Below, piece by piece: positions 1 to 64,000 of a DNA stretch of 64,000 nt. Location: the NCBI RefSeq assembly GCF_018882285.1, contig NZ_JACVOT010000001.1, positions 186,001-250,000 on the forward strand, written 5' to 3'. Position 1 is the first letter of the stretch. Every line of letters starts with the position of its first letter. The stretch comes from Polynucleobacter sp. AM-26B4. Lineage in GTDB: Bacteria; Pseudomonadota; Gammaproteobacteria; Burkholderiales; Burkholderiaceae. The notes below the pieces were generated by a model, which saw only the letters and a program-made list of their open reading frames with translations, was not told the DNA's origin and ran no database searches. A program made the position numbers and the translations under genes.

Positions 1-2052
1 TTTTTCAAATTCAAGATTTTTAGCGTGATCAACCATCAGTTTTTCCAGCTGTTTAATTTCTTTGGCCAATTGTTTTTCGCTCATATCTTCATAGTGAGCT
101 TTTTCTTGTTCGTATTTTAGCTCTTGACGTTTCTCATCAACGTCATAAACGCCATCAATGATATCTTTAATGCGCTTCACAACCCCCTTAGGAGTAATGC
201 CATGAAGTTTATTGAACTCGGTTTGCTTGGTTCTGCGACGTTCTGTCTCTCCAATGGCCTTCTTCATTGAGTCAGTCATTTTGTCAGCGTACAAAATGGC
301 TTTGCCGTTGACGTTTCTGGCTGCGCGACCAATCGTCTGAATCAAGCTTCTCTCTGAGCGCAAGAAACCTTCCTTGTCAGCATCCAAAATCGCCACCAAA
401 GAAACTTCTGGAATATCCAAGCCCTCGCGCAAGAGGTTGATACCAATCAATACGTCAAAAACACCCAAACGTAAATCTCTTAATATTTCGACGCGTTCAA
501 CGGTATCAATATCAGAGTGCAGATAACGCACTTTGATGCCGTTATCTGACATGAAATCAGTCAACTGCTCTGACATGCGTTTCGTTAAAGTCGTGATCAA
601 CACACGCTCACCCACTTTGATGCGCGCATGAATTTCGCTCAGTACATCATCCACTTGAGTGGATGCCGGTCTAACATCAATCAAAGGATCCACAAGACCG
701 GTCGGCCTGACCACCTGCTCGACCACTTTGTCGGCATGCTGTGCTTCATAGGCCGCTGGAGTGGCTGAGACAAAAATAACTTGTCTCATCTTCTTTTCAA
801 ACTCTTCAAACTTCAGGGGTCGGTTGTCCATCGCTGATGGCAAGCGGAAGCCATAATCAACCAAGGTTGATTTACGAGCCTTATCGCCGTTGTACATGCC
901 GTTCAATTGACCTATCAGAACGTGACTCTCATCCAAGAACATCAAGGCATCAGGTGGCAAGTAATCAACCAATGTCGGTGGTGCTTCGCCTGGTTTGGCG
1001 CCCGACAAGTGTCTTGAATAGTTTTCAATGCCTTTACAGAAACCTAACTCTGACAACATTTCAAGATCAAAACGTGTGCGTTGCTCTAATCGCTGAGCTT
1101 CGACCAGCTTACCTTCTTTGACGTAGAAATCTAAACGTTCACGCAATTCTGCTTTGATGGTTTCAATCGCACGCAAGACAGTTTCACGAGGGGTCACGTA
1201 GTGCGAACCTGGATAGATTGTGAAACGTGGAATGCGTTGACGAATTCTGCCGGTCAATGGATCAAAAAATTGGAGACTGTCCACCGTGTCATCAAATAAA
1301 TCAATGCGCACGGCCAGCTCATTGTGTTCCGCTGGGAACACGTCGATGGTATCGCCTCGAACTCGGAAAGTACCCCTTGAAAAATCTACGTCATTGCGCT
1401 CGTACTGCATGGCGATCAAGCGTGTCACGATGTCGCGTTGGGTTAACTTATCCCCCTGACGGACAGTTAAAACCATCTGATGGTAATCGCCCGGATTACC
1501 AATACCGTAAATGGCAGAAACAGTTGAAACGATGATCGTGTCACGTCTTTCTAAAAGACTCTTGGTGGCTGACAGTCTCATTTGCTCAATGTGCTCATTG
1601 ATCGAAGAATCTTTTTCAATGAAAAGATCTCTGGTTGGCACATAAGCTTCAGGCTGGTAATAGTCGTAGTAACTCACAAAATACTCAACGGCATTTTGCG
1701 GAAAGAATTCTCTGAACTCACTATAAAGCTGTGCGGCGAGTGTTTTATTAGGGGCAAAAATGATGGCTGGGCGACCCAAGCGTGCAATCGTATTAGCCAT
1801 AGTGTAGGTCTTACCTGAACCAGTGACACCCAAAAGAGTTTGATAAATCAAACCATCTTCAATCCCCTCCACCAACTGAGCAATGGCCTCCGGCTGATCT
1901 CCGGCCGGCGGAAATGGCTGATGAAGCAGGAACGGTGAACCCGGAAAACGAATGATGTTTTCTGCTGGGCTCGAAGCGTCAATTTCTGATTTTTTTTCTG
2001 TCTTTTTTGGCATCTCGGCTATCATTCTAGGCTTGCTTGAACTTTCTGACAT
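1..2052 (-). CDS. uvrB: Excinuclease ABC subunit B (UvrB), 3' end cut by window edge
   Basis: DNA-damage recognition helicase of nucleotide excision repair; it is loaded by UvrA and positions UvrC. The reverse strand is open from the ATG at 2052 to base 1 (684 codons). The N-terminus contains the UvrB signature [14 protein letters not shown] followed by the Walker A segment [10 protein letters not shown]. The last visible codons, around AKNLEFEK, match the C-terminal UVR motif that contacts UvrC, so only a few tens of residues lie outside the window. There is an N-terminal extension of roughly 40 polar residues before the conserved start of the E. coli protein. The start codon lies 10 bases from that of aspC on the other strand. 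I found no CTGT-N8-ACAG LexA box upstream, so SOS control is not evident here. Confidence 0.96.
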
Positions 2053-2057
2053 ATTTC

Positions 2058-2086
2058 ATACTATGAGCCTCTTTTCAAACGTCGAA
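2058..2086 (-). promoter_or_regulatory. Candidate uvrB promoter inside the aspC start
   Basis: On the reverse strand TTCGAC (2086-2081) and TAGTAT (2063-2058) are 17 bases apart. The predicted start point would fall at about the uvrB ATG (2052), implying a very short or absent leader. No Shine-Dalgarno sequence is visible before that ATG. Weak by itself, because both hexamers are imperfect. Confidence 0.28.
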
Positions 2087-3259
2087 CTTGCCCCCCGTGA
2101 CCCTATTCTTGGCCTCAATGAAGCCTACAACTCTGATAGCCGTGCAACCAAGGTAAATCTTGGGGTTGGCGTGTATTTCACCGATGATGGAAAGATCCCA
2201 TTGTTGCGTGCTGTACAAGCTGCAGAAAAGATCATGATGGAAAAATCAGCTGCCCGTGGCTACCTGGCCATTGAAGGCATTGCAGCCTACAACCAGGGGG
2301 TACAGAACCTTTTGTTTGGCAAAGACTCTGCAATTTTGGCCTCTGGCCGTGTTGTGACTGCCCAAGCAGTTGGTGGCACAGGTGCATTAAAGATTGGTGC
2401 TGACTTCATCAAACGCTTAGAACCTAATGCAGTGGTGGCTATCAGCGATCCTAGCTGGGAAAACCACCGCGGTATTTTTGAAAATGCTGGCTTCCCAGTT
2501 CAAAACTACACGTATTACGACCCTGAGACCCGTGGCGTGAACTTTACAGGCATGGTGAAGTCTTTAGAGGCTCTTCCAGCCAAATCAGTGGTTTTGTTAC
2601 ACGCTTGCTGCCACAACCCAACCGGTGCTGACATGTCCGTGGATCAATGGAAGCAAATTGTGCAAATTTGTAAAGCCAAGCAATTGATTCCTTTCTTGGA
2701 CATGGCTTATCAAGGCTTTGCCGATAACATTGATCAAGACGGCGCAGCAGTTCGTTTGTTTGCCGACTCTGGCCTTTGTTTCTTTGTTTCTAGCTCATTT
2801 TCCAAGTCTTTCTCTTTGTACGGTGAGCGCGTTGGTGCCCTATCCATCGTCACTGAGAGTAAAGATGAGTCAACCCGCGTGATGTCACAGTTAAAGCGTG
2901 TGATTCGTACAAATTACTCAAATCCGGCGATTCATGGTGGTACGGTGGTTGCAACCGTCCTAAACACCCCAGAATTGCGCGCCATGTGGGAGCAAGAATT
3001 GGCAGAAATGCGCGATCGCATCAAATTAATGCGCAATTCTTTGGTCACTAAATTGGCTCAAGCTGGTGCAAAACGTGATTTTGGCTTCGTTAATGACCAA
3101 AGAGGCATGTTCTCCTATTCTGGTTTGACATCAGATCAGGTGGATCGTCTACGTGAGGAATACGGCATTTACGCTGTTTCTACCGGTCGTATCTGCGTTG
3201 CAGCCCTCAATAGCAAAAATATTGATGGCGTGGCTAAGGCGATGGCCTCAGTTTTATAA
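2063..3259 (+). CDS. aspC: Aromatic/aspartate aminotransferase (class I, PLP)
   Basis: Transfers amino groups between aspartate or aromatic amino acids and 2-oxoglutarate in the cytoplasm; 398 residues, the usual length of the AspC/TyrB group. Visible motifs are the N-terminal LAPRDPILGLNEAY, the CHNPTGADMS substrate-site segment and the SSFSKSFSLYGERVGAL segment with the PLP-binding lysine. I chose the ATG at 2063 because homologues begin MSLFxxV; an in-frame ATG 37 codons upstream would run deep into uvrB on the other strand. AspC and TyrB cannot be separated from sequence alone. A long hairpin follows the stop codon. Confidence 0.93.
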   Translation: MSLFSNVELAPRDPILGLNEAYNSDSRATKVNLGVGVYFTDDGKIPLLRAVQAAEKIMMEKSAARGYLAIEGIAAYNQGVQNLLFGKDSAILASGRVVTAQAVGGTGALKIGADFIKRLEPNAVVAISDPSWENHRGIFENAGFPVQNYTYYDPETRGVNFTGMVKSLEALPAKSVVLLHACCHNPTGADMSVDQWKQIVQICKAKQLIPFLDMAYQGFADNIDQDGAAVRLFADSGLCFFVSSSFSKSFSLYGERVGALSIVTESKDESTRVMSQLKRVIRTNYSNPAIHGGTVVATVLNTPELRAMWEQELAEMRDRIKLMRNSLVTKLAQAGAKRDFGFVNDQRGMFSYSGLTSDQVDRLREEYGIYAVSTGRICVAALNSKNIDGVAKAMASVL

Positions 3260-3282
3260 GCTAATAAAATCAATGTCTTAGA

Positions 3283-3315
3283 CAACATTTTGGTGCTCAG
3301 AGCATCAAAATGTTG
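3283..3315. repeat. Long inverted repeat after aspC
   Basis: Two 16-base arms (3283-3298 and 3300-3315) are complementary apart from one G-T pair. In RNA this would be a long hairpin with a small loop. No T-run follows on either strand, so it is not a classic intrinsic terminator. It could stop RNA polymerase less efficiently or protect the aspC mRNA 3' end. Confidence 0.6.
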
Positions 3316-3317
3316 CA

Positions 3318-3346
3318 TTGCACAAATCGATATTTTTAGGGATAAT
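3318..3346 (+). promoter_or_regulatory. Candidate sigma-70 promoter of the PHB depolymerase gene
   Basis: TTGCAC (3318-3323) and GATAAT (3341-3346) are separated by 17 bases, placing a start point near 3353 and a leader of about 75 bases before the ATG at 3428. A good ribosome site, GGGAGA (3415-3420), follows. Called from the two hexamers and spacing only. Confidence 0.5.
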
Positions 3347-3427
3347 CTAGCTAATGTAAAAAGTGCCTAATGGCACATCAGTCCTTAACTCCGTTTTGGA
3401 CATTTTTAGATTTCGGGAGATTAACTA

Positions 3428-4759
3428 ATGCTTTATCAATATCAAGAGTTCCAGAAAGCCTTGCTTCAACCTTTGACAGCATGGGCTCAAGCAACCGCAA
3501 AGACCTTTGTTAATCCCAGCAACCCACTTTCATTACTTCCTTCAGCAACCAGAATCGCTGCAGGATATGAGCTTCTATACCGCCTAGGTAAGGAATACGA
3601 GAAGCCAGAGTTCAAAATTAAAACGGTGATGGCCCACGGTAAGAATGTTGCCATCAACGAATTCACGGTTGTTGATAAACCATTTTGTAAGTTAGTTCGT
3701 TTTAAACGCTTTTCTGATGACGTGAATGTCATTAAGAAACTCAAGGAAGATCCCGTGGTCTTGATCGTGGCACCTTTATCAGGCCACCACTCCACCCTTT
3801 TGCGCGACACAGTTCGTACCTTGCTACAAAATCACAAGGTTTACATCACTGATTGGGTGGATGCTCGCTTGGTTCCTCTTGAGGACGGCAGCTTCTCTTT
3901 GGATGACTACGTTCATTACGTTCAAGACTTTATTCGTGAAATTGGCGCAAAAGATTTGAACGTTTTATCCGTTTGTCAGCCAACGGTACCGGTATTAGGC
4001 GCTATCTCATTGATGGCTTCGAATGGTGAAGTAACTCCAAGAACCATGACGATGATGGGTGGTCCGATTGATGCTCGCAAGAGCCCGACCATGGTGAACT
4101 CAACTGCCACCAACAAATCATTTGAATGGTTTGAAAACAATGTGGTGTTCACAGTACCTCCTCCACATCCTGGCGCAGGACGTCGTGTTTACCCTGGCTT
4201 CCTTCAGCACACTGGTTTTGTTGCGATGAACCCAGATCGCCACGTTCAATCTCATTGGGATTATTTCCAGGACTTGGTCAAGGGCGATAAGCAAGATGCT
4301 CAAGCTCATATCAAGTTCTATGATGAATACAACGCAGTATTAGACATGGATGCAGCCTATTATCTAGACACCATCAAAACTGTTTTCCAAGACCATGCTC
4401 TACCAACTGGTAAGTGGGTAGTGGGTGGCAAACTGGTCAAGCCTCAAGATATCAAAGGCACCGCCCTCTTAACCATCGAAGGCGAGTTAGATGATATTTC
4501 TGGAAGCGGCCAAACAAAAGCTGCTCACGGTTTATGTAAAAACATTCCTGATAGTAAAAAACAGCACTTCGAAGTCAAAGGTGCTGGTCACTACGGTATT
4601 TTCTCTGGTCGTCGTTGGCGCGAAATGGTTTATCCAGAAGTTGGACAATTCATTCGCAAACACGCTATCAAGGGAAGTAAAGCAGTTGTTCAAAGAGCGG
4701 TCAAAAAACCTGCTGTTAAAAAAGTAGCTTCCAAAAAATCAGCCTCAAAGAATGCATAA
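3428..4759 (+). CDS. phaZ: Intracellular polyhydroxyalkanoate (PHB) depolymerase with basic tail
   Basis: Breaks down stored polyhydroxybutyrate granules to supply carbon. The 443-residue protein has the intracellular PhaZ fold. The nucleophile is Cys183 in SVCQP, with Asp355 in GELDD and His388 in GAGHYG. These three positions coincide with the Cys-Asp-His triad reported for the Ralstonia eutropha enzyme. The last 30 residues (about 414-443) are an Ala/Lys/Val/Ser-rich tail with repeated VKK and SKK units, resembling the histone-H1-like tails of PHA granule proteins and longer than the family core needs. The stop codon overlaps the start of the next gene by 8 bases, so the two are translationally coupled. 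Confidence 0.9.
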   Translation: MLYQYQEFQKALLQPLTAWAQATAKTFVNPSNPLSLLPSATRIAAGYELLYRLGKEYEKPEFKIKTVMAHGKNVAINEFTVVDKPFCKLVRFKRFSDDVNVIKKLKEDPVVLIVAPLSGHHSTLLRDTVRTLLQNHKVYITDWVDARLVPLEDGSFSLDDYVHYVQDFIREIGAKDLNVLSVCQPTVPVLGAISLMASNGEVTPRTMTMMGGPIDARKSPTMVNSTATNKSFEWFENNVVFTVPPPHPGAGRRVYPGFLQHTGFVAMNPDRHVQSHWDYFQDLVKGDKQDAQAHIKFYDEYNAVLDMDAAYYLDTIKTVFQDHALPTGKWVVGGKLVKPQDIKGTALLTIEGELDDISGSGQTKAAHGLCKNIPDSKKQHFEVKGAGHYGIFSGRRWREMVYPEVGQFIRKHAIKGSKAVVQRAVKKPAVKKVASKKSASKNA

Positions 4760-5438
4760 AGCCATAGACGGTCTTGATGACCTATCGGATCGTCTATTAG
4801 CCGCACTTCCTCAAACTCAATGCACCAAATGTGGCTACCCTGATTGCAGGGCTTATGCCAATGCCATATCCAATGGCGAAGCTCCACATAATCAGTGCCC
4901 TCCTGGCGGACAAGAAGGCATTGCACGTCTAGCAAAAATACTCAAGAAAGAAGTTTTAAAACTCAATCCTCACAATGGTGAAGAGCGCCCTCGCTCAGTT
5001 GCTCTGATTGAATCAAAGGCATGCATTGGTTGTACGCTTTGCATTCAGGCTTGCCCGGTTGATGCCATCGTCGGAGCATCAAAGCAAATGCATGTGGTGA
5101 TTGATGAATGGTGCACGGGATGTGATCTGTGCATTCCACCCTGCCCAGTTGATTGCATCACCATGGTTCCTGTCACTGGAAAAGCAACTGGCTGGGATGC
5201 CTGGAGTCAAGAGCTAGCTGACCTAGCTAGAAATCGTTATGAGTCTCGTGAAAAGAGATTGGAACGCGAAGAACTAGACAATGTTCGCCGTCTGGCTCTC
5301 AAGGCTAAAAATAAAGCCAAGGCTCTTGATCTTGAAAGCGCGAAAACTGAAGATGAAAAATCTGAGATTGAACGCAAGCGCGCCATCATTGCAGCAGCTA
5401 TGGCCAGAGCTCAAGAAAAGCTTCAGTCATCTAGCTAA
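4752..5438 (+). CDS. rnfB: RnfB-like iron-sulfur ferredoxin (orphan)
   Basis: Electron-transfer protein of 228 residues. It starts with a four-cysteine [4Fe-4S] module (CxxCGYPDC with a later CPPGG cysteine, residues about 24-55). Two ferredoxin-type clusters follow: CIGCTLCIQACPVD (about 92-105) and CTGCDLCIPPCPVD. The end is a long charged helical region (about 160-228), probably coiled coil. The N-terminal membrane anchor of true RnfB is missing and no rnfA, C, D, G or E gene is nearby, so this is the soluble orphan type found in beta-proteobacteria. The real partner is unknown. It overlaps the PHB depolymerase gene by 8 bases, suggesting coupled translation. Confidence 0.82.
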   Translation: MHKAIDGLDDLSDRLLAALPQTQCTKCGYPDCRAYANAISNGEAPHNQCPPGGQEGIARLAKILKKEVLKLNPHNGEERPRSVALIESKACIGCTLCIQACPVDAIVGASKQMHVVIDEWCTGCDLCIPPCPVDCITMVPVTGKATGWDAWSQELADLARNRYESREKRLEREELDNVRRLALKAKNKAKALDLESAKTEDEKSEIERKRAIIAAAMARAQEKLQSSS

Positions 5439-5464
5439 ATACCTGGATTGCTAGACAGGCAACA

Positions 5465-5896
5465 CTAAGCTAATTTTTTAATGGCTTCAACATAAGCCAC
5501 CATGTCTGGTGGAGTTCCATCTCTTTGAGCATTCCAAAGAACTTGTCCCAAACATTCCATAATTCTGTGCTGCGCCTCATGTTCAGAATCTAATTTGATT
5601 GACAATTGCTTACTGGCTTCACGAATACCCGGTGGCTGATCAATTTGCACCTGCTCAGTAATCGACATGTGCATGGATAGGTGTAAGAAAGGATTGGTTT
5701 GTCCTTTTTCAGGCGTGTACTCAGCTTCTTTGGCAGATTCAAGATCACTCAAGATGCCGTGATACTCAGGATGCTCCACCATCCATCTAGCCGCGATTGA
5801 TTCCATGGGCGTGAGAATGCCAGAGCGCTGTTGCTTGGCCCAGGCCTCACAAAAAAATTGCCTGACTTCTTCTTTGCTAGGATTAAACAAACTCAT
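5465..5896 (-). CDS. DUF1841 family protein, unknown function
   Basis: A 143-residue acidic cytoplasmic protein recognised as DUF1841 from the N-terminal MFxPS(K/R)xxVRxFFxxAW pattern, the segment MExIAxxWMVEHPEYH, and FLHLSMHMSITEQVQIDQPPGIR. No catalytic motif can be named. I chose the ATG at 5896 because it overlaps the nth stop codon as ATGA and starts exactly at the family's conserved first residues; an upstream in-frame ATG would add ten residues inside nth. It is the last gene of an HIT-nth-DUF1841 unit and is convergent with the RnfB-like gene, with no terminator between them. Confidence 0.85.
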   Translation of the reverse strand: MSLFNPSKEEVRQFFCEAWAKQQRSGILTPMESIAARWMVEHPEYHGILSDLESAKEAEYTPEKGQTNPFLHLSMHMSITEQVQIDQPPGIREASKQLSIKLDSEHEAQHRIMECLGQVLWNAQRDGTPPDMVAYVEAIKKLA

Positions 5897-6531
5897 ATGG
5901 AGAAATTCTTTTCTTTGAATGAGCATAATGGCTCAACAATGCATTTTGCACAATCAGGGCTTCTGGCTTTGCAAGTGTAGCGACCATGCAAAATCAACCA
6001 ATGATGAGCATCAATCAAATAATCCTTGGGCACTCGCTTTAACAATGCCATCTCAACTGCTAAGACATCTTTGCCTGGAGCTAATCCAGTTCTGTTCGAT
6101 ACTCTGAAGATGTGCGTATCAACTGCCATGGTTGGATGACCAAAGGCTGTGTTCAAAATCACGTTCGCTGTTTTTCTACCAACTCCTGGCAGTGCTTCTA
6201 GAGCTTCCCTATCTTCAGGAACCACTCCACCGTGGCGCTCGATCAAGAGACGACAGGTTTCTATCAAATGTTTGGCTTTGGTTTTGAATAATCCAATGTG
6301 CTGAATGTAAGGTATCAAGCCATCAACACCAAGAGCATGAATTGCTTCAGGGGTATTGGCTACTGGAAAAAGAACTCTGGTACCTTTATTAACTGACACA
6401 TCTGTTGCTTGCGCTGACAATAAAACAGCCGCCAACAATTCAAAAGGCGTGGTGTACTCAAGTTCCGTGGTCGGCTTGGGATTATTGCTTTTCAGTGCTT
6501 CAAAAAAAGCCAATCGTTTTTGTGGATTCAT
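5893..6531 (-). CDS. nth: Endonuclease III (Nth), DNA glycosylase/AP lyase
   Basis: Removes oxidised pyrimidines and nicks the abasic site in base-excision repair. The 212 residues carry the helix-hairpin-helix LPGVGRKTAN with the catalytic lysine, the GHPTMAVDTHIFRV segment with the catalytic aspartate, and the C-terminal [4Fe-4S] cluster pattern C-x6-C-x2-C-x5-C. An in-frame GTG lies directly before the chosen ATG, so the start could be one codon earlier. It sits 9 bases after the HIT gene and overlaps the next gene by 4 bases (ATGA), indicating one operon. Confidence 0.95.
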   Translation of the reverse strand: MNPQKRLAFFEALKSNNPKPTTELEYTTPFELLAAVLLSAQATDVSVNKGTRVLFPVANTPEAIHALGVDGLIPYIQHIGLFKTKAKHLIETCRLLIERHGGVVPEDREALEALPGVGRKTANVILNTAFGHPTMAVDTHIFRVSNRTGLAPGKDVLAVEMALLKRVPKDYLIDAHHWLILHGRYTCKARSPDCAKCIVEPLCSFKEKNFSI

Positions 6532-6540
6532 CACAAGCTT

Positions 6541-6975
6541 TTACCTTTGAGCGTGACCCAAGAGATCTTGCAAACGCTTGACCATCACAGGCACCTTGAC
6601 CAACTGTTTTTGAAGATGCGCAGCATTACTTTCTCTTTGTTTCTCAGACCAAGCAGATCCTGGAAAGAACACATCTTCTTTGAATCTAGGGATGATGTGC
6701 CAATGAAGATGAGGCACCATGTTCCCCAAAGCAGCGAGGTTCACTTTGTCAGGCTGCATGACATCTCGCATAGTCTTTTCAATTAAGAACATGATGTGCA
6801 ATAAACGTCCACGCTGATCCAGACTCAAATCACTCATCTCAGCGACGTGCTCATTCCAAACCACGCGACAAAAGCCAGGTAAATCTGGCTCATTGGCCAA
6901 AATGACACGTAACTCGTGATTTTTCCAGATTAACTCACCACCATCAGAGGTGCACAAAGGACAATTTGTATTCAT
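6541..6975 (-). CDS. HIT-family nucleotide-binding protein
   Basis: Histidine-triad hydrolase or transferase acting on nucleotide phosphoramidates or dinucleotides; the actual substrate is unknown. The 144 residues include the triad HLHWHII near residue 98, and an N-terminal CPLC followed by histidines that may bind zinc. The strand order LANEPDLPGFCRVVWNEHVAEMSDL is typical of the short beta-proteobacterial HIT proteins found next to nth. First gene of the HIT-nth-DUF1841 unit. Confidence 0.88.
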   Translation of the reverse strand: MNTNCPLCTSDGGELIWKNHELRVILANEPDLPGFCRVVWNEHVAEMSDLSLDQRGRLLHIMFLIEKTMRDVMQPDKVNLAALGNMVPHLHWHIIPRFKEDVFFPGSAWSEKQRESNAAHLQKQLVKVPVMVKRLQDLLGHAQR

Positions 6976-7057
6976 GGGGGTATTTTCGCTTAATTCAGAA
7001 AAAGACGAAAACCTTTTCTAGATATAAACTGAGTAAAACTTGAACAATGAATGACTC

Positions 7058-7717
7058 ATGGACATCAAATTATTTAGCTATTGGCGAAGCTCAGCGGCTT
7101 TTAGAGTCAGAATTGCGCTCAACCTCAAAAACCTCAGCCATGAGGTCATTCCTGTTGATCTTTTAAAGCAAGGCGGCGAACAGCACTTGCCAAGCTACTC
7201 AGCCAAAAACCCCCAGGATCTGGTCCCCGTTCTAGAGCATGGCTCTCATGTTCTGCGCCAATCACTGGCCATCATTGAGTTCTTAGAGGAAGCTCATCCA
7301 ACACCTGCCTTGTTACCAAAGAATATTGAGGAGCGAGCCTGGGTCAGAGCCTTGAGCATGGACATCGCTTGTGATATTCATCCTTTGAATAATTTGCGGG
7401 TGATGAAATACTTGCACAAAGAATTAAAGCTCAGTGACGATCAGAAAAGCTCATGGACCAAACATTGGCTTGAAAATGGATTGGCTGGCATAGAAAAAAC
7501 ATTATCAACACAAGCACGCCAAGGAAAATTCTGTCTTGGTGATGAAGTCAGCATGGCAGATGTGTGCTTGATTCCGCAGATCATGAACGCCAAAGCAAGC
7601 AACTGTGATCTAAGTAACTTCACAAAGATTCAACAAGTATTTGATGAATGCATAAAATTACCAGCGTTCATTCAAGCATCTTGGGAGTCTCAAGTGGATT
7701 ACCCCAATAAATCATAA
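7058..7717 (+). CDS. maiA: Maleylacetoacetate isomerase (zeta-class glutathione S-transferase)
   Basis: Glutathione-dependent cis-trans isomerase that turns maleylacetoacetate into fumarylacetoacetate in tyrosine or aromatic breakdown. The 219 residues have the zeta-class N-terminal motif YWRSSAAFRVRIAL with the active-site serines, DLVPVLEHG with the cis-proline, and QSLAIIEFLEE for the glutathione gamma-glutamyl group. No other tyrosine-degradation gene is close, so another glutathione-dependent isomerase role (for example maleylpyruvate) cannot be excluded. Transcribed alone and convergent with aceA. Confidence 0.87.
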   Translation: MDIKLFSYWRSSAAFRVRIALNLKNLSHEVIPVDLLKQGGEQHLPSYSAKNPQDLVPVLEHGSHVLRQSLAIIEFLEEAHPTPALLPKNIEERAWVRALSMDIACDIHPLNNLRVMKYLHKELKLSDDQKSSWTKHWLENGLAGIEKTLSTQARQGKFCLGDEVSMADVCLIPQIMNAKASNCDLSNFTKIQQVFDECIKLPAFIQASWESQVDYPNKS

Positions 7718-7760
7718 AAACCAAATCTCTAAAGAGTTTAGATTCAAGAATTGATGATGT

Positions 7761-7786
7761 AAAAAAGCCCGGCTTTTGGCCGGGCT
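7761..7786 (-). terminator. Intrinsic terminator of aceA
   Basis: The stem AGCCCGGC/GCCGGGCT around a TTTT or AAAA loop is preceded on the + strand by six A bases, which read as a U-run on the reverse-strand transcript. It lies about 40 bases after the aceA stop. Confidence 0.87.
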
Positions 7787-7824
7787 ATCAACTCAGGCGG
7801 GATACGCCCAAATCAATGACTTGC

Positions 7825-9123
7825 TTAGTGGAACTGCTCTTCTTCTGTAGAACCAGTCAAGGCTGTTACAGATGATGCGCCACCTTGAATCACTGTTGTC
7901 ACTTCGTCGAAGTAACCAGTACCAACCTCTTGTTGGTGTGATACGAATGTGTAACCACGATCACGAGCTGCGAACTCAGGCTCTTGAACTTTCTCAACAT
8001 AAGCAGACATACCGCGTGCAACGTAGTCTTGAGCCAAGTCAAACATGTTGTACCACATAGAGTGAATGCCAGCCAATGTGATGAATTGATATTTGTAACC
8101 CATCGCACCAAGCTCACGTTGGAACTTAGCAATTGTTGCGTCGTCCAAGTTTTTCTTCCAGTTGAATGATGGTGAGCAGTTGTATGCCAACATCTTGCCT
8201 GGGTGCTTAGCATGAACTGCTTCAGCAAACTTGCGAGCAAATTCAAGATCAGGTGTACCAGTCTCACACCATACCAAGTCAGCGTATTCAGCATAAGCAA
8301 TCGCACGTGAAATCGCTTGATCGATACCCTTCTTAGTCTTGTAGAAACCTTCTGCAGTGCGCTCACCAGTCAAGAATGGCTTATCGTTTTCATCGTAGTC
8401 TGATGTCAACAAGTCAGCAGCTTCAGCATCTGTACGAGCAATCACCAATGTTGGTACGCCACAAACGTCAGCAGCCATACGAGCAGCGATCAACTTTTGA
8501 CAAGCTTCTTGTGTTGGAACCAACACTTTACCGCCCATGTGACCACACTTCTTCACTGAAGCCAATTGGTCTTCCCAGTGAACGCCAGCAGCACCGGCTT
8601 TGATCATGGCTTTCATCAATTCAAAAGCGTTCAATACACCACCGAAACCAGCTTCAGCATCAGCAACGATAGGAGCGAAACAATCAATGTGACCCTTGTC
8701 ACCTTTTTCAATACCTTTTGAGTACTGGATTTCATCAGCACGACGGAAAGTATTGTTGATACGCTCAACAACCTTAGGTACTGAATCAACTGGGTACAAA
8801 GATTGATCAGGATACATAGATGAGTATGTGTTGTTATCAGCAGCAACTTGCCAGCCTGACAAATAAATTGCCTTCACGCCAGCTTTAACCTGTTGCATTG
8901 CTTGACCACCAGTCAAAGCACCTAAACAGTTAACGTAAGGCTCGTTGTTCACCAAGTTCCATAGTTTTTCAGCACCACGACGAGCCAATGTGTGCTCAAT
9001 CTGGAATGAACCGCGTAGACGAACTACATCGGCTGCTGTGTAACCGCGCTTGATACCTTTCCAACGTGGGTTTGTATCCCAATCTTTTTGCAATGCATCG
9101 ATTTCTTGTTGACGTGTTGACAT
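7825..9123 (-). CDS. aceA: Isocitrate lyase
   Basis: Cleaves isocitrate to glyoxylate and succinate, the first glyoxylate-shunt step needed for growth on acetate or fatty acids. The 432 residues match the short bacterial enzyme. Visible features are the N-terminal [19 protein letters not shown], the catalytic loop KKCGHMGGK with the active cysteine near residue 193, and [10 protein letters not shown] near the end. Malate synthase is not in the window. A strong terminator follows and a repeat-rich promoter region precedes, so it forms a single-gene unit. It pairs functionally with the PHB depolymerase nearby, since PHB breakdown yields acetyl-CoA. Confidence 0.97.
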
Positions 9124-9157
9124 GTTTCTCTCCCGTTAAATAACAAAAATATGTGCC

Positions 9158-9199
9158 CATAAGACATTTGGCTATCAATTAATGTGTCTTATGTCTTAT
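9158..9199 (-). promoter_or_regulatory. Triple TAAGACA-type repeat, candidate aceA operator
   Basis: CATAAGACAT (9158-9167) is matched by TGTCTTATG (9185-9193) in inverted orientation, and a second overlapping copy, ATGTCTTAT, lies at 9191-9199. The centre-to-centre spacing is about 27 bases for the outer pair, and the two right-hand copies are 7 bases apart. The cluster lies 35-76 bases before the aceA ATG, where a repressor would block the promoter. The binding protein is not identified; a GntR- or IclR-type regulator is a guess. Confidence 0.45.
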
Positions 9200-9365
9200 A
9201 TAAGAGTGTATGTACTTGTGAAGGAGATTGCAAGGATTAATTTGACTAGGACAAAGAATATATATCCTAATTAAATTAATGGCTTATGGATTTAATTTTA
9301 TATTGTGGAATGCTAAATCATCAGTTGCAATGACATGCAACACTTAGAAAATTTACATAAATCAG

Positions 9366-9860
9366 TTAATCAAGGGGTTGATCTGCAACCAATACCCCAT
9401 CTTGATCAACATAAATCATGTCGCCAGGCTTTACCGTTGTGCCTGCCATATCAATGGTCAGGTCACGCTCACCCACATTGCGTTTGACGCTTTTCTGAGG
9501 ATGAACGGCCAACGCATTGATGCCCACTTTGGCTTGGGCCAGCTCCAATGTGTCACGCACGCAGCCATTGACCAGAATGCCTGCCCAGTTATTTTTTTCT
9601 GCCAAAACACCTAAATTACCGCCCACCAAGGCACAACGCATGGAGCCACCACCATCGATGACCAATACCCTGCCCTGACCAGGTTCATCTAGGATGGTTC
9701 TGACCCAGGTATTGTCTTCAAACACCTTGAGAGTGACTGCTGGACCCTTGAACTTTGACAAACCACCATATGCCCGAAAACCCGGTGCACAAACACGCAA
9801 CACTCCAGTTGCAATCAAATCTTCATTAGCATCACATAGATCAGTGGTGGCAAAACTCAT
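9366..9860 (-). CDS. rraA: RraA-family protein (RNase E inhibitor or HMG/CHA aldolase)
   Basis: The 164 residues form the RraA fold. Visible are the N-terminal [35 protein letters not shown], and the conserved GCVRDTLEL with the arginine-aspartate pair that binds the divalent metal and ketoacid in the related class II aldolases. Members are described either as RNase E activity regulators or as 4-hydroxy-4-methyl-2-oxoglutarate aldolases, and sequence alone does not decide. It is 21 bases after the MFS gene on the same strand. About 240 non-coding bases separate it from aceA; they hold a weak GTTGCA/TGCAAC hairpin (9324-9341) with no T-run. Confidence 0.88.
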
Positions 9861-9881
9861 GGCTCTCTCCAGAAAATATCT

Positions 9882-11093
9882 TTAAGCGTTTTTTAATTCT
9901 ACAGACCGGTTATTTTCGCCGACTCGATAGGCAGTGAGCAAGGCCATCATTAAAAATACAGCAATCAAGATAAAGACTCCTGGAACCATCTTCCAGTCCA
10001 TCAATAAACCAAACATCAGTGGTCCAATCGCCAAGCCTGAATCCAGACCTGAATAAACAGTACCAAAGACTCGACCAGAAGCCTCTTTCGGAGTCGCTGA
10101 GCGAATCATCAAGTCTCTGGATGGTCCAGCAATACCAACGCAGAAACCCATCACGGTGAACAAACTCATCATGGTCGAACCTGAGACCACAGTCATTGCA
10201 ATCAGAACTGAAATCGAACTACCTAAAATGAAACCAATCGCGATGACTCTCTCTGGAAAACGTGCACGTGTTGCAACAAATCCCCCAAGGAACATCCCGC
10301 CAGCACTGGCCAACATATAGGATGAATACGCCGTGGTGGTCAATGCAATTGGCAAATCGTAAAGTAACTGCATGGCCGTTGGTGCGAAACTTTGTACACC
10401 ACTCAAAGCCAAAGCACTTAAAAAGAAAAAGCCCCAACACATCCACACCATTGGCAACTTCAAATAATCAAAAGACAGTGCCGATGAATTTTTTCTGGCA
10501 GTCTCTTCAAGATCACGCTGTTCCTGTGAACCCATCAAGACATGACGTCTCCAGTAGAGAACTGCCAACATCACCAAGGCAATCGCTGACGCAACCAATA
10601 GGGCTTGGCGCCAACCAGCGAAAGTAGTCACAGCCACCAGCACTGCTGGAGAAGCAGCCCAACCAAGAGCCCCTGAAACCCCATGCATTGAATAAGCATG
10701 AGCGACACGCTCTGGTGAAACTCGTCGGTTGATCAAGGTGTAATCAGCCGGATGGAACACGCCGTTACCAAGGCCCGCTAAGCAAGCGCCAAATAACAAG
10801 CTCCAATAGCCACTTGAAAACGACAACACAATGGCTGAAATAGCCAGCATGGCAACACCGAAGAAAAGGACTTTTAAAGGACCTGAATGATCCACCCAAA
10901 AACCAGCAGCGGCTTGCATGATGGTTGAGACGATGAAGAACATGGTCATCAAGAATCCAAGCTCAGCGTAACTGAGGCCGAATTCAACTTTCAACCATGG
11001 GAATAATGGCGCAAGAATTAAGTGATAAAAATGGGAGGTGCCATGGGCCACACTGACAAGGCCAATAACCTCCGCGTCTCTGCGAATAGTCAT
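9882..11093 (-). CDS. Major facilitator superfamily transporter (Fsr-like)
   Basis: Inner-membrane carrier of 403 residues with about twelve hydrophobic segments in two halves. The N-terminal segment VSVAHGTSHFYHLILAPLFPWLK and the FWVDHSG loop after helix 2 resemble fosmidomycin-resistance (Fsr) type exporters and their relatives. The substrate cannot be deduced. It lies between clpB (61 bases upstream) and rraA (21 bases downstream) on the same strand, so it may be read through from clpB, but no functional link is obvious. Confidence 0.82.
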   Translation of the reverse strand: MTIRRDAEVIGLVSVAHGTSHFYHLILAPLFPWLKVEFGLSYAELGFLMTMFFIVSTIMQAAAGFWVDHSGPLKVLFFGVAMLAISAIVLSFSSGYWSLLFGACLAGLGNGVFHPADYTLINRRVSPERVAHAYSMHGVSGALGWAASPAVLVAVTTFAGWRQALLVASAIALVMLAVLYWRRHVLMGSQEQRDLEETARKNSSALSFDYLKLPMVWMCWGFFFLSALALSGVQSFAPTAMQLLYDLPIALTTTAYSSYMLASAGGMFLGGFVATRARFPERVIAIGFILGSSISVLIAMTVVSGSTMMSLFTVMGFCVGIAGPSRDLMIRSATPKEASGRVFGTVYSGLDSGLAIGPLMFGLLMDWKMVPGVFILIAVFLMMALLTAYRVGENNRSVELKNA

Positions 11094-11154
11094 TGGCCGA
11101 TGTTACTACTGATTGAATCAGGCTGCTAGATTTTGCTTAGCGCCTGGAGTTAGC

Positions 11155-13749
11155 TCAATGGACAACCCGATCAAACATGAATGCCCCATTTTTATCAACG
11201 TCCACTGGAACAATGGCTTTAGGACCAAACTTGCCTTCCAGAATCAATCGAGCCACTGGGTTTTCAATGTATTGTTGAATCGCTCTCTTCAGAGGTCTTG
11301 CCCCAAAGACTGGGTCATAACCGGCCTCAGATACACGCGCAAGAGCAGCGTCACTGACTTCCAGCAACATGTCCATCTTCGCCAAACGATCACGCAAGCG
11401 TTGCAACTGAATCTTGGCAATCGCAGCAATGTTCTTTTGGTCTAAGCCATGGAACACAACCATCTCATCAATACGATTTAAAAACTCAGGGCGGAAATGT
11501 TCTTTCACATCCCCCATCACAGCTTCTTTGAGTTTCTCTTGTGGCTGACCACTCATCGACTGGATCATTTGCGAACCTAAATTGCTGGTCATCACGATCA
11601 CAGTATTTTTAAAGTCCACAGTGCGACCTTGTCCATCCGTCATGCGACCATCGTCCAAGACCTGCAACAAGACGTTGAATACATCTGGGTGAGCCTTCTC
11701 AACCTCATCCAATAAGATGACGCTATAAGGCTTGCGACGAACGAGCTCAGTTAAATAACCACCCTCTTCGTAGCCCACATATCCTGGAGGTGCACCAATC
11801 AAACGAGCCACGCTGTGCTTTTCCATGAATTCACTCATGTCAATGCGAATCAAGTGCTCATCACTGTCAAATAAGAACTCGGCCAGCGCTTTGCAAAGCT
11901 CTGTTTTACCAACACCTGTTGGACCCAAGAATAAGAATGAGCCATAAGGCTTGCCTTCATCAGAGAGACCAGCACGTGAGCGTCGAATCGCATCAGAGAC
12001 CGCTGTAATAGCCTCCTCTTGACCAATCACTCGATTGTGCAAGTAGTCTTCCATTTGCAATAACTTGTCACGCTCACCTTGCATCATTTTTGATACAGGA
12101 ATACCTGTGGCTCTTGAGACCACCTCAGCGATTTCCTCTGCACCCACTTGAGTGCGCAACAATTTATGTTTAGAAGTAGAACCCTTGGCCTCAGCGACGG
12201 CAGCTGATTTCAATTTACCTTCTAGTTCTGGTAACTTGCCATACTGTAGTTCAGCAACTTTTTCTAATTTGCCATCACGTTGTAATTTGACGATTTCAGA
12301 TTTAACTTTATCAATCTCTTCTTTGATTGAAGCCGTACCCTGAGCAGCACCCTTTTCTGCTTTCCAGATTTCTTCAAGGTCTGCATACTCTTTACCCAAA
12401 CGCTTGATCTCTTCTTCAATCAGCGCTAGACGCTTTTGTGAAGCTTCGTCTTTTTCTTTCTTCACTGCCTCGCGCTCAATCTTCAATTGAATCAAGCGAC
12501 GATCTAACTTATCCATGACCTCTGGCTTTGAATCAATTTCCATTCTGATGCGAGATGCAGCCTCATCAATCAAATCAATCGCTTTATCTGGCAAGAAGCG
12601 ATCGGTGATGTATCGATGAGATAACTCAGCAGCAGCCACAATCGCTGGGTCTGTGATTTCTACACCGTGATGCAGTTCGTATTTTTCTTGTAAGCCACGC
12701 AAGATAGCAATCGTGTCTTCAACACTTGGCTCACCAACCATGACTTTTTGGAAGCGACGCTCTAACGCTGCGTCTTTCTCAATGTATTTGCGGTACTCAT
12801 CCAATGTTGTGGCGCCAATGCAATGCAACTCTCCACGAGCCAAGGCTGGCTTGAGCATATTGCCTGCATCCATGGCACCTTCAGATTTACCTGCGCCGAC
12901 CATGGTGTGTATTTCATCGATGAAAACAATCGTCTGACCTTCATCTTTAGCAACATCACTCAAAACGGCTTTGAGACGCTCTTCAAATTCCCCGCGATAT
13001 TTAGCACCCGCCAATAGCAAGGCCATATCTAAAACTAGAACGCGTTTATTTTTTAAAGTTTCAGGAACTTCCCCATCAATGATTCTCTGGGCTAAGCCCT
13101 CAACAATCGCTGTCTTACCAACACCTGGTTCACCAATCAATACAGGATTGTTCTTGGTGCGGCGTTGCAAAATTTGAATCGCACGACGAATTTCATCATC
13201 GCGACCAATGACAGGATCTAATTTACCCAAGCGCGCACGCTCAGTTAAATCGAGGGTGTATTTTTTTAAAGCTTCACGTTGATTTTCAGCATCAGCACTA
13301 TTCACAGACTGTCCTCCACGAACTGCCTCAATGGCAGCTTCTAAAGTTTTACGGGTAATACCAGCAGCCTTGATCGCTTTACCAAGGTCACCCTTATCGT
13401 CACTTAAGACCAATAAAAAAAGTTCGCCTGCGATGAAATCGTCGCCTCGCTTGGTTGCTTCTTTTTCAGTTAAGTTCAAGTGGGCTGCCAAAGAACGTCC
13501 AATTTGCACATCGCCACCAGTGCCCTGCACTTGAGGTAACTTAGCAAGCAAGGCTTGGCATGCCTTTTCCAAAGCCAGCGCATTACCACCGGTTCGATTA
13601 ATCAATGATTTAGCGGTGCTGTCAGCTTGCTGCAACATCGCTAAAAGGACATGTTCAGACTCAATGTATTGGTTATCAGCGTTCAAAGCCAAGCTTTGGG
13701 CTTCGCCCAGAGCTTCTTGGAATTTACTGGTTAATTTATCTAGTCTCAT
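11155..13749 (-). CDS. clpB: ATP-dependent chaperone ClpB
   Basis: Hexameric disaggregase that works with DnaK to rescue aggregated proteins after heat stress. The 864 residues have the N-terminal repeat domain (about 1-145), first AAA+ domain with GEPGVGKTA and [12 protein letters not shown], a long coiled-coil middle domain (about 405-525, rich in Lys/Glu), second AAA+ domain with GPTGVGKTE and [12 protein letters not shown], and the D2-small domain ending in FDRVVH. Full length, no anomalies. A sigma-32-like promoter lies immediately upstream. Confidence 0.98.
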
Positions 13750-13776
13750 GGATATCTCCCATTATTTATGTTCAGT

Positions 13777-13804
13777 ATGTGGGTACATAAGCCTAAATTT
13801 CAAG
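13777..13804 (-). promoter_or_regulatory. Candidate sigma-32 (RpoH) heat-shock promoter of clpB
   Basis: Reading the reverse strand, CTTGAA (13804-13799) is followed after 14 bases by ACCCACAT (13784-13777), close to the RpoH consensus CTTGAA-N13/14-CCCCATNT. The predicted start point is about 20 bases before the clpB ATG, and GGGAG forms the ribosome site. Confidence 0.6.
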
Positions 13805-13844
13805 TGATTTAGATCAAATAAATTGCTGGCTTTATCATAGAGGG

Positions 13845-14084
13845 ATGTCATGGTGTTTATATCTCTTGGAATGTTCTGATGGAAGCTACTACGCTGGCAT
13901 CACCAATGACCTGGAGAACCGTATCAACGCTCATAACAATGGCACCGGCGCCAAGTACACCCGCGGTAGAAGTCCCGTCAAATTGATCGCCCAGCAGGCA
14001 TTTGAAAACCGCTCTGAGGCTTCCAAGGCTGAAAGCCAGATCAAAAAGCTCCCTAAAAACCTCAAACCAGGATTTTTTGCGTGA
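13845..14084 (+). CDS. Small GIY-YIG domain protein (UPF0213/YhbQ type)
   Basis: A 79-residue protein that is essentially one GIY-YIG nuclease module: WCLYLLECSDGSYYAGITNDLENRINAHNNG with the tyrosines and the catalytic-type arginine, then GAKYTRGRSPVKL. Such proteins are single-domain putative nucleases of uncertain role. The final GTGA is shared with the start of the DinG-type helicase gene, so the two are translated together, which suggests a DNA-repair context. Confidence 0.85.
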   Translation: MSWCLYLLECSDGSYYAGITNDLENRINAHNNGTGAKYTRGRSPVKLIAQQAFENRSEASKAESQIKKLPKNLKPGFFA

Positions 14085-16177
14085 GTAACGAGAACCTCAA
14101 GGACATCCAGGAAAAGATCGAAGAGTTTTACCAAGCTGTCCAAGCTAATTGGCCAGGCTTTAAGACTCGAGTGGGCCAAGAACAAATGTTTGCTCACATT
14201 GCTCAAACCTTGAGTCAAGCTAAAAGCCCTAAAGACGTCAGAGATGGTGACAATATCTTGGTGGTTGAAGGTAAAACTGGCGTGGGTAAAACGCTTGGTT
14301 ACCTTATTCCAGCGATTGTGTTCAGTAAGTTGCTAAACAAGCGCGTGATCATCAGCACTGGTACCGTGGCACTGCAAGAACAGCTCATGCAAAAAGATTT
14401 GCCTAATTTGGCAGATCTATCACCCATCTCGTTTGAATATGCCTTGGCCAAAGGCCGCAGTCGTTATGTGTGCAATATCCGCTTGGAACAAGTCAGTGGG
14501 AAAACCAAACAAACCGCTCTTTTTGAAGACGCCAACTGGGACGGTCCACCAAAAGAACAAGATAAAGATAGTTTTGCAGATGCCCTACTTAGCTTAAATG
14601 ATGGTTCATGGAATGGTGACAAAGACACCGCCCCTCCAGAAATCACCGACAGCATGTGGCCCAGAATTGCTGCAGAAAGAAGCTCATGCTTGGGCAGGCA
14701 CTGCCAACGCTTCAATGTGTGCCCTTATTTCAATGCCAGACGTGACCTGGTCAAAGCAGACGTGATCATCGCCAATCATGATTTGGTGATTTCAACAATT
14801 GCCTCGGGTTCAAAGATTCTTCCGGATCCATCAGAAACGCTTTATATCTTTGATGAAGCCCACAATCTTCCTCAAGTAGGTATCAAGCACTTCGCTTCAT
14901 CCGTTGGCTTGATTGCTAGCACTCGTTGGTTAGAAAAAATCATGGCAGCGGTTTTGCGGGCAGACGCTCTTTTGCCAGACTCTTCAGGAAAAACTGTGGA
15001 AGAGGTTCATGGGTATGTTGAAGATTTGATCATGCACACCAAGCAAATGATCAATTCATTGAGATTGGCTAACTTTGTGACCCATGAGCAAGCCATTCAC
15101 CGCTTTAAAAATGGCGAACTAAGTCCTGAGTTTTTAAGTTATGCTGAAACCATTGGGCCGCTGGCAATCGCGCTAAATAATCGGGTCAGTAAAATTTTGC
15201 AGCAACTCAACGATCAAAGAAATAACAGCATCGATAAAGATTCATTCAGCCCTGCGATTTTAGAAATCGGCAGTTATCAGTCTAAAACTGAGAATCTATC
15301 CAACACTTGGCATTTGATGCAAGCAGATGCCAACCCGCCAATCGCCAAATGGGTGGAGTGGCAAGACCTAGGTTCTACCTTTGATTTCAAACTTCACGCC
15401 TCCCCCATCAGCGCTGCTCAAAATTTAGCTCAGACTCTTTGGTCCACGAGTTCTGCGGCCGTCTTGACCTCAGCAACCCTCAGAACCATGGGTGATTTTC
15501 AATACTTCTTAGGGCAAACTGGCTTGAACTGGTTCCCAAAGACAAATACGCTTGAAGCTGAATCACCATTCAATTACGAGGAGCAAGGCACATTCATCGT
15601 TCCAGAAATGATCAACTGTCCCAGCGCCAATGCTCAAGGCCACACGGATGAACTGTCTGCTGAAATACCAAAACAACTAAAAGATTTGAAGCATGGCGCC
15701 TTGGTTTTGTTCACATCAAAAAAGCAAATGAAACAGGTTCACGATGACTTGCCGGATGATTTTTTACAAGACGTCTTGATGCAGGGTGATATGCCTCGCA
15801 ATAAATTAATCAGCCAGCATGAATCACGCATCCAGGATGGTCATCGCAGCATTTTGTTTGGCATGCAAAGTTTTGGTGAAGGCTTGGATCTTCCTGGAAA
15901 ATTATGTGAGACCGTCTTGATCACCAAATTACCATTTGCTCCGCCTGATTCACCGGTTGAGGAAGCCAAATCAGAATGGCTGGAAAAGAATCAAGGCAAT
16001 CCTTTTTACGAAATCAGCGTTCCTGCGGTGGCTTTGAAGTTACAACAATGGGTGGGACGTGGCATCAGAACTGAAACAGATCACGCCACCATCATCGTTT
16101 TAGATAAACGATTGAAAACCAAACCTTATGGCAAAAAAATAATGGCGGGCTTGCCGCCATTCAAACGTTTGATGTAG
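14081..16177 (+). CDS. dinG: DinG/XPD-type ATP-dependent DNA helicase
   Basis: Superfamily 2 iron-sulfur helicase of 698 residues. Visible are Walker A VEGKTGVGKTLGY, four cysteines of the [4Fe-4S] domain (YVCNIRL, then SSCLGRHCQRFNVCPYF), the DEAH box LYIFDEAHNL, and C-terminal motifs FGMQSFGEGLDLPG and QQWVGRGIRTETDH (motif VI arginines). It starts at a GTG overlapping the previous stop by 4 bases. E. coli dinG is SOS-induced, but I see no LexA box before this gene pair. It is convergent with moaE, 28 bases away, with no clear terminator. Confidence 0.92.
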   Translation: MSNENLKDIQEKIEEFYQAVQANWPGFKTRVGQEQMFAHIAQTLSQAKSPKDVRDGDNILVVEGKTGVGKTLGYLIPAIVFSKLLNKRVIISTGTVALQEQLMQKDLPNLADLSPISFEYALAKGRSRYVCNIRLEQVSGKTKQTALFEDANWDGPPKEQDKDSFADALLSLNDGSWNGDKDTAPPEITDSMWPRIAAERSSCLGRHCQRFNVCPYFNARRDLVKADVIIANHDLVISTIASGSKILPDPSETLYIFDEAHNLPQVGIKHFASSVGLIASTRWLEKIMAAVLRADALLPDSSGKTVEEVHGYVEDLIMHTKQMINSLRLANFVTHEQAIHRFKNGELSPEFLSYAETIGPLAIALNNRVSKILQQLNDQRNNSIDKDSFSPAILEIGSYQSKTENLSNTWHLMQADANPPIAKWVEWQDLGSTFDFKLHASPISAAQNLAQTLWSTSSAAVLTSATLRTMGDFQYFLGQTGLNWFPKTNTLEAESPFNYEEQGTFIVPEMINCPSANAQGHTDELSAEIPKQLKDLKHGALVLFTSKKQMKQVHDDLPDDFLQDVLMQGDMPRNKLISQHESRIQDGHRSILFGMQSFGEGLDLPGKLCETVLITKLPFAPPDSPVEEAKSEWLEKNQGNPFYEISVPAVALKLQQWVGRGIRTETDHATIIVLDKRLKTKPYGKKIMAGLPPFKRLM

Positions 16178-16205
16178 TTTGTTTGAGTATTTAGAAGAAT
16201 TGCTA

Positions 16206-16655
16206 TTACTGCCACTTCTTCAGAGCTTCATCATCGCTCAGGCGTGCATCCACCCAGCGAGCTCCTTCAGGCGTATCTTCTTTTTTCCAAAATGGCGCCA
16301 AAGTCTTTAGGTAGTCCATGACATATTCACAGGCAGCAAAAGCTTCGCCACGGTGAGCACTGGTGACTGCCGTTAAAACGATTTGATCTTCAATGTTCAA
16401 AGGACCCACTCGATGAATGATCAATACATCAAAAATATCCCAACGAGCTTTGGCTTTTTCAATAATTTCCTCAAGAGACTTTTCGGTCATGCCTGGGTAG
16501 TGCTCCAAGGTCATCGCAGCCACTTCGGAACCGTCATTGCGATCACGAACTGTGCCGACAAAAGTGGCAACTGCGCCAACCCGTGCATCACCAGCTCTTA
16601 ATTGTTTGATCTCTTGTGACAGATCAAAATCTTCAGTTTGAATACGAACTGGCAT
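16206..16655 (-). CDS. moaE: Molybdopterin synthase catalytic subunit MoaE
   Basis: Inserts sulfur from thiocarboxylated MoaD into precursor Z to make molybdopterin. The 149 residues show GAVATFVGTVRD, the LEHYPGMTEKSLEEI segment, HRVGPLNIEDQIV and HRGEAFAACEYVMDYLK. The lysines of PFWKKEDTPEG correspond to the catalytic lysine region. Start is 2 bases after the moaD stop, so the pair is coupled. Last gene of the mobB-moeA-moaD-moaE run. Confidence 0.96.
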   Translation of the reverse strand: MPVRIQTEDFDLSQEIKQLRAGDARVGAVATFVGTVRDRNDGSEVAAMTLEHYPGMTEKSLEEIIEKAKARWDIFDVLIIHRVGPLNIEDQIVLTAVTSAHRGEAFAACEYVMDYLKTLAPFWKKEDTPEGARWVDARLSDDEALKKWQ

Positions 16656-16657
16656 GT

Positions 16658-16915
16658 TTATCCGCCCGTCACTGGAGGGAAGAAAGCCACCTCAGCCTGA
16701 TTAATCAGTGCTGTGTCACCTTCCACCATTTGATGATTCAAAGCCATGCGCACCGCTTTACCTTCAGCCAATGCCTCAGACCATGACTCACCCCTGCTCA
16801 TCAAATGATGGCGTAACTGCGTCAAAGTCTTCACCGAGGTAGGAACATCGAACTGCTCTTCTGATGTTTTCAAGGTCTCGCGCAAAGAAGCAAAGAATTT
16901 AATCGTTATTTTCAT
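16658..16915 (-). CDS. moaD: Molybdopterin synthase sulfur carrier MoaD
   Basis: Ubiquitin-like 85-residue sulfur carrier. It begins with the beta-strand IKFFASLRE and ends in AFFPPVTGG, the C-terminal Gly-Gly that is adenylated and thiocarboxylated. Placed between moeA (9 bases) and moaE (2 bases). Confidence 0.95.
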   Translation of the reverse strand: MKITIKFFASLRETLKTSEEQFDVPTSVKTLTQLRHHLMSRGESWSEALAEGKAVRMALNHQMVEGDTALINQAEVAFFPPVTGG

Positions 16916-16924
16916 AGTGATAGC

Positions 16925-18163
16925 TTAAATCATTCCTGCAAAAGGCATGTACTTCACCATATCACCACGCTTGATGGCTTGAAGTGGTGGGTTATCTACC
17001 AAACCATCCGCCCATGAAGCGCTGGTTAAAACACCTGAGCTTTGATTAGGGAATAAATCTAAGCCACCCTGGGCATTGATGCGGACACGCAAAAATTCAT
17101 TGCGACGATCAGGCTTTGACCAATCAAAATCTGCACGCATCATGATCGTAGGAGCATTTGCATGAGCTCTTCCCTGCAACTTAGTAATGAAGGGGCGAAC
17201 AAATAATAAGAAAGTGACAAAACTAGAAACTGGATTGCCAGGCAATCCCATGAACCAAGTTTCCAAATGATTTGCACCCTGCTTTTTAACCGCGCCGAAT
17301 GCCAATGGCTTGCCTGGCTTGATGGCAATTTGCCACATATCTAGACGACCTTCAGCAGTCACAGCTGGCTTGATGTGATCTTCTTCACCCACTGACACAC
17401 CACCAGAGGTGATGATCAGATCATAGTCCTTACTGGCGCGACGCAAAGCATCTCTGGTAGCTTCTAAAGTATCAGGCACGATGCCTAAATCAGTGGCTTC
17501 ACAACCCAGAGAGCGAATACATGCCAAGAGAGTGTCTCTGTTGGAGTTGTAAATAGCGCCAGGCTTTAGTGGCTGACCCGGAAGAGTTAATTCATCCCCA
17601 GTAAAAAAAGCAGCTACTTTGATTTTCTTGGTCACTGGTAACTGATGGTATCCAGCAGAGGCAGCAACACCTAACTCCTGAGCCCTGAGATAAGTGCCCT
17701 TACTCAAGGCCACGCCCCCTGCTTTTAAATCTTCACCTTGCAAGCGAATCCATTGACCTTGCTGAGGCACTTCTTGAATAGTGATTTGATCACCGCTCAC
17801 AACGCAGTCTTCCTGCATCACCACGGCATCTGCGCCAGGTGGAATCGTGGCACCCGTGAAAATTCTGGCGATCGTGCCAGACTTGAGCTCTGTACCAACA
17901 TGCCCGGCTGGAATGCGTTGAGAAACGTTAAAACTTTGTCCGGCTGATTCAATATCAGCCACACGAACGGCATAACCATCCATCTGAGTATTGTTCATCG
18001 GTGGAACATCGACTTGACTTAGGATATCCGTGGCCAAGATTCTGCCCAAAGCATCTTGAGTATTGACCACTTCAACTTCTGCGCTCGGCTTTGCTTGAGC
18101 CAAGAGGTGCTCAAGGGCTTCAGCAGCAGTTTTCATCGGGGGTTTGTTCATGGCTTGCGTCAT
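16925..18163 (-). CDS. moeA: Molybdopterin molybdenumtransferase MoeA
   Basis: Inserts molybdate into adenylylated molybdopterin. The 412 residues have the N-terminal DALGRILATDI, VPPMNNTQMDGYAVR, FTGATIPPGADAVVMQED, and the MoCF-binding core ITSGGVSVGEEDHIK with GLPGNPVSSFVTF. Downstream of mobB by 24 bases. The earlier pathway genes (moaA, moaC, mogA) are not in the window, so the set here is partial. Confidence 0.96.
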   Translation of the reverse strand: MTQAMNKPPMKTAAEALEHLLAQAKPSAEVEVVNTQDALGRILATDILSQVDVPPMNNTQMDGYAVRVADIESAGQSFNVSQRIPAGHVGTELKSGTIARIFTGATIPPGADAVVMQEDCVVSGDQITIQEVPQQGQWIRLQGEDLKAGGVALSKGTYLRAQELGVAASAGYHQLPVTKKIKVAAFFTGDELTLPGQPLKPGAIYNSNRDTLLACIRSLGCEATDLGIVPDTLEATRDALRRASKDYDLIITSGGVSVGEEDHIKPAVTAEGRLDMWQIAIKPGKPLAFGAVKKQGANHLETWFMGLPGNPVSSFVTFLLFVRPFITKLQGRAHANAPTIMMRADFDWSKPDRRNEFLRVRINAQGGLDLFPNQSSGVLTSASWADGLVDNPPLQAIKRGDMVKYMPFAGMI

Positions 18164-18187
18164 CGGCTTAGTCTAATGGTTTTAGGC

Positions 18188-18772
18188 TTATTTTGCTAAA
18201 ACACCAGCGATTGAAAGGACTTGCTGTGCCACTTCTTCAATATTATTCAAATCAAGTACTGGGATATCTCTTGTTAGATCTGGCTTATTGATCGCATCGA
18301 TACCACCTGGATAAGCAATGGCTTGAATAAAGTTATCTTGATTGGCTTTAACTGAATTAGCTACGCACTCATCGTGCTCATGACGCCACAACTCAATTTT
18401 AGGGATTTTGGCATCCTTGAAACCTTCAACGATAACCAAATCACATGGAGATAACTTGCTCAACTGCTCTTCCATGGTCGGCTCAGCAGATTGTCTTAGC
18501 TCATGCATCAGTACCCAACGTTGATCAGATACCATCAGAACCTCAGATGCACCAGCTTCGCGATGGCGATAAGAGTCTTTGCCTGGTTTATCAATATCAA
18601 AGTGATGATGTGTGTGCTTGATGACTGAAACCTTGTAGGCTCGCTCAGTCAAAAATGCGATCAACTTCTCGATCAAGGTTGTTTTGCCAGTCCCAGAGTA
18701 AGCAACAAAACCAACCACAGGCACAGGGTTGGCCTTCACTGAAGTGTTTTGTTGACTCTGAATTTGGCTCAT
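18188..18772 (-). CDS. mobB: Molybdopterin-guanine dinucleotide biosynthesis adaptor MobB
   Basis: GTP-binding helper in attaching GMP to molybdopterin. The 194 residues start with a short polar extension, then VVGFVAYSGTGKTTLIEKL (P-loop), VSVIKHTHHHFDIDKPGKDSYRHREAGA and VIVEGFKDAKIPKIELWR, all typical of MobB. The ATG at 18772 is preferred over the TTG one codon earlier. It is 3 bases from the thrC stop, which links cofactor genes to the threonine unit in one probable transcript. Confidence 0.94.
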   Translation of the reverse strand: MSQIQSQQNTSVKANPVPVVGFVAYSGTGKTTLIEKLIAFLTERAYKVSVIKHTHHHFDIDKPGKDSYRHREAGASEVLMVSDQRWVLMHELRQSAEPTMEEQLSKLSPCDLVIVEGFKDAKIPKIELWRHEHDECVANSVKANQDNFIQAIAYPGGIDAINKPDLTRDIPVLDLNNIEEVAQQVLSIAGVLAK

Positions 18773-18775
18773 CAA

Positions 18776-20221
18776 TCACAAACCCGTGTGGGCAGCAACG
18801 AAGTCTTTCACTTGATGAACATCTGCCGGCATATCAACAACACGCTGAGGCTTATTCTCAATACCAATGAACGATGCTGGGCGATCAGGTGTTCGGCCAA
18901 TCGCTTCTTCGATGGTTTCGGCAAACTTGATCGGCAGCGCTGTTTCCAAAACCAGCATAGGAACATTGCTTTGTAGATTTTCACGGGCAACTTTGACGCC
19001 ATCCGCTGTGTGTGTATCGATTAAAACCTTGTACTTGGCATGAATGTCTCTGATCGTGTCTAGACGATTGAGGTGCGTGCTCTTGCCAGAAACAAAGCCA
19101 TATTGAGCAATGTTTTTATAAGCAGGGTCTTGTGATAAATCAAAACCACCCTTGGTTTCAACATCCTTGAACATTTGCGCAGTTTTTACAGCATCACGAC
19201 CCATCAAGTCGTAGATAAAGCGTTCAAAATTACTTGCCTTTGAAATATCCATTGACGGGCTGGTGGTGTGGAAGGTCTCAGCAGATTTACGTGCTCTGTA
19301 AACACCTGTTTTAAAGAATTCATCTAAAACATCATTCTCATTAGTAGCCACAACCAATTTTTCGATTGGCAAGCCCATCATGCGTGCGATATGACCAGCG
19401 CAAACGTTACCGAAGTTACCTGAAGGCACGCAGAATGAAACCTTCTCTGTGCTGTTTTTGGTGGCCAATAAATAACCTTGGAAGTAATAAACAACTTGAG
19501 CTACCACTCGGGCCCAATTGATTGAATTAACCGTGCCAATTTTTTGACGGGCTTTGAATTCATGATCATTGCTAACCGCTTTAACAATGTCTTGAGCATC
19601 ATCAAAAACACCATCAATGGCAATGTTGTAAATATTTTCATCTTGCAAGGAATACATCTGGGCCACTTGGAAAGCACTCATCTTTCCTTTTGGTGAGAGC
19701 ATGAAAACGCGCACACCTTTTTTACCGCGCATCGCGTACTCAGCAGCACTGCCAGTGTCACCTGAAGTGGCACCCAAGATATTCAATTCTTGACCTTGCT
19801 TATTCAAGGTGTACTCAAATAAGTTACCCAACAACTGCATGGCCATGTCTTTGAATGCAAGCGTTGGACCATTCGACAAACTCAACAAACCAAAGCGAGT
19901 ACCCTGCTCATCACCCAACCAATGAATCGGTGTAACGTCTTTTGCCGAATCATCAGCACGGCCATTGCAATAAACCTCAGCTGTGTAAGTTTTTCTAACC
20001 AGAGCTCTGAGGTCTTCCTGAGGGATGTCATCGCAATAGAGGCTTAACACTTCAAATGCTAAATCAGCGTAAGACAATCCTCGCCAAGCATCCAGCTGTG
20101 CCGGTGTGACCTGAGGGTATTTAACAGGCAAATACAAACCTCCATCAGCAGCCAAGCCACCTAGAAGGATTTCTGAAAATGTTTGATGGGCGTTATGACC
20201 ACGGGTTGAAATGTAGTGCAT
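18776..20221 (-). CDS. thrC: Threonine synthase
   Basis: PLP enzyme converting O-phosphohomoserine to threonine. The 481 residues place it in the longer (type 2) class. Visible are the N-terminal YISTRGHNAHQTFSEILLGGLAADGGLYLP, the PLP lysine in NGPTLAFKDMAMQLLG, GATSGDTGSAAEYAMRG and FCVPSGNFGNVCAGHIA. It follows hom by 12 bases, giving the last two dedicated steps of threonine synthesis here apart from the kinase thrB, which is not in the window. Confidence 0.97.
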   Translation of the reverse strand: MHYISTRGHNAHQTFSEILLGGLAADGGLYLPVKYPQVTPAQLDAWRGLSYADLAFEVLSLYCDDIPQEDLRALVRKTYTAEVYCNGRADDSAKDVTPIHWLGDEQGTRFGLLSLSNGPTLAFKDMAMQLLGNLFEYTLNKQGQELNILGATSGDTGSAAEYAMRGKKGVRVFMLSPKGKMSAFQVAQMYSLQDENIYNIAIDGVFDDAQDIVKAVSNDHEFKARQKIGTVNSINWARVVAQVVYYFQGYLLATKNSTEKVSFCVPSGNFGNVCAGHIARMMGLPIEKLVVATNENDVLDEFFKTGVYRARKSAETFHTTSPSMDISKASNFERFIYDLMGRDAVKTAQMFKDVETKGGFDLSQDPAYKNIAQYGFVSGKSTHLNRLDTIRDIHAKYKVLIDTHTADGVKVARENLQSNVPMLVLETALPIKFAETIEEAIGRTPDRPASFIGIENKPQRVVDMPADVHQVKDFVAAHTGL

Positions 20222-20233
20222 TGCGTAATTTAA

Positions 20234-21544
20234 TTAACTTAAGTTTTCTAAACGAATTTTTGTGACTGAACCTTCAACAGTTTTCAGAGCCTCAACCTTG
20301 GCAATAGCAGCCAAAATATTTTTCTCTTTGGTCTCATGTGTCAACATGATGAGATCGGTTTGGTTTTCACCATCGCCTGCTTCACGTTGCAACATGGCAT
20401 CAATTGAAATGCTGTTGTCCGCCAAAATACGGGTGATGTCAGCCAAGACTCCTGTGACGTCTGCAACACGCAAACGCAAGTAGTAGCTCGTTGTAATTTC
20501 ACCCATTGGCATGATGGTCGTATTGACCATTGAACCAGGTTGGAATGCCAAATGTGGCACACGGTGTTCTGGATCAGCTGTTTGTAAACGGGCCACATCG
20601 ACCAAGTCGGCAATCACTGCAGAGGCCGTTGGCTCTGCGCCAGCACCCTTACCGTAATACAGCGTTGTTCCGACAGCATCACCCATCACCTGAACTGCAT
20701 TCATGGCACCTTCAACGTTGGCAATCAAACGTTTTGTTGGAATCAAGGTTGGATGAACACGCAACTCAATGCCGTCTTTGGTTTTTTTGGTGATACCCAA
20801 TAGCTTGATGCGATAACCCAATTGCTCAGCATATTTAATATCTATTGCTGAAAGTTTGGTGATACCTTCTACGTGAGCCTTATCAAATTGCATCGGAATA
20901 CCAAACGCAATCGCACTCATGATGGTGGCCTTGTGAGCAGCATCAACACCTTCAATATCAAAAGTAGGATCTGCCTCGGCATAACCTAAGCGTTGAGCTT
21001 CTTTTAGAACAACATCAAAGTCCAAACCTTTGTCACGCATCTCAGACAAAATGAAATTAGTCGTGCCATTGATGATGCCGGCAATCCATTCAATCCGGTT
21101 GGCCGTCAAACCTTCACGCAAAGCCTTGATGATTGGAATACCACCAGCAACAGCAGCTTCAAAGTTAACGGTCACGCCCTTGGCTTGAGCGGCAGCAAAA
21201 ATCTCATTTCCATGCACAGCCAATAGTGCTTTGTTTGCTGTCACCACGTGCTTGCCGTTATTGATAGCTGCCAAAACCAATTCTTTAGCGATGCCATAAC
21301 CACCAATCAACTCAACCACCACGTCAATTTCAGGGTCATTCACAACTTGCTTGGCATCTCCCACCACTTTGGCGCGGCCTTTGACCAACTCTTCAGCGCG
21401 CTTGGTATCGAGGTCGGCAACTGTGTGGATCTTGATACCACGACCAGCGCGGCGGGTGATTTCCTCTTGGTTGCGTTCAAGCACATTGAACACACCACCG
21501 CCAACAGTACCGATGCCTAGAAGGCCAACTTGAATAGGTTTCAT
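20234..21544 (-). CDS. hom: Homoserine dehydrogenase
   Basis: NAD(P)-dependent reduction of aspartate semialdehyde to homoserine. The 436 residues have the Rossmann start VGLLGIGTVGGGVF, VTANKALLAVHG, the catalytic region AAVAGGIPIIKALREGLTANRI, GYAEADPTFDIEGVDAAHK, and a C-terminal ACT domain (about 350-436) that should sense threonine. The aspartokinase domain is absent, so this is the monofunctional form. Downstream of alaA by 84 bases. Confidence 0.97.
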   Translation of the reverse strand: MKPIQVGLLGIGTVGGGVFNVLERNQEEITRRAGRGIKIHTVADLDTKRAEELVKGRAKVVGDAKQVVNDPEIDVVVELIGGYGIAKELVLAAINNGKHVVTANKALLAVHGNEIFAAAQAKGVTVNFEAAVAGGIPIIKALREGLTANRIEWIAGIINGTTNFILSEMRDKGLDFDVVLKEAQRLGYAEADPTFDIEGVDAAHKATIMSAIAFGIPMQFDKAHVEGITKLSAIDIKYAEQLGYRIKLLGITKKTKDGIELRVHPTLIPTKRLIANVEGAMNAVQVMGDAVGTTLYYGKGAGAEPTASAVIADLVDVARLQTADPEHRVPHLAFQPGSMVNTTIMPMGEITTSYYLRLRVADVTGVLADITRILADNSISIDAMLQREAGDGENQTDLIMLTHETKEKNILAAIAKVEALKTVEGSVTKIRLENLS

Positions 21545-21628
21545 AACTAAAAACTCTTACTTAATTAAAGGTGAAAATAAAATTTAGTGCTGCTTATTTT
21601 TTACTGCTGATATCTGCAAAAGAATGGC

Positions 21629-22867
21629 TTACTTTTTGCCGTACTTTTGGCGATAACGCTCCAAGAACTTGGCAAGCCTTGCAATTGCCTCACGCAAGAC
21701 ATCTTCATGCGGCAAGAAAACAATTCTGAAGTGATCTGGCTTGGGCCAATTAAAGCCACTGCCCTGCACCAATAAAACTTTTTCTTCGCGCAATAAGTTT
21801 GCAATGAATTCTTGATCATTCTCGATTGGATACATCTCAAAATCCAACTTAGGGAACAAATACAAAGCTGCTTTTGGTTTAACGCAAGTCACGCCCGGTA
21901 TTTTTGTGACCAATTCCCAAGCAAGATCTCGTTGACGGCGCAAACGTCCGCCCTCTGCAACCAAGTCATCAATGCTTTGATATCCGCCCAATGCCGTCTG
22001 AATAGCGTTTTGACCAGGGACGTTAGCGCACAAGCGCATGGATGAAAGCATATTCAAGCCTTCGATGTAATCTTTAGCGCCGCTTTTATCGCCTGACACC
22101 ACCATCCAGCCAGAGCGATAGCCACAGGCACGGTAATTTTTAGACAAGCCATTGAATGTCACAGTCACAACATCAGTTGATAAAGCACCAATCGATGTGT
22201 GCTTTTCACCATCGAACAAAGTCTTATCGTAAATCTCATCAGCAAAAATAATCAAGCCATGTTCACGGGCCAAAGCAATGATCTGTTTTAGAACGTCATC
22301 ACCATACAAAGCACCTGTTGGATTGTTTGGGTTGATCACCACAATCGCTTTGGTCTTAGGCGTGATTTTTGCTTTGATATCAGCAATGTCTGGAGACCAC
22401 TCTTGAGCCTCATCACACAAGTAATGCTTAGGTGTTCCGCCTGAAAGACTGACCGCTGCTGTCCATAGAGGATAGTCAGGTGCTGGCACCAAAACTTCAT
22501 CGCCAACGTTCAACAAAGCATTCATGGCTAAAACGATTAGTTCTGAAACGCCATTGCCCGTATAAATGTCATCCAGGGTCACGCCTTGAATGCCTTTTTC
22601 TTGGCAGTAATGCATGATGGCTTTGCGTGCTGAAAAAATTCCCTTGGAATCTGAGTAAGCAGCTGAATTAGGTAGATTGCGAATCATGTCCAACTGAATC
22701 TCTTCAGGAGGGTCAAAGCCAAAAACACCCACATTACCAATATTCAACTTGATAATTTTCTGGCCTTCTTCCTCCATCTGTTGAGCGAGCTCAAGAACGG
22801 GTCCACGTATGTCGTAACAAACGTTATTTAATTTGGAGGATTTTTTAATTTCTTTCACAATAATCAC
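21629..22867 (-). CDS. alaA: AlaA-type alanine/valine aminotransferase (class I, PLP)
   Basis: Makes alanine from pyruvate with glutamate. The 412 residues show the AlaA-type N-terminus YDIRGPVLELAQQMEEEGQKIIKLNIGN, YTGNGVSELI, PAPDYPLWTAAVSLSGG, INPNNPTGALY, the PLP-lysine segment FNGLSKNYRACGYRSGWMV and the C-terminal HFRIVFLPHEDVLREAI. It heads the alaA-hom-thrC-mobB run and is divergent from the Mth938-like gene. The first ten residues are basic and poorly conserved, so the start could be a few codons later. Confidence 0.9.
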   Translation of the reverse strand: MIIVKEIKKSSKLNNVCYDIRGPVLELAQQMEEEGQKIIKLNIGNVGVFGFDPPEEIQLDMIRNLPNSAAYSDSKGIFSARKAIMHYCQEKGIQGVTLDDIYTGNGVSELIVLAMNALLNVGDEVLVPAPDYPLWTAAVSLSGGTPKHYLCDEAQEWSPDIADIKAKITPKTKAIVVINPNNPTGALYGDDVLKQIIALAREHGLIIFADEIYDKTLFDGEKHTSIGALSTDVVTVTFNGLSKNYRACGYRSGWMVVSGDKSGAKDYIEGLNMLSSMRLCANVPGQNAIQTALGGYQSIDDLVAEGGRLRRQRDLAWELVTKIPGVTCVKPKAALYLFPKLDFEMYPIENDQEFIANLLREEKVLLVQGSGFNWPKPDHFRIVFLPHEDVLREAIARLAKFLERYRQKYGKK

Positions 22868-22946
22868 TTAGAAACCAATAGGAATACTATAAAGTCTTAA
22901 TTTATCTATAATTTTGTAATTATGACAGAGCCTGAGGCGATTTAAC

Positions 22947-23321
22947 GTGAAACTACAACCGGATAAGCAGCCCTCTCTGAACACGGTTTCAGCCTACGGC
23001 CCCGATTACATCGAAATCAACGCTCAGCGTTACACAAATTCTTTGCTTTTATCCCCAGAAAGCCCAGTAATTGAATGGTCTTGCACCCGTTTTGAGGACA
23101 TCAAAACCGAGGATTTTGAACAAATTGCCAAGCTAGAGCCCGCGGTGGTTATTTTCGGTAGTGGCCAGCGGATTCGCTTCCCTCAACCAGCCCTGATTGC
23201 CCCCTTGATTGCCCGCAATATTGGTCTAGAGACCATGGATTTACAGGCTGCCTGTCGCACTTATAACGTGCTCATGGCTGAGGGCAGGAAAGTTGTAGCA
23301 GCTTTATTGATTGAAAAGTGA
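22947..23321 (+). CDS. Mth938-like/NDUFAF3-like protein (DUF498)
   Basis: The 124 residues form the single Mth938-like domain: YGPDYIEINAQRYTNSLLLSPE, VVIFGSGQRIRFPQ, IARNIGLETMDLQAACRTYNVLMAEGRKVVAALLI. The mitochondrial relative NDUFAF3 helps assemble respiratory complex I; the bacterial role is not established. Single small cytoplasmic protein, followed by bcp on the same strand. Confidence 0.85.
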   Translation: MKLQPDKQPSLNTVSAYGPDYIEINAQRYTNSLLLSPESPVIEWSCTRFEDIKTEDFEQIAKLEPAVVIFGSGQRIRFPQPALIAPLIARNIGLETMDLQAACRTYNVLMAEGRKVVAALLIEK

Positions 23322-23398
23322 GTAAAAAAATCGACTTTTTAAATAAGTCTGATATAAATATGCTTAAAAGCAGCATAAATAATAAAACTGGAGACTTA

Positions 23399-23863
23399 AT
23401 GAGCGTAGTACTTGGTAAACCAATCCCCTACTTTGAGATTCCAGCAACCAGCGGTCTGGTTTTCACTCCAACCGCTTGTCAGGGTCGCAAAGTGGTCATG
23501 TATTTCTATCCCAAAGACTCAACCCCTGGTTGCACGGTTGAATCCATGGAGTTCAGAGATGCGATTGATGATTTCACCAAAGCCAATACTTTGATCGTCG
23601 GAATCTCAAGAGATAACCTTAAGTCACACGAGAACTTCAAGAGAAAGATTGAACTGCCTTTTGAGTTGTTGGCTGATACCGAAGAAACCCTTTGCCAAAT
23701 GTTCGGCGTTATGAAAATGAAGAACATGTATGGCAAGCAAGTTCGCGGCATCGAACGCAGCACATTCCTGATTGATGAGGAAGGCGTTTTACGTCACGAA
23801 TGGCGCGGCCTTAAGATTCCAGGACACGTTCAAGATGTTTTGAAAGCTGCCATCGATTTATGA
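23399..23863 (+). CDS. bcp: Thioredoxin-dependent peroxiredoxin (Bcp/PrxQ)
   Basis: Thiol peroxidase of 154 residues that detoxifies hydroperoxides. MYFYPKDSTPGCTVESMEFRD carries the peroxidatic cysteine. The usual second cysteine five residues later (CTxExxxF/C type) is not present here; the only other cysteine, in EETLCQMFGV, is far away, so the resolving mechanism may be 1-Cys-like. The ATG at 23399 is chosen because it has a good ribosome site (GGAG) and starts with the family sequence. An in-frame start at 23318 would add 27 residues of unrelated, AT-rich translation over what looks like a promoter. Confidence 0.92.
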   Translation: MSVVLGKPIPYFEIPATSGLVFTPTACQGRKVVMYFYPKDSTPGCTVESMEFRDAIDDFTKANTLIVGISRDNLKSHENFKRKIELPFELLADTEETLCQMFGVMKMKNMYGKQVRGIERSTFLIDEEGVLRHEWRGLKIPGHVQDVLKAAIDL

Positions 23864-23927
23864 TTGCAATGTCACAAAAACTAGGATAAGTTATCACTTA
23901 GATGCACAAAAATACATTTACCTTATC

Positions 23928-23965
23928 AACCGCCCAACCACCAGGTAGGCGGTTTTTTCTTTTTT
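23928..23965 (+). terminator. Intrinsic terminator of bcp
   Basis: AACCGCC (23928-23934) pairs with GGCGGTT (23948-23954), followed by a long T-rich run. Located about 65 bases after the bcp stop and just before the PhoH gene's ribosome site. Confidence 0.85.
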
Positions 23966-23979
23966 AGGAGACCTCCGGA

Positions 23980-25659
23980 ATGCCTCTGCCACCAATCCCC
24001 ACACAAGCAGCAGATAAAGTAAACATCAGCCGTCAACCAAAAGCAGAGTTAAAGAAACGTCCAAAAAGAATTGAAATTGAAGAAGTAGATGAAGTAACAG
24101 AATTAGTCGAGAGTTCTGTCAGTCTAGATCTAGAGACCGATGACTCTCAATCATTGGCAGACATTGCCATTGAAAAAATGCGTGCGCCGAGTAAGTCCAG
24201 CAAGAAAACATCAGCGCCAACAGCGAAGAGCTCAACACGTGTTAGAAAAATACCTGATGACGGCATCATTCGCTTGTTTGTTCTTGATACAAACGTGTTG
24301 ATGCATGATCCCTCAGCCCTCTTCCGCTTCGAAGAGCACGATGTTTATCTGCCAATGATGACGCTTGAAGAATTAGATAACCACAAAAAGGGCATGAGTG
24401 AAGTTGCTCGCAATGCCCGAACTGTGAGCCGCTCGCTCGATCAGTTAGTAGCAAATACCAGCGGCGTTTTAGAGGAAGGCATTCCTCTGAATAAATTAGG
24501 CAATAAAGACGCCACAGGTAGCTTGTATTTCCAAATCGAGCTCAACAGCATCACCCTGCCCGATGGCCTACCCACCGGTAAAGCTGACAACATGATTCTG
24601 GGTGTTGTGCGAGAGCTTCAACAAAGTCGCAAAGATCGACAAGTGGTGTTGGTATCAAAAGATATCAATATGCGCATCAAGGCCCGCGCCTTAGGTTTGC
24701 CAGCAGAAGATTACTTCAACGACCAAGTGCTTGAAGACCGTGACTTGATGTACGCAGGAATACTTCAGTTGCCAGTGGATTTTTGGCCAAAACATGGCAA
24801 AGACATGGAAAGCTGGAGCGATGCAAAATCAGGCACGATGTTCTATCGAGTCACTGGTCCAACGGTTGCTCACATGATGGTCAATCAGTTTGTCTATCAG
24901 GAAAACTCTGATGGCGGAACTCCCTTTTATGCTCAAGTCAGAGAAGTACAAGGACGAACTGCACTTCTTCAAACTTTGCGAGATTTTTCTCATCAAAAGA
25001 ACAATGTTTGGAGCATCACAGCACGCAATCGCGAACAAAATTTTGCGATGAACTTGCTCATGAATCCTGATATTGATTTTGTTACTTTATTGGGTCAAGC
25101 TGGTACAGGTAAAACTCTATTGGCTCTGGCTGCAGCCCTTGAGCAAGTGTTGGATAGCAAGCGCTACAACGAAATCATCATCACCCGTGCCACAGTTCCG
25201 GTTGGCGAAGACATTGGATTCTTACCAGGCACTGAAGAAGAAAAGATGCAGCCATGGATGGGCGCTTTTGATGACAACTTGGAAGTGCTTCATCGCAATG
25301 AAGATGGCGCTGGCGAATGGGGTCGAGCAGCAACGCAAGAATTGATCCGCTCCAGAATCAAAGTGAAGAGTATGAACTTCATGCGTGGCCGCACGTTTGT
25401 GAGCAAGTTTTTGATCATTGATGAAGCACAAAACTTAACTCCTAAACAGATGAAGACTTTGGTGACTCGTGCAGGTCCTGGAACCAAAATCGTTTGCTTG
25501 GGTAACATCGCTCAGATTGATACACCTTACCTCACAGAGGGTTCATCAGGCCTGACTTATGTTGTGGATCGTTTCAAAGGTTGGCGTCACAGCGGTCACG
25601 TGACTCTGGCACGCGGAGAACGTTCACGTCTTGCGGATCATGCAGCAGACGCTCTTTAA
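23980..25659 (+). CDS. PIN-PhoH fusion ATPase (PhoH2-type)
   Basis: A 559-residue protein with three parts. Residues 1-95 are a Lys/Glu/Ser-rich, probably disordered leader. Residues about 98-230 are a PIN nuclease domain: FVLDTNVLMHDPSALFRFEEH, MMTLEELDNHKKG, and a late acidic DINMRIKA. Residues about 330-559 are a PhoH ATPase: LLGQAGTGKTLLALAAALEQV, ITRATVPVGEDIGFLPGTEEEKM, FLIIDEAQNLTPKQ and a final ARGERSRLADHAADAL. The PhoH2 family is described as an RNA helicase/RNase. A GGAG ribosome site precedes the ATG. A strong terminator follows the stop. Confidence 0.93.
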   Translation: MPLPPIPTQAADKVNISRQPKAELKKRPKRIEIEEVDEVTELVESSVSLDLETDDSQSLADIAIEKMRAPSKSSKKTSAPTAKSSTRVRKIPDDGIIRLFVLDTNVLMHDPSALFRFEEHDVYLPMMTLEELDNHKKGMSEVARNARTVSRSLDQLVANTSGVLEEGIPLNKLGNKDATGSLYFQIELNSITLPDGLPTGKADNMILGVVRELQQSRKDRQVVLVSKDINMRIKARALGLPAEDYFNDQVLEDRDLMYAGILQLPVDFWPKHGKDMESWSDAKSGTMFYRVTGPTVAHMMVNQFVYQENSDGGTPFYAQVREVQGRTALLQTLRDFSHQKNNVWSITARNREQNFAMNLLMNPDIDFVTLLGQAGTGKTLLALAAALEQVLDSKRYNEIIITRATVPVGEDIGFLPGTEEEKMQPWMGAFDDNLEVLHRNEDGAGEWGRAATQELIRSRIKVKSMNFMRGRTFVSKFLIIDEAQNLTPKQMKTLVTRAGPGTKIVCLGNIAQIDTPYLTEGSSGLTYVVDRFKGWRHSGHVTLARGERSRLADHAADAL

Positions 25660-26203
25660 TCAATCATGGCTTAAGAAGGCGAGGAAGTTCTCGCCTTCTT
25701 TTTCATTGAGCTTTGAACAAAGTAAAAGAAGCTTATTGATATTTGGTGGCTGCAGCATTTTGACTGCGTGCGCCAGCTTGCCGAGATTTTCATCGCTGCC
25801 TGATTTTGATCAAGAGGTCAGCGCTGGCCTTGAGGATATTTCAATTGCTGCGATTGGCTTGGTAGGCATCCCTTATCGCTATGGTGGCAACACCCCTAAA
25901 AGCGGTTTTGATTGCAGCGGTTTGATTGGCTATGTTTATAAGAATGCTGCCAACAAACAAATGCCTCGCACCACCGATGAAATTGGCAAAATTGGTCAAT
26001 CCTTGGGCAATAAAACTCCCGCCCCAGGTGACTTGGTATTTTTTAATACCCAAGGCGGTCCACATTCACATGTTGGTATTTATGTGGGTAAAGGACGTTT
26101 TGTGCATGCCCCTTCAAAAGGTGGCACTGTGCGCTTAGAAAAAATCACATCGTCTTATTGGTCCAACAGATACACCGAGGCCAGACGAGTCGTACAAAGA
26201 TAA
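25640..26203 (+). CDS. NlpC/P60 cell-wall hydrolase, probable lipoprotein
   Basis: Peptidoglycan peptide endopeptidase. The NlpC/P60 domain shows IPYRYGGNTPKSGFDCSGLIGYVY (catalytic Cys), PAPGDLVFFNTQGGPHSHVGIYVGKGRFVHAPSKGG (catalytic His) and RYTEARRVV. Before it is a lipoprotein signal, KRSLLIFGGCSILTAC, with lipobox LTAC. The start is uncertain: the ATG used here lies inside phoH and puts about 30 residues before the signal peptide; that stretch is encoded by the phoH terminator hairpin. A TTG at 25706 would give an ordinary signal peptide right after the hairpin. A second NlpC/P60 gene lies at 58814-59428. Confidence 0.82.
   Translation: MQQTLFNQSWLKKARKFSPSFSLSFEQSKRSLLIFGGCSILTACASLPRFSSLPDFDQEVSAGLEDISIAAIGLVGIPYRYGGNTPKSGFDCSGLIGYVYKNAANKQMPRTTDEIGKIGQSLGNKTPAPGDLVFFNTQGGPHSHVGIYVGKGRFVHAPSKGGTVRLEKITSSYWSNRYTEARRVVQR
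25673..25703 (+). terminator. Intrinsic terminator of phoH, within the next reading frame
   Basis: A perfect 11-base stem (25673-25683 with 25690-25700), loop of 6, then further T bases. It begins 14 bases after the phoH stop codon and lies in the N-terminal codons of the longest NlpC/P60 frame. Confidence 0.75.
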
Positions 26204-26217
26204 TTAGCATCATTCAT

Positions 26218-26249
26218 AAAAAAAGCCTGATCGATGATCAGGCTTTTTT
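26218..26249. terminator. Bidirectional terminator between the NlpC/P60 gene and pit
   Basis: GCCTGATC (26225-26232) pairs with GATCAGGC (26236-26243). A-runs on the left and T-runs on the right allow it to work for both convergent transcripts. Confidence 0.87.
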
Positions 26250-26277
26250 GTTGAGATATTTTCTTTGCGTTTTAATC

Positions 26278-27288
26278 TTAGAGAATTTGTTTGCCAACCC
26301 ACCATGCAGCAGCAGCCATCAAGCCTGATGCTGGAATTGTCAAAACCCAAGCCCAAACAATGCTACCAGCCAATCCCCAACGGACAGATGACATACGACG
26401 CGCAGAGCCTACGCCAACAATTGCTCCAGTGATCGTATGCGTGGTTGATACTGGAATACCTAAAGCGCCAGCCATGAACAAGGTCATAGCACCGCCAGTT
26501 TCAGCACAGAATCCACCAAATGGTTTTAACTTGGTGATTTTTTGACCCATGGTTTTAACAATGCGCCAGCCACCAAACAAAGTACCTAAACCAATCGCCA
26601 CATAACAAGAAACGATCACCCAAGTTGGAGGTGATGAATCGGTTGTTGACATGTATCCACCAGTTAACAACAGCAACCAAATAATACCGATGGTTTTTTG
26701 AGCATCATTGCCGCCATGACCCAAGCTGTACATTGATGCAGAGACCAATTGCAATCTCCTGAACCAGCGATCAACGTGGGCTGGTGACATTCTGAAACAA
26801 AGCCAAGAGAACAAGAGCATCAACAAGGATCCCAATATAAAACCCATCAAAGGAGAAACCAAGATAAATGCAACCGTTTTAAGCACGCCAGCAGTGATTA
26901 ATGCTGTTGGACCAGACTTTGCCAATGCTGCACCGACCAAGCCACCAATCAAAGCGTGAGATGAGCTTGAAGGAATACCGCCCCACCAAGTGATAATGTT
27001 CCAGGCAATTGCGCCAACCAAAGCCCCAAAAATCACATAGTGATCAACAATCGATGGGTCAATTGTGCCCTTGCCGACCGTGGCAGCCACTTTAAGCTGA
27101 AATACCAAGATAGCAATAAAGTTAAAAAATGCGGCCATAGCAACTGCATGCTGTGGCTTTAAAACCCCAGTCGATACAACTGTTGCAATTGAATTGGCTG
27201 CATCATGGAAGCCATTCATAAAATCGAATAGCAAGGCCAAGCCCACCAATAAGGCCACAACCCAAATACTCATTTCCACTGGAGTCAT
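26278..27288 (-). CDS. pit: Low-affinity inorganic phosphate transporter (Pit family)
   Basis: Proton-coupled phosphate carrier of the inner membrane, 336 residues, about ten hydrophobic segments. The two family repeats are visible as FDFMNGFHDAANSIATVVSTGVL near the N-terminus and SLGHGGNDAQKTIGI in the second half, with GIPVSTTHTITGAIVGVG near the end. The start ATG shares one base with the stop codon of the DUF47 gene (TAATG), a sign of tight coupling. Confidence 0.94.
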   Translation of the reverse strand: MTPVEMSIWVVALLVGLALLFDFMNGFHDAANSIATVVSTGVLKPQHAVAMAAFFNFIAILVFQLKVAATVGKGTIDPSIVDHYVIFGALVGAIAWNIITWWGGIPSSSSHALIGGLVGAALAKSGPTALITAGVLKTVAFILVSPLMGFILGSLLMLLFSWLCFRMSPAHVDRWFRRLQLVSASMYSLGHGGNDAQKTIGIIWLLLLTGGYMSTTDSSPPTWVIVSCYVAIGLGTLFGGWRIVKTMGQKITKLKPFGGFCAETGGAMTLFMAGALGIPVSTTHTITGAIVGVGSARRMSSVRWGLAGSIVWAWVLTIPASGLMAAAAWWVGKQIL

Positions 27289-27914
27289 TACGCGTTTTCC
27301 AGAACGATGCCTTCAAGGATGTTCGCCACATCCTCACATTTATCAGTGATGGTTTCCAATAATTCGTAAACTGCCTTGAGTTTCATCAAGCGTTTGAAAT
27401 CATTTTCATCACGGAACAACTGAGACAAAGCAGCACGCATCACGCGGTCAGCATCAGACTCAAGCATGTCAATTTCAGTCGAAATTCGCAAAATATCCTT
27501 GGCGTTTTTCATGTCATGCAGCTTGGTTACTGCAGCATTAACTCTTTCGCAACAGGCTTCACAAATTCGGGCTAATTCAACAGCCTCTGGAGTAACTTGA
27601 GTTACATCGTATAGCTGAATAACTTCAGCTACATCTTCCATCAAGTCCAAAATATCATCCATCGTGGTAATCAACTTATGGATTTCATCCCGATCCAATG
27701 GAGTAATGAAGGTCTTATGAAGCAAATCAATGGTTTCGTGGGTAATTTTGTCGGCTTTTTTCTCAGATGCCTGAATAGCACGAGCATGTTCTGGGGCATT
27801 TGGTAAGTCATTGATGAGCTTATAAAGGTCTTTCGACCCTTGAACGCATAGCGCAATGTGTTCGTTGAATAACTCGAAGAAATTCTCTTCTTTAGGCATG
27901 AATCGACCGAGCAT
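27288..27914 (-). CDS. DUF47/PhoU-like Pit accessory protein
   Basis: Predicted all-helical 208-residue cytoplasmic protein of the DUF47 family, distantly like PhoU and normally paired with pit. Visible are the N-terminal MLGRFMPKEENFFELFNEH, a central LDRDEIHKLITTMDDILDLMEDVAE and the C-terminal VYELLETITDKCEDVANILEGIVLENA. I chose the ATG at 27914 since homologues start M(F/L)GRFMP and AAGGA is 5 bases upstream; two in-frame ATGs further upstream overlap an inverted repeat. Confidence 0.88.
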   Translation of the reverse strand: MLGRFMPKEENFFELFNEHIALCVQGSKDLYKLINDLPNAPEHARAIQASEKKADKITHETIDLLHKTFITPLDRDEIHKLITTMDDILDLMEDVAEVIQLYDVTQVTPEAVELARICEACCERVNAAVTKLHDMKNAKDILRISTEIDMLESDADRVMRAALSQLFRDENDFKRLMKLKAVYELLETITDKCEDVANILEGIVLENA

Positions 27915-27931
27915 AGACATCCTTATATGAC

Positions 27932-27949
27932 ATGACACAAAAGTGTCAT
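27932..27949. repeat. Inverted repeat before the DUF47-pit pair
   Basis: ATGACAC and GTGTCAT (27932-27938, 27943-27949) flank AAAA, about 18-35 bases before the DUF47 start. The half-site GTGTCAT resembles one arm of a Pho box, but the direct 11-base spacing typical for PhoB is not present. Possible operator or weak hairpin; function unknown. Confidence 0.3.
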
Positions 27950-27987
27950 CATTTTAGTCTATTTGATTCGGCGAACCAGAAAAAGAG

Positions 27988-29385
27988 TTAGAAGGGTTCG
28001 TATCCGCCAGAGGACTGGCCTTGACCCAATGCCAAGTTATCAAACTTGGTAAATTGACCCTGCCAGCTGAGCTTCACGGTGCCAATTGGACCATTACGCT
28101 GCTTGGCGCAAATGATCTCAGCAATACCCTTATCCGTTGTTGTATCAGCGTGATAAACCTCATCACGATAAATAAACAAAATAACGTCGGCATCTTGCTC
28201 AATAGCACCAGATTCACGCAAATCAGACATGATTGGGCGTTTGTTTGGACGCTGTTCTAGGCCACGATTTAACTGAGATAAAGCAATCACTGGGCATTGC
28301 AATTCTTTGGCCAATGATTTTAGAGATCTGGATATTTCTGAAATTTCGGTGGCACGGTTTTCAGAACTGCCGCCACCACTGTTACCACTCATCAATTGAA
28401 GGTAGTCAACCACGATCAAACCCAGTGTGCCGCACTTGCGGGCAATGCGTCTGGCTCGGGCACGAAGCTCAAGACTGCTCAATGCACCAGTCTCATCAAT
28501 CATGATGCTGGCTTCATTCAAACGAGAAATGGCTTCAGTGATCTTTGGCCATTCATCTTCAGATAACTTACCGGTTCTCATGCGCGATTGGTCGATACGA
28601 CCCACAGAACCCAAAATACGGGAAGCCAACTGTGAGGCGCCCATCTCCATAGAGAAAATCAATACAGGCAGACCTTCTTTGAGCGCAACGTTCTCAGCAA
28701 TATTGACCGCGAAACTGGTTTTACCCATCGATGGACGACCGGCCACAATGATCAAGTCACCCTTTTGTAGGCCACTGGTTTGGCGATCTAAATCCACGAA
28801 GCTGGTTGCCACACCTGTGACATCCGTTGAACCCTGACGGTGATACAGCTCATCAATGCGGCTCACCACTTCAGTCAACAATGGGGCAATTTCAAAATAA
28901 TCTGTTTTACCGCGATTACCCTCTTCGCCAATCGCCAAGATTCTGGATTCAGCCTCATCCAAGATAGTTCTGACTGAACGACCTTCAGGAGTGAATGCAG
29001 TACCAGCAATTTGGTCTGAAGTTTGAATCAAGCGACGCAGAACGCTGCGGTCACGAACAATTTCAGCGTAACCACGAATATTTGAAGCGCTGGGCGTTGA
29101 TTGAGCCAAAGCATTGAGGTAATCAATGCCAATCGACTCGCCACCACCCTGAGTTTTCATGGCCTCTGCGACCGTGATCACGTCTGCTGGCATGCCCTCA
29201 CTGGCCAACTTGCCAATGACTCGATAAATCAGCCCATGATCAGGACGATAGAAATCTTTTTCCGTGAGGATATCCCCCACCCGATCCCAGGCGGAGTTGT
29301 CCAAAAGCAAACCGCCGAGTACCGATTGCTCGGCCTCGACGGAATGCGGAGGTACTTTTAAAGCTTGTACAGCTAAATCAACCAT
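27988..29385 (-). CDS. dnaB: Replicative DNA helicase DnaB
   Basis: Hexameric 5'-3' helicase of the replication fork, 465 residues. N-terminal primase-interaction domain starts VPPHSVEAEQSVLGGLLLDN; the RecA-like domain has IVAGRPSMGKTSFA (Walker A), IVVDYLQLM (Walker B), ELQCPVIALSQLNRGLEQR and SDLRESGAIEQDADVILFIYRDEVYH. Last gene of the rpsF-priB-rpsR-rplI-dnaB run, 42 bases after rplI. No intein is visible. Confidence 0.98.
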   Translation of the reverse strand: MVDLAVQALKVPPHSVEAEQSVLGGLLLDNSAWDRVGDILTEKDFYRPDHGLIYRVIGKLASEGMPADVITVAEAMKTQGGGESIGIDYLNALAQSTPSASNIRGYAEIVRDRSVLRRLIQTSDQIAGTAFTPEGRSVRTILDEAESRILAIGEEGNRGKTDYFEIAPLLTEVVSRIDELYHRQGSTDVTGVATSFVDLDRQTSGLQKGDLIIVAGRPSMGKTSFAVNIAENVALKEGLPVLIFSMEMGASQLASRILGSVGRIDQSRMRTGKLSEDEWPKITEAISRLNEASIMIDETGALSSLELRARARRIARKCGTLGLIVVDYLQLMSGNSGGGSSENRATEISEISRSLKSLAKELQCPVIALSQLNRGLEQRPNKRPIMSDLRESGAIEQDADVILFIYRDEVYHADTTTDKGIAEIICAKQRNGPIGTVKLSWQGQFTKFDNLALGQGQSSGGYEPF

Positions 29386-29427
29386 GAACTGATGATATCA
29401 GAGAGATATCAAACAATTAAAGATGAA

Positions 29428-29880
29428 TTAAGCTTGCTCGCCAATCACTTGGACAGTAATTTCAACAACTACGTCTGTGTGAACAGCAACTGATAACGGG
29501 TGGTCACCAACAATCTTCAATGGGCCTGTAGGCATACGAACTGAAGCTTTCTCAATCGTGAAACCTTTGGCTTTCAAAGCGTCAGCAACGTCATGGTTTG
29601 TTACTGAACCAAACAAACGGCCATCAACACCAGCTTTTTGTCTGATTTCAAGAACAAGACCACCCAACTTTGCACCAACAGCTTGAGCAGCAGCTAATTT
29701 CTCAGCAGCTAGCTTCTCTAATTCAGCGCGCTTAGTTTCAAACTCAGCAATCGCTGCAGCTGTAGCACGGCGAGCCATGCGTTGTGGGATTAAAAAGTTA
29801 CGTGCGAAACCATCTTTAACGCGAACAACGTCGCCCAAGTTACCGAGGTTAGCTACTTTTTCTAGGAGAATAATTTGCAT
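29428..29880 (-). CDS. rplI: 50S ribosomal protein L9
   Basis: 150 residues; starts [33 protein letters not shown], the L9 N-terminal RNA-binding domain, then a long charged helix (about 42-75) and the C-terminal domain with [21 protein letters not shown]. Preceded by rpsR with 12 bases between. Confidence 0.98.
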
Positions 29881-29892
29881 AGTGACTCCTGA

Positions 29893-30171
29893 TTATTTCT
29901 TATGTTGGTCAGTGAAAGGCATCAAGGCTAAAAAACGAGCGCGCTTGATGGCTGTCTCTAATTGGCGTTGATACAAAGCTTTTGTACCAGTCAAACGAGC
30001 AGGAGTGATCTTGCCGTTTTCACCGATGAAGTCACGTAGTGTGTCTACATCTTTGTAATCAATTTGGTCAACGTTTGCAGCTGTGAAGCGGCAAAAACGC
30101 TTACGTTTAAATAATGGGTTTTGTGCTGGACGCTTGTTCTTGCGGTCATCACCTTTTTTTACAAATGCCAT
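29893..30171 (-). CDS. rpsR: 30S ribosomal protein S18
   Basis: 92 residues; [41 protein letters not shown] is the S18 signature, and the end [14 protein letters not shown] binds 16S rRNA with S6. Lies between priB and rplI. Confidence 0.97.
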
Positions 30172-30183
30172 GATGTTTCCTTT

Positions 30184-30471
30184 TTACAATTCAATATGCG
30201 TGATATGAAAGACGAGTCGCTGACTGCGCAGGCTTTTATGAGCTAAAAATCCCTCAAATCTAGCCAACCTCCCCAACTCCATCTGATCCAGTTTTTGATG
30301 CACTGTTCCGATGGCCATCGCTTCAAGACTCATTTTGATTAACCTTGCATGTCCTGCTTCTTGAACTTCGCCACTATGTTCTAGTAGGCATTCAATCACA
30401 GGGACTCCAGCAGGGGTATATCTAAGAGCTTCCCGAGCGACAAGGGCGGCTGTTAGGATGAAATGATTCAA
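30184..30471 (-). CDS. priB: Primosomal replication protein N (PriB)
   Basis: Single-strand DNA-binding OB-fold protein of the replication restart primosome, 95 residues. NHFILTAALVAREALRYTPAGVPVIECLLEH and the end FEGFLAHKSLRSQRLVFHITHIE are typical. Its place between rpsF and rpsR is the conserved arrangement. Confidence 0.93.
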   Translation of the reverse strand: MNHFILTAALVAREALRYTPAGVPVIECLLEHSGEVQEAGHARLIKMSLEAMAIGTVHQKLDQMELGRLARFEGFLAHKSLRSQRLVFHITHIEL

Positions 30472-30492
30472 CCCAAACCCGCTCAGTGCCTA

Positions 30493-30864
30493 TTAGGCAG
30501 CAGGCGCCTCCGTTGCTTGAAGAGCTTTACGAGCTTCTTCACGTTCAACTTGCTTCATCATGATTGAAGGCTCTGTTTCAGCTTTCTTTGTCTTGATAAC
30601 CAAGTGACGCAATACAGCATCGTTGAACTTAAAGCCGTGCTCTAGTTCATCAAGAGTCGTTTGACCGCACTCGATGTTCATGCAAACGTAGTGAGCTTTA
30701 GCAAGTTTGTCGATCATGTAAGCCATCTGACGACGACCCCAGTCTTCAACGCGGTGAACTTTGCCACCTTGAGTTGTAATAGTACTTGTGTACTTTTCAA
30801 CCATGGCAGGTACTTGCTCGCTTTGGTCCGGATGGACGATAAAAACGATTTCGTAATGACGCAT
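30493..30864 (-). CDS. rpsF: 30S ribosomal protein S6
   Basis: 123 residues; starts [26 protein letters not shown], with [25 protein letters not shown] and [18 protein letters not shown]. The Ala/Glu-rich tail follows. First gene of the ribosomal/replication operon; a structured leader lies directly before it. Confidence 0.98.
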
Positions 30865-30886
30865 TAATTACTCCTTATGGATAAAA

Positions 30887-30936
30887 GTCACCTGGGCGTC
30901 TCAACTACCTCTGTTTAGGTAATTGACCAGTGTGAC
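30887..30936 (-). promoter_or_regulatory. Structured 5' leader of rpsF, candidate S6:S18 autoregulatory RNA
   Basis: On the reverse strand 30936-30887 fold into one long hairpin. The outer stem pairs GTCAC with GTGAC and CTGG with CCAG, with a single A bulge. Then comes a five-base 3' side bulge GACGC, and an inner 10-pair stem TCAATTACCT/AGGTAGTTGA with a 6-base loop AAACAG. A TACAAT element at 30966-30961 would start transcription about 18 bases earlier. An S6:S18-binding leader is known before rpsF in many bacteria; assignment here is by position and structure, not by a confirmed consensus. Confidence 0.5.
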
Positions 30937-30956
30937 AAGGTAAAAAAACTACAGCC

Positions 30957-31934
30957 TTAGATTGTAGCAAAAATACTCTGCCAATCGTCAGTTTTACGGG
31001 AATTTGCCTCTAAAAGTGCCAGTTGGAGGGCAATTCTGGACTTAGCGGGGTTCAAATCCCTGGCAGATAACCAGTTCCAGGCCGTATCAGGCTCTGGAAT
31101 CTCAGAAAATACAGCGCCAGCACCCACCCTTGAGGACCTGATGACTGCTACACCGTTCAAAGCTGCCTGGATCAGTTGATCAGCTAAGACTTTATTGACG
31201 CTGCCCTGCCCGGTTCCTGCCACCACGATGCCTTGCACTCCTTGAGCAACCAACATATCGACCAACTTACCTGATGCACCGGCATGACTGGTCACAATCT
31301 CCACCCAGGGCCATGATGCTTGGGCAGGTAACTGAAGATCTGCCTGCCTTTTATGAATCGGGCCATCTAACTCACGGGCATTGACCACCAGGGCATCCAG
31401 GGCATGCGTATGCTGTTTAGACAAATCTCTTGCCAAGCAAGGTTTTCCTGCCATCACGGCCAAAATTCCGAACTGTTGGAGGCCACGAGCCTCTTTGGCC
31501 AGGTACAAGGCTGACTTTAAATTGGTTTGACCATCGGAGTGGTCAGCATTGGCTGGCAGCATGGCGCCAGTCAAAACCACTGCTTTTTTATAGTGACTGG
31601 CCAGCTTACCCAGGGTGGCATGTAGAAAAACACCTGTTTCTTCCATGGTATCAGTGCCATGGGTGATCACAATCCCAGAAACCTCATCATTCTCCAACCC
31701 AGCCTTAACAGCCCAACCTAGCTTTACCAAAAGCTCTTCGGTCATATTTCTGCTGTCAATGTTAGCTACCTGAACAGTGCGCACCTCACCAAACTCAAGG
31801 CTTTCTTGGACTTGCTCCAAAAGCCCCTCAACCGGCAACTGGCCGGCCACGTAGTTAAGAGGTTTTTGAGTGTCCATGGCCAAACCTGCGATGGTCCCGC
31901 CTGTGCCCAAAAGTAATAAATATTGCGTACTCAT
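30957..31934 (-). CDS. L-asparaginase
   Basis: Hydrolyses asparagine to aspartate and ammonia. The 325-residue protein has both asparaginase signatures: LLGTGGTIAGLA (first catalytic threonine) and GIVITHGTDTMEETGVFL (second Thr-Asp), plus VVLTGAMLPANADHSDGQTNL. No signal peptide is evident, suggesting a cytoplasmic enzyme; the ansA/ansB type cannot be settled. I chose the ATG at 31934 next to the conserved start; earlier in-frame ATGs at 31943 and 31961 are possible and none has a clear ribosome site. Confidence 0.9.
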   Translation of the reverse strand: MSTQYLLLLGTGGTIAGLAMDTQKPLNYVAGQLPVEGLLEQVQESLEFGEVRTVQVANIDSRNMTEELLVKLGWAVKAGLENDEVSGIVITHGTDTMEETGVFLHATLGKLASHYKKAVVLTGAMLPANADHSDGQTNLKSALYLAKEARGLQQFGILAVMAGKPCLARDLSKQHTHALDALVVNARELDGPIHKRQADLQLPAQASWPWVEIVTSHAGASGKLVDMLVAQGVQGIVVAGTGQGSVNKVLADQLIQAALNGVAVIRSSRVGAGAVFSEIPEPDTAWNWLSARDLNPAKSRIALQLALLEANSRKTDDWQSIFATI

Positions 31935-31973
31935 AAAAAACATTATCAATGGGTATTGCAAGTTATGAAATCA

Positions 31974-31989
31974 CTGTATAGAATCACAG
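31974..31989 (+). promoter_or_regulatory. LexA (SOS) box overlapping the lexA promoter
   Basis: CTGTATAGAATCACAG is a perfect CTGT-N8-ACAG site. It ends one base before the lexA ATG (31991). TTGCAA (31956-31961) and TAGAAT (31979-31984) are 17 bases apart, so the -10 element lies inside the box and LexA would repress its own gene. Confidence 0.85.
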
Positions 31990-31990
31990 C

Positions 31991-32650
31991 ATGGATGCAA
32001 TTACAGCAAAACCGAAGTTAACAGCCCGCCAAGAAGAAATTCTTGGCTTGATCACCGATGCTATTTCTAAAAGTGGTCTTCCACCCACACGTGCTGAAAT
32101 TGCGACCCGATTGGGCTTTGCTTCAGCAAATGCTGCTGAAGAGCATTTACGTGCCCTTGCTCGCAAGGGATACGTCGAGTTAACACCGGGCACATCACGT
32201 GGTATCAAACTACCTAAGCAACTGAATTTGCCACTGGCTGCATTACAACAACTCACTTTGCCATTGATTGGGCGAGTTGCTGCGGGCTCCCCTATTTTGG
32301 CAGTTGAACATATTCAAAAACAAATTCCTTGCGACCCTTCTTTGTTTGATAAAGGCGCAGATTATCTTTTGCAAGTTCGCGGCATGAGTATGCGAGACGC
32401 AGGAATTTTGGATGGCGACTATTTGGCTGTTAAGAAAACTACTGAAGCCAGAAACGGTGAAGTGGTTGTGGCGCGTCTCGATGACGAAGTGACTGTGAAG
32501 CGTTGGTCACAATCTAAAGGTCCTCACGGAATCAAAATTGAATTGATTGCCGAAAATCCTGATTTTGAAAATATCATTGTTGACCCACGTCGTCACGAAA
32601 TCACGATTGAAGGTCTTGCTGTTGGTTTGATCAGACCAGGCGGCCTTTGA
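31991..32650 (+). CDS. lexA: SOS regulator LexA
   Basis: Repressor and self-cleaving protease of the SOS response, 219 residues. The winged helix covers [47 protein letters not shown]. The cleavage site is Ala98-Gly99 in RVAAGS; Ser133 (GMSMRD) and Lys170 (VTVKRW) form the dyad, with the same 34- and 37-residue spacings as in E. coli LexA. Autoregulated through the box touching its start codon. Confidence 0.97.
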
Positions 32651-32691
32651 TCAGATCTTGAAACTATTTATTAAAAACAAATTAAATAATT

Positions 32692-33579
32692 TCAATAAAT
32701 AGACGGTTCACCCTCAGGTCTATTTTTAAAGCGCTTGTGTATCCAGTAGTACTCTGGGATTCTTGGCTTGATCACTTCTTCAAAATATTGATTCATGCGA
32801 ACTGTGTCGGCCACAGGATCATCACTTGGAAAGTTTGGCCAAGGCTTGCCGACATGACAGTCATAACCTGATTGATCTGCGCGCAAGGTCGTGAAGATTG
32901 GACATACTTCAGCACCTGCTAGCTTAGCCATTTTCGAAACAGACAAAACTGTGTTGGTTGATACGCCAAAAAATGGGACAAACTCAGAATCCCTTCTACC
33001 CAAATCCATGTCTGGAGACAAACACACAAAAGTGCCCTTGCGTGCCTCACGGATCAACTCACGACCATGACTTTCTCTGAGTAACATCTTTGCACCAAAA
33101 CGTTCGCGCCATTTTTTTATGCGTGGCTCAAAGTAATCGTTTTTCATAAAGACGTACAAAGTAATGCCCGGTGCTGCTTTGATTTTTTTAAGGTGCATCG
33201 TGATGGCAATCAAACCAGCTTCAATGCCTGCCATGTGCATGCTGACATACAAACGCGGCTTGCCATCGTTCATATCGACTTCGGGATACACAGTCACAAA
33301 TTGATTGATTGATTCAGCACTGCCCAACCAAAGACGGCCACGTTCAGCAAAACTTCTTCCTAATAAACGCCAGTGCTTCTTCGCCAAGACATCTCTCTCT
33401 TCTTGCGTTAAGTTAGGAAAGCAAGCTTTTAGATTGGCGTTCACAATCTTGACACGAGACTTTGAGAATAAAGGCGCGATTGATCCTAAGGCATGACCAA
33501 TAGCAACCGTCCAACGATAAGGAACGATCGTCAAGATCCATAAAAAGCCATGGGCCAAGATGTTAAAAAAAGTTTTCAC
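32692..33579 (-). CDS. LpxL/HtrB-family lipid A acyltransferase
   Basis: Membrane-associated acyltransferase of 295 residues that likely adds a secondary acyl chain to lipid A. An N-terminal hydrophobic helix (about 5-25) precedes SRVKIVNANLKACFPNLTQEER. The HX4(D/E) catalytic motif is HMAGIE in LYVSMHMAGIEAG. The FVCLSPDMDLGRRDSEFVPFFGV and YWIHKRFKNRPEGE segments are typical. LpxL versus LpxM/LpxP cannot be told apart here. Convergent with lexA over a 41-base AT-rich gap without a clear terminator. Confidence 0.9.
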   Translation of the reverse strand: MKTFFNILAHGFLWILTIVPYRWTVAIGHALGSIAPLFSKSRVKIVNANLKACFPNLTQEERDVLAKKHWRLLGRSFAERGRLWLGSAESINQFVTVYPEVDMNDGKPRLYVSMHMAGIEAGLIAITMHLKKIKAAPGITLYVFMKNDYFEPRIKKWRERFGAKMLLRESHGRELIREARKGTFVCLSPDMDLGRRDSEFVPFFGVSTNTVLSVSKMAKLAGAEVCPIFTTLRADQSGYDCHVGKPWPNFPSDDPVADTVRMNQYFEEVIKPRIPEYYWIHKRFKNRPEGEPSIY

Positions 33580-33711
33580 AAAGAGATTTTCTCATGAACG
33601 CAACAGTATTCAGCGTTTAATAACCTCACAACTTAGTCACCATCATTTTTGTTGATTTGTCATTTGCTTATAAATAACATAAATTATTACCTTAGCAACA
33701 AAGGAGACCCT

Positions 33712-34107
33712 ATGATCGACACCCTAAAACTCAAAGAGACTTTTGAAGCCAATGGCTTTAACAACGCTCAGGCCTGTAGTCTCAGCCATGCAATGAATGA
33801 TTTAACAAAAGACAAACGAGACTTAGCTACTAAAGATGAGTTACATCAGGTTCGTAATGAATTAAAGATGGACATTAAAGAAGTGCGCAATGAAATCAAA
33901 GATGTTCGCGAAGAAATCAAAGACTTACGTCATCACATTACAAATTTATGGACAGGCTTAAGTGATTTACGAAAAGAGTTGACTCAAGATATGGCAACAC
34001 TTGAAAGTCGAATAATTCATAAATTAAGCTACAGATCAATTGTGAGCCAAATATCAATTGCAACAGTTGTTATTACCTTAATGGTTTACTTCCATCAAAA
34101 TCCATAA
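33712..34107 (+). CDS. DUF1640-like coiled-coil protein with C-terminal membrane anchor
   Basis: 131 residues. The N-terminal part LKLKETFEANGFNNAQACSLSHAMNDL is a small conserved helix pair. Residues about 45-105 are a heptad-rich coiled coil with repeated (K/R)xE(V/I)(R)xEIKD units. Residues about 108-127 are one hydrophobic segment near the C-terminus. This layout matches DUF1640/CCDC90-like proteins, whose mitochondrial relatives sit in the inner membrane; the bacterial function is unknown. The ATG at 33712 follows AAAGGAGA; an in-frame start at 33649 lacks such a site. Single gene with its own terminator. Confidence 0.75.
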   Translation: MIDTLKLKETFEANGFNNAQACSLSHAMNDLTKDKRDLATKDELHQVRNELKMDIKEVRNEIKDVREEIKDLRHHITNLWTGLSDLRKELTQDMATLESRIIHKLSYRSIVSQISIATVVITLMVYFHQNP

Positions 34108-34111
34108 GAAC

Positions 34112-34143
34112 AAAGGCCTCTTCAGTATTGAAGAGGCCTTTTG
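34112..34143. terminator. Terminator after the DUF1640 gene, facing tRNA-His
   Basis: AAAGGCCTCTTCA (34112-34124) pairs with TGAAGAGGCCTTT (34129-34141), a 13-pair stem followed by T bases. It can serve the rightward DUF1640 gene and possibly the leftward tRNA-His transcript. Confidence 0.85.
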
Positions 34144-34147
34144 ATTT

Positions 34148-34224
34148 TGGGGTGGCTGATGGGGCTCGAACCCACGACAACAGGAATCACAATCCTGGAC
34201 TCTACCAACTGAGCTACAGCCACC
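34148..34224 (-). tRNA. tRNA-His (anticodon GTG)
   Basis: 77 bases including the extra G-1 and an encoded CCA. The reverse strand begins GGTGGCTGTAGCTCAGTTGG and ends with GGTTCGAGCCCCATCAGCCA and CCCCA. The anticodon GTG is at 34190-34188 in the loop ATTGTGATT. The acceptor, D, anticodon and T stems all pair. The arrangement beside dusA, a tRNA-modifying enzyme, may be one leftward transcript. Confidence 0.97.
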
Positions 34225-34238
34225 GTAGAGAATTAAGA

Positions 34239-35321
34239 TTATAACCTGTCCTGATCGTCATGTTCAACATACATTCTGAGCTCCCGATTGGCATCCTCAA
34301 AAAAGGCACGAATGTCCTGCTCCGTCTTGACTGCGCCCAACAAACGATAGTCCGACAACTTCCTGCGCCATTGCTTTGAACCACCCTTGCCATGGGCCAA
34401 GCCCAGAATATGCCGGGTAATGGCCGCCATATGGAAGACTTGCTTGGTGGCTTCACAATGCTTAAGCCAACGAGTACATTGACCAATTAATTCTTCAGTG
34501 ATGCGGTTCCATTGATCTACTCCAAAGAAGTGGCCAAAAGCCTGACCTTCGGTTGACAACATCTCATCCCAATCCAACATCATTCCAGGCGTGTGATAGG
34601 CAGCCCTACCAATCATGAATCCATCAAAATCATTCCAATAGCGCGCAATATCTCCATTATTTTCTAGGCCGCCATTCAGCAAAACTTTTAAATGAGGAAA
34701 GTGCTTTTGCGCATCTAGGCGCAATTGTTTAGCAATCTCATAACGCAGTGGAGGAACGGTCCGATTCTCCTTTGGAGAAAGGCCTTTCAAAATCGCATTG
34801 CGGGCATGAATTGTGACCTGACTAGCCCCTGCCTGAGCCACTTTACAAATGAAATCCAAAGTGAATTGATAGTCTGCTTGATTGTCTTGAACGTTCATTT
34901 CATTCAAGCCAATGCGGTGCTTCACAGTGATGGGCATATCAACAGCATCAACCATGGCCTTCACACAATCCGCCACCAAGTCTGGCTCAGCCATCAAGCA
35001 AGCGCCAAATGATCCACGCTGCACTCTTTCCGAAGGACAGCCACAGTTCAAATCAACTTCATCATAGCCCCACTGCTGAGCCAATTTTGCTGAAGTTGCC
35101 AAGTCTTGTGGCTCACTGCCACCTAACTGCAAAACAACTGGGTGCTGAACTTCATCAAAATCAAGGTGTCTTGGAACATCCCCATGGATCAAAGCACCAG
35201 TTGTCACCATTTCGCTATAAAGAACAGCTTCTTTGGTGAGGCTTCGATGGAATGTGCGGCACTGACGGTCAGTCCAATCCATCATCGGGGCAACGGCTAT
35301 GCGTTTGGTGTTATTCGACAT
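34239..35321 (-). CDS. dusA: tRNA-dihydrouridine(20/20a) synthase DusA
   Basis: FMN enzyme reducing U20/U20a in tRNA. The 360 residues show IAVAPMMDWTDRQCRTFHR, VLQLGGSEPQDLA, the catalytic cysteine motif VDLNCGCPSERVQ, ITVKHRIGLN, VTIHARNAILKGLSPKENR (the DusA-specific segment) and GFMIGRAAYHTPG. Start at ATG 35321; a GTG lies one codon earlier. Directly after it on the same strand comes tRNA-His. Confidence 0.96.
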   Translation of the reverse strand: MSNNTKRIAVAPMMDWTDRQCRTFHRSLTKEAVLYSEMVTTGALIHGDVPRHLDFDEVQHPVVLQLGGSEPQDLATSAKLAQQWGYDEVDLNCGCPSERVQRGSFGACLMAEPDLVADCVKAMVDAVDMPITVKHRIGLNEMNVQDNQADYQFTLDFICKVAQAGASQVTIHARNAILKGLSPKENRTVPPLRYEIAKQLRLDAQKHFPHLKVLLNGGLENNGDIARYWNDFDGFMIGRAAYHTPGMMLDWDEMLSTEGQAFGHFFGVDQWNRITEELIGQCTRWLKHCEATKQVFHMAAITRHILGLAHGKGGSKQWRRKLSDYRLLGAVKTEQDIRAFFEDANRELRMYVEHDDQDRL

Positions 35322-35330
35322 CACGTGATT

Positions 35331-36227
35331 TTATAGAGAAAGTACAAACGAGCTCTGAAACTCATGTTCCAACTGTGTCACAGGATCCTTAAAACTCAGT
35401 TGCTTGGCTAAAAGCTGCAAAGGCTCTGAGAAGTCTTTACCCATTTTGGTTTGTGTAACGATGTTCGGGTAAATCTTGTCGTGTTTGATCGGCATCCCTA
35501 AAGCATTCATATGAACCCTTAATTGATGCTTCTTACCAGTACCAAGTTCGAGCTGATATCTGGCCCACGGCTTTCTCACTTCTAATAACTGAATGACCGT
35601 GTCTGAATTAGGTTCTCCAGAAACTTCTTGCATCTGAATAAAAATATCAGACTCTTCAATTCTGCTCATGCGCTCGATTGGGAACTGATCTTTCAGATGT
35701 TCTTGATAAGGCGCAATCGCTTCATAAGTCTTTTTAATTTGACGCTCTCTGAATAAAACTTGATAGAGATTACGATCCTCTGCCTTTTTTGAGAATGCTA
35801 CCAAGCCTGCAGTCTCTCGATCGATTCTATGTAACGGAGTTAAGTCTTTAATGCCTGTTTTATTTTTTAGGCGTACGAGTAGCGTTTCTTGTAAGTAATG
35901 TCCCGCTGGAGTAACGGGTAAGAAATGAGGTTTATCAGCAATGAGTAAATGTTCATCCTCATAAACAATCAACTCTTGAAACGGAATCGATTCCTCTATT
36001 TCAATACTTCGGTAGTAGTAGATAAATGTATTGGTTCGACACTGATCGCTCGCGGATTGAGGGATGCCCTCCTCGTCTAGAACGAGGCCTTGATCCATTC
36101 TCTTAACCCATTCTTCTTTTGGGATTTGAGGGAATTTTTCAACTAAAAAATCAATTAGATAGACATGGGCTTTTTCAGTATTTTTAATAAATACTTTACT
36201 AGGGCCAACGCCGTTTTTAATGTCCAT
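35331..36227 (-). CDS. RluA-family 23S rRNA/tRNA pseudouridine synthase
   Basis: 298 residues. N-terminal S4-like region, then YEDEHLLIADKPHFLPVTPAG, the catalytic motif LTPLHRIDRETAGLVAFSK with the essential aspartate, and KKTYEAIAP. The final part LELGTGKKHQLRVHMNALGMPIKHD is typical of the family. The target uridine cannot be read from sequence. Lies 9 bases upstream of the dusA start on the same strand, so the two RNA-modifying enzymes probably share a transcript with tRNA-His downstream. Confidence 0.88.
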   Translation of the reverse strand: MDIKNGVGPSKVFIKNTEKAHVYLIDFLVEKFPQIPKEEWVKRMDQGLVLDEEGIPQSASDQCRTNTFIYYYRSIEIEESIPFQELIVYEDEHLLIADKPHFLPVTPAGHYLQETLLVRLKNKTGIKDLTPLHRIDRETAGLVAFSKKAEDRNLYQVLFRERQIKKTYEAIAPYQEHLKDQFPIERMSRIEESDIFIQMQEVSGEPNSDTVIQLLEVRKPWARYQLELGTGKKHQLRVHMNALGMPIKHDKIYPNIVTQTKMGKDFSEPLQLLAKQLSFKDPVTQLEHEFQSSFVLSL

Positions 36228-36261
36228 GATAGTTGGTATTTTTTGCTATTTCAGAAACCAT

Positions 36262-36289
36262 AAAGCCGCAACTTGATGGTTGCGGCTTT
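36262..36289 (-). terminator. Terminator after typA
   Basis: AAAGCCGCAAC (36262-36272) pairs with GTTGCGGCTTT (36279-36289). It ends the long rimP-typA transcript 32 bases past the typA stop. The U-run on the reverse strand is short, so efficiency may be moderate. Confidence 0.68.
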
Positions 36290-36320
36290 ATTGATCTTAC
36301 CTAGGTTCAATGACGTTCCA

Positions 36321-38150
36321 TTAAGCCGCTGTTTCGCGACTTGCCTTCTTACGCTCATGCTCTTTCAAGTAGCGCTTACGGATACGGATGCTCTTCGGAG
36401 TCACTTCAACCAACTCGTCTTCTGCAATGAATTCAACCGCATACTCCAAAGACATTTGAATCGCTGGCACCAGACGCACAGCTTCATCAGTACCTGAGGC
36501 ACGCACGTTGGTTAATTGCTTACCTTTGATCGGATTCACAATTAAGTCATTATCACGGCTGTGAATACCAATCACCATACCTTCGTAAAGTGCATCACCA
36601 GGAACCACAAACATGCGGCCGCGATCTTGCAATTTCCACAAAGCGTAAGCAACTGCTTCACCATCGTCTTGAGAAATCAACACACCATTGTGACGCTCAC
36701 CAACCATGCCCTCTTTCATTGGGCCATAAGCATCAAATGTATGACTCATCAAACCAGTTCCGCGAGTCATTGTTAAGAAGTCGCCTTGGAAACCAATCAA
36801 GCCACGCGCTGGGATTCTGTACTCAAGACGTGTACGGCCTTTGCCGTCTGACACCATGTCTTGCAACTCACCCTTACGTTTGCCCAATTCTTCCATCACA
36901 CCACCCTGAGTAGTGTCTTCAACGTCCACCGTTAAGTTTTCATATGGCTCAGTTTTAACGCCATTCTCTTCATGGAAAACCACGCGAGGACGAGAAACTG
37001 CAAGCTCGTAACCTTCACGACGCATGTTTTCAATCAAAATAGTTAAATGCAATTCACCACGGCCTGAAACTTCAAATACAGTGTCATCATCTGTATCACT
37101 CACGCGCAAAGCCATGTTTGACTTTAGCTCGCGTTGCAAACGATCACGAATCTGACGGCTGGTAATGAATTTACCTTCACGTCCAGCCAATGGGCTGGTG
37201 TTAACCATGAAGTTCATGGTTAGAGTTGGCTCATCCACCTTCAACATCGGCAATGGATCAACTTTGTCTGGTGCACACACTGTTGTACCAATCGCTAAAT
37301 CTTCGATACCGTTGATCAAAACGATATCGCCAGAAGCGGCTTGCTCAACTTGAACGCGCTCAAGACCTTGGAACTTAAGCACTTGGTTAACACGACCATT
37401 GAATGGTGTGCCATCTGGACCATTTTGGCAAACAACTGATTGGCCAGCTTTAACAGTACCGCGGCTGATACGACCCACACCAATTTTTCCAACATAGCTG
37501 TTGTAATCAATTGAGGAAATTTGGAATTGCAAAGGACCGTCTGGATCTTCGTCACGAATCGGTACATATTTCAAGACTGTTTCAAACAAAGGAGCCATGG
37601 TTCCTTCGCGTACTTCAGGTGTCAAACCTGCGTAACCAGCCAAACCAGATGCGTAAACAACTGGGAAATCCAACTGCTCTTCAGTCGCACCTAATTTATC
37701 AAATAGTTCAAATGTTGCATTCACAACGTAATCAATACGTGCACCTGGACGGTCCACTTTGTTAACCACCACGATTGGCTTCAAGCCAAGTGCCAAAGCT
37801 TTCTTTGTCACAAAACGTGTTTGTGGCATTGGGCCTTCAACAGCATCAACCAATAGCAACACACCATCAACCATCGATAGAACGCGCTCAACTTCACCAC
37901 CGAAGTCTGCGTGTCCTGGAGTGTCAACGATATTGATATGAGTACCTTCATATTCAACCGCACAGTTTTTAGACAAGATCGTGATGCCACGTTCTTTTTC
38001 AATATCATTTGAGTCCATCACACGTTCAGCAACCTGTTGGTTGTCACGGAATGTGCCTGATTGACGAAGTAGTTGATCCACCAAGGTTGTTTTACCGTGG
38101 TCAACGTGGGCAATGATGGCGATGTTTCTTAAGGCGCGAATATTACTCAT
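36321..38150 (-). CDS. typA: Ribosome-associated GTPase TypA/BipA
   Basis: Translational GTPase for stress and 50S assembly, 609 residues. G1 [22 protein letters not shown]2/switch [10 protein letters not shown]3 [15 protein letters not shown]4 [11 protein letters not shown]. The C-terminal BipA-specific region has [25 protein letters not shown] and [18 protein letters not shown]. Last gene of the rimP operon, 20 bases after truB. Confidence 0.97.
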
Positions 38151-38169
38151 GGTTCTGCTTTCACTTTTT

Positions 38170-39117
38170 TCAATTGGTTAAATTCGTTACTGCTGCTGCT
38201 TGGGCAATCAAACGACGTGGGTGTAATACACCCTTGCGCCAGTCTGCGGTACCCATAAAATTACAAGATTCAATCGTGCCGCGATAAATCCTCATTAACT
38301 CTTCATTACTACCCGCTTTACTGACTGGGACTCTTTGCCCAAGACGCAAGCGATCTGCCTCTTCATTTGTAAGCCCCAATGAGTTGAGGTCTTGTACGAG
38401 AGCATCCACTGGCAGCAAATACTCAGGCTTGATATTGTTGTCTTGATGATTATTTTTAACGGTTTCTAAGGTAACGCCATGACCTAAACTCAAATGGCCC
38501 ACCTTTTCTCGGCGCAAGCCAATCAAATGAGCACCAGCGCCTAAATAATCACCAATATCCTCAGCCAAGGTTCTGACATACGTTCCTTTGCTGCATGAAA
38601 CTTCTAATTGAGCCACTGGCCATGACACATCCACCCATTTCAATGAATGAATCGTGATCATTCTTGCTTCTCGCTCCAATGTCTCACCTGCGCGGGCATA
38701 TTCATACAAAGGCTTACCATCACGCTTTAAGGCTGAATACATCGGAGGAATCTGTGCAATTTCACCTGTGAACTTCAACGCCACTTCAGCTAATTTTTCT
38801 TGCAAAAGATAGGCATCAGTCACATCAAAATTAGCTTCTTTAACTTCAATCACTTCACCCTCTGCATCACCTGTAGAGGTTTTCTCACCAAACTTGATGG
38901 TTGCTAAATAAGTTTTATCTGCATCCAACAAATCTTGCGAATATTTTGTTGCTTCACCCAAACATACCGGCAATAAACCAGTGGCCATAGGATCCAAAGT
39001 GCCCGTATGTCCAGCCTTGTCTGCATCAAATGCTCGTTTGACAATCGTGACTGCAGTTTGTGAGCTGATTCCTTCTGGCTTATCCAGAAGAACCACCCCG
39101 TGAATACCTTGGGGCAT
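38170..39117 (-). CDS. truB: tRNA pseudouridine(55) synthase TruB
   Basis: Makes psi55 in the T-loop. 315 residues: GVVLLDKPEGISSQTAV, catalytic GHTGTLDPMATGLLPVCLGEATK with the aspartate, PPMYSALKRDGKPLYEYARAG, and CSKGTYVRTLAEDIGDYLGAGAHL. Start 2 bases after the rbfA stop. Confidence 0.97.
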   Translation of the reverse strand: MPQGIHGVVLLDKPEGISSQTAVTIVKRAFDADKAGHTGTLDPMATGLLPVCLGEATKYSQDLLDADKTYLATIKFGEKTSTGDAEGEVIEVKEANFDVTDAYLLQEKLAEVALKFTGEIAQIPPMYSALKRDGKPLYEYARAGETLEREARMITIHSLKWVDVSWPVAQLEVSCSKGTYVRTLAEDIGDYLGAGAHLIGLRREKVGHLSLGHGVTLETVKNNHQDNNIKPEYLLPVDALVQDLNSLGLTNEEADRLRLGQRVPVSKAGSNEELMRIYRGTIESCNFMGTADWRKGVLHPRRLIAQAAAVTNLTN

Positions 39118-39119
39118 GA

Positions 39120-39473
39120 TTAAGCCTTATCGTCGCGCAGCGCTTGATCTATTAAACGTGACATTTCAACGCCACGAGCCACAGATTCATCATGATGAAA
39201 ATGCAAGGTCGGGACTGTGTGAATATGTAAACGCTTGAACAGCAATGAATGTAAATAACCAGCTTTTTCACGCAAAGCAGCCAAAGCATTCTCCGGCTCA
39301 GCTCCAAGAACTGTGAAGAATATTTTTGCGTGCGCCATGTCAGTCGTTAACTCAACAGCCTGCAAGGTAATCAACCCAACTTTGGGATCACGAATCTCGC
39401 GCGGAATGAGCTCGGCCAAATCCCTTTGGATTTGGTCGGCCACTCGTTGATTACGATGATTTTTAACTGGCAT
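39120..39473 (-). CDS. rbfA: 30S ribosome-binding factor RbfA
   Basis: 117-residue KH-like cold-shock 16S maturation factor. [48 protein letters not shown] and the end [23 protein letters not shown] are typical. Between infB and truB. Confidence 0.96.
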
Positions 39474-39492
39474 GTTTTTTTATTTAAAGCTA

Positions 39493-42264
39493 TTAAAGCG
39501 TTCTTGCCACTTCTGTAACTTCAAATATTTCTAGTTGATCGCCCTCATGGATGTCGTTGTGATTTTTGAGAGATAAACCGCACTCAAAACCACCCTTCAC
39601 CTCTTTGACGTCATCTTTGAAGCGCTTCAATGAATCCAATTCGCCAGTCCAAACTACCACGTTGTTGCGCAATAAACGTGCGCGTGATGATCGCTTGACG
39701 ATACCTTCAAGAACCATACAACCAGCAACAGAACCAACTTTAGATACTTGGATCACTTGACGGATTTCAACCAAGCCTGTGATTTCTTCTTTCTTCTCTG
39801 GCGTCAACATACCGCTCATCGCAGCTTTCACTTCATCAACAGCATCGTAGATGATGTTGTAGTAACGAATATCTACGCCATTGGCTTCAGCCAACTTGCG
39901 AGCCAATGCATCAGCACGAGAATTGAATCCAATCACCACAGCTTTAGAAGCTACGGCTAAGTTGATATCAGTTTCAGTGATGCCACCAACCGCTGCGTGA
40001 ACAATCACAACCTTGACCTCGGCTGTTGAAAGCTTTTGTAATGACTGTGACAAAGCTTCTTGAGAACCTTGAACGTCTGCCTTGATAATGATTGGCAAGT
40101 TCTTGGCTTCAACGCTGCCTTCACCCATGTTTTCAAACATGCTTTCAAGTTTCACAGCCTGCTGTTTCGCCAACTTCACATCACGGAATTTACCTTGACG
40201 GAACAAAGCGATTTCACGAGCTTTGCGCTCATCAGCAACTGCAATGACCTCTTCCCCGGCTGCCGGGACTTCTGATAGACCTTGAATCTCAACTGGGATT
40301 GATGGGCCAGCCTCATTACAAGGCTTACCGTTTTCATCCAACATGGCGCGAACACGACCAAAAGATGAACCCGCCAAGATCATGTCGCCACGACGCAAAG
40401 TACCTGATTGAACCAAGATAGTTGCAACTGGTCCCTTACCTTTATCAAGGCGAGCTTCAATCACTAGACCTTTGGCAGCTGCATCCTTAGGAGCTTTAAG
40501 TTCGAGAACTTCAGCTTGTAGTAAAACGTTTTCTAAAAGCTCATCAATACCCGCGCCAGTTTTAGCTGACACATGAATGAACGGTGAATCACCACCGTAC
40601 TCTTCAGGCACAACGCTTTCAGCAACCAATTCTTGTTTCACACGATCGGGATTGGCATCTGGCTTATCAATTTTGTTGATTGCAACAACCAATGGAACGC
40701 CCGCAGCCTTAGCATGGGCAATCGCCTCTTTCGTTTGCGGCATCACGCCGTCATCGGCAGCCACCACCAAAATAACAATGTCAGTCGCTTGAGCACCACG
40801 GGCACGCATCGCCGTAAAGGCTTCGTGACCCGGTGTATCCAAGAATGTGATCATGCCACGTGGAGTTTCTACGTGATAAGCACCAATGTGCTGGGTAATA
40901 CCACCCGCTTCACCTGATGCCACCTTGGCACGGCGAATAGAATCCAATAAAGATGTTTTACCGTGGTCAACGTGGCCCATCACAGTGACCACTGGTGGTC
41001 TTGTGATTAACTCAGCATCATGCGCTTCGGTTGATAGATCTGTGTCTGGCTCATCTAACTTAGCAGCAAAAGCTTTATGACCCATTTCTTCAACGATGAT
41101 CATCGCTGTGTCTTGGTCTAAAACTTGGTTGATGGTGACCATCTGGCCCATACCCATCAGCAACTTGATCACTTCTGCGGCTTTTACTGACATCTTGTGA
41201 GCCAATTCTGAAACAGTGATTGTTTCTGGAATATGAACATCTCTCACAACTGGCTCAGTAGGTGCTACGAAGTTAGTTGGAACATCAGAAGCTTGCTGTT
41301 GATTTTTTCTTCTGCCACCACCCGTGCGCCAGTTACCTGATCCACCGGTTGTGTCACCGCGAGTTTTTAATCCACCAGCACGCTTCTTACCATCTTCTTG
41401 CCAAGTCGATGATGACTCAGTTGATTTAATGGTCTTCGCACCTGGTTTAACTTTATCTTTCTTCTTATCATCTGCACCCTCAGCCTTAACTGGCTTGTGA
41501 AGAGTGCCCTTCTTTTCTTCTTCCGGTGGTTTGGCAGCCTTAAGAACTCTGGCTGGGGCATTCATCATGTCACGAATTGCTAAGGCTTCAGCTTCAGCCT
41601 TGGCGCGACGCACACGAATGCTTTCCAATTCATCATCACGAACTTTGGCAGCTGCAGTGGCCGCTACCTTTTCTTTTTCTTCGCTCTCAGCCTTGGCTTT
41701 ATCTTCTTCAGCGCTTGTTTTTTCTTTCTTATCACCTTTTGCAGCTTTTGTTTTTGCTGCAGCTTTTTCAGATTCTTCGCGAGCTTTGCGATCCATCTCA
41801 GCTTGCATATCAGCTTCTTGACGAGCTAATAATTCGGCTTGACGCTTGGCTTCAGCTTCACGCTTTGCTAACTCAGCATCATCCAAAATGCTGGCTGGTG
41901 CAGCTTCTGCTGAAACCTTTGCCGGCTTTTCAATCTCTGGTGCTGGCTCTGCAGCAGCAGATTCATCACGCTTGACCAGTACGCGCTTCTTACGAACCTC
42001 GACTTGAACAGTGCGAGTTTTGCCAGCAGAGTCTGCCTGGCGAATCTCAGTAGTTTCACGCTTGGTTAAAGTAATTTTTTTGCGTGCAGCAGTATCCGAA
42101 CCATGAGCCACTTGCAAATGCTCAAGCAATTTCGTTTTATCTTTTTCAGTCAGCTTATCTTCCGCTGCTGTTTTATTAATTCCGGCAGCCTGAAGCTGCT
42201 CCAGCAATGCTGCTGGAGTGCGCTTCAGTTCTTTTGCCAAATCTTCTACGGTCGTGGTCGCCAT
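39493..42264 (-). CDS. infB: Translation initiation factor IF-2
   Basis: 923 residues. N-terminal IF2-N module (about 1-50, [23 protein letters not shown]), then a low-complexity Ala/Lys/Glu linker (about 100-330) with a Gly/Arg patch. A second IF2-N-like domain (about 345-395) comes before the GTPase: [52 protein letters not shown]-terminal fMet-tRNA domains finish at VARTL. Codes in the standard order nusA-infB-rbfA. Internal in-frame starts could give short isoforms as in E. coli, but I cannot point to one. Confidence 0.98.
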
Positions 42265-42280
42265 GCGAACCCCTTATGAA

Positions 42281-43756
42281 TCAGTTAAACCAGTGTGCAC
42301 GAGCTTTCATAATGAGAGCTTTTGCGTCTTCTTCGTTGATGCCAGTCATTTCAACTAACTCATCAACAGCCAATTCCGCTAGGTCATCACGGGTATGGAC
42401 ATTACCTTCTGCCAATTTGGCAACAAGATTCGTAGTCATACCTTCTAAGCTACGTAGATCTTGCGATACCTCTTCAACACGCTCTTCTTTTGCCAACTCC
42501 ATCGTTAACAACGAGTCACGTGCGCGAGTACGCAATTCATTCACCGTATCTTCATCAAATGCATCAATTTCTAGCATTTCTGACAAAGGCACGTATGCAA
42601 CTTCTTCCAAACTATTGAAGCCTTCTTCAATCAAAATGTCCGCAACTTCTTGGTCCACGTCCAACTTATCCATGAACAAGGCGCGTACTTTTTCTGATTC
42701 TTCTTCAGTCTTCTGAGCAGACTCTTCAGGAGTCATGATGTTGATGTGCCATCCAGTCAATTCACTCGCCAAACGCACGTTTTGACCACTGCGGCCAATA
42801 GCGATTGCCAAGTTTTCCTCATCAACCACCACATCCATCGCATGCTTCTCTTCGTCCACCATGATTGATTGAACTTGAGCAGGCGCTAAGGCACCGATCA
42901 CAAATTGCGCTGGATCTTCAGACCACAAAACAATATCAACTGCTTCGCCAGCAACTTCATTACGAACCGCTGTCACGCGTGTGCCACGCACACCTACACA
43001 TGTACCAATTGGGTCAATGCGCTTGTCGTGTGCAACAACAGCGATCTTTGCACGGATACCAGGATCACGAGCGGCGCCCTTGATCTCCAATAAACCTTGC
43101 TCCATTTCAGGAACCTCATTCTCAAACAACTTGATCAAGAAATCAGGGGCTGTTCTTGATAGTTCAATCTGAGGACCGCGAGCTTCACGATCTACTTTCA
43201 AAATGAAACCACGCACGCGATCACCGCTGCGCAAGTTTTCTTTTGGAATCATTTGATCGCGACGCAATAAAGCTTCTACACGACCAGATTCAATGATCAA
43301 ACCATTCTTATCAGCACGCTTCACTGTGCCGGTCATGACGTTTTCGCCACGCTCTAAATAGTCATTCAAAATCTGCTCACGCTCAGCATCACGAATACGC
43401 TGCAAGATCACTTGCTTAGCTGTTTGTGCGCCAATACGTCCAAAAGCAACGGACTCAACTTGCTCTTCAATGAAATCACCGATTTCAATGTCAGCAATTT
43501 GTTCTTTCGCTTCAAATGAAAGAATCTCTTTGTCTGGCTCTTGCAGACCTGCTTCATCAGGCACAACTAACCAACGACGATATGTTTCATATTCGCCAGT
43601 GTTGCGATCAATGGCAACGCGAATATCCACATCTTCTTCGTAACGTTTCTTACTTGCAGAGGCCAAGGCCATCTCAAGTGCTTCGAATACGATATCTCGT
43701 TCAACGTTTTTCTCGCGTGCTAAAGCGTCAGCTAGCATGAGGACTTCACGACTCAT
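42281..43756 (-). CDS. nusA: Transcription termination/antitermination factor NusA
   Basis: 491 residues. N-terminal RNA-polymerase domain, S1 domain (about 135-200, [19 protein letters not shown]), KH1/KH2 (about 205-345, [24 protein letters not shown] and [18 protein letters not shown]), then two acidic AR repeats (about 360-490) that contact the alpha subunit C-terminal domain, as in gamma- and beta-proteobacteria. The start overlaps rimP by ATGA. The leader of this operon contains a terminator-like hairpin that could be a NusA-responsive attenuator. Confidence 0.98.
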
Positions 43757-44247
43757 GATTTTCTTCCTTTGAAATCAACTACGGGAACCAACCGAGTTTT
43801 TTCAACCTCGGCCAGAGTAAATTCAAACATTGCCTCGCTGCCATCTGTGTTTTTAATTAACAGACCCAACTTGGCATCAACAGAATCAGCGTCACCACTG
43901 ATCAAGCCATGCAAAACACCTACATAATTCTTTCGGCCAGCATGTGCGACGCGTAATTTAACGTTTGCTTCCAAACCCATGAATCGGATATGGTCAGCAA
44001 CTGTTTTCACAGGTCGATCCAAGCCTGGTGAAGAAACTTCCAATCGATCGTAGTTAACGTTATCTACAGGCAAGCTGTAATTCAGATGACGACTCACTTT
44101 TTCACAATCAGTAATATCGATTGGGCGCTCATAATCAACATTTTCAATCGTGACGCGCAATAAGCCACGACCTTCTCGCTCAATATCAACGAGTAGGTAA
44201 CCTAGGCTCTTCAGAGCATCAGCAATCAAAACTTGTTCGTTCGCCAT
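43753..44247 (-). CDS. rimP: Ribosome maturation factor RimP
   Basis: 164-residue 30S assembly factor. [63 protein letters not shown] and the C-terminal SH3-like part are typical. First gene of rimP-nusA-infB-rbfA-truB-typA. Confidence 0.96.
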
Positions 44248-44270
44248 CGACTATTACGTTTTCTTTCACC

Positions 44271-44295
44271 AAAAAAAAATGGGCATATAGCCCAT
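44271..44295 (-). terminator. Terminator-like attenuator in the rimP-nusA leader
   Basis: On the reverse strand ATGGGC (44295-44290), a TATAT loop and GCCCAT (44284-44279) are followed by a run of nine T bases (44279-44271). It lies 24 bases before the rimP ATG and about 65-90 bases after the predicted start point. An upstream GGGCAT (44320-44315) could pair with ATGCCC (44286-44281) instead, which would disrupt the stem. Confidence 0.75.
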
Positions 44296-44365
44296 ATTCC
44301 TAAACAAAAAGAACATGCCCGACCTACGTTGAACGCAACTTTAGCCGGAACTACTAAACAATTGA

Positions 44366-44394
44366 ATTATATAAGAACTTGCCTACCCTGCCAA
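44366..44394 (-). promoter_or_regulatory. Near-consensus sigma-70 promoter of the rimP-nusA operon
   Basis: TTGGCA (44394-44389) and TATAAT (44371-44366) are 17 bases apart on the reverse strand, 28 bases after the rluB stop. The predicted start near 44359 leaves a leader of about 112 bases that contains the attenuator. Confidence 0.75.
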
Positions 44395-44421
44395 GGGATA
44401 TCCCCTAGCTTTTCTTGTAAT

Positions 44422-46311
44422 TTAACTGGGTTTTGAGAATTTTTTACCAAATTTACCCCCAGGTTTGCCACCTGGAGAGCGATTTTGACCCTGACCAGAG
44501 CGAGAACCGCCCTGACCTGGACCTTTTTTTCCGAATTTTTGACCAGAACGAGGTTTATCAGCGCCACTGCCAAATGCACTACCGTGGTGCACGCCAGCTT
44601 GACTATCCTCATCACGACGTTGCCCAAAACCTCCTGAGCGACCGCCTTGACCTGGCTTGCCTTGGCCAGGTTTACCACCTTGACCCGGTTTACCTCTTCC
44701 ACCACCATTATTACTGCCCTTATATCTGCCGCCACGATCATCTGCATGACCTTGAGCAAAACGGTTGGTGTTGGATGCTTGTCTTAATGCATCCTTAGAA
44801 CCCCAATAAGAAACGGAGGTTTGCATTGGATCAGGTTGACCGCCACTGTGTTCACGTGGAGCACGGTTACCGCCTTCACGTGGGTCACGGCGTGATTTCT
44901 CACCCATGCCCTGAGGAACTTTCAAGCCAGCCATCTTCATGAGTTGCACAATTTGATCAGATGGAACTTCTTCCCAGCGACCACGACGCAATCTTGGAGG
45001 CAAAACAAATAAGCCATAACGTGTTCGAATCAAACGAGACACAATGTGTCCAACGGCTTCAAACATACGGCGAACCTCACGGTTACGACCTTCTGTTAAA
45101 GCCACGTGATACCAACGATTAGCACCTTCTCCGCCGCCACTGACCAAGCGCAAGAACTTAGCGACACCGTCATCTAAATTAATACCTGTTTTTAAGAGCT
45201 TTTCTTGCTCGGGCTCTAAATCACCCAAAATACGTGCCGCGTATTCACGCTCAACACCATAACGAGGGTGCATCAAACGGTTCGCTAACTCACCAGAGGT
45301 GGTGAATAACAACAAGCCTTCAGTATTAAAGTCCAAACGACCCACTGCGATCCAACGACCTTGTTTGGCTTTTGGCAAGCGATCAAACACAGTTGGACGA
45401 CCTTCAGGATCAGACTGACTAACAATCTCGCCGGCTGGCTTGTGATAAAGAATCACGCGCGGTGGTTTTGTTTGAATCTTGCGATGAACCATCTTGCCAT
45501 TGATTTTGACTTGATCCGTTGGTCCAACACGTTGACCAATGTGCGCCGGCATACTGTTCACAGAAACACGACCCTGAATGATCAGGTCTTCCATGTCACG
45601 GCGAGAGCCCATACCAGCATCAGCTAAAACCTTGTGCAACTTAACAGTGTCTTCGTCGAAACCTTCTTCATCAACATCATCAAGATCAGACCAAACTTCA
45701 TCACGCAAACTTAATGGCAGTTCATCAACACTAGAGAACTGCAAACCTGGCATTGCATCTTCTTCAGCTTGCGCTTCTTTTGTTTCTGATTCAGATGAGT
45801 GAGACTCAGTCTCTAACTCAGCCAATGTCTGAGCAACCATGTCATGGGTTACCTCAGTCTCGACTTCTGGCGTATCCAAGCTTGCATCAAACTCTCCAGA
45901 AACCACAGATGCGAACAACGCTTGGCTTTCTTCGCTGACTGGACTGGCTTTGGGTTCTTGATGTCGTGATGGGTGATTTGTTCTTTCACCTCGCTCACCG
46001 TTATTACCTTTGTTTCTAGGACCTCTGGCAAATTTATCACCACGATCACCTCTTGGAGGGCGCGGTCCACGAGGAGGTCTTGCTGCTGACTCACCCTCAC
46101 CTGCAGGTTCTTCACCCGAACTTGCTTGAGTCCCTTGATTTTCTCCTGCAGGCTGATCACCAGTAGGTGCATTTTCATCGCGTGGACGTCTGCCACGGCC
46201 CTTGTTGTAGGGGCTGCGACTGGTTCTTTTTGGTCGAGTCTCGCTATTTTCACCAGCCTCTTGCCCATCCATCTTGGCAGGCTGTTCAGATTCAAATTCA
46301 GGACTAGTCAT
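44422..46311 (-). CDS. rluB: RluB-type 23S rRNA pseudouridine synthase with disordered tails
   Basis: 629 residues, about twice the core size. The middle (about 225-470) has an S4 domain [28 protein letters not shown] and the catalytic part [38 protein letters not shown]. The N-terminal 220 residues are Pro/Arg/Gly- and Glu-rich. The C-terminal 130 are Gly/Gln/Lys-rich with repeated GKPGQG units. Both ends look disordered and RNA-binding. I chose ATG 46311, overlapping the scpB stop by 8 bases; an in-frame start 17 codons earlier lies within scpB. RluB rather than RluE/F is inferred from the synteny with scpB. Confidence 0.9.
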
Positions 46312-46960
46312 TAGTTTTTTCGTTATTTGTTTGCTCGTCGGCAGCAGATGTATCAACCACATCGGTCACATCAGATGTGGCTTCAGGAGAAGCTACTACT
46401 TCACCTTCAAATTCCATCACTCGCTGAGCCACTGATTCAGCTTGAGCTGAAGCATCATCCAGCATTGGCAATTCTTGCAAAGTGGTCAAACTTAAATCAT
46501 TTAAAAATTGGCGCGTTGTGGCGTACAAACCAGGACGGCCCACAGTCTCTTTATGGCCTACCACTTCAATCCAACCGCGATCTTCTAATTGTTTCACCAC
46601 ATTAGAGCTGACCGTCACGCCACGAATCTCTTCAATCTCACCTCTGGTCACAGGTTGACGATAAGCGATGATCGCCAAGGTTTCCATCACAGCTCTTGAG
46701 TACTTTGGTGGCTTCTCAGGTGTCAAGCGATCTAGATACTCGCGCATTGATAAACGACTTTGAAAGCGCCAGCCAGTTGCAAGCTCTAAAAGCTCCATGC
46801 CCTTCTCTGACCAGTCTGCCTGAATTTGAGCCAAAGCCTCATTCAACTCCTCAGCAGAAAGTTCTTCTAAGAACAAACGACGCAAATCGTTCATTGTCAT
46901 TGGTTGGTCTGCACATAAGAGTGCAGTTTCAAGCACAAGCTTGAGCTGTTCAGGAGTCAT
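46304..46960 (-). CDS. scpB: Segregation and condensation protein ScpB
   Basis: 218-residue winged-helix partner of SMC-Scp[98 protein letters not shown] is the conserved core; the tail is acidic and Thr/Asp-rich. ScpA is not adjacent. The 111 bases before it, after the TauE/SafE-like gene, carry no clear promoter or terminator. Confidence 0.94.
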
Positions 46961-47071
46961 AAATTTAAAAAGGGAATCTGTTTATATTTGGGTTAAGGAT
47001 GTCTGGCTAATAGATACCAGAAATCACATCTTTATTATTTAACCATCTAGTTTCGTATTGTAATTCAAACT

Positions 47072-47821
47072 TCAGCCAATGCAAAAACCGCCTTTGAGAA
47101 GTGCATCAGGTAAGGTGAAAGCCCTGTAAAGACCAAACAGTCCTGTGAAAATCATCAAAGCCGCCGCCATATAGCGTGTCCAAGCTTGATGGCCCCAAGA
47201 AGCTAAACGCGCAGAAAACCCAGAGATTAATAAAAGGTTGGGCAATGTGCCCAATCCAAAAGCCAGCATCAATAATCCCCCGGACACCCCATCCCCTGAC
47301 AAAAAAGCCAAAGGCAAGATGCTGTAGATCAAACCGCAGGGAACCAAACCCCACACCAAACCAACTAAAAAGTGTGGCTTACGACCTGGCTGATGAAGTG
47401 ATTTGGATAGTTTTGACCACAAGGCAGCCGTTTTGGTATTGAGCCAAACCTCCCATGCAGAGGTTTTCGTCTTATTTTTAGTTAAGACCAGATAGCCCTG
47501 AAACAAAAAGATCAGTGCCGCAAGAGCAAACAAGGCTCTTTGTACTGGTAACCACCCTTGTTGCCAAAGTGGGAAACCCAAGGTTCCAGCCAAAACACCC
47601 AATAATATGTATGTTGAAATTCTGCCCAAATGGGTCAAAAACTGCTCAAAAACCAGTTTTTTTCTAGAAATGAAGCGAAAAGTCGCTGTATTTTGCTCAG
47701 CAGAAGGATTTTGCTTGGCACGCTCTAAACCAGCAGCAATGCCCCCGCACATCAAAGCACAATGCCATCCACTGACCAAAGCTCCTATAAATATCGTCAA
47801 AAATAATGTGGATGTGACCAT
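47072..47821 (-). CDS. TauE/SafE-like membrane protein with HCxxMCGG motif
   Basis: 249 residues with about six hydrophobic segments. The first helix carries GWHCALMCGGIAAG, the His-Cys/Met-Cys pattern seen in proteins of the cbb3 maturation neighbourhood. GLVWGLVPCGLIYSILPLAFLSG and GTLPNLLLISGF follow. Often annotated as a sulfite exporter, but in this setting a metal (copper) or cytochrome maturation role is more likely; this is inference. Divergent from fnr across a 96-base gap that contains the palindrome GTACT-AGAAT-AGTAC (47861-47875). Confidence 0.8.
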   Translation of the reverse strand: MVTSTLFLTIFIGALVSGWHCALMCGGIAAGLERAKQNPSAEQNTATFRFISRKKLVFEQFLTHLGRISTYILLGVLAGTLGFPLWQQGWLPVQRALFALAALIFLFQGYLVLTKNKTKTSAWEVWLNTKTAALWSKLSKSLHQPGRKPHFLVGLVWGLVPCGLIYSILPLAFLSGDGVSGGLLMLAFGLGTLPNLLLISGFSARLASWGHQAWTRYMAAALMIFTGLFGLYRAFTLPDALLKGGFCIG

Positions 47822-47897
47822 ACTTACTGAATATTCCTAAGTGGTATTGTTAAGTGCGAAGTACTAGAATAGTACCAATGTGTTCTCTGCAACTGCA

Positions 47898-47911
47898 TTG
47901 ATATAAAGCAA
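47898..47911. promoter_or_regulatory. Candidate FNR half-palindrome before fnr
   Basis: TTGAT-ATAA-AGCAA differs by one base from the FNR consensus TTGAT-N4-ATCAA. It ends 6 bases before the fnr ATG, where binding would block transcription or initiation, compatible with autorepression. Confidence 0.4.
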
Positions 47912-47917
47912 ACAATC

Positions 47918-48664
47918 ATGAATCGTATTGCCACCTCTGAATCAGCCAACAAATGCTCAACTTGTGTTTTAGGACAGTTCTGCCTGCCCGTTGGCCTTAA
48001 TTCGGAAGATATCAGCAAAATTGACTCTCTGGTCACTGAACGGGTCCGCTTAAAAAAAGGTGATGCCTTGTACCGTCAAGGTGATCCTTTGACGGCAGTG
48101 TATGGCATCAAGTTTGGCACCCTTAAAACTGAGTACGCCCTTCCAGATGGTCGCGAACAAATCACCGGATTTCATCTTCCAGGCGAAATGCTGGGCTTAG
48201 ATGGTATTGGTAACAATCAATACCAATCAAATGCCATCGCTCTAGAAGACAGTGAAGCTTGCGTTGTTAAATTTAATGAATTTGAAATCTTAGCAAGACA
48301 AATTCCATCTTTACAACATCAATTTCACCGCATCTTGAGTAAAGAATTAACTCAAGATCAACGCCACTTACTTTCTCTAGGAAGCCTGCGAGCTGAAGAA
48401 CGCTTAGCTAGCTTCTTATTGAATTTTTCAGACCGTCTTGCAGCCAGAGGTTACTCGCCCAGTGAATATCATTTGCGCATGAGTCGTGAAGAGATTGGTA
48501 GCTATTTAGGTATTCAGCTAGAAACAGTGAGTAGATTATTTTCACGCTTCACCGAATCAGGCCTGATTCAAATCAAGCAACGCCACATCAAGTTAATTGA
48601 CATGGAAGGTTTACTAGAATTGGCTGGCAAATCAAGTGCCATTCATTGCGCATCTCATGCTTAA
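47918..48664 (+). CDS. fnr: FNR-type oxygen-sensing transcription factor
   Basis: 248-residue CRP/FNR regulator. The four cluster cysteines are Cys13, Cys16, Cys22 and Cys115; spacings 6 and 93 between the last three are identical to E. coli FNR (Cys23, 29, 122), so an oxygen-labile [4Fe-4S] cluster is expected. The cyclic-nucleotide fold spans about 30-150. The helix-turn-helix is REEIGSYLGIQLETVSRLFSRF with the E-x-x-S-R contacts to TTGAT. It lies next to the cbb3 locus whose promoter has an FNR site. Its transcript ends in a strong terminator. Confidence 0.95.
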   Translation: MNRIATSESANKCSTCVLGQFCLPVGLNSEDISKIDSLVTERVRLKKGDALYRQGDPLTAVYGIKFGTLKTEYALPDGREQITGFHLPGEMLGLDGIGNNQYQSNAIALEDSEACVVKFNEFEILARQIPSLQHQFHRILSKELTQDQRHLLSLGSLRAEERLASFLLNFSDRLAARGYSPSEYHLRMSREEIGSYLGIQLETVSRLFSRFTESGLIQIKQRHIKLIDMEGLLELAGKSSAIHCASHA

Positions 48665-48695
48665 TAAATCAACAAATACCCCAACATCTTTAACC

Positions 48696-48730
48696 AAATA
48701 AAAAAGCAGCTTTAAGCTGCTTTTTTATTT
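48696..48730. terminator. Bidirectional terminator between fnr and the cco cluster
   Basis: A near-perfect palindrome of two 17-base arms with A-run, GCAGC/GCTGC core and T-run, serving fnr and the convergent cco genes. Confidence 0.9.
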
Positions 48731-48754
48731 AATCTCATTTAATTGCTTTGTTGA

Positions 48755-49015
48755 TTAAAGCAAACCACCATCTGCTTTTTCATTGAGATCACACACTGAT
48801 CCTGGCAAGATGTAAATGGTGAGCGCACTTGATAGAGCACATAACAACCAAAAAGCGAAGAATCCAACTGTGTAGATTGCTTCTTTAGATGCATGAATTG
48901 GATGATCTAAAAATACCAAATCCTCTGGATGCACCAAGGTAAAAAATATTCCCTCAGCAATGCCGGCTACTAAGAAAGATGGCCACAAAATCCACATCCA
49001 TAAACGACACTTCAT
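48755..49015 (-). CDS. Small two-helix membrane protein at the end of the cco operon
   Basis: 86 residues with two hydrophobic segments (about 8-27 and 47-70) separated by a polar loop PEDLVFLDHPIHASKEA. I do not recognise the family. Overlap of 4 bases with the preceding ccoH-like gene makes co-translation likely, so a role in cbb3 assembly or membrane context is inferred from position only. It ends GSVCDLNEKADGGLL. Confidence 0.68.
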   Translation of the reverse strand: MKCRLWMWILWPSFLVAGIAEGIFFTLVHPEDLVFLDHPIHASKEAIYTVGFFAFWLLCALSSALTIYILPGSVCDLNEKADGGLL

Positions 49016-49200
49016 TTGGTCACCTGCTCTATTTTTAAACCTTGTTTAACAACACCTTCGCGGATCGTTTGATCAACGTCTTGCGTGAACGCAAACCAAA
49101 TAGTAATGGCAGCACCAATCGCACCAATGGCTGGGCCACTGATGATCAACCATGGCCATAATTGTTTCCACCATGGTTTTGTATCTAATTCTTTTGACAT
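49012..49200 (-). CDS. ccoH: Short CcoH/FixH-like cbb3 assembly protein
   Basis: 62 residues: KPWWKQLWPWLIISGPAIGAIGAAITIWFAF is the typical N-terminal anchor of FixH/CcoH, and EGVVKQGLKIEQ resembles the YYKEGLAIN element after it. The usual periplasmic domain of about 90 more residues is missing. No frameshift remnant is apparent, since the next frame is an unrelated two-helix protein. Its position after ccoG supports the call. Confidence 0.68.
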   Translation of the reverse strand: MSKELDTKPWWKQLWPWLIISGPAIGAIGAAITIWFAFTQDVDQTIREGVVKQGLKIEQVTK

Positions 49201-49258
49201 AAAGTCTCCTTTACCTGCTCCAGCTTTTAGCTTTAAATCTTACTCTTGTCACTTACTC

Positions 49259-50719
49259 TTATCTAGGCACAATAAAACTAGATTTCTCATCACGAACTCT
49301 CAGAGTTTTAGAGGCGTTTGGTCCACTTTCAGTTGCTTCAATATCAAAATGAATGGGGTGTGTACCCGTTTTAACGTCATCAATTGCCACTCTGACTTTC
49401 ACTGGTATCAATAGATTGCTTGATGGATTAACAATGAGCTCACTGATTTCTTTGCCCTGAGAACTCAAAATATGCATGCCCGGTAAACCAGTGGCAACAA
49501 TGCTGACCTTCATTGGGTTTTCAGAAGAGTTCATGATTTGTAAGCGGTAAACGTTTTCTATCTTGGTACCTTCAACTTCACGAGCCAAAGCACCTCGATC
49601 ACGCATCACATCCACTCGCAGAGGATTGCGCAAGAACACTGAGCTGGAAAATGCGATTAACAACACTGACATGATCCCGATATAAATCAGTACACGCGGT
49701 CTAAAAATGTAATGTCGTGCCTTCTTGTTATCCATGTGTTCCAGCATGGCTCGTTCAGATGTGTAACGAATCAAACCTTTGTCGTAACCAACCTTGTCCA
49801 TCACTTGATCACAGGCATCTATACAAGCGCCGCAACCAATGCACATGTATTGCAAGCCATCACGAATATCAATGCCTGTTGGACATACCTGGACACAGAT
49901 ACTGCAATCGACACAATCACCTAAACCAAGCTCTTTATGATTAGCCGCTTTCGAACGACTACCCCGTGGATCACCGCGAGTTTTGTCATAAGTAACAACA
50001 AAAGTGTCTTTATCCACCATCACACTTTGGAAGCGTGCGTAAGGACACATGTATTTACATACTTGTTCACGCATAAAGCCAGCATTGCCCCAAGTAGCAA
50101 AGCTATAGAACAACAACCAGAATGCTTGCCAAGGCCCTAAGGTGAAAGCTATCAGCTCAGCACTCAATACCTTGATAGGTGTGAAGTAACCAACAAAAGT
50201 AAATCCAGTCCACAGTGCAATCAAAATCCACAAAGCATGTTTGGTGATTTTGATGCGCCACTTGCGGAAACCCCAAGGCCACTCTTCCCCATCTAAACGA
50301 ATCCGCGCAAAACGATCTCCTTCAACCTTGCGCTCTATCCACATGAATATTTCTGTGTAGACAGTTTGTGGACAGGCGTATCCACAGAACAAACGACCAG
50401 CCACAGCTGTGAATAAAAATAGTGCTAAAGCTGAAAGAATCAGCAAAAGAGTCAGATAAATAATGTCTTGCGGCCAAAGAACCAAACCAAAGATATAAAA
50501 CTTACGAGACACCAAATCAAAGAGAACGGCTTGACGGTCATTCCATTGAAGCCATGGCAAGCCATAAAACAATACTTGTGTCGCTAGTACTAATATCAAA
50601 CGCCACTTGGCAAAAACCCCACTCACTGAGCGGGGGTAAATTTTGCGTCTTACTTCGTAGAGAGATAGCTCAACTGTATTTTGTGAGCCACCCTCATCTG
50701 CTAGAAAGTCATTGGACAT
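49259..50719 (-). CDS. ccoG: Cytochrome c oxidase accessory protein CcoG (FixG/RdxA)
   Basis: Membrane iron-sulfur protein implicated in copper delivery (Cu2+ reduction) for cbb3 assembly. 486 residues with several transmembrane segments in the first half, CGYACPQTVYTEIFMWIE, and two clusters CVDCSICVQVCPTGIDIRDG and CIGCGACIDACDQVM. The C-terminal part (about 370-486) is an immunoglobulin-like periplasmic domain. The start shares a base region with the ccoP stop (coordinates touch at 50719). Confidence 0.95.
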   Translation of the reverse strand: MSNDFLADEGGSQNTVELSLYEVRRKIYPRSVSGVFAKWRLILVLATQVLFYGLPWLQWNDRQAVLFDLVSRKFYIFGLVLWPQDIIYLTLLLILSALALFLFTAVAGRLFCGYACPQTVYTEIFMWIERKVEGDRFARIRLDGEEWPWGFRKWRIKITKHALWILIALWTGFTFVGYFTPIKVLSAELIAFTLGPWQAFWLLFYSFATWGNAGFMREQVCKYMCPYARFQSVMVDKDTFVVTYDKTRGDPRGSRSKAANHKELGLGDCVDCSICVQVCPTGIDIRDGLQYMCIGCGACIDACDQVMDKVGYDKGLIRYTSERAMLEHMDNKKARHYIFRPRVLIYIGIMSVLLIAFSSSVFLRNPLRVDVMRDRGALAREVEGTKIENVYRLQIMNSSENPMKVSIVATGLPGMHILSSQGKEISELIVNPSSNLLIPVKVRVAIDDVKTGTHPIHFDIEATESGPNASKTLRVRDEKSSFIVPR

Positions 50720-51642
50720 TATTTACTTGTTTTATCTTTAACGTTGGATAAACCCCAAACGTAGGCTGTTAACAAATGAATCTTTTCAGGCGTCAAAATT
50801 GTTTCATGGGCTGGCATCATGCCATTACGACCTTTTAATACTGTTTCAATGATGGTTGCTTCTGAGCCACCATACAACCAAACTTTATCGGTCAAGTTAG
50901 GAGCACCCATGGCTGCCATACCCTTACCTTCAGCACCATGACATGCTGCGCAATTGGCTTTGTAAACCTCAGCACCGCGACCCACTTTGATTTGATCAGC
51001 TGCCAAACCAGATAAGCTGCGAACATAGTTAGCCACATCTGAAACTTGAGCACTTTCAAGATGCGCAAAGGCAGGCATCACACCGGCACGACCACCAATC
51101 AATGTTTGTTTGATATCTTGCGTATCACCACCATATAACCAATCAGTGTCTGCCAAATTAGGGAAGCCTTTAGAGCCACCAGCATCAGAGCCATGGCATT
51201 GCGCACAATGGTTCAAGAAAAGACGTTGGCCCATCTCGCGCGCAGCAGGATCAGCTGCCACTTGCTTTGCATCCATGCTCATGTACTTTGCATAAACAGG
51301 CTTTAACTGTTGATTGGCTTGAACCACAGATGCTTCATGTGCGTTACGCGTGGTGTAGCCCAAAGAGCCTTCATAAGTTCCCATGCCAGGGTATAAAACC
51401 AAATAAACGATGGCAAAAACGCATGAAAGCACAAACATCCACATCCACCAACGTGGTAGCGGGTTATTCAGCTCACGCAAATCACCATCCCAAACGTGGC
51501 CAGTATCTGCTACTGAACCATCAGCTTCATAGGTCACATTGGTTTTGCGTTGTGAGAATAAAAGATACAGACACCAAATGATGCCAACACCTGTCACAAC
51601 AGCAATATAAATGCCCCACCCACTACTGAAAAAATCACTCAT
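50719..51642 (-). CDS. ccoP: cbb3 oxidase diheme cytochrome subunit CcoP
   Basis: 307 residues. Two N-terminal hydrophobic segments (about 10-30 and 65-85) anchor it. Two c-type heme sites follow: CAQCH (146-150) and CAACH (231-235), each with a later methionine ligand region (GRAGVMPAF, GRNGMMPAH). It takes electrons to CcoO and CcoN. The start overlaps ccoQ by ATGA. Confidence 0.97.
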   Translation of the reverse strand: MSDFFSSGWGIYIAVVTGVGIIWCLYLLFSQRKTNVTYEADGSVADTGHVWDGDLRELNNPLPRWWMWMFVLSCVFAIVYLVLYPGMGTYEGSLGYTTRNAHEASVVQANQQLKPVYAKYMSMDAKQVAADPAAREMGQRLFLNHCAQCHGSDAGGSKGFPNLADTDWLYGGDTQDIKQTLIGGRAGVMPAFAHLESAQVSDVANYVRSLSGLAADQIKVGRGAEVYKANCAACHGAEGKGMAAMGAPNLTDKVWLYGGSEATIIETVLKGRNGMMPAHETILTPEKIHLLTAYVWGLSNVKDKTSK

Positions 51643-51818
51643 GATTGATCCTTCTTATCATCTTTCTTATATTCATCTGGGAGATCAAACGGTAACTGTG
51701 CCGATTCATCATTTGCAACACGTCGATTGGCAGACCATGCCCACCAAACGATGCCCACAAAAAACACCAAACCTAAGATGGTTGATGTAGCTGATAAGTA
51801 AGGCACGATATTTTCCAT
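51639..51818 (-). CDS. ccoQ: cbb3 oxidase small subunit CcoQ
   Basis: 59-residue protein with start ATG at 51818 and stop TGA at 51641-51639, read directly from the sequence. It has one membrane segment (about 13-29, LGLVFFVGIVWWAW) and a charged tail DLPDEYKKDDKKDQS. Lies between ccoO and ccoP as expected for this small stabilising subunit. The ATGA overlap couples it to ccoP. Confidence 0.93.
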   Translation of the reverse strand: MENIVPYLSATSTILGLVFFVGIVWWAWSANRRVANDESAQLPFDLPDEYKKDDKKDQS

Positions 51819-51837
51819 TGCTATCTCTTATTTGAAA

Positions 51838-52494
51838 TTACTGAGTTACCGTTGTTTTCACAGGATCAACCGCACGGCGATTGGTCCCTAAACCCTGCAA
51901 ATAAGCAATTAAGGCATCTTCTTCAGTCTTGCCTTCTAGCTCTTTCGGTCCGTTAGCAATTTCTTCTTCCGTGTAAGGAACGCCCAAACGGCTCATGGCC
52001 CTCATGTGCGCAGAAATATCACCCACATTGCTGGCGGGTGCTTTTGCCAACCATGGATAAGCAGGCATATTGGATTCAGGCACCACGTCACGAGGATTGC
52101 GCAAATGAATGCGGTGCCAATCATCAGAATAACGACCACCCACACGAGCCAAATCAGGACCTGTTCTTTTTGAACCCCATAAGAATGGACGATCAAACAC
52201 AGATTCACCGGCCACGGAGTAAGGACCATAACGCTCAGTTTCTGAACGCAAAGTACGAATATGTTGTGAATGACATCCGACACAACCTTCTCTTTGATAC
52301 ACATCGCGACCTGCTAGGCGAAGTGCTGAGTATGGTGTCACGCCTTCAGCAGGCTTGGTGGTTGAGTGCTGGAAAAACAATGGCACGATCTGTACCAAAC
52401 CAGCAATGGCCACAACAAATACTGTCATCACAATCAGCCAACCCACATTGGTTTCTAGCGTGTTGTGAGAGAAGAATTTTTTATTATCAGACAT
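51838..52494 (-). CDS. ccoO: cbb3 oxidase monoheme cytochrome subunit CcoO
   Basis: 218 residues with one N-terminal transmembrane segment (about 18-38) and heme motif [10 protein letters not shown] (about 72-76 for CxxCH). [40 protein letters not shown] provides the methionine ligand. 17 bases after ccoN. Confidence 0.97.
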
Positions 52495-52511
52495 GGTATC
52501 TCTCCTTTAGC

Positions 52512-53957
52512 TTAGTGGGCGGTTGCCAAGTTACTGGTTGGGATTGGCGCATCTACAAATTTCTTGTTTTGAATAGTTTTCAAAACGTTGTAGGCCATCA
52601 CAAACATGCCAAACAAGAAACATACGCCGCCCAATAAACGAATCGCATAGAACGGATAAGTTGCTTTTACAGATTCAACAAAGCTGTAAGTCAAAGTACC
52701 ATCTACTTGGAAAGCTCTCCACATCAAACCTTGCATCACGCCAGCAATCCACATAGCGGCGATATAAAGAACCACACCAATCGTAGAAATCCAGAAGTGC
52801 AATTCAATTAACTTGGTGCTGTGCATTTCTTTTTGACCCACCAAACGTGGAATCAAATAGTACATAGAACCAATCGTAATCATCGCCACCCAACCCAATG
52901 CACCAGAGTGCACGTGACCAATGGTCCAGTCTGTGTAGTGCGACAAACTGTTCACAGTCTTGATGGACATCATTGAACCTTCGAAGGTCGACATACCGTA
53001 GAAAGACAAAGCGGTGATCAAAAACTTCAAGATTGGATCGCTGCGCAATTTATGCCATGCACCTGACAGAGTCATGATGCCGTTGATCATGCCACCCCAT
53101 GATGGTGCCAACAAAATCAAAGAGAACACCATGCCCAAAGACTGAGTCCAGTCAGGCAAAGCTGTGTGTTGTAAGTGGTGAGGACCTGCCCACATATAAG
53201 TGAAATTCAATGCCCAGAAGTGAACAATTGATAAACGATATGAATAGATTGGACGCTCTGCCTGCTTAGGAATGAAGTAATACATCATGCCCAAGAAACT
53301 GGTTGTTAAAAAGAAACCAACTGCATTGTGACCATACCACCACTGAATCATTGCATCTTGTGCACCTGAATATGCAGAGTAAGACTTGAATAGACTGGCT
53401 GGCATTTCCAAGTTATTGAAAATGTGCAACATCGCAATCGTCAAGATATACGCGCCAAAGAACCAGTTAGATACATAAATGTGCTTTGTTTTGCGCTTGA
53501 TCACTGTGCCAAAGAAAACCACAGCGTAAGCAACCCAAACCAAAGTGATCAAAATATCAATCGGCCACTCAAGTTCAGCATATTCTTTTGACGTTGACAT
53601 ACCCAATGGCAATGAAATCGCCGCAGCAACAATCACTGCTTGCCAACCCCAAAATGTGAAGGCGGCCAACTTATCTGAGAACAAACGAACCTGACAGGTG
53701 CGCTGCACGATGTAATAAGAAGTTGCGAACAAGGCGCTACCACCGAAGGCAAAAATCACAGCATTGGTGTGCAATGGGCGCAAACGACCATAGCTCAACC
53801 AAGGAATGTTCATTGTGATGTCGGGCCAGATCAGCTGTGCAGCCAAAATCACCCCAACCAACATACCAACAATGCCCCAAAGCACTGTTACCAAGGCAAA
53901 TTGGCGAACAACTTTGTAGTTAAAGTTGTCTTGCGTATTACCCACGGTTAACCCCAT
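52512..53957 (-). CDS. ccoN: cbb3 oxidase catalytic subunit CcoN
   Basis: 481 residues, twelve predicted membrane helices. Heme b/b3 and CuB site histidines are visible in [44 protein letters not shown] and [17 protein letters not shown]. It reduces oxygen at low tension. First gene of ccoN-O-Q-P-G-H-(86-residue protein). An FNR-controlled promoter lies upstream. Confidence 0.98.
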
Positions 53958-54000
53958 GGTTTCTCCCTTACTAGCCTAAAGGCCGATTTATCCTGTTGCA

Positions 54001-54043
54001 ATTATAAAAATTGAAGGGGGGAGAAGACCTTGATGTAGGTCAA
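54001..54043 (-). promoter_or_regulatory. FNR-activated class II promoter of the ccoNOQP operon
   Basis: On the reverse strand TTGAC-CTAC-ATCAA (54043-54030) differs by one base from the FNR consensus. A TATAAT element is at 54006-54001. The site centre is about 33 bases upstream of the -10 centre, which places it close to -41.5, the class II activator position. No good -35 hexamer is needed there. The start near 53994 leaves a leader of about 37 bases. Confidence 0.82.
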
Positions 54044-54059
54044 GTTTTGGGACTAAAGA

Positions 54060-54260
54060 TTATTCTTTTTGCTTAACTGAAGTACTTGATGATGGTTTGT
54101 CCATGACACGATTAGATGAAACATCGTCATCCATCAAAATTGAATGGCCTGGACCTTCCAAATCTTCAAATTGGCCACTTTTTACCGCCCAATACAAAAT
54201 CAGGATGATCACTGCGATGACGACGAGTGACATTGGGATTAGTAAATAAAGACTTTCCAT
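54060..54260 (-). CDS. ccoS: cbb3 oxidase maturation protein CcoS
   Basis: 66 residues with one N-terminal membrane helix (MESLYLLIPMSLVVIAVIILILYWAVKSGQFEDLEGP...), the CcoS signature, and a polar tail. Needed for heme/copper insertion in related bacteria. 34 bases after ccoI and 100 bases upstream of ccoN. Confidence 0.92.
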   Translation of the reverse strand: MESLYLLIPMSLVVIAVIILILYWAVKSGQFEDLEGPGHSILMDDDVSSNRVMDKPSSSTSVKQKE

Positions 54261-54294
54261 ACAACTAGTCTAGCTCATTCATCATTCAGAAAGC

Positions 54295-56766
54295 TTATTC
54301 ACTAATTTTTCTTAAACGCCAAGCATTCAATGTGACGGCTAAAGAGGAGAGGCTCATGCCTATACCAGCAAGCCAAGGATTGACCAAGCCCATCATCGCA
54401 ACAGGTATGGCAATCACGTTATAAACAAAAGCCCAGATTAGATTTTGGCGCATGATGATTTTGGTTTTATCTGCAAGCTCTAAAGCTTGCGATAAAGGTT
54501 TTAATGATTCGGTGGTCAACACAGCATCAGCACCAGCTTGCGCCAATGGCGCACCACTGCCTACTGCAATAGAGACATTGGCCTTTGCTAAAAATGGTGC
54601 ATCGTTCACACCATCACCAACAGCCCAAACCACTTTCCCCTCTTTTTGCAAAGCATCACTGAATGAAAACTTATCTTCAGGCAATGCCCCACCCCGATGA
54701 TATTGAATGCCAAAGTAACGAGCCCACCATGTCACCGTTTGTTCATCATCACCTGACAATAGATGAACCTGAATACCTCTTGCTTGAACTTGCTTGATGA
54801 ATTCCATGGCTCCTGGTCTTGGCGTATCCAGCAAAGCAAATACTGCCAACAATCCTTGGTCATCTTTTAAATACACTAAGCTGGTTTGTTCGTTTTCATG
54901 GTTCACTGAAACAGGCTCAAGATTTAACCACTGACGAGCACCCAATTGATAAATGCCTGAACGCAAACCTTTGCCCAATTCACTGACTGGCGCTTCACTC
55001 AAGATGATTGGTTGAATGTCTCGTTTTTGTGCAGCTTCTAAAATTGCTAAACCCAAAGGATGCTTTTGCCCAGACTCCATGGCTGCAGCAATTGCCAACA
55101 CTTGTTGCTCTGTATAGCCCGGGCGCAAAGACAAAATGGCTTTTAACTCAGGATGACCAGTGGTGAGAGTGCCAGTTTTATCAATCACCAAATCTGTTGC
55201 CTTGGCCAAAGTCTCCATGACATGACCTCTGACCACCAGTAAACCTAATTTTGTAATGGCCCCTTGAGCCGCAGCCATTGCTGCAGGCGTGGCCAAAGAT
55301 AAAGCGCATGGGCAACTTGCCACCAACACTGCAACCGCTGTTTCCCAAGCCTTGAGAGGATCTAAGAAATACCAAGCGATCGCAGTAAGCCCTGCTGCTG
55401 TCATCAAGAACACCACAAAATAACCAGCCCATTTTTCTGCCAAGCCAACCACTTGGGGCTTTGCCAATAGAGCTTTATCAAGTAATGAAGCAATGCCGGC
55501 GATTCTGGTGCCCTGACCCAAAGCTGTGACGCGCATCACGATTGGACTCACAATATTGTGACTTCCTGCATATAGAACATCGCCAATATTTTTAGACACT
55601 GGTCGAGATTCTCCAGAAAGAATCGCTTCGTTCAAACTTGCTTCGCCTGAAAGTAAAACGCCATCCACTGGAATCACATCACCAGGCGCAATACGCAATA
55701 CATCACCAACCACGCATCTGACCACTGGCACTGATTTAATCACTTCAGAATTTGCATAATCTTCAAATCGATCACAAGTAGCAGGCAATTGCTTTGCCAA
55801 AGCTTCTGCACCACCTTGAGCATCTTGTCTGGCTAATAACTCTAAATATCTTGCGCCCAGTAAAAATGCAATGAACATGGTGATGGAATCAAAATAACTT
55901 TCGCCAACACCAAAGACCAAACTGATGGTTCCTGCTATGAAGGCTAATGCGACTGCAAGCGATACAGGCACATCCATGCCCAGCATGCCTGTCTTTGGAA
56001 AGTTTCGAATGCTGTGCCAAGCCACCACGAACATCGGACCCGCAGAGTACAGAACCACAGGAACAGTCAAAGCCCAACTGGTCCAACCCAATAACAACTC
56101 TTGCTCAACAAGAAGATCATCGGCGCCTGTGTATGTCGGCCAGGCGTACATCATCACTTGCATCATTCCTAGCACTGCCACACCCAAGCGCATCAACAAA
56201 TGACGGCGCTCTTTTTTAGCAAGATCAGCACTCATCGATGGCTCAAAGGGCCATGCTTCATATCCAATCTGCTCAACAGAATGAAGTAGTTTTGATAGAT
56301 GAACTTCTTTGGGATTGAATCTGACCGTAGCTCGCTGAGTCACATAATTGATTTGTACATCTTTAACACCAAACAGTCTTTTTAAGTGTTGCTCATTCAG
56401 CCAGACACAGGCAGCACAACGAATCTTTTCTAGACGAAGAGTGGTTTCAAGTTCGCCAGGATATTCTGATGAGACTCGCGTGAATCGATCCATCAAGACT
56501 GGATCATCGTATGCCAAAAGAGCATCAGGTACTTGATCAGTCAGTTGACCAACATCATCTGGTTTTTGACCCAGTGGTAAGCGTCGCGCATAAAAGGCTT
56601 CTAAACCCTGACCATGGATTGTTTGCGCAATCGCTAAACAACCAGCACAACAAAAGTAACGAGGCGATCCACCAAGCGTTGCCTCATAAAGATTGTCGCT
56701 GGTTAAATCGCCGCCGCAGTGATAGCAGTCTTCGATTGAAAGTGGGTTCTCAGGCTTGGTATTCAT
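54295..56766 (-). CDS. ccoI: Copper-translocating P1B-type ATPase CcoI/FixI
   Basis: 823 residues. N-terminal metal site with CYHCGGDL and FCCAGCLA (extra cysteine module of the FixI group), HMA domain with CAACVWLNE, then eight membrane helices, the CPC metal site VASCPCALSLATPAAMAAA, the phosphorylation motif VIDKTGTLT, HPLGLAILE, GDGVNDAPFLAKANVSIAVG. It supplies copper for cbb3. Starts 27 bases after fbpA on the same strand; ccoS follows. Confidence 0.96.
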   Translation of the reverse strand: MNTKPENPLSIEDCYHCGGDLTSDNLYEATLGGSPRYFCCAGCLAIAQTIHGQGLEAFYARRLPLGQKPDDVGQLTDQVPDALLAYDDPVLMDRFTRVSSEYPGELETTLRLEKIRCAACVWLNEQHLKRLFGVKDVQINYVTQRATVRFNPKEVHLSKLLHSVEQIGYEAWPFEPSMSADLAKKERRHLLMRLGVAVLGMMQVMMYAWPTYTGADDLLVEQELLLGWTSWALTVPVVLYSAGPMFVVAWHSIRNFPKTGMLGMDVPVSLAVALAFIAGTISLVFGVGESYFDSITMFIAFLLGARYLELLARQDAQGGAEALAKQLPATCDRFEDYANSEVIKSVPVVRCVVGDVLRIAPGDVIPVDGVLLSGEASLNEAILSGESRPVSKNIGDVLYAGSHNIVSPIVMRVTALGQGTRIAGIASLLDKALLAKPQVVGLAEKWAGYFVVFLMTAAGLTAIAWYFLDPLKAWETAVAVLVASCPCALSLATPAAMAAAQGAITKLGLLVVRGHVMETLAKATDLVIDKTGTLTTGHPELKAILSLRPGYTEQQVLAIAAAMESGQKHPLGLAILEAAQKRDIQPIILSEAPVSELGKGLRSGIYQLGARQWLNLEPVSVNHENEQTSLVYLKDDQGLLAVFALLDTPRPGAMEFIKQVQARGIQVHLLSGDDEQTVTWWARYFGIQYHRGGALPEDKFSFSDALQKEGKVVWAVGDGVNDAPFLAKANVSIAVGSGAPLAQAGADAVLTTESLKPLSQALELADKTKIIMRQNLIWAFVYNVIAIPVAMMGLVNPWLAGIGMSLSSLAVTLNAWRLRKISE

Positions 56767-56793
56767 CTCAGCCTGAGATTCTAGGCTTTCTTT

Positions 56794-57855
56794 TTACTTA
56801 TAGGACACTCTATCCAATATTTTTTGTGCATAAATTTGATTTTTACCAATAGATGCAATTGAAATAATCTCTGGCTTGAAGGTTCCCAACTTATTTAATG
56901 CTTCATTGCTTGTTTTCACAGACTTCACAACCGGCCACTCATTGTTGCCATCAGCAAAGTATTGTTGAGCAGAATCACTGGCCAAGTATTCAAGGAATTT
57001 AATGGCGGCAGCTTTATTGGGGGCATAACTGGCCACAGCACCGCCTGCAATATTCATGTGAACACCTGAAGTTGCCTGATTTGGCCAAATCAAGCCAACC
57101 TTAGCCACCATTTGCATGTCTGCAGGCTTGGTTGAACGCATCAAGCGCGCCAAATAGTAGGAGTTGGTCAACGCCACTCCACATTCACCTGAAGCAACAG
57201 CTTTGATTTGATCTGTGTCTCCACCTTTAGGCGCACGAGCCATATTCGCCACCATGCCTTTGGCCCAAGCTTCCGTTTTTGCCTCACCCTGACGCTCATA
57301 CATTGCACCTATCAATGACAACATATAAGGGTGTGAACCTGAACGAGTACAAACCTTGCCTTTATTCACTGGGTCAGCCAATTTTTCATAAGTGTCAACA
57401 TTGTTTGGGTTCATACTGGCTTTGTTATAAACAATCACGCGTGCTCTACTTGAAAAGCCAAACCATTGACTGCCTTGACCAATGTCATTGGAGCGGAAGT
57501 TTTTAGGAATTTTTGTATTCAATACTTTTGATTGAATTGGCTGAAAGAAGCCTTCAATTTCAGCGCGCCAGAGTCTTGCTGCATCAACCAACAAAATCAC
57601 ATCCGCTGGACTATTTTTACCCTCACTGCGCAAACGCTCTAAAAGAGCATTGTCATCAGCCTCAATGCGATTGATCTTGATGCCTGTTTGTTTGGTGAAT
57701 TCAGCATACAAAGCCTCATCCGTTTGATAATGACGTGCAGAATATAAGTTCAATACCTGAGAAGACTGAGATAATGCCGGTGAGGCAGCAGTTAACCCAA
57801 CAGTTAGGCCAAAAGCAGAGACAATCGCCAATAGGTATTTTTTAGTTAACAACAT
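56794..57855 (-). CDS. fbpA: Iron(III) ABC transporter periplasmic binding protein (FbpA/FutA type)
   Basis: 353 residues with a Sec signal peptide (about 1-28, KKYLLAIVSAFGLTVGLTAASPALSQ). Then LNLYSARHYQTDEALYAEFTKQTGI, the core DVILLVDAARLWRAEIEGFFQPIQS, and NSYYLARLM, the tyrosine pair that binds ferric ion in this class. No permease or ATPase gene is beside it, so it must share a transporter encoded elsewhere. The ATG at 57855 abuts the start codon of the divergent patatin gene (CATATG). It is preceded by GGAG 11 bases earlier; an in-frame TTG at 57876 is the alternative. 27 bases before ccoI. Confidence 0.92.
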   Translation of the reverse strand: MLLTKKYLLAIVSAFGLTVGLTAASPALSQSSQVLNLYSARHYQTDEALYAEFTKQTGIKINRIEADDNALLERLRSEGKNSPADVILLVDAARLWRAEIEGFFQPIQSKVLNTKIPKNFRSNDIGQGSQWFGFSSRARVIVYNKASMNPNNVDTYEKLADPVNKGKVCTRSGSHPYMLSLIGAMYERQGEAKTEAWAKGMVANMARAPKGGDTDQIKAVASGECGVALTNSYYLARLMRSTKPADMQMVAKVGLIWPNQATSGVHMNIAGGAVASYAPNKAAAIKFLEYLASDSAQQYFADGNNEWPVVKSVKTSNEALNKLGTFKPEIISIASIGKNQIYAQKILDRVSYK

Positions 57856-58788
57856 ATGAATAAGAACTCCGATCAAGACAGTGATTTAAATACAATTGAG
57901 AATAATTATCATCTAGATTACCACAATTCTCGAAGAGACTTTTTGACCCTGATCACTTTAGGTGCTCTTAGTATCGGAGGATTGACGTCTTGCTCAAGTA
58001 TTTCACGCAAAAAACCAGTGATTGGTTTAGCCCTGGGTGGCGGTGCTGCGCGAGGCTTTGCTCATATCGGTGTCATTAAAGCACTCGAATCTCAAGGCAT
58101 TTTCCCCAACTTGGTGGTTGGCACAAGTGCTGGTAGTGTGATTGCTGCCTTGTACGCATCAGGATACCGAGGCACTGAATTACAAAAAATTGCTTTATCA
58201 CTAGACGAAGCAGCCATCACTGATTGGGCACTGCCCTTCTCTGGTCGATTTGGCGGAATGATCAAAGGTGATGCACTTCAAGCCATGGTGAATCGCTTGA
58301 TTAAAAATCAAACGATCGAGAACATGCCCATGCCACTAGGGATTGTTGGCACTGATTTACAAACTGGCAATGGCGTTCTTTTCCAGCGAGGAGATACAGG
58401 CCAAGCTGTTCGAGCATCTTGCAGTATTCCAGGAGTTTTCCAACCAACCATCATTCAAGGTCGCGAGTACGTGGATGGCGGCTTGGTATCACCAGTGCCA
58501 GTGAGATATGCCAAACAAATGGGTGCTGACATTGTGATTGCAGTCAATATCTCAACCGAACCAAGCTCTCAAGATAGCTCTGGCAGTTTGGGCATCCTTT
58601 TACACACAACTTCGATCATGGGTAAAAGTATCAATACTTTTGAATTAGACCTTGCTCAAGTGGTTATTCAGCCGGAATTGAAAAGCATGAGAAGCACTGA
58701 CTTTAAATCTAGAAATGCGGCAATCTTGGCGGGTGAGGAAGCTGTGATGAAACAAATTTCACAAATTAAGAATACGCTGAGAATGTAA
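57856..58788 (+). CDS. Patatin-like phospholipase, probable Tat-exported lipoprotein
   Basis: 310 residues. Residues 25-46 hold the twin-arginine-like sequence SRRDFLTLITLGALSIGGLTSC with lipobox LTSC (Cys46). The patatin domain has the oxyanion loop GGGAARG (61-67), nucleophile Ser91 in GTSAGS and Asp207 in DGG, the Ser-Asp dyad. It resembles the RssA group. The start ATG abuts the fbpA start on the other strand; a candidate Fur box lies within codons 14-19. Substrate unknown. Confidence 0.88.
   Translation: MNKNSDQDSDLNTIENNYHLDYHNSRRDFLTLITLGALSIGGLTSCSSISRKKPVIGLALGGGAARGFAHIGVIKALESQGIFPNLVVGTSAGSVIAALYASGYRGTELQKIALSLDEAAITDWALPFSGRFGGMIKGDALQAMVNRLIKNQTIENMPMPLGIVGTDLQTGNGVLFQRGDTGQAVRASCSIPGVFQPTIIQGREYVDGGLVSPVPVRYAKQMGADIVIAVNISTEPSSQDSSGSLGILLHTTSIMGKSINTFELDLAQVVIQPELKSMRSTDFKSRNAAILAGEEAVMKQISQIKNTLRM
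57897..57911 (-). promoter_or_regulatory. Candidate Fur box inside the patatin coding region
   Basis: TGAGAAT-A-ATTATCA matches the 7-1-7 Fur repeat TGATAAT-N-ATTATCA with one mismatch. It lies 42-56 bases upstream of the fbpA ATG, where it would cover the fbpA promoter; an overlapping TATTCT could be the -10. Matches known Fur control of iron-binding proteins, but not tested here. Confidence 0.55.
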
Positions 58789-58813
58789 CAAGCTCAGCGA
58801 TGACCAGCTTTAA

Positions 58814-59428
58814 TTAAAGACGACCGGTCTTATCCAAGCGCTCTTGGAAGTCGAGCAACAGTTGTTGACGCTGCTCTTCTGACATCACATCAAAGCCATT
58901 GGTGTTCTCAACACGACGTGCACCGTTGTAGCGCTTTTCCCAATAAACCTTGGTCATGTCATCCACGCGAATGGATTTACCTCTCGATGGTGCATGAATG
59001 AATTTATTGTCACCAACGTAGATACCCACATGAGAAAAAGCATGACGCATGGTATTAAAGAAAACCAAATCGCCAGGGCGTAACTCTTCTTTACCAATCT
59101 CCAAACCAACTTTGCTCATTTGCGCTGATTTGCGTGGCAATAAAAAACCGAAGGTGTCGTTGAATACATAACGCACAAAACCACTGCAATCCAAACCGCT
59201 TTGAGGCGTATTACCGCCCCAGCGATAACGCACACCAATTAACTGCATGGCGTTGTTGATCAATGACTCTGTTTTATCAACAACAGCTGTTGAAACTGAT
59301 GAGACTGATGAGGCAAACGTCTTAGGCAATGGCTCTGCCTCAGTCAAAGACTGAGCAAATACCGGTCCCACTTGAAGGGAACCGAGTAAAACCACGACGG
59401 CAAGGAGTTTGCGGTGTATTTTTGACAT
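58814..59428 (-). CDS. Periplasmic NlpC/P60 peptidoglycan endopeptidase
   Basis: 204 residues. Signal peptide MSKIHRKLLAVVVLLGSLQVGPVFA, a helix-rich linker, then GVRYRWGGNTPQSGLDCSGFVRYVF (catalytic Cys), RPGDLVFFNTMRHAFSHVGIYVGDNKFIHAPSRG (catalytic His) and RYNGARRV. It is about half-identical by eye to the lipoprotein at 25640-26203 and is probably a paralogue. Start ATG at 59428; a TTG three codons earlier is possible. No Shine-Dalgarno sequence is visible. It follows yejF by 46 bases. Confidence 0.9.
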   Translation of the reverse strand: MSKIHRKLLAVVVLLGSLQVGPVFAQSLTEAEPLPKTFASSVSSVSTAVVDKTESLINNAMQLIGVRYRWGGNTPQSGLDCSGFVRYVFNDTFGFLLPRKSAQMSKVGLEIGKEELRPGDLVFFNTMRHAFSHVGIYVGDNKFIHAPSRGKSIRVDDMTKVYWEKRYNGARRVENTNGFDVMSEEQRQQLLLDFQERLDKTGRL

Positions 59429-59436
59429 GGAGGTCA

Positions 59437-59466
59437 ATTATAACCTGAACCTTAGCTTACAAACAA
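59437..59466 (-). promoter_or_regulatory. Candidate promoter of the NlpC/P60 gene
   Basis: TTGTTT (59466-59461) and a perfect TATAAT (59442-59437) are 18 bases apart on the reverse strand, in the short gap after yejF. The start point falls near 59430, two bases from the ATG at 59428, so the mRNA would be nearly leaderless. Confidence 0.45.
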
Positions 59467-59474
59467 ATCTGGGG

Positions 59475-61100
59475 TTACAGCTCTTGATGCTTGATTTGTT
59501 TACCTTTTTTCAATGTAATGACTCGGTGAGACATGGCTTCCACCACCTCAAGGTCATGGCTGATCAAGAGATAAGCCATGTTGTATTTGTGCTGTAAATC
59601 AGCCAGCAAGGCCAATATTTGCTTCTGAATCGTGACATCCAAGGCGGATGTTGGCTCATCTAAAACCAGTATTTGAGGTTTTAAGATCAATGCTCGGGCA
59701 ATCGCAATGCGCTGTCTTTGGCCGCCAGAGAATTCATGGGGATATCTGCTGTAAGCCGTCCGATCCAAGCCAACTTCTTTTAAAACATCGATAACTTTTG
59801 CTTTTCTGGCATCCCCCGATAAATCTGGCTGATGCAAAGACAAACCTTCACCCACGATTTGACCCACGGTCATGCGCGGTGACAATGAGCCAAAAGGATC
59901 TTGGAAGATCACCTGAAACGAAGCTCTTAGACGACTGCGTTCAGTTGTATTTAACTTGAGCCAATCATGACCCAAGACTTCAACCTGACCAGATACTTTG
60001 GCGCCTGTTTGGCCCAACAAATCTAAAAGGGCCATGGCCAAAGTTGATTTGCCCGAACCTGATTCGCCAATCAAACCCAAGGTTTCACCTTGGCGCAATT
60101 CAAGGCTCACATCTTTAACAACTTGTTGGTATTCACGTTTCCATAAATCAGAAAAATGAAAACCTCTGATGAATTGAGCAATACCTCGGCCGAAGTTTCC
60201 ACCAAACGTGCCCTTGCCTGCTTGAGGATAAGCAACACTGACCTGCTCTGCTTTTAGCAACACTGGAGCGATTGGCACCAAAGGTAAGACGTTGCGCACT
60301 GGCTTACTGTTGACCAAGCTGTTGGTGTAAGGATGATCCGGATGGCTAAAAACTTCTTCGGTAGATTTGCATTCTAATAACTTGCCTTGGTACATCACTG
60401 CCACACGGTCGGCAAAATGACGCACCATATTCAAATCATGAGTGATCAAAATCACAGCCATACCGCCATGTGACTTAGCGTCCTCTTGCAAATCTTTTAA
60501 TAAATCCAAGATTTGAATCCGCAAGCTAGGATCCAATGCAGTGGTTGGTTCATCCGCAATCAATAGTCTTGGTTTACAAGCCAAGGCCATCGCAATCATG
60601 GCGCGTTGACGTTGTCCGCCAGAGAGTTGGTGTGGGTAATATGAAAAACGTTCTGCGGCCTGAGGAATCCCTGTTCTTTCAAGAAGCTCTATCGCACGCT
60701 GTTGGCAAACAGAATTGCTCAAAGTGGGTTCGTGACACTGGACCGCTTCTATGATTTGGTTGCCCACTGTGTAAAGTGGGTTCAAAGCAGTCATGGGTTC
60801 TTGAAAAATCATGGCAATGTCTTTGCCACGAATACTGCGCATTTCAGCTTCACTCAATGCCAATAAGTTTTGCGACTTCTGATTAATTTGACAATTGATT
60901 TCACCTGTGATGTTCGCGCCTTCAGGCAAGAGTCCCATGATGGATAAACCGGTCAAGGTTTTACCGGAACCAGACTCTCCAACAATCGCAATTCTTTCAC
61001 CAGCATTGATTTTTAAACTGAAGTCGCTGATGACAGTTTTTCGACCAAAACTCAGATTCAGCTGCTTGATATCAATCAAGTTGAAATCCTGTTGGCTCAT
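59475..61100 (-). CDS. yejF: Peptide ABC transporter, dual ATPase YejF
   Basis: 541 residues with two ATPase domains: GESGSGKTLTGLS, LSGGQRQRAMIAMALACKPRLLIADEPTTALDPS (first half), and GESGSGKSTLAMAL, FSGGQRQRIAIARALILKPQILVLDEPTSALDVT (second half). Powers the Yej peptide importer (microcin C and muropeptide-like substrates in other bacteria). The start overlaps yejE by ATGA. Confidence 0.95.
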   Translation of the reverse strand: MSQQDFNLIDIKQLNLSFGRKTVISDFSLKINAGERIAIVGESGSGKTLTGLSIMGLLPEGANITGEINCQINQKSQNLLALSEAEMRSIRGKDIAMIFQEPMTALNPLYTVGNQIIEAVQCHEPTLSNSVCQQRAIELLERTGIPQAAERFSYYPHQLSGGQRQRAMIAMALACKPRLLIADEPTTALDPSLRIQILDLLKDLQEDAKSHGGMAVILITHDLNMVRHFADRVAVMYQGKLLECKSTEEVFSHPDHPYTNSLVNSKPVRNVLPLVPIAPVLLKAEQVSVAYPQAGKGTFGGNFGRGIAQFIRGFHFSDLWKREYQQVVKDVSLELRQGETLGLIGESGSGKSTLAMALLDLLGQTGAKVSGQVEVLGHDWLKLNTTERSRLRASFQVIFQDPFGSLSPRMTVGQIVGEGLSLHQPDLSGDARKAKVIDVLKEVGLDRTAYSRYPHEFSGGQRQRIAIARALILKPQILVLDEPTSALDVTIQKQILALLADLQHKYNMAYLLISHDLEVVEAMSHRVITLKKGKQIKHQEL

Positions 61101-62152
61101 GGCGTCACCTTCACTGCTTTCGCACGGCGCGTGTCAAAAGCATCACGCATGGCATCACCCATGAATGTCAACAACATCAAAGTTCCGGCCAACACCAAAA
61201 AGGTCGATAAAGAAATCCACCAAGCATCTAAGTTGGCTTTGCCCTGAGCCAATAACTCACCCAAGCTGGCCTGATCTGCAGGAACACCCAAACCTAAAAA
61301 GTCCAAACTCGTCAAAGCCAAAATGGCGCCACTCATGCGGAATGGTAAAAATGTGATCACGGGCGTTAAGCTGTTTGGCAGAATGTGGCGCCACATGATT
61401 TGTTGACTGGATAAACCCAGTGCTTGAGCTGCTCTGACATATTCCAAAGATCTGTTTTTCAAGAACTCTGCACGGACATAGTCCGATAAACCCATCCAGC
61501 CGAAAAGAGACAACAAGATGATTAAAAGACCAACACTGGGGGCAAAGATCGATGCAAAAATGATCAACAAATAGAGCTCAGGCATGGAACTCCAAACTTC
61601 AATGATTCTCTGAGAAACCAAATCCACTTTGCCACCAAAGTAACCCATCACTGCGCCAGTCAGCACACCAATGGCCACACCGATGATGGTGAGACACAAA
61701 CCAAACAAGACTGATAAGCGAAAACCGTAAATCAGCCTCGCCACCACATCCCTGCCTCGATCATCAGTACCCAGTAAATTGTCTCGCGATGGAGAGGCTG
61801 GGTTTGGTTCCTTGGCAAAGTAATTGAGTGTGTCGTAACGATAGGTGATCAATGGATAAATCGCCCAGTTACCTTTTTGACTGAATGTGTTTTTAATGTC
61901 AGGGTCTAGGTAATCCGTCGGCGTTGGGAAGTCTCCACCAAAAGTGGTTTCCGGATAGTCCTTCACAATCGGCGCATACAAACTCCCTTGGTAGCTGACC
62001 AAGATGGGTCGATCATTGGCAATCAGTTCTGCAAATAAACTCAGTACGAACAAACCGGTGAAAATCCACAAACTCCAGTAGCCCAAACGATTGGCCTTGA
62101 ATCTAGCCCATTGATCACTTTCTCGCAATTGCTTAAGCCATCCCTTTTTCAT
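61097..62152 (-). CDS. yejE: Peptide ABC transporter permease YejE
   Basis: 351 residues. An N-terminal helix (about 25-47) and a large periplasmic loop (about 50-140) are followed by NLLGTDDRGRDVVARLIYGFRLSVLFGLCLT and five membrane helices with the inner-membrane loop EYVRAAQALGLSSQQIMWRHILPN typical of the DppC/OppC class. Overlaps yejB by ATGA. Confidence 0.95.
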   Translation of the reverse strand: MKKGWLKQLRESDQWARFKANRLGYWSLWIFTGLFVLSLFAELIANDRPILVSYQGSLYAPIVKDYPETTFGGDFPTPTDYLDPDIKNTFSQKGNWAIYPLITYRYDTLNYFAKEPNPASPSRDNLLGTDDRGRDVVARLIYGFRLSVLFGLCLTIIGVAIGVLTGAVMGYFGGKVDLVSQRIIEVWSSMPELYLLIIFASIFAPSVGLLIILLSLFGWMGLSDYVRAEFLKNRSLEYVRAAQALGLSSQQIMWRHILPNSLTPVITFLPFRMSGAILALTSLDFLGLGVPADQASLGELLAQGKANLDAWWISLSTFLVLAGTLMLLTFMGDAMRDAFDTRRAKAVKVTP

Positions 62153-63231
62153 GATCGACCTCCTGACTGGCTGTCAAACTGAATACGAGGATCTACCAAG
62201 ACATAAGCAATGTCAGAAATTAATTTGGTGAATAAACCAATCAAGGTAAATAAATACAAAGTACCTAACACCACTGGATAGTCTCTTTTCATGACGGCTT
62301 CATAAGATAAGAGTCCCAAGCCATCCAGAGAGAATAAAGTTTCAATTAACAGTGAACCCGTGAAGAAGGCTCCAATGAACGCGGATGGGAAACCTGTGAC
62401 CAAAGGAATCATTGCATTACGGAACACATGCTTCCAAAGCACTTTGTCTTCACTCAAACCTTTGGCTCTGGCAGTGATCACATATTGTTTACGTATCTCT
62501 TCTATAAAAGAATTCTTGGTGAGCATGGTGATGACGGCAAAGTTACCCAACACAGATGCCGTGATCGGTAAAACCAAATGCCAAAAGTAATCCATGACTT
62601 TGCCAATCAAACTGAGCTCTGCCCAGTTATCTGAGGTCAAGCCTCTCAAGGGGAATAACTGGAAGAAACTACCACCACCGAACAGCACCAGCAATAGAAC
62701 ACCCAATACAAATCCTGGAATCGCGTAACCAATCAAAATCACCACACTCGTTGCTGTATCAAAACGAGTACCAGCACGCACCGCTTTTTTAATGCCGAGT
62801 GGGATTGATATCAAATAAGTGATCAAAAATGTCCACAGTCCCAAACTGATCGAGACAGGCATTTTTGATAGAACAAGATCTCCCACACTTTTGTGTTGGT
62901 AATAACTTTGGCCTAAATCAAACATGGCAAAGCGGCCCAGCATATTGATGTAACGCTCCCAAAGAGGTTGATCAAATCCATACAAGGCTTTAATTTCTTT
63001 CAGACGCTCTTCATCAATGCCTTGGCGACCGCGATAAAAGTTACCACCACCTGACGATTCAACTGCAGCCACACTGGCATCACCCCGACCTTTGAGCTCG
63101 AGCATCATCTGTTCAACAGGACCGCCTGGTACAAATTGAATCACCGCAAATGTCAAAGTGATGACGCCCAACAGTGTTGGAATCATCAATAAGATTCTTC
63201 GAGCAATGTATCTCCACAAAGCACTGTTCAT
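62149..63231 (-). CDS. yejB: Peptide ABC transporter permease YejB
   Basis: 360 residues. ARRILLMIPTLLGVITLTFAVIQFVPGGPVEQMMLELKG opens the protein; the typical permease loop is VITARAKGLSEDKVLWKHVFRNAMIPLVTGF. Start at 63231, which overlaps the yejA stop by ATGA; an in-frame start 20 codons earlier would lie within yejA. DppB/OppB class. Confidence 0.94.
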   Translation of the reverse strand: MNSALWRYIARRILLMIPTLLGVITLTFAVIQFVPGGPVEQMMLELKGRGDASVAAVESSGGGNFYRGRQGIDEERLKEIKALYGFDQPLWERYINMLGRFAMFDLGQSYYQHKSVGDLVLSKMPVSISLGLWTFLITYLISIPLGIKKAVRAGTRFDTATSVVILIGYAIPGFVLGVLLLVLFGGGSFFQLFPLRGLTSDNWAELSLIGKVMDYFWHLVLPITASVLGNFAVITMLTKNSFIEEIRKQYVITARAKGLSEDKVLWKHVFRNAMIPLVTGFPSAFIGAFFTGSLLIETLFSLDGLGLLSYEAVMKRDYPVVLGTLYLFTLIGLFTKLISDIAYVLVDPRIQFDSQSGGRS

Positions 63232-64000
63232 CGCCCAGCTCCTGCTTGAGAATTTGATGGAGGATTGCGCCACCAAGTGGAAAGAATCCATGATTCAGCT
63301 GCGAAATAATTAGGCGGTATTGAAAACCCCATATCTGATTTATATGCCACGCGATGCGTGGCACTGTACCAATGCGGCACGATGTAATAGCTGTGAGTCA
63401 ATACTCTGTCCAAGGCTCTGGTGGCTGTGATGAGATCTTTTCTGGTCTGCGCCTTCACAATCGATGAGATCAAAGCATCAACCACTGGAGATTGCACCCC
63501 AAGAATATTGTCTGAGCCTTTGGTTGTGGCAGATTGACTGCCATAGCGATCCCATAATTCATTGCCAGGACTTTGCGAGTCAGGGAACTTCATGCTGGTC
63601 ATTTGAAAATCAAATTCTTCTAATCGTTTTTGATACAAAGCGTAATCAGTGGTTCTGATATCCACTTTCATGCCAAGCTTTTCAAGATTACGCACATACG
63701 CAGATACCAAACGAGACATGGCGCCACCATCGTCCATGAACTCAAAACGGAATGCTTGTCCTTGGGCATTTCTTAAAGCGCCATCTTTGTAAACCCAGCC
63801 AGCTTGTGCCAGTAACTCTCTGGCTTTTCTGAGGTTTTGGCGCAAGCTTGAAGGTTCTTCAGTGGTTACAGGCAAGAGCATTGGGCCCAATGCATTCTTT
63901 GGGAAATGCTGAGGATAGGCTTTTTGCAAAGGCTCTAATAATTTTCGTTCTTGGGCACTTGGCAAACTACCAGCTTCAAAAGAGGCGCCCAACTCACTGT
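63228..64000 (-). CDS. yejA: Peptide ABC transporter binding protein YejA, 5' end cut by window edge
   Basis: The C-terminal 257 codons of a periplasmic SBP_bac_5 protein. The reading frame is open to base 64000, where the codons just inside the edge read SELGASFEAGSLPS, so the start lies outside. LAQAGWVYKDGALRNAQGQAFRFEFM and DFQMTSMKFPDSQSPGNELWDRYGS are typical of YejA. Order yejA-B-E-F with three ATGA overlaps gives one translation-coupled operon. Confidence 0.93.
   Translation of the reverse strand, partial: SELGASFEAGSLPSAQERKLLEPLQKAYPQHFPKNALGPMLLPVTTEEPSSLRQNLRKARELLAQAGWVYKDGALRNAQGQAFRFEFMDDGGAMSRLVSAYVRNLEKLGMKVDIRTTDYALYQKRLEEFDFQMTSMKFPDSQSPGNELWDRYGSQSATTKGSDNILGVQSPVVDALISSIVKAQTRKDLITATRALDRVLTHSYYIVPHWYSATHRVAYKSDMGFSIPPNYFAAESWILSTWWRNPPSNSQAGAGR

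Follow-up and report, generated by a model that had tools for sequence, protein, structure and literature searches.

What does an intrinsic terminator do between the promoter of the rimP-nusA-infB operon and its first gene? The question is raised by a 64,000-nt stretch, here called the window, of the genome (1.67 Mb) of the freshwater bacterium Polynucleobacter sp. AM-26B4; the genes behind the stop serve the ribosome and transcription and are essential. With moderate confidence, the leader is read as a rimP-leader transcription attenuator in the form that it takes in Polynucleobacter, one in which NusA most likely sets the fraction of transcripts that stop. The features concerned are, in the order of transcription:

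44366..44394, minus strand: sigma-70 type promoter TTGGCA-N17-TATAAT, 11 of 12 consensus bases (-35 TTGGCA at 44394-44389, -10 TATAAT at 44371-44366, spacer 17)
44319..44348, minus strand: H1, an imperfect hairpin CCGGCU-AAA-GUUG-CGUU-CAAC-GUA-GGUCGG of 30 nt, kept among relatives
44315..44320, minus strand: GGGCAT, the putative antiterminator strand of the initial annotation, overlapping the last two H1 bases; subclade-specific
44296..44314, minus strand: H2, a hairpin GUUCU/GGAAU that abuts the terminator stem and whose 3' arm doubles as an A-tract
44279..44295, minus strand: terminator hairpin AUGGGC-UAUAU-GCCCAU, the rimP-leader motif (stem arms 44295-44290 with 44284-44279, loop of 5)
44271..44279, minus strand: nine-T run (U tract), its first T being the last stem base
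43753..44247, minus strand: rimP, first gene of the operon, ATG at 44247 (NCBIfam)
42281..43756, minus strand: nusA, presumed source of the feedback regulator (NCBIfam)
36321..42264, minus strand: infB, rbfA, truB and typA, the remaining operon genes (NCBIfam)

The promoter (44394-44366) has the sequence that the initial annotation gave it, and the terminator with its nine-T run (44295-44271) does lie between promoter and rimP. The stop sits shortly ahead of the gene, as described, with 23 rather than 24 bases between the end of the T run at 44271 and the ATG. NCBIfam models name the downstream genes RimP, NusA, IF-2, RbfA, TruB and TypA; these are the six genes first listed as translation genes, a label that does not suit nusA, a transcription factor gene. 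Upstream on the same strand lies rluB, in a frame that ends at 44422 and whose best NCBIfam model, RluB, scores just below the cut-off (287.1 versus 290 bits). Because of the promoter spacing, the transcript is predicted to start at about 44359. No clear Shine-Dalgarno sequence is seen close to the rimP ATG in 44247-44270, and many main-clade leaders carry AAGGGG-like bases ahead of a GTG start.

At lax thresholds neither element exceeds expectation in 2 kb (two promoter-like sites versus 2.5 in shuffles; two terminator-like sites versus 1.9). Under strict criteria, this promoter is the sole match in 64 kb with at least 11 of 12 consensus bases and a spacer of 16-18, and this terminator is the sole hairpin with a stem of at least five pairs, at least four G-C pairs, a loop of 3-8 and then at least eight T. 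The predicted fold of the 113-nt leader has an energy of -30.1 kcal/mol (z -2.87), and one of 200 shuffles did as well. In 87 of the 93 distinct upstream regions of relatives, TATAAT lies no more than 140 bases ahead of the element; TTGGCA stands at the right spacing in 12 of those 87, all from the window's subclade. RimP is 93-99% identical in ten Polynucleobacter loci of named records, including P. cosmopolitanus (98%), and 43 and 38% identical in the two remaining loci, which belong to far relatives.

The stop is far more widespread than the genus. A script that required a T run, so that the T run itself is no evidence in these counts, found the GGGC...GCCC core in 30/30, 12/12, 17/18 and 23/28 leaders of four rimP-leader sets, and the core is visible in two more of the 28 (L171, L187), for a total of 84/88 rimP leaders across the order. 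A search of 300 order genomes for the exact pattern ATGGGC-N3-9-GCCCATTTTTT found it in 178, from 94 of 134 genera; as the matches were read, nine genomes have more than one, and the reversed-pattern control gave none among the matches listed. In 29 of 30 exact-pattern loci examined out of all matches (some from genomes already seen, the window's own included), a RimP frame follows on the same strand. In the other, L153, the site is present and the locus contains no RimP frame. Thirty order genomes lacking the exact pattern yielded a RimP match in 28, of which 25 have GGGC...GCCC and a T run; L186 has no such hairpin within 200 bases. The sets of 12 and 18 among the four are leaders from the genus and from other genera, respectively, and 29 of these 30 have the stop; the 12 were picked for no, weak or divergent match to R1, the covariance model of the Polynucleobacter leader described below; the thirtieth, L108, has a different stem and T run.

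Several stems have changed on both sides, to GTGGGC/GCCCAC (L015, L164, L170), AAGGGC/GCCCTT (L094), ATGGCC/GGCCAT (L173) and GTGAGC/GCTCAC (L184). The spacing from GGGC to GCCC ranges from 4 to 16 among leaders, which suits an RNA hairpin better than a protein operator, and the operator reading of the inverted repeat was set aside on this ground.

The hairpin could merely end rluB (scpB-rluB) transcripts and shield the rimP operon from read-through, and rluB does lie upstream on the same strand, both in the window and in 80 of the 117 loci compared (which include some genomes twice; the other 37 include short contigs and loci ambiguous in G+C-rich DNA). This role is nonetheless very unlikely. 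The hairpin is downstream of the operon promoter, it stands next to a RimP frame in nearly every exact-pattern locus examined, and loci with an oppositely oriented upstream gene still have it. Among ten opposite-strand upstream frames scanned, eight belong to a Pfam family, namely ThiC (L106), AMP-binding (L131, L164, L174, L180) and others (L167, L169, L173), and two (L171, L162) gave none; the stop is kept in all eight Pfam-backed loci, in L173 in its compensated form. A plain rluB terminator is thus rejected, in line with the doubt that the initial annotation had voiced. Its main proposal, an attenuator-type terminator between the promoter and rimP-nusA-infB, is borne out by a stop that travels with rimP, not with the upstream gene.

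Such a stop has been described before. The rimP-leader of Naville and Gautheret (2010), presented as the most ubiquitous attenuator, with NusA as the best candidate effector, lies 5' of the rimP-nusA-infB operon and consists of a GGGC...GCCC stem followed by a U tract, as in the window; its terminators stand 4-130 nt before the start codon, a range that includes the window's 23 bases (PMC2965389). Its authors saw no larger conserved element save a tandem terminator in some Gammaproteobacteria, whereas the window adds H1 and H2 (PMC2965389). The tandem form, a second upstream terminator CCCg...cGGG with its own U tract, is absent from this leader: H1 resembles it in a C-rich 5' and a G-rich 3' arm, but no U tract follows directly. 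No Rfam family reaches its gathering score on the leader stretch. The terminator half of RF01770, the gammaproteobacterial rimP leader, aligns (UGGGCU...GCCC-U) at 20.3 bits (E 0.28), below the gathering score of 47 and with the upstream part unmatched.

NusA feedback through a leader stop has been argued for Escherichia coli (PMC2965389) and Streptococcus agalactiae (PMC4448216). A 2025 review states that Bacillus subtilis NusA is autoregulated by NusA-stimulated leader termination (PMC12288461), which agrees with the earlier remark that such autoregulation of nusA operons is known elsewhere. The window and the B. subtilis nusA operon are alike in having an intrinsic stop in the leader; the NusA effect reported for B. 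subtilis would operate in the same manner here. In E. coli, two terminators ahead of rimP, one ahead of rbfA and NusA control of the operon are described (PMC6511841). The S. agalactiae gbs0413-gbs0418 leader, in a distant bacterium, gives a short RNA and a long mRNA from one start, with an intrinsic stop before rimP-nusA-infB (PMC4448216). According to that account the start and the stop are only 31 nt apart, too close for an H1-H2 module.

By analogy with these systems, NusA feedback is a plausible mechanism for the Polynucleobacter operon, and the best one at hand. RNA polymerase would start near 44359, make H1 and H2, which would fold first, and then meet the GGGC...GCCC-U9 stop 23 bases ahead of rimP. 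Part of the polymerases would stop there and release an RNA of about 89 nt; the rest would go on to make the rimP-nusA-infB-rbfA-truB-typA mRNA. We infer termination at this site in the cell, and NusA, which promotes pausing and intrinsic termination, as the effector that most likely sets the stopped fraction and so would keep its own operon in check by negative feedback. Even without NusA, a six-pair stem followed by nine U may make an efficient stop. H2 probably tunes termination by keeping the A-tract from the U run, and H1 may serve as a spacer or as a site for a protein.

A conserved H1 and H2 ahead of the stop had not been described in the initial annotation. RimP was matched in 169 of 186 Polynucleobacter genomes, and the best 30 of the 169 all have H1, H2 and the terminator between a TATAAT-like box and rimP; a script that sought this shape found it once in each. 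R1, built from 20 distinct leader sequences, matched 163 of the 186 genus genomes, once each, and 40 of 299 family genomes, all Polynucleobacter (1 of 25 genera); no R1 match to the module was found in the other 24 sampled family genera, both searches using stricter filters that can lose weak matches. Nor was the module seen, by eye or by R1, in the 30 further leaders, except in G051. One genome, G037 (1.7 Mb, one contig, 99% complete), has neither a RimP nor an R1 match; it is the sole RimP miss among 144 good genus genomes, whether through loss, divergence or a masked stretch.

From 100 loci aligned to R1, 98 H1-H2 leaders were retained (93 genomes, five of them twice; 44 distinct), L081 and L088 being dropped as they match in the terminator only and lack H1 and H2. 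Standard pairing is found in 916 of 923 cells of this alignment (A2), which was fitted to the model itself, so that its pair counts lean towards the model. Two-sided changes among the 44 distinct leaders affect two outer pairs of H1 (18 and 3 sequences) and one terminator pair (one sequence), and none were found in the inner H1 stem or in H2. An earlier count that included L081 and L088 had seven two-sided pairs (0 of 500 shuffles); the count relied on here, three pairs, omits these rows, and the shuffle comparison belongs to the earlier count. With so few two-sided changes, the structure rests on sequence conservation more than on covariation.

The GUA side of the H1 internal loop is present in 44/44 distinct leaders, and the tip has nine types (CGAU in 27). 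A tip that varies over a constant GUA side points to the internal loop as a working part. Regulation of the stop might lie with another operon product or with a protein that binds RNA (RimP, IF2, ProQ or Hfq) and recognises H1 together with its internal loop. Among the RNAs associated with ProQ in enteric bacteria, a rimP leader is listed (PMC5391140), which together with the constant GUA side lends this proposal some appeal. It is still unlikely: H1 is absent from part of the genus and from the other genera read, where the stop persists, and the H1 core pattern, found in 159 of 186 genus genomes, occupies one place in 158 of them (the reversed control gave one match, in G072). A core at a single place per genome means no regulon, and an H1 regulon was rejected. 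The second copy, away from rimP at G091:C2:1170372-1170393, may be chance. When five H1 words were compared with the genome's own 16S stretch, GTTGCG and ACGTAGG alone occur there, once each.

Outside the main clade, a general 5' hairpin ahead of the stop was considered and dropped: over 27 leaders (L094 and L101 left out by the pattern, L108 not entered) the mean z is only -0.9, and the six leaders below -2 are all from Polynucleobacter genomes of 2.5-3.1 Mb. In L082-L089, from Polynucleobacter genomes of 2.5-3.2 Mb, a single hairpin near the predicted start replaces H1-H2, with z of -3.6 to -4.3 in L085-L089, -2.3 in L082, -0.5 in L083 and 0.0 in L084. The H1-H2 module would thus be a new part of an otherwise known attenuator, seen, among the genomes sampled, only in Polynucleobacter. 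No description of it was found in the main texts of the open-licence literature searched; in a 26-genome screen that reports Polynucleobacter motifs, the main text does not mention rimP, nusA or infB (PMC8632094).

The initial annotation had proposed a different partner for the terminator, with GGGCAT forming an antiterminator against its right arm. The two strands can indeed pair: GGGCAT at 44320-44315 is the exact complement of ATGCCC at 44286-44281, and a G-U pair and one further pair extend the match to eight pairs, GGGCATGT with ATATGCCC. A classical two-state attenuator built on GGGCAT(GT) and (AT)ATGCCC would also gain from the two bases that GGGCAT has in common with the H1 3' arm, so that H1 could gate the pairing, and from L015, which by reading has an eight-base Watson-Crick match. 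Of the 98 leaders, 14 keep GGGCAT (7 among the 44 distinct ones), namely those of L002-L015, whose RimP is 80-100% identical to the window's; 14 related, unchanged leaders count as one event, not fourteen. It is absent from the other 84 (37 distinct), which keep H1, H2 and the stop and, in the 37 distinct sequences, hold no Watson-Crick match longer than five to the loop and 3' arm. Relatives therefore do not keep both pairing options, and the pairing shows no compensatory change. In the window, the forced antiterminator (GGGCAUGU with AUAUGCCC) reaches -18.4 kcal/mol versus -24.1 for the terminator form, 5.7 kcal/mol weaker, and the terminator probability is 0.81-0.98 in the ten leaders listed.

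As a general mechanism the GGGCAT antiterminator was rejected on these 98 rows (93 genomes). Confined to one Polynucleobacter subclade, the pairing may be used there; from the leaders compared, it cannot be the general switch, and the two-state reading is distinctly improbable. There is no conserved strand that sequesters the terminator 3' arm. The leader agrees in this with the general rimP-leader, for which Naville and Gautheret likewise found no visible antiterminator (PMC2965389), the one candidate in the window being that of the subclade. H2 competes with the A-tract only.

The leaders do contain a conserved alternative pair other than GGGCAT, as two mutually exclusive options are open in 44/44 distinct sequences. 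The 3' arm of H2 (A/G-GAAU) doubles as an A-tract, which by pairing with the U run instead can extend the terminator; A-tracts ahead of terminators are common. H2 pairing is possible in every distinct leader, with one-sided changes only. Partial transcripts that end before the 3' arm form H2 in 44/44 and H1 in 43/44; at full length, 25 leaders have H2 plus terminator as their minimum and 19 have the A-tract:U form. These 19, in which H2 yields to the extended terminator, were counted against the favoured reading. Forced energies differ by a mean of 0.73 kcal/mol, with the H2 form lower in 21/44 and a range from 3.1 kcal/mol favouring H2 to 5.4 against; the values are for free RNA, and the U run sits in a hybrid when termination is decided.

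These folds invite a switch in which H2, formed first, hinders the final zipping of the terminator and favours read-through until a factor that opens H2 restores the full stop. The universal presence of both options, their close energies, the early formation of H2 and the split minimum are all consistent with it. It remains a doubtful proposal, given energies that describe free RNA where termination involves the hybrid, the gap of up to 5.4 kcal/mol in some leaders and the want of any two-sided change in H2. We infer a milder role for H2, that of tuning a stop set by NusA, with H1 as spacer or protein site.

A further proposal concerns the sequence right after H1. The window's own rRNA operon (L129) has in its 16S-23S spacer a long hairpin and then the boxA-like TGTTCTTTAAAAA, which we take to be boxA, and its 16S leader carries CTTCTTTAAAAA. 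The order in the spacer, a hairpin and then UGUUCUUUAAAAA, parallels that in the rimP leader, where UGUUCU directly follows H1. A Nus complex (NusB, S10, NusA) might accordingly load on the nusA leader. Bound to UGUUCU, it would unfold H2 and release the A-tract for pairing with the U run, and would in this way set read-through of the stop. The sequence after H1 is TGTTCTTTTTG in the window and TGTTCTGAA in the main clade; the window shares TGTTCTTT with the spacer, the main clade the six bases TGTTCT only. UGUUCU is also the 5' arm of H2, and L015 and L127 change the G of the boxA-like stretch. Six shared bases, a G broken in two leaders and an alternative explanation in H2 pairing make the boxA reading weak, and Nus loading here hardly to be expected. 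Were it true, the rimP-nusA-infB operon would draw on the same Nus factors as rRNA synthesis, in competition with it.

The Rfam comparisons touched on two other families. RF02420 (Burkholderia sRNA Bp1_Cand612_SIPHT, Bp1_162) matches five of 11 scanned rimP-leader loci at 58-117 bits, all from other genera of the family (L097, L098, L102, L103, L104) and each on the strand opposite to rimP. Its model begins with an A run, the complement of the T run. With its opposite-strand matches and leading A run, RF02420 most likely represents the rimP leader with the strands swapped. The original study gives RT-PCR support, and its main text does not mention rimP or nusA (PMC3521395); that result suggests transcription across the region in that species, on one strand or the other. 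The strand of RF02420 is thus a public annotation to mend. sX14 (RF02233), which scores weakly on the window, was dropped, without being refuted, as a possible mislabelled rimP leader: one sub-threshold match, with no RimP frame, was found in 274 class genomes, a sample not known to hold Xanthomonas.

NusA and IF2 are central factors, and feedback on their operon has been reported in distant bacteria. That the GGGC...GCCC stop hardly varies across the order suggests a control that is old and specific to the sequence, beyond what plain termination accounts for. The genus-specific module offers a natural experiment, in which sister clades carry the stop alone, the stop with one hairpin, or the stop with H1 plus H2.
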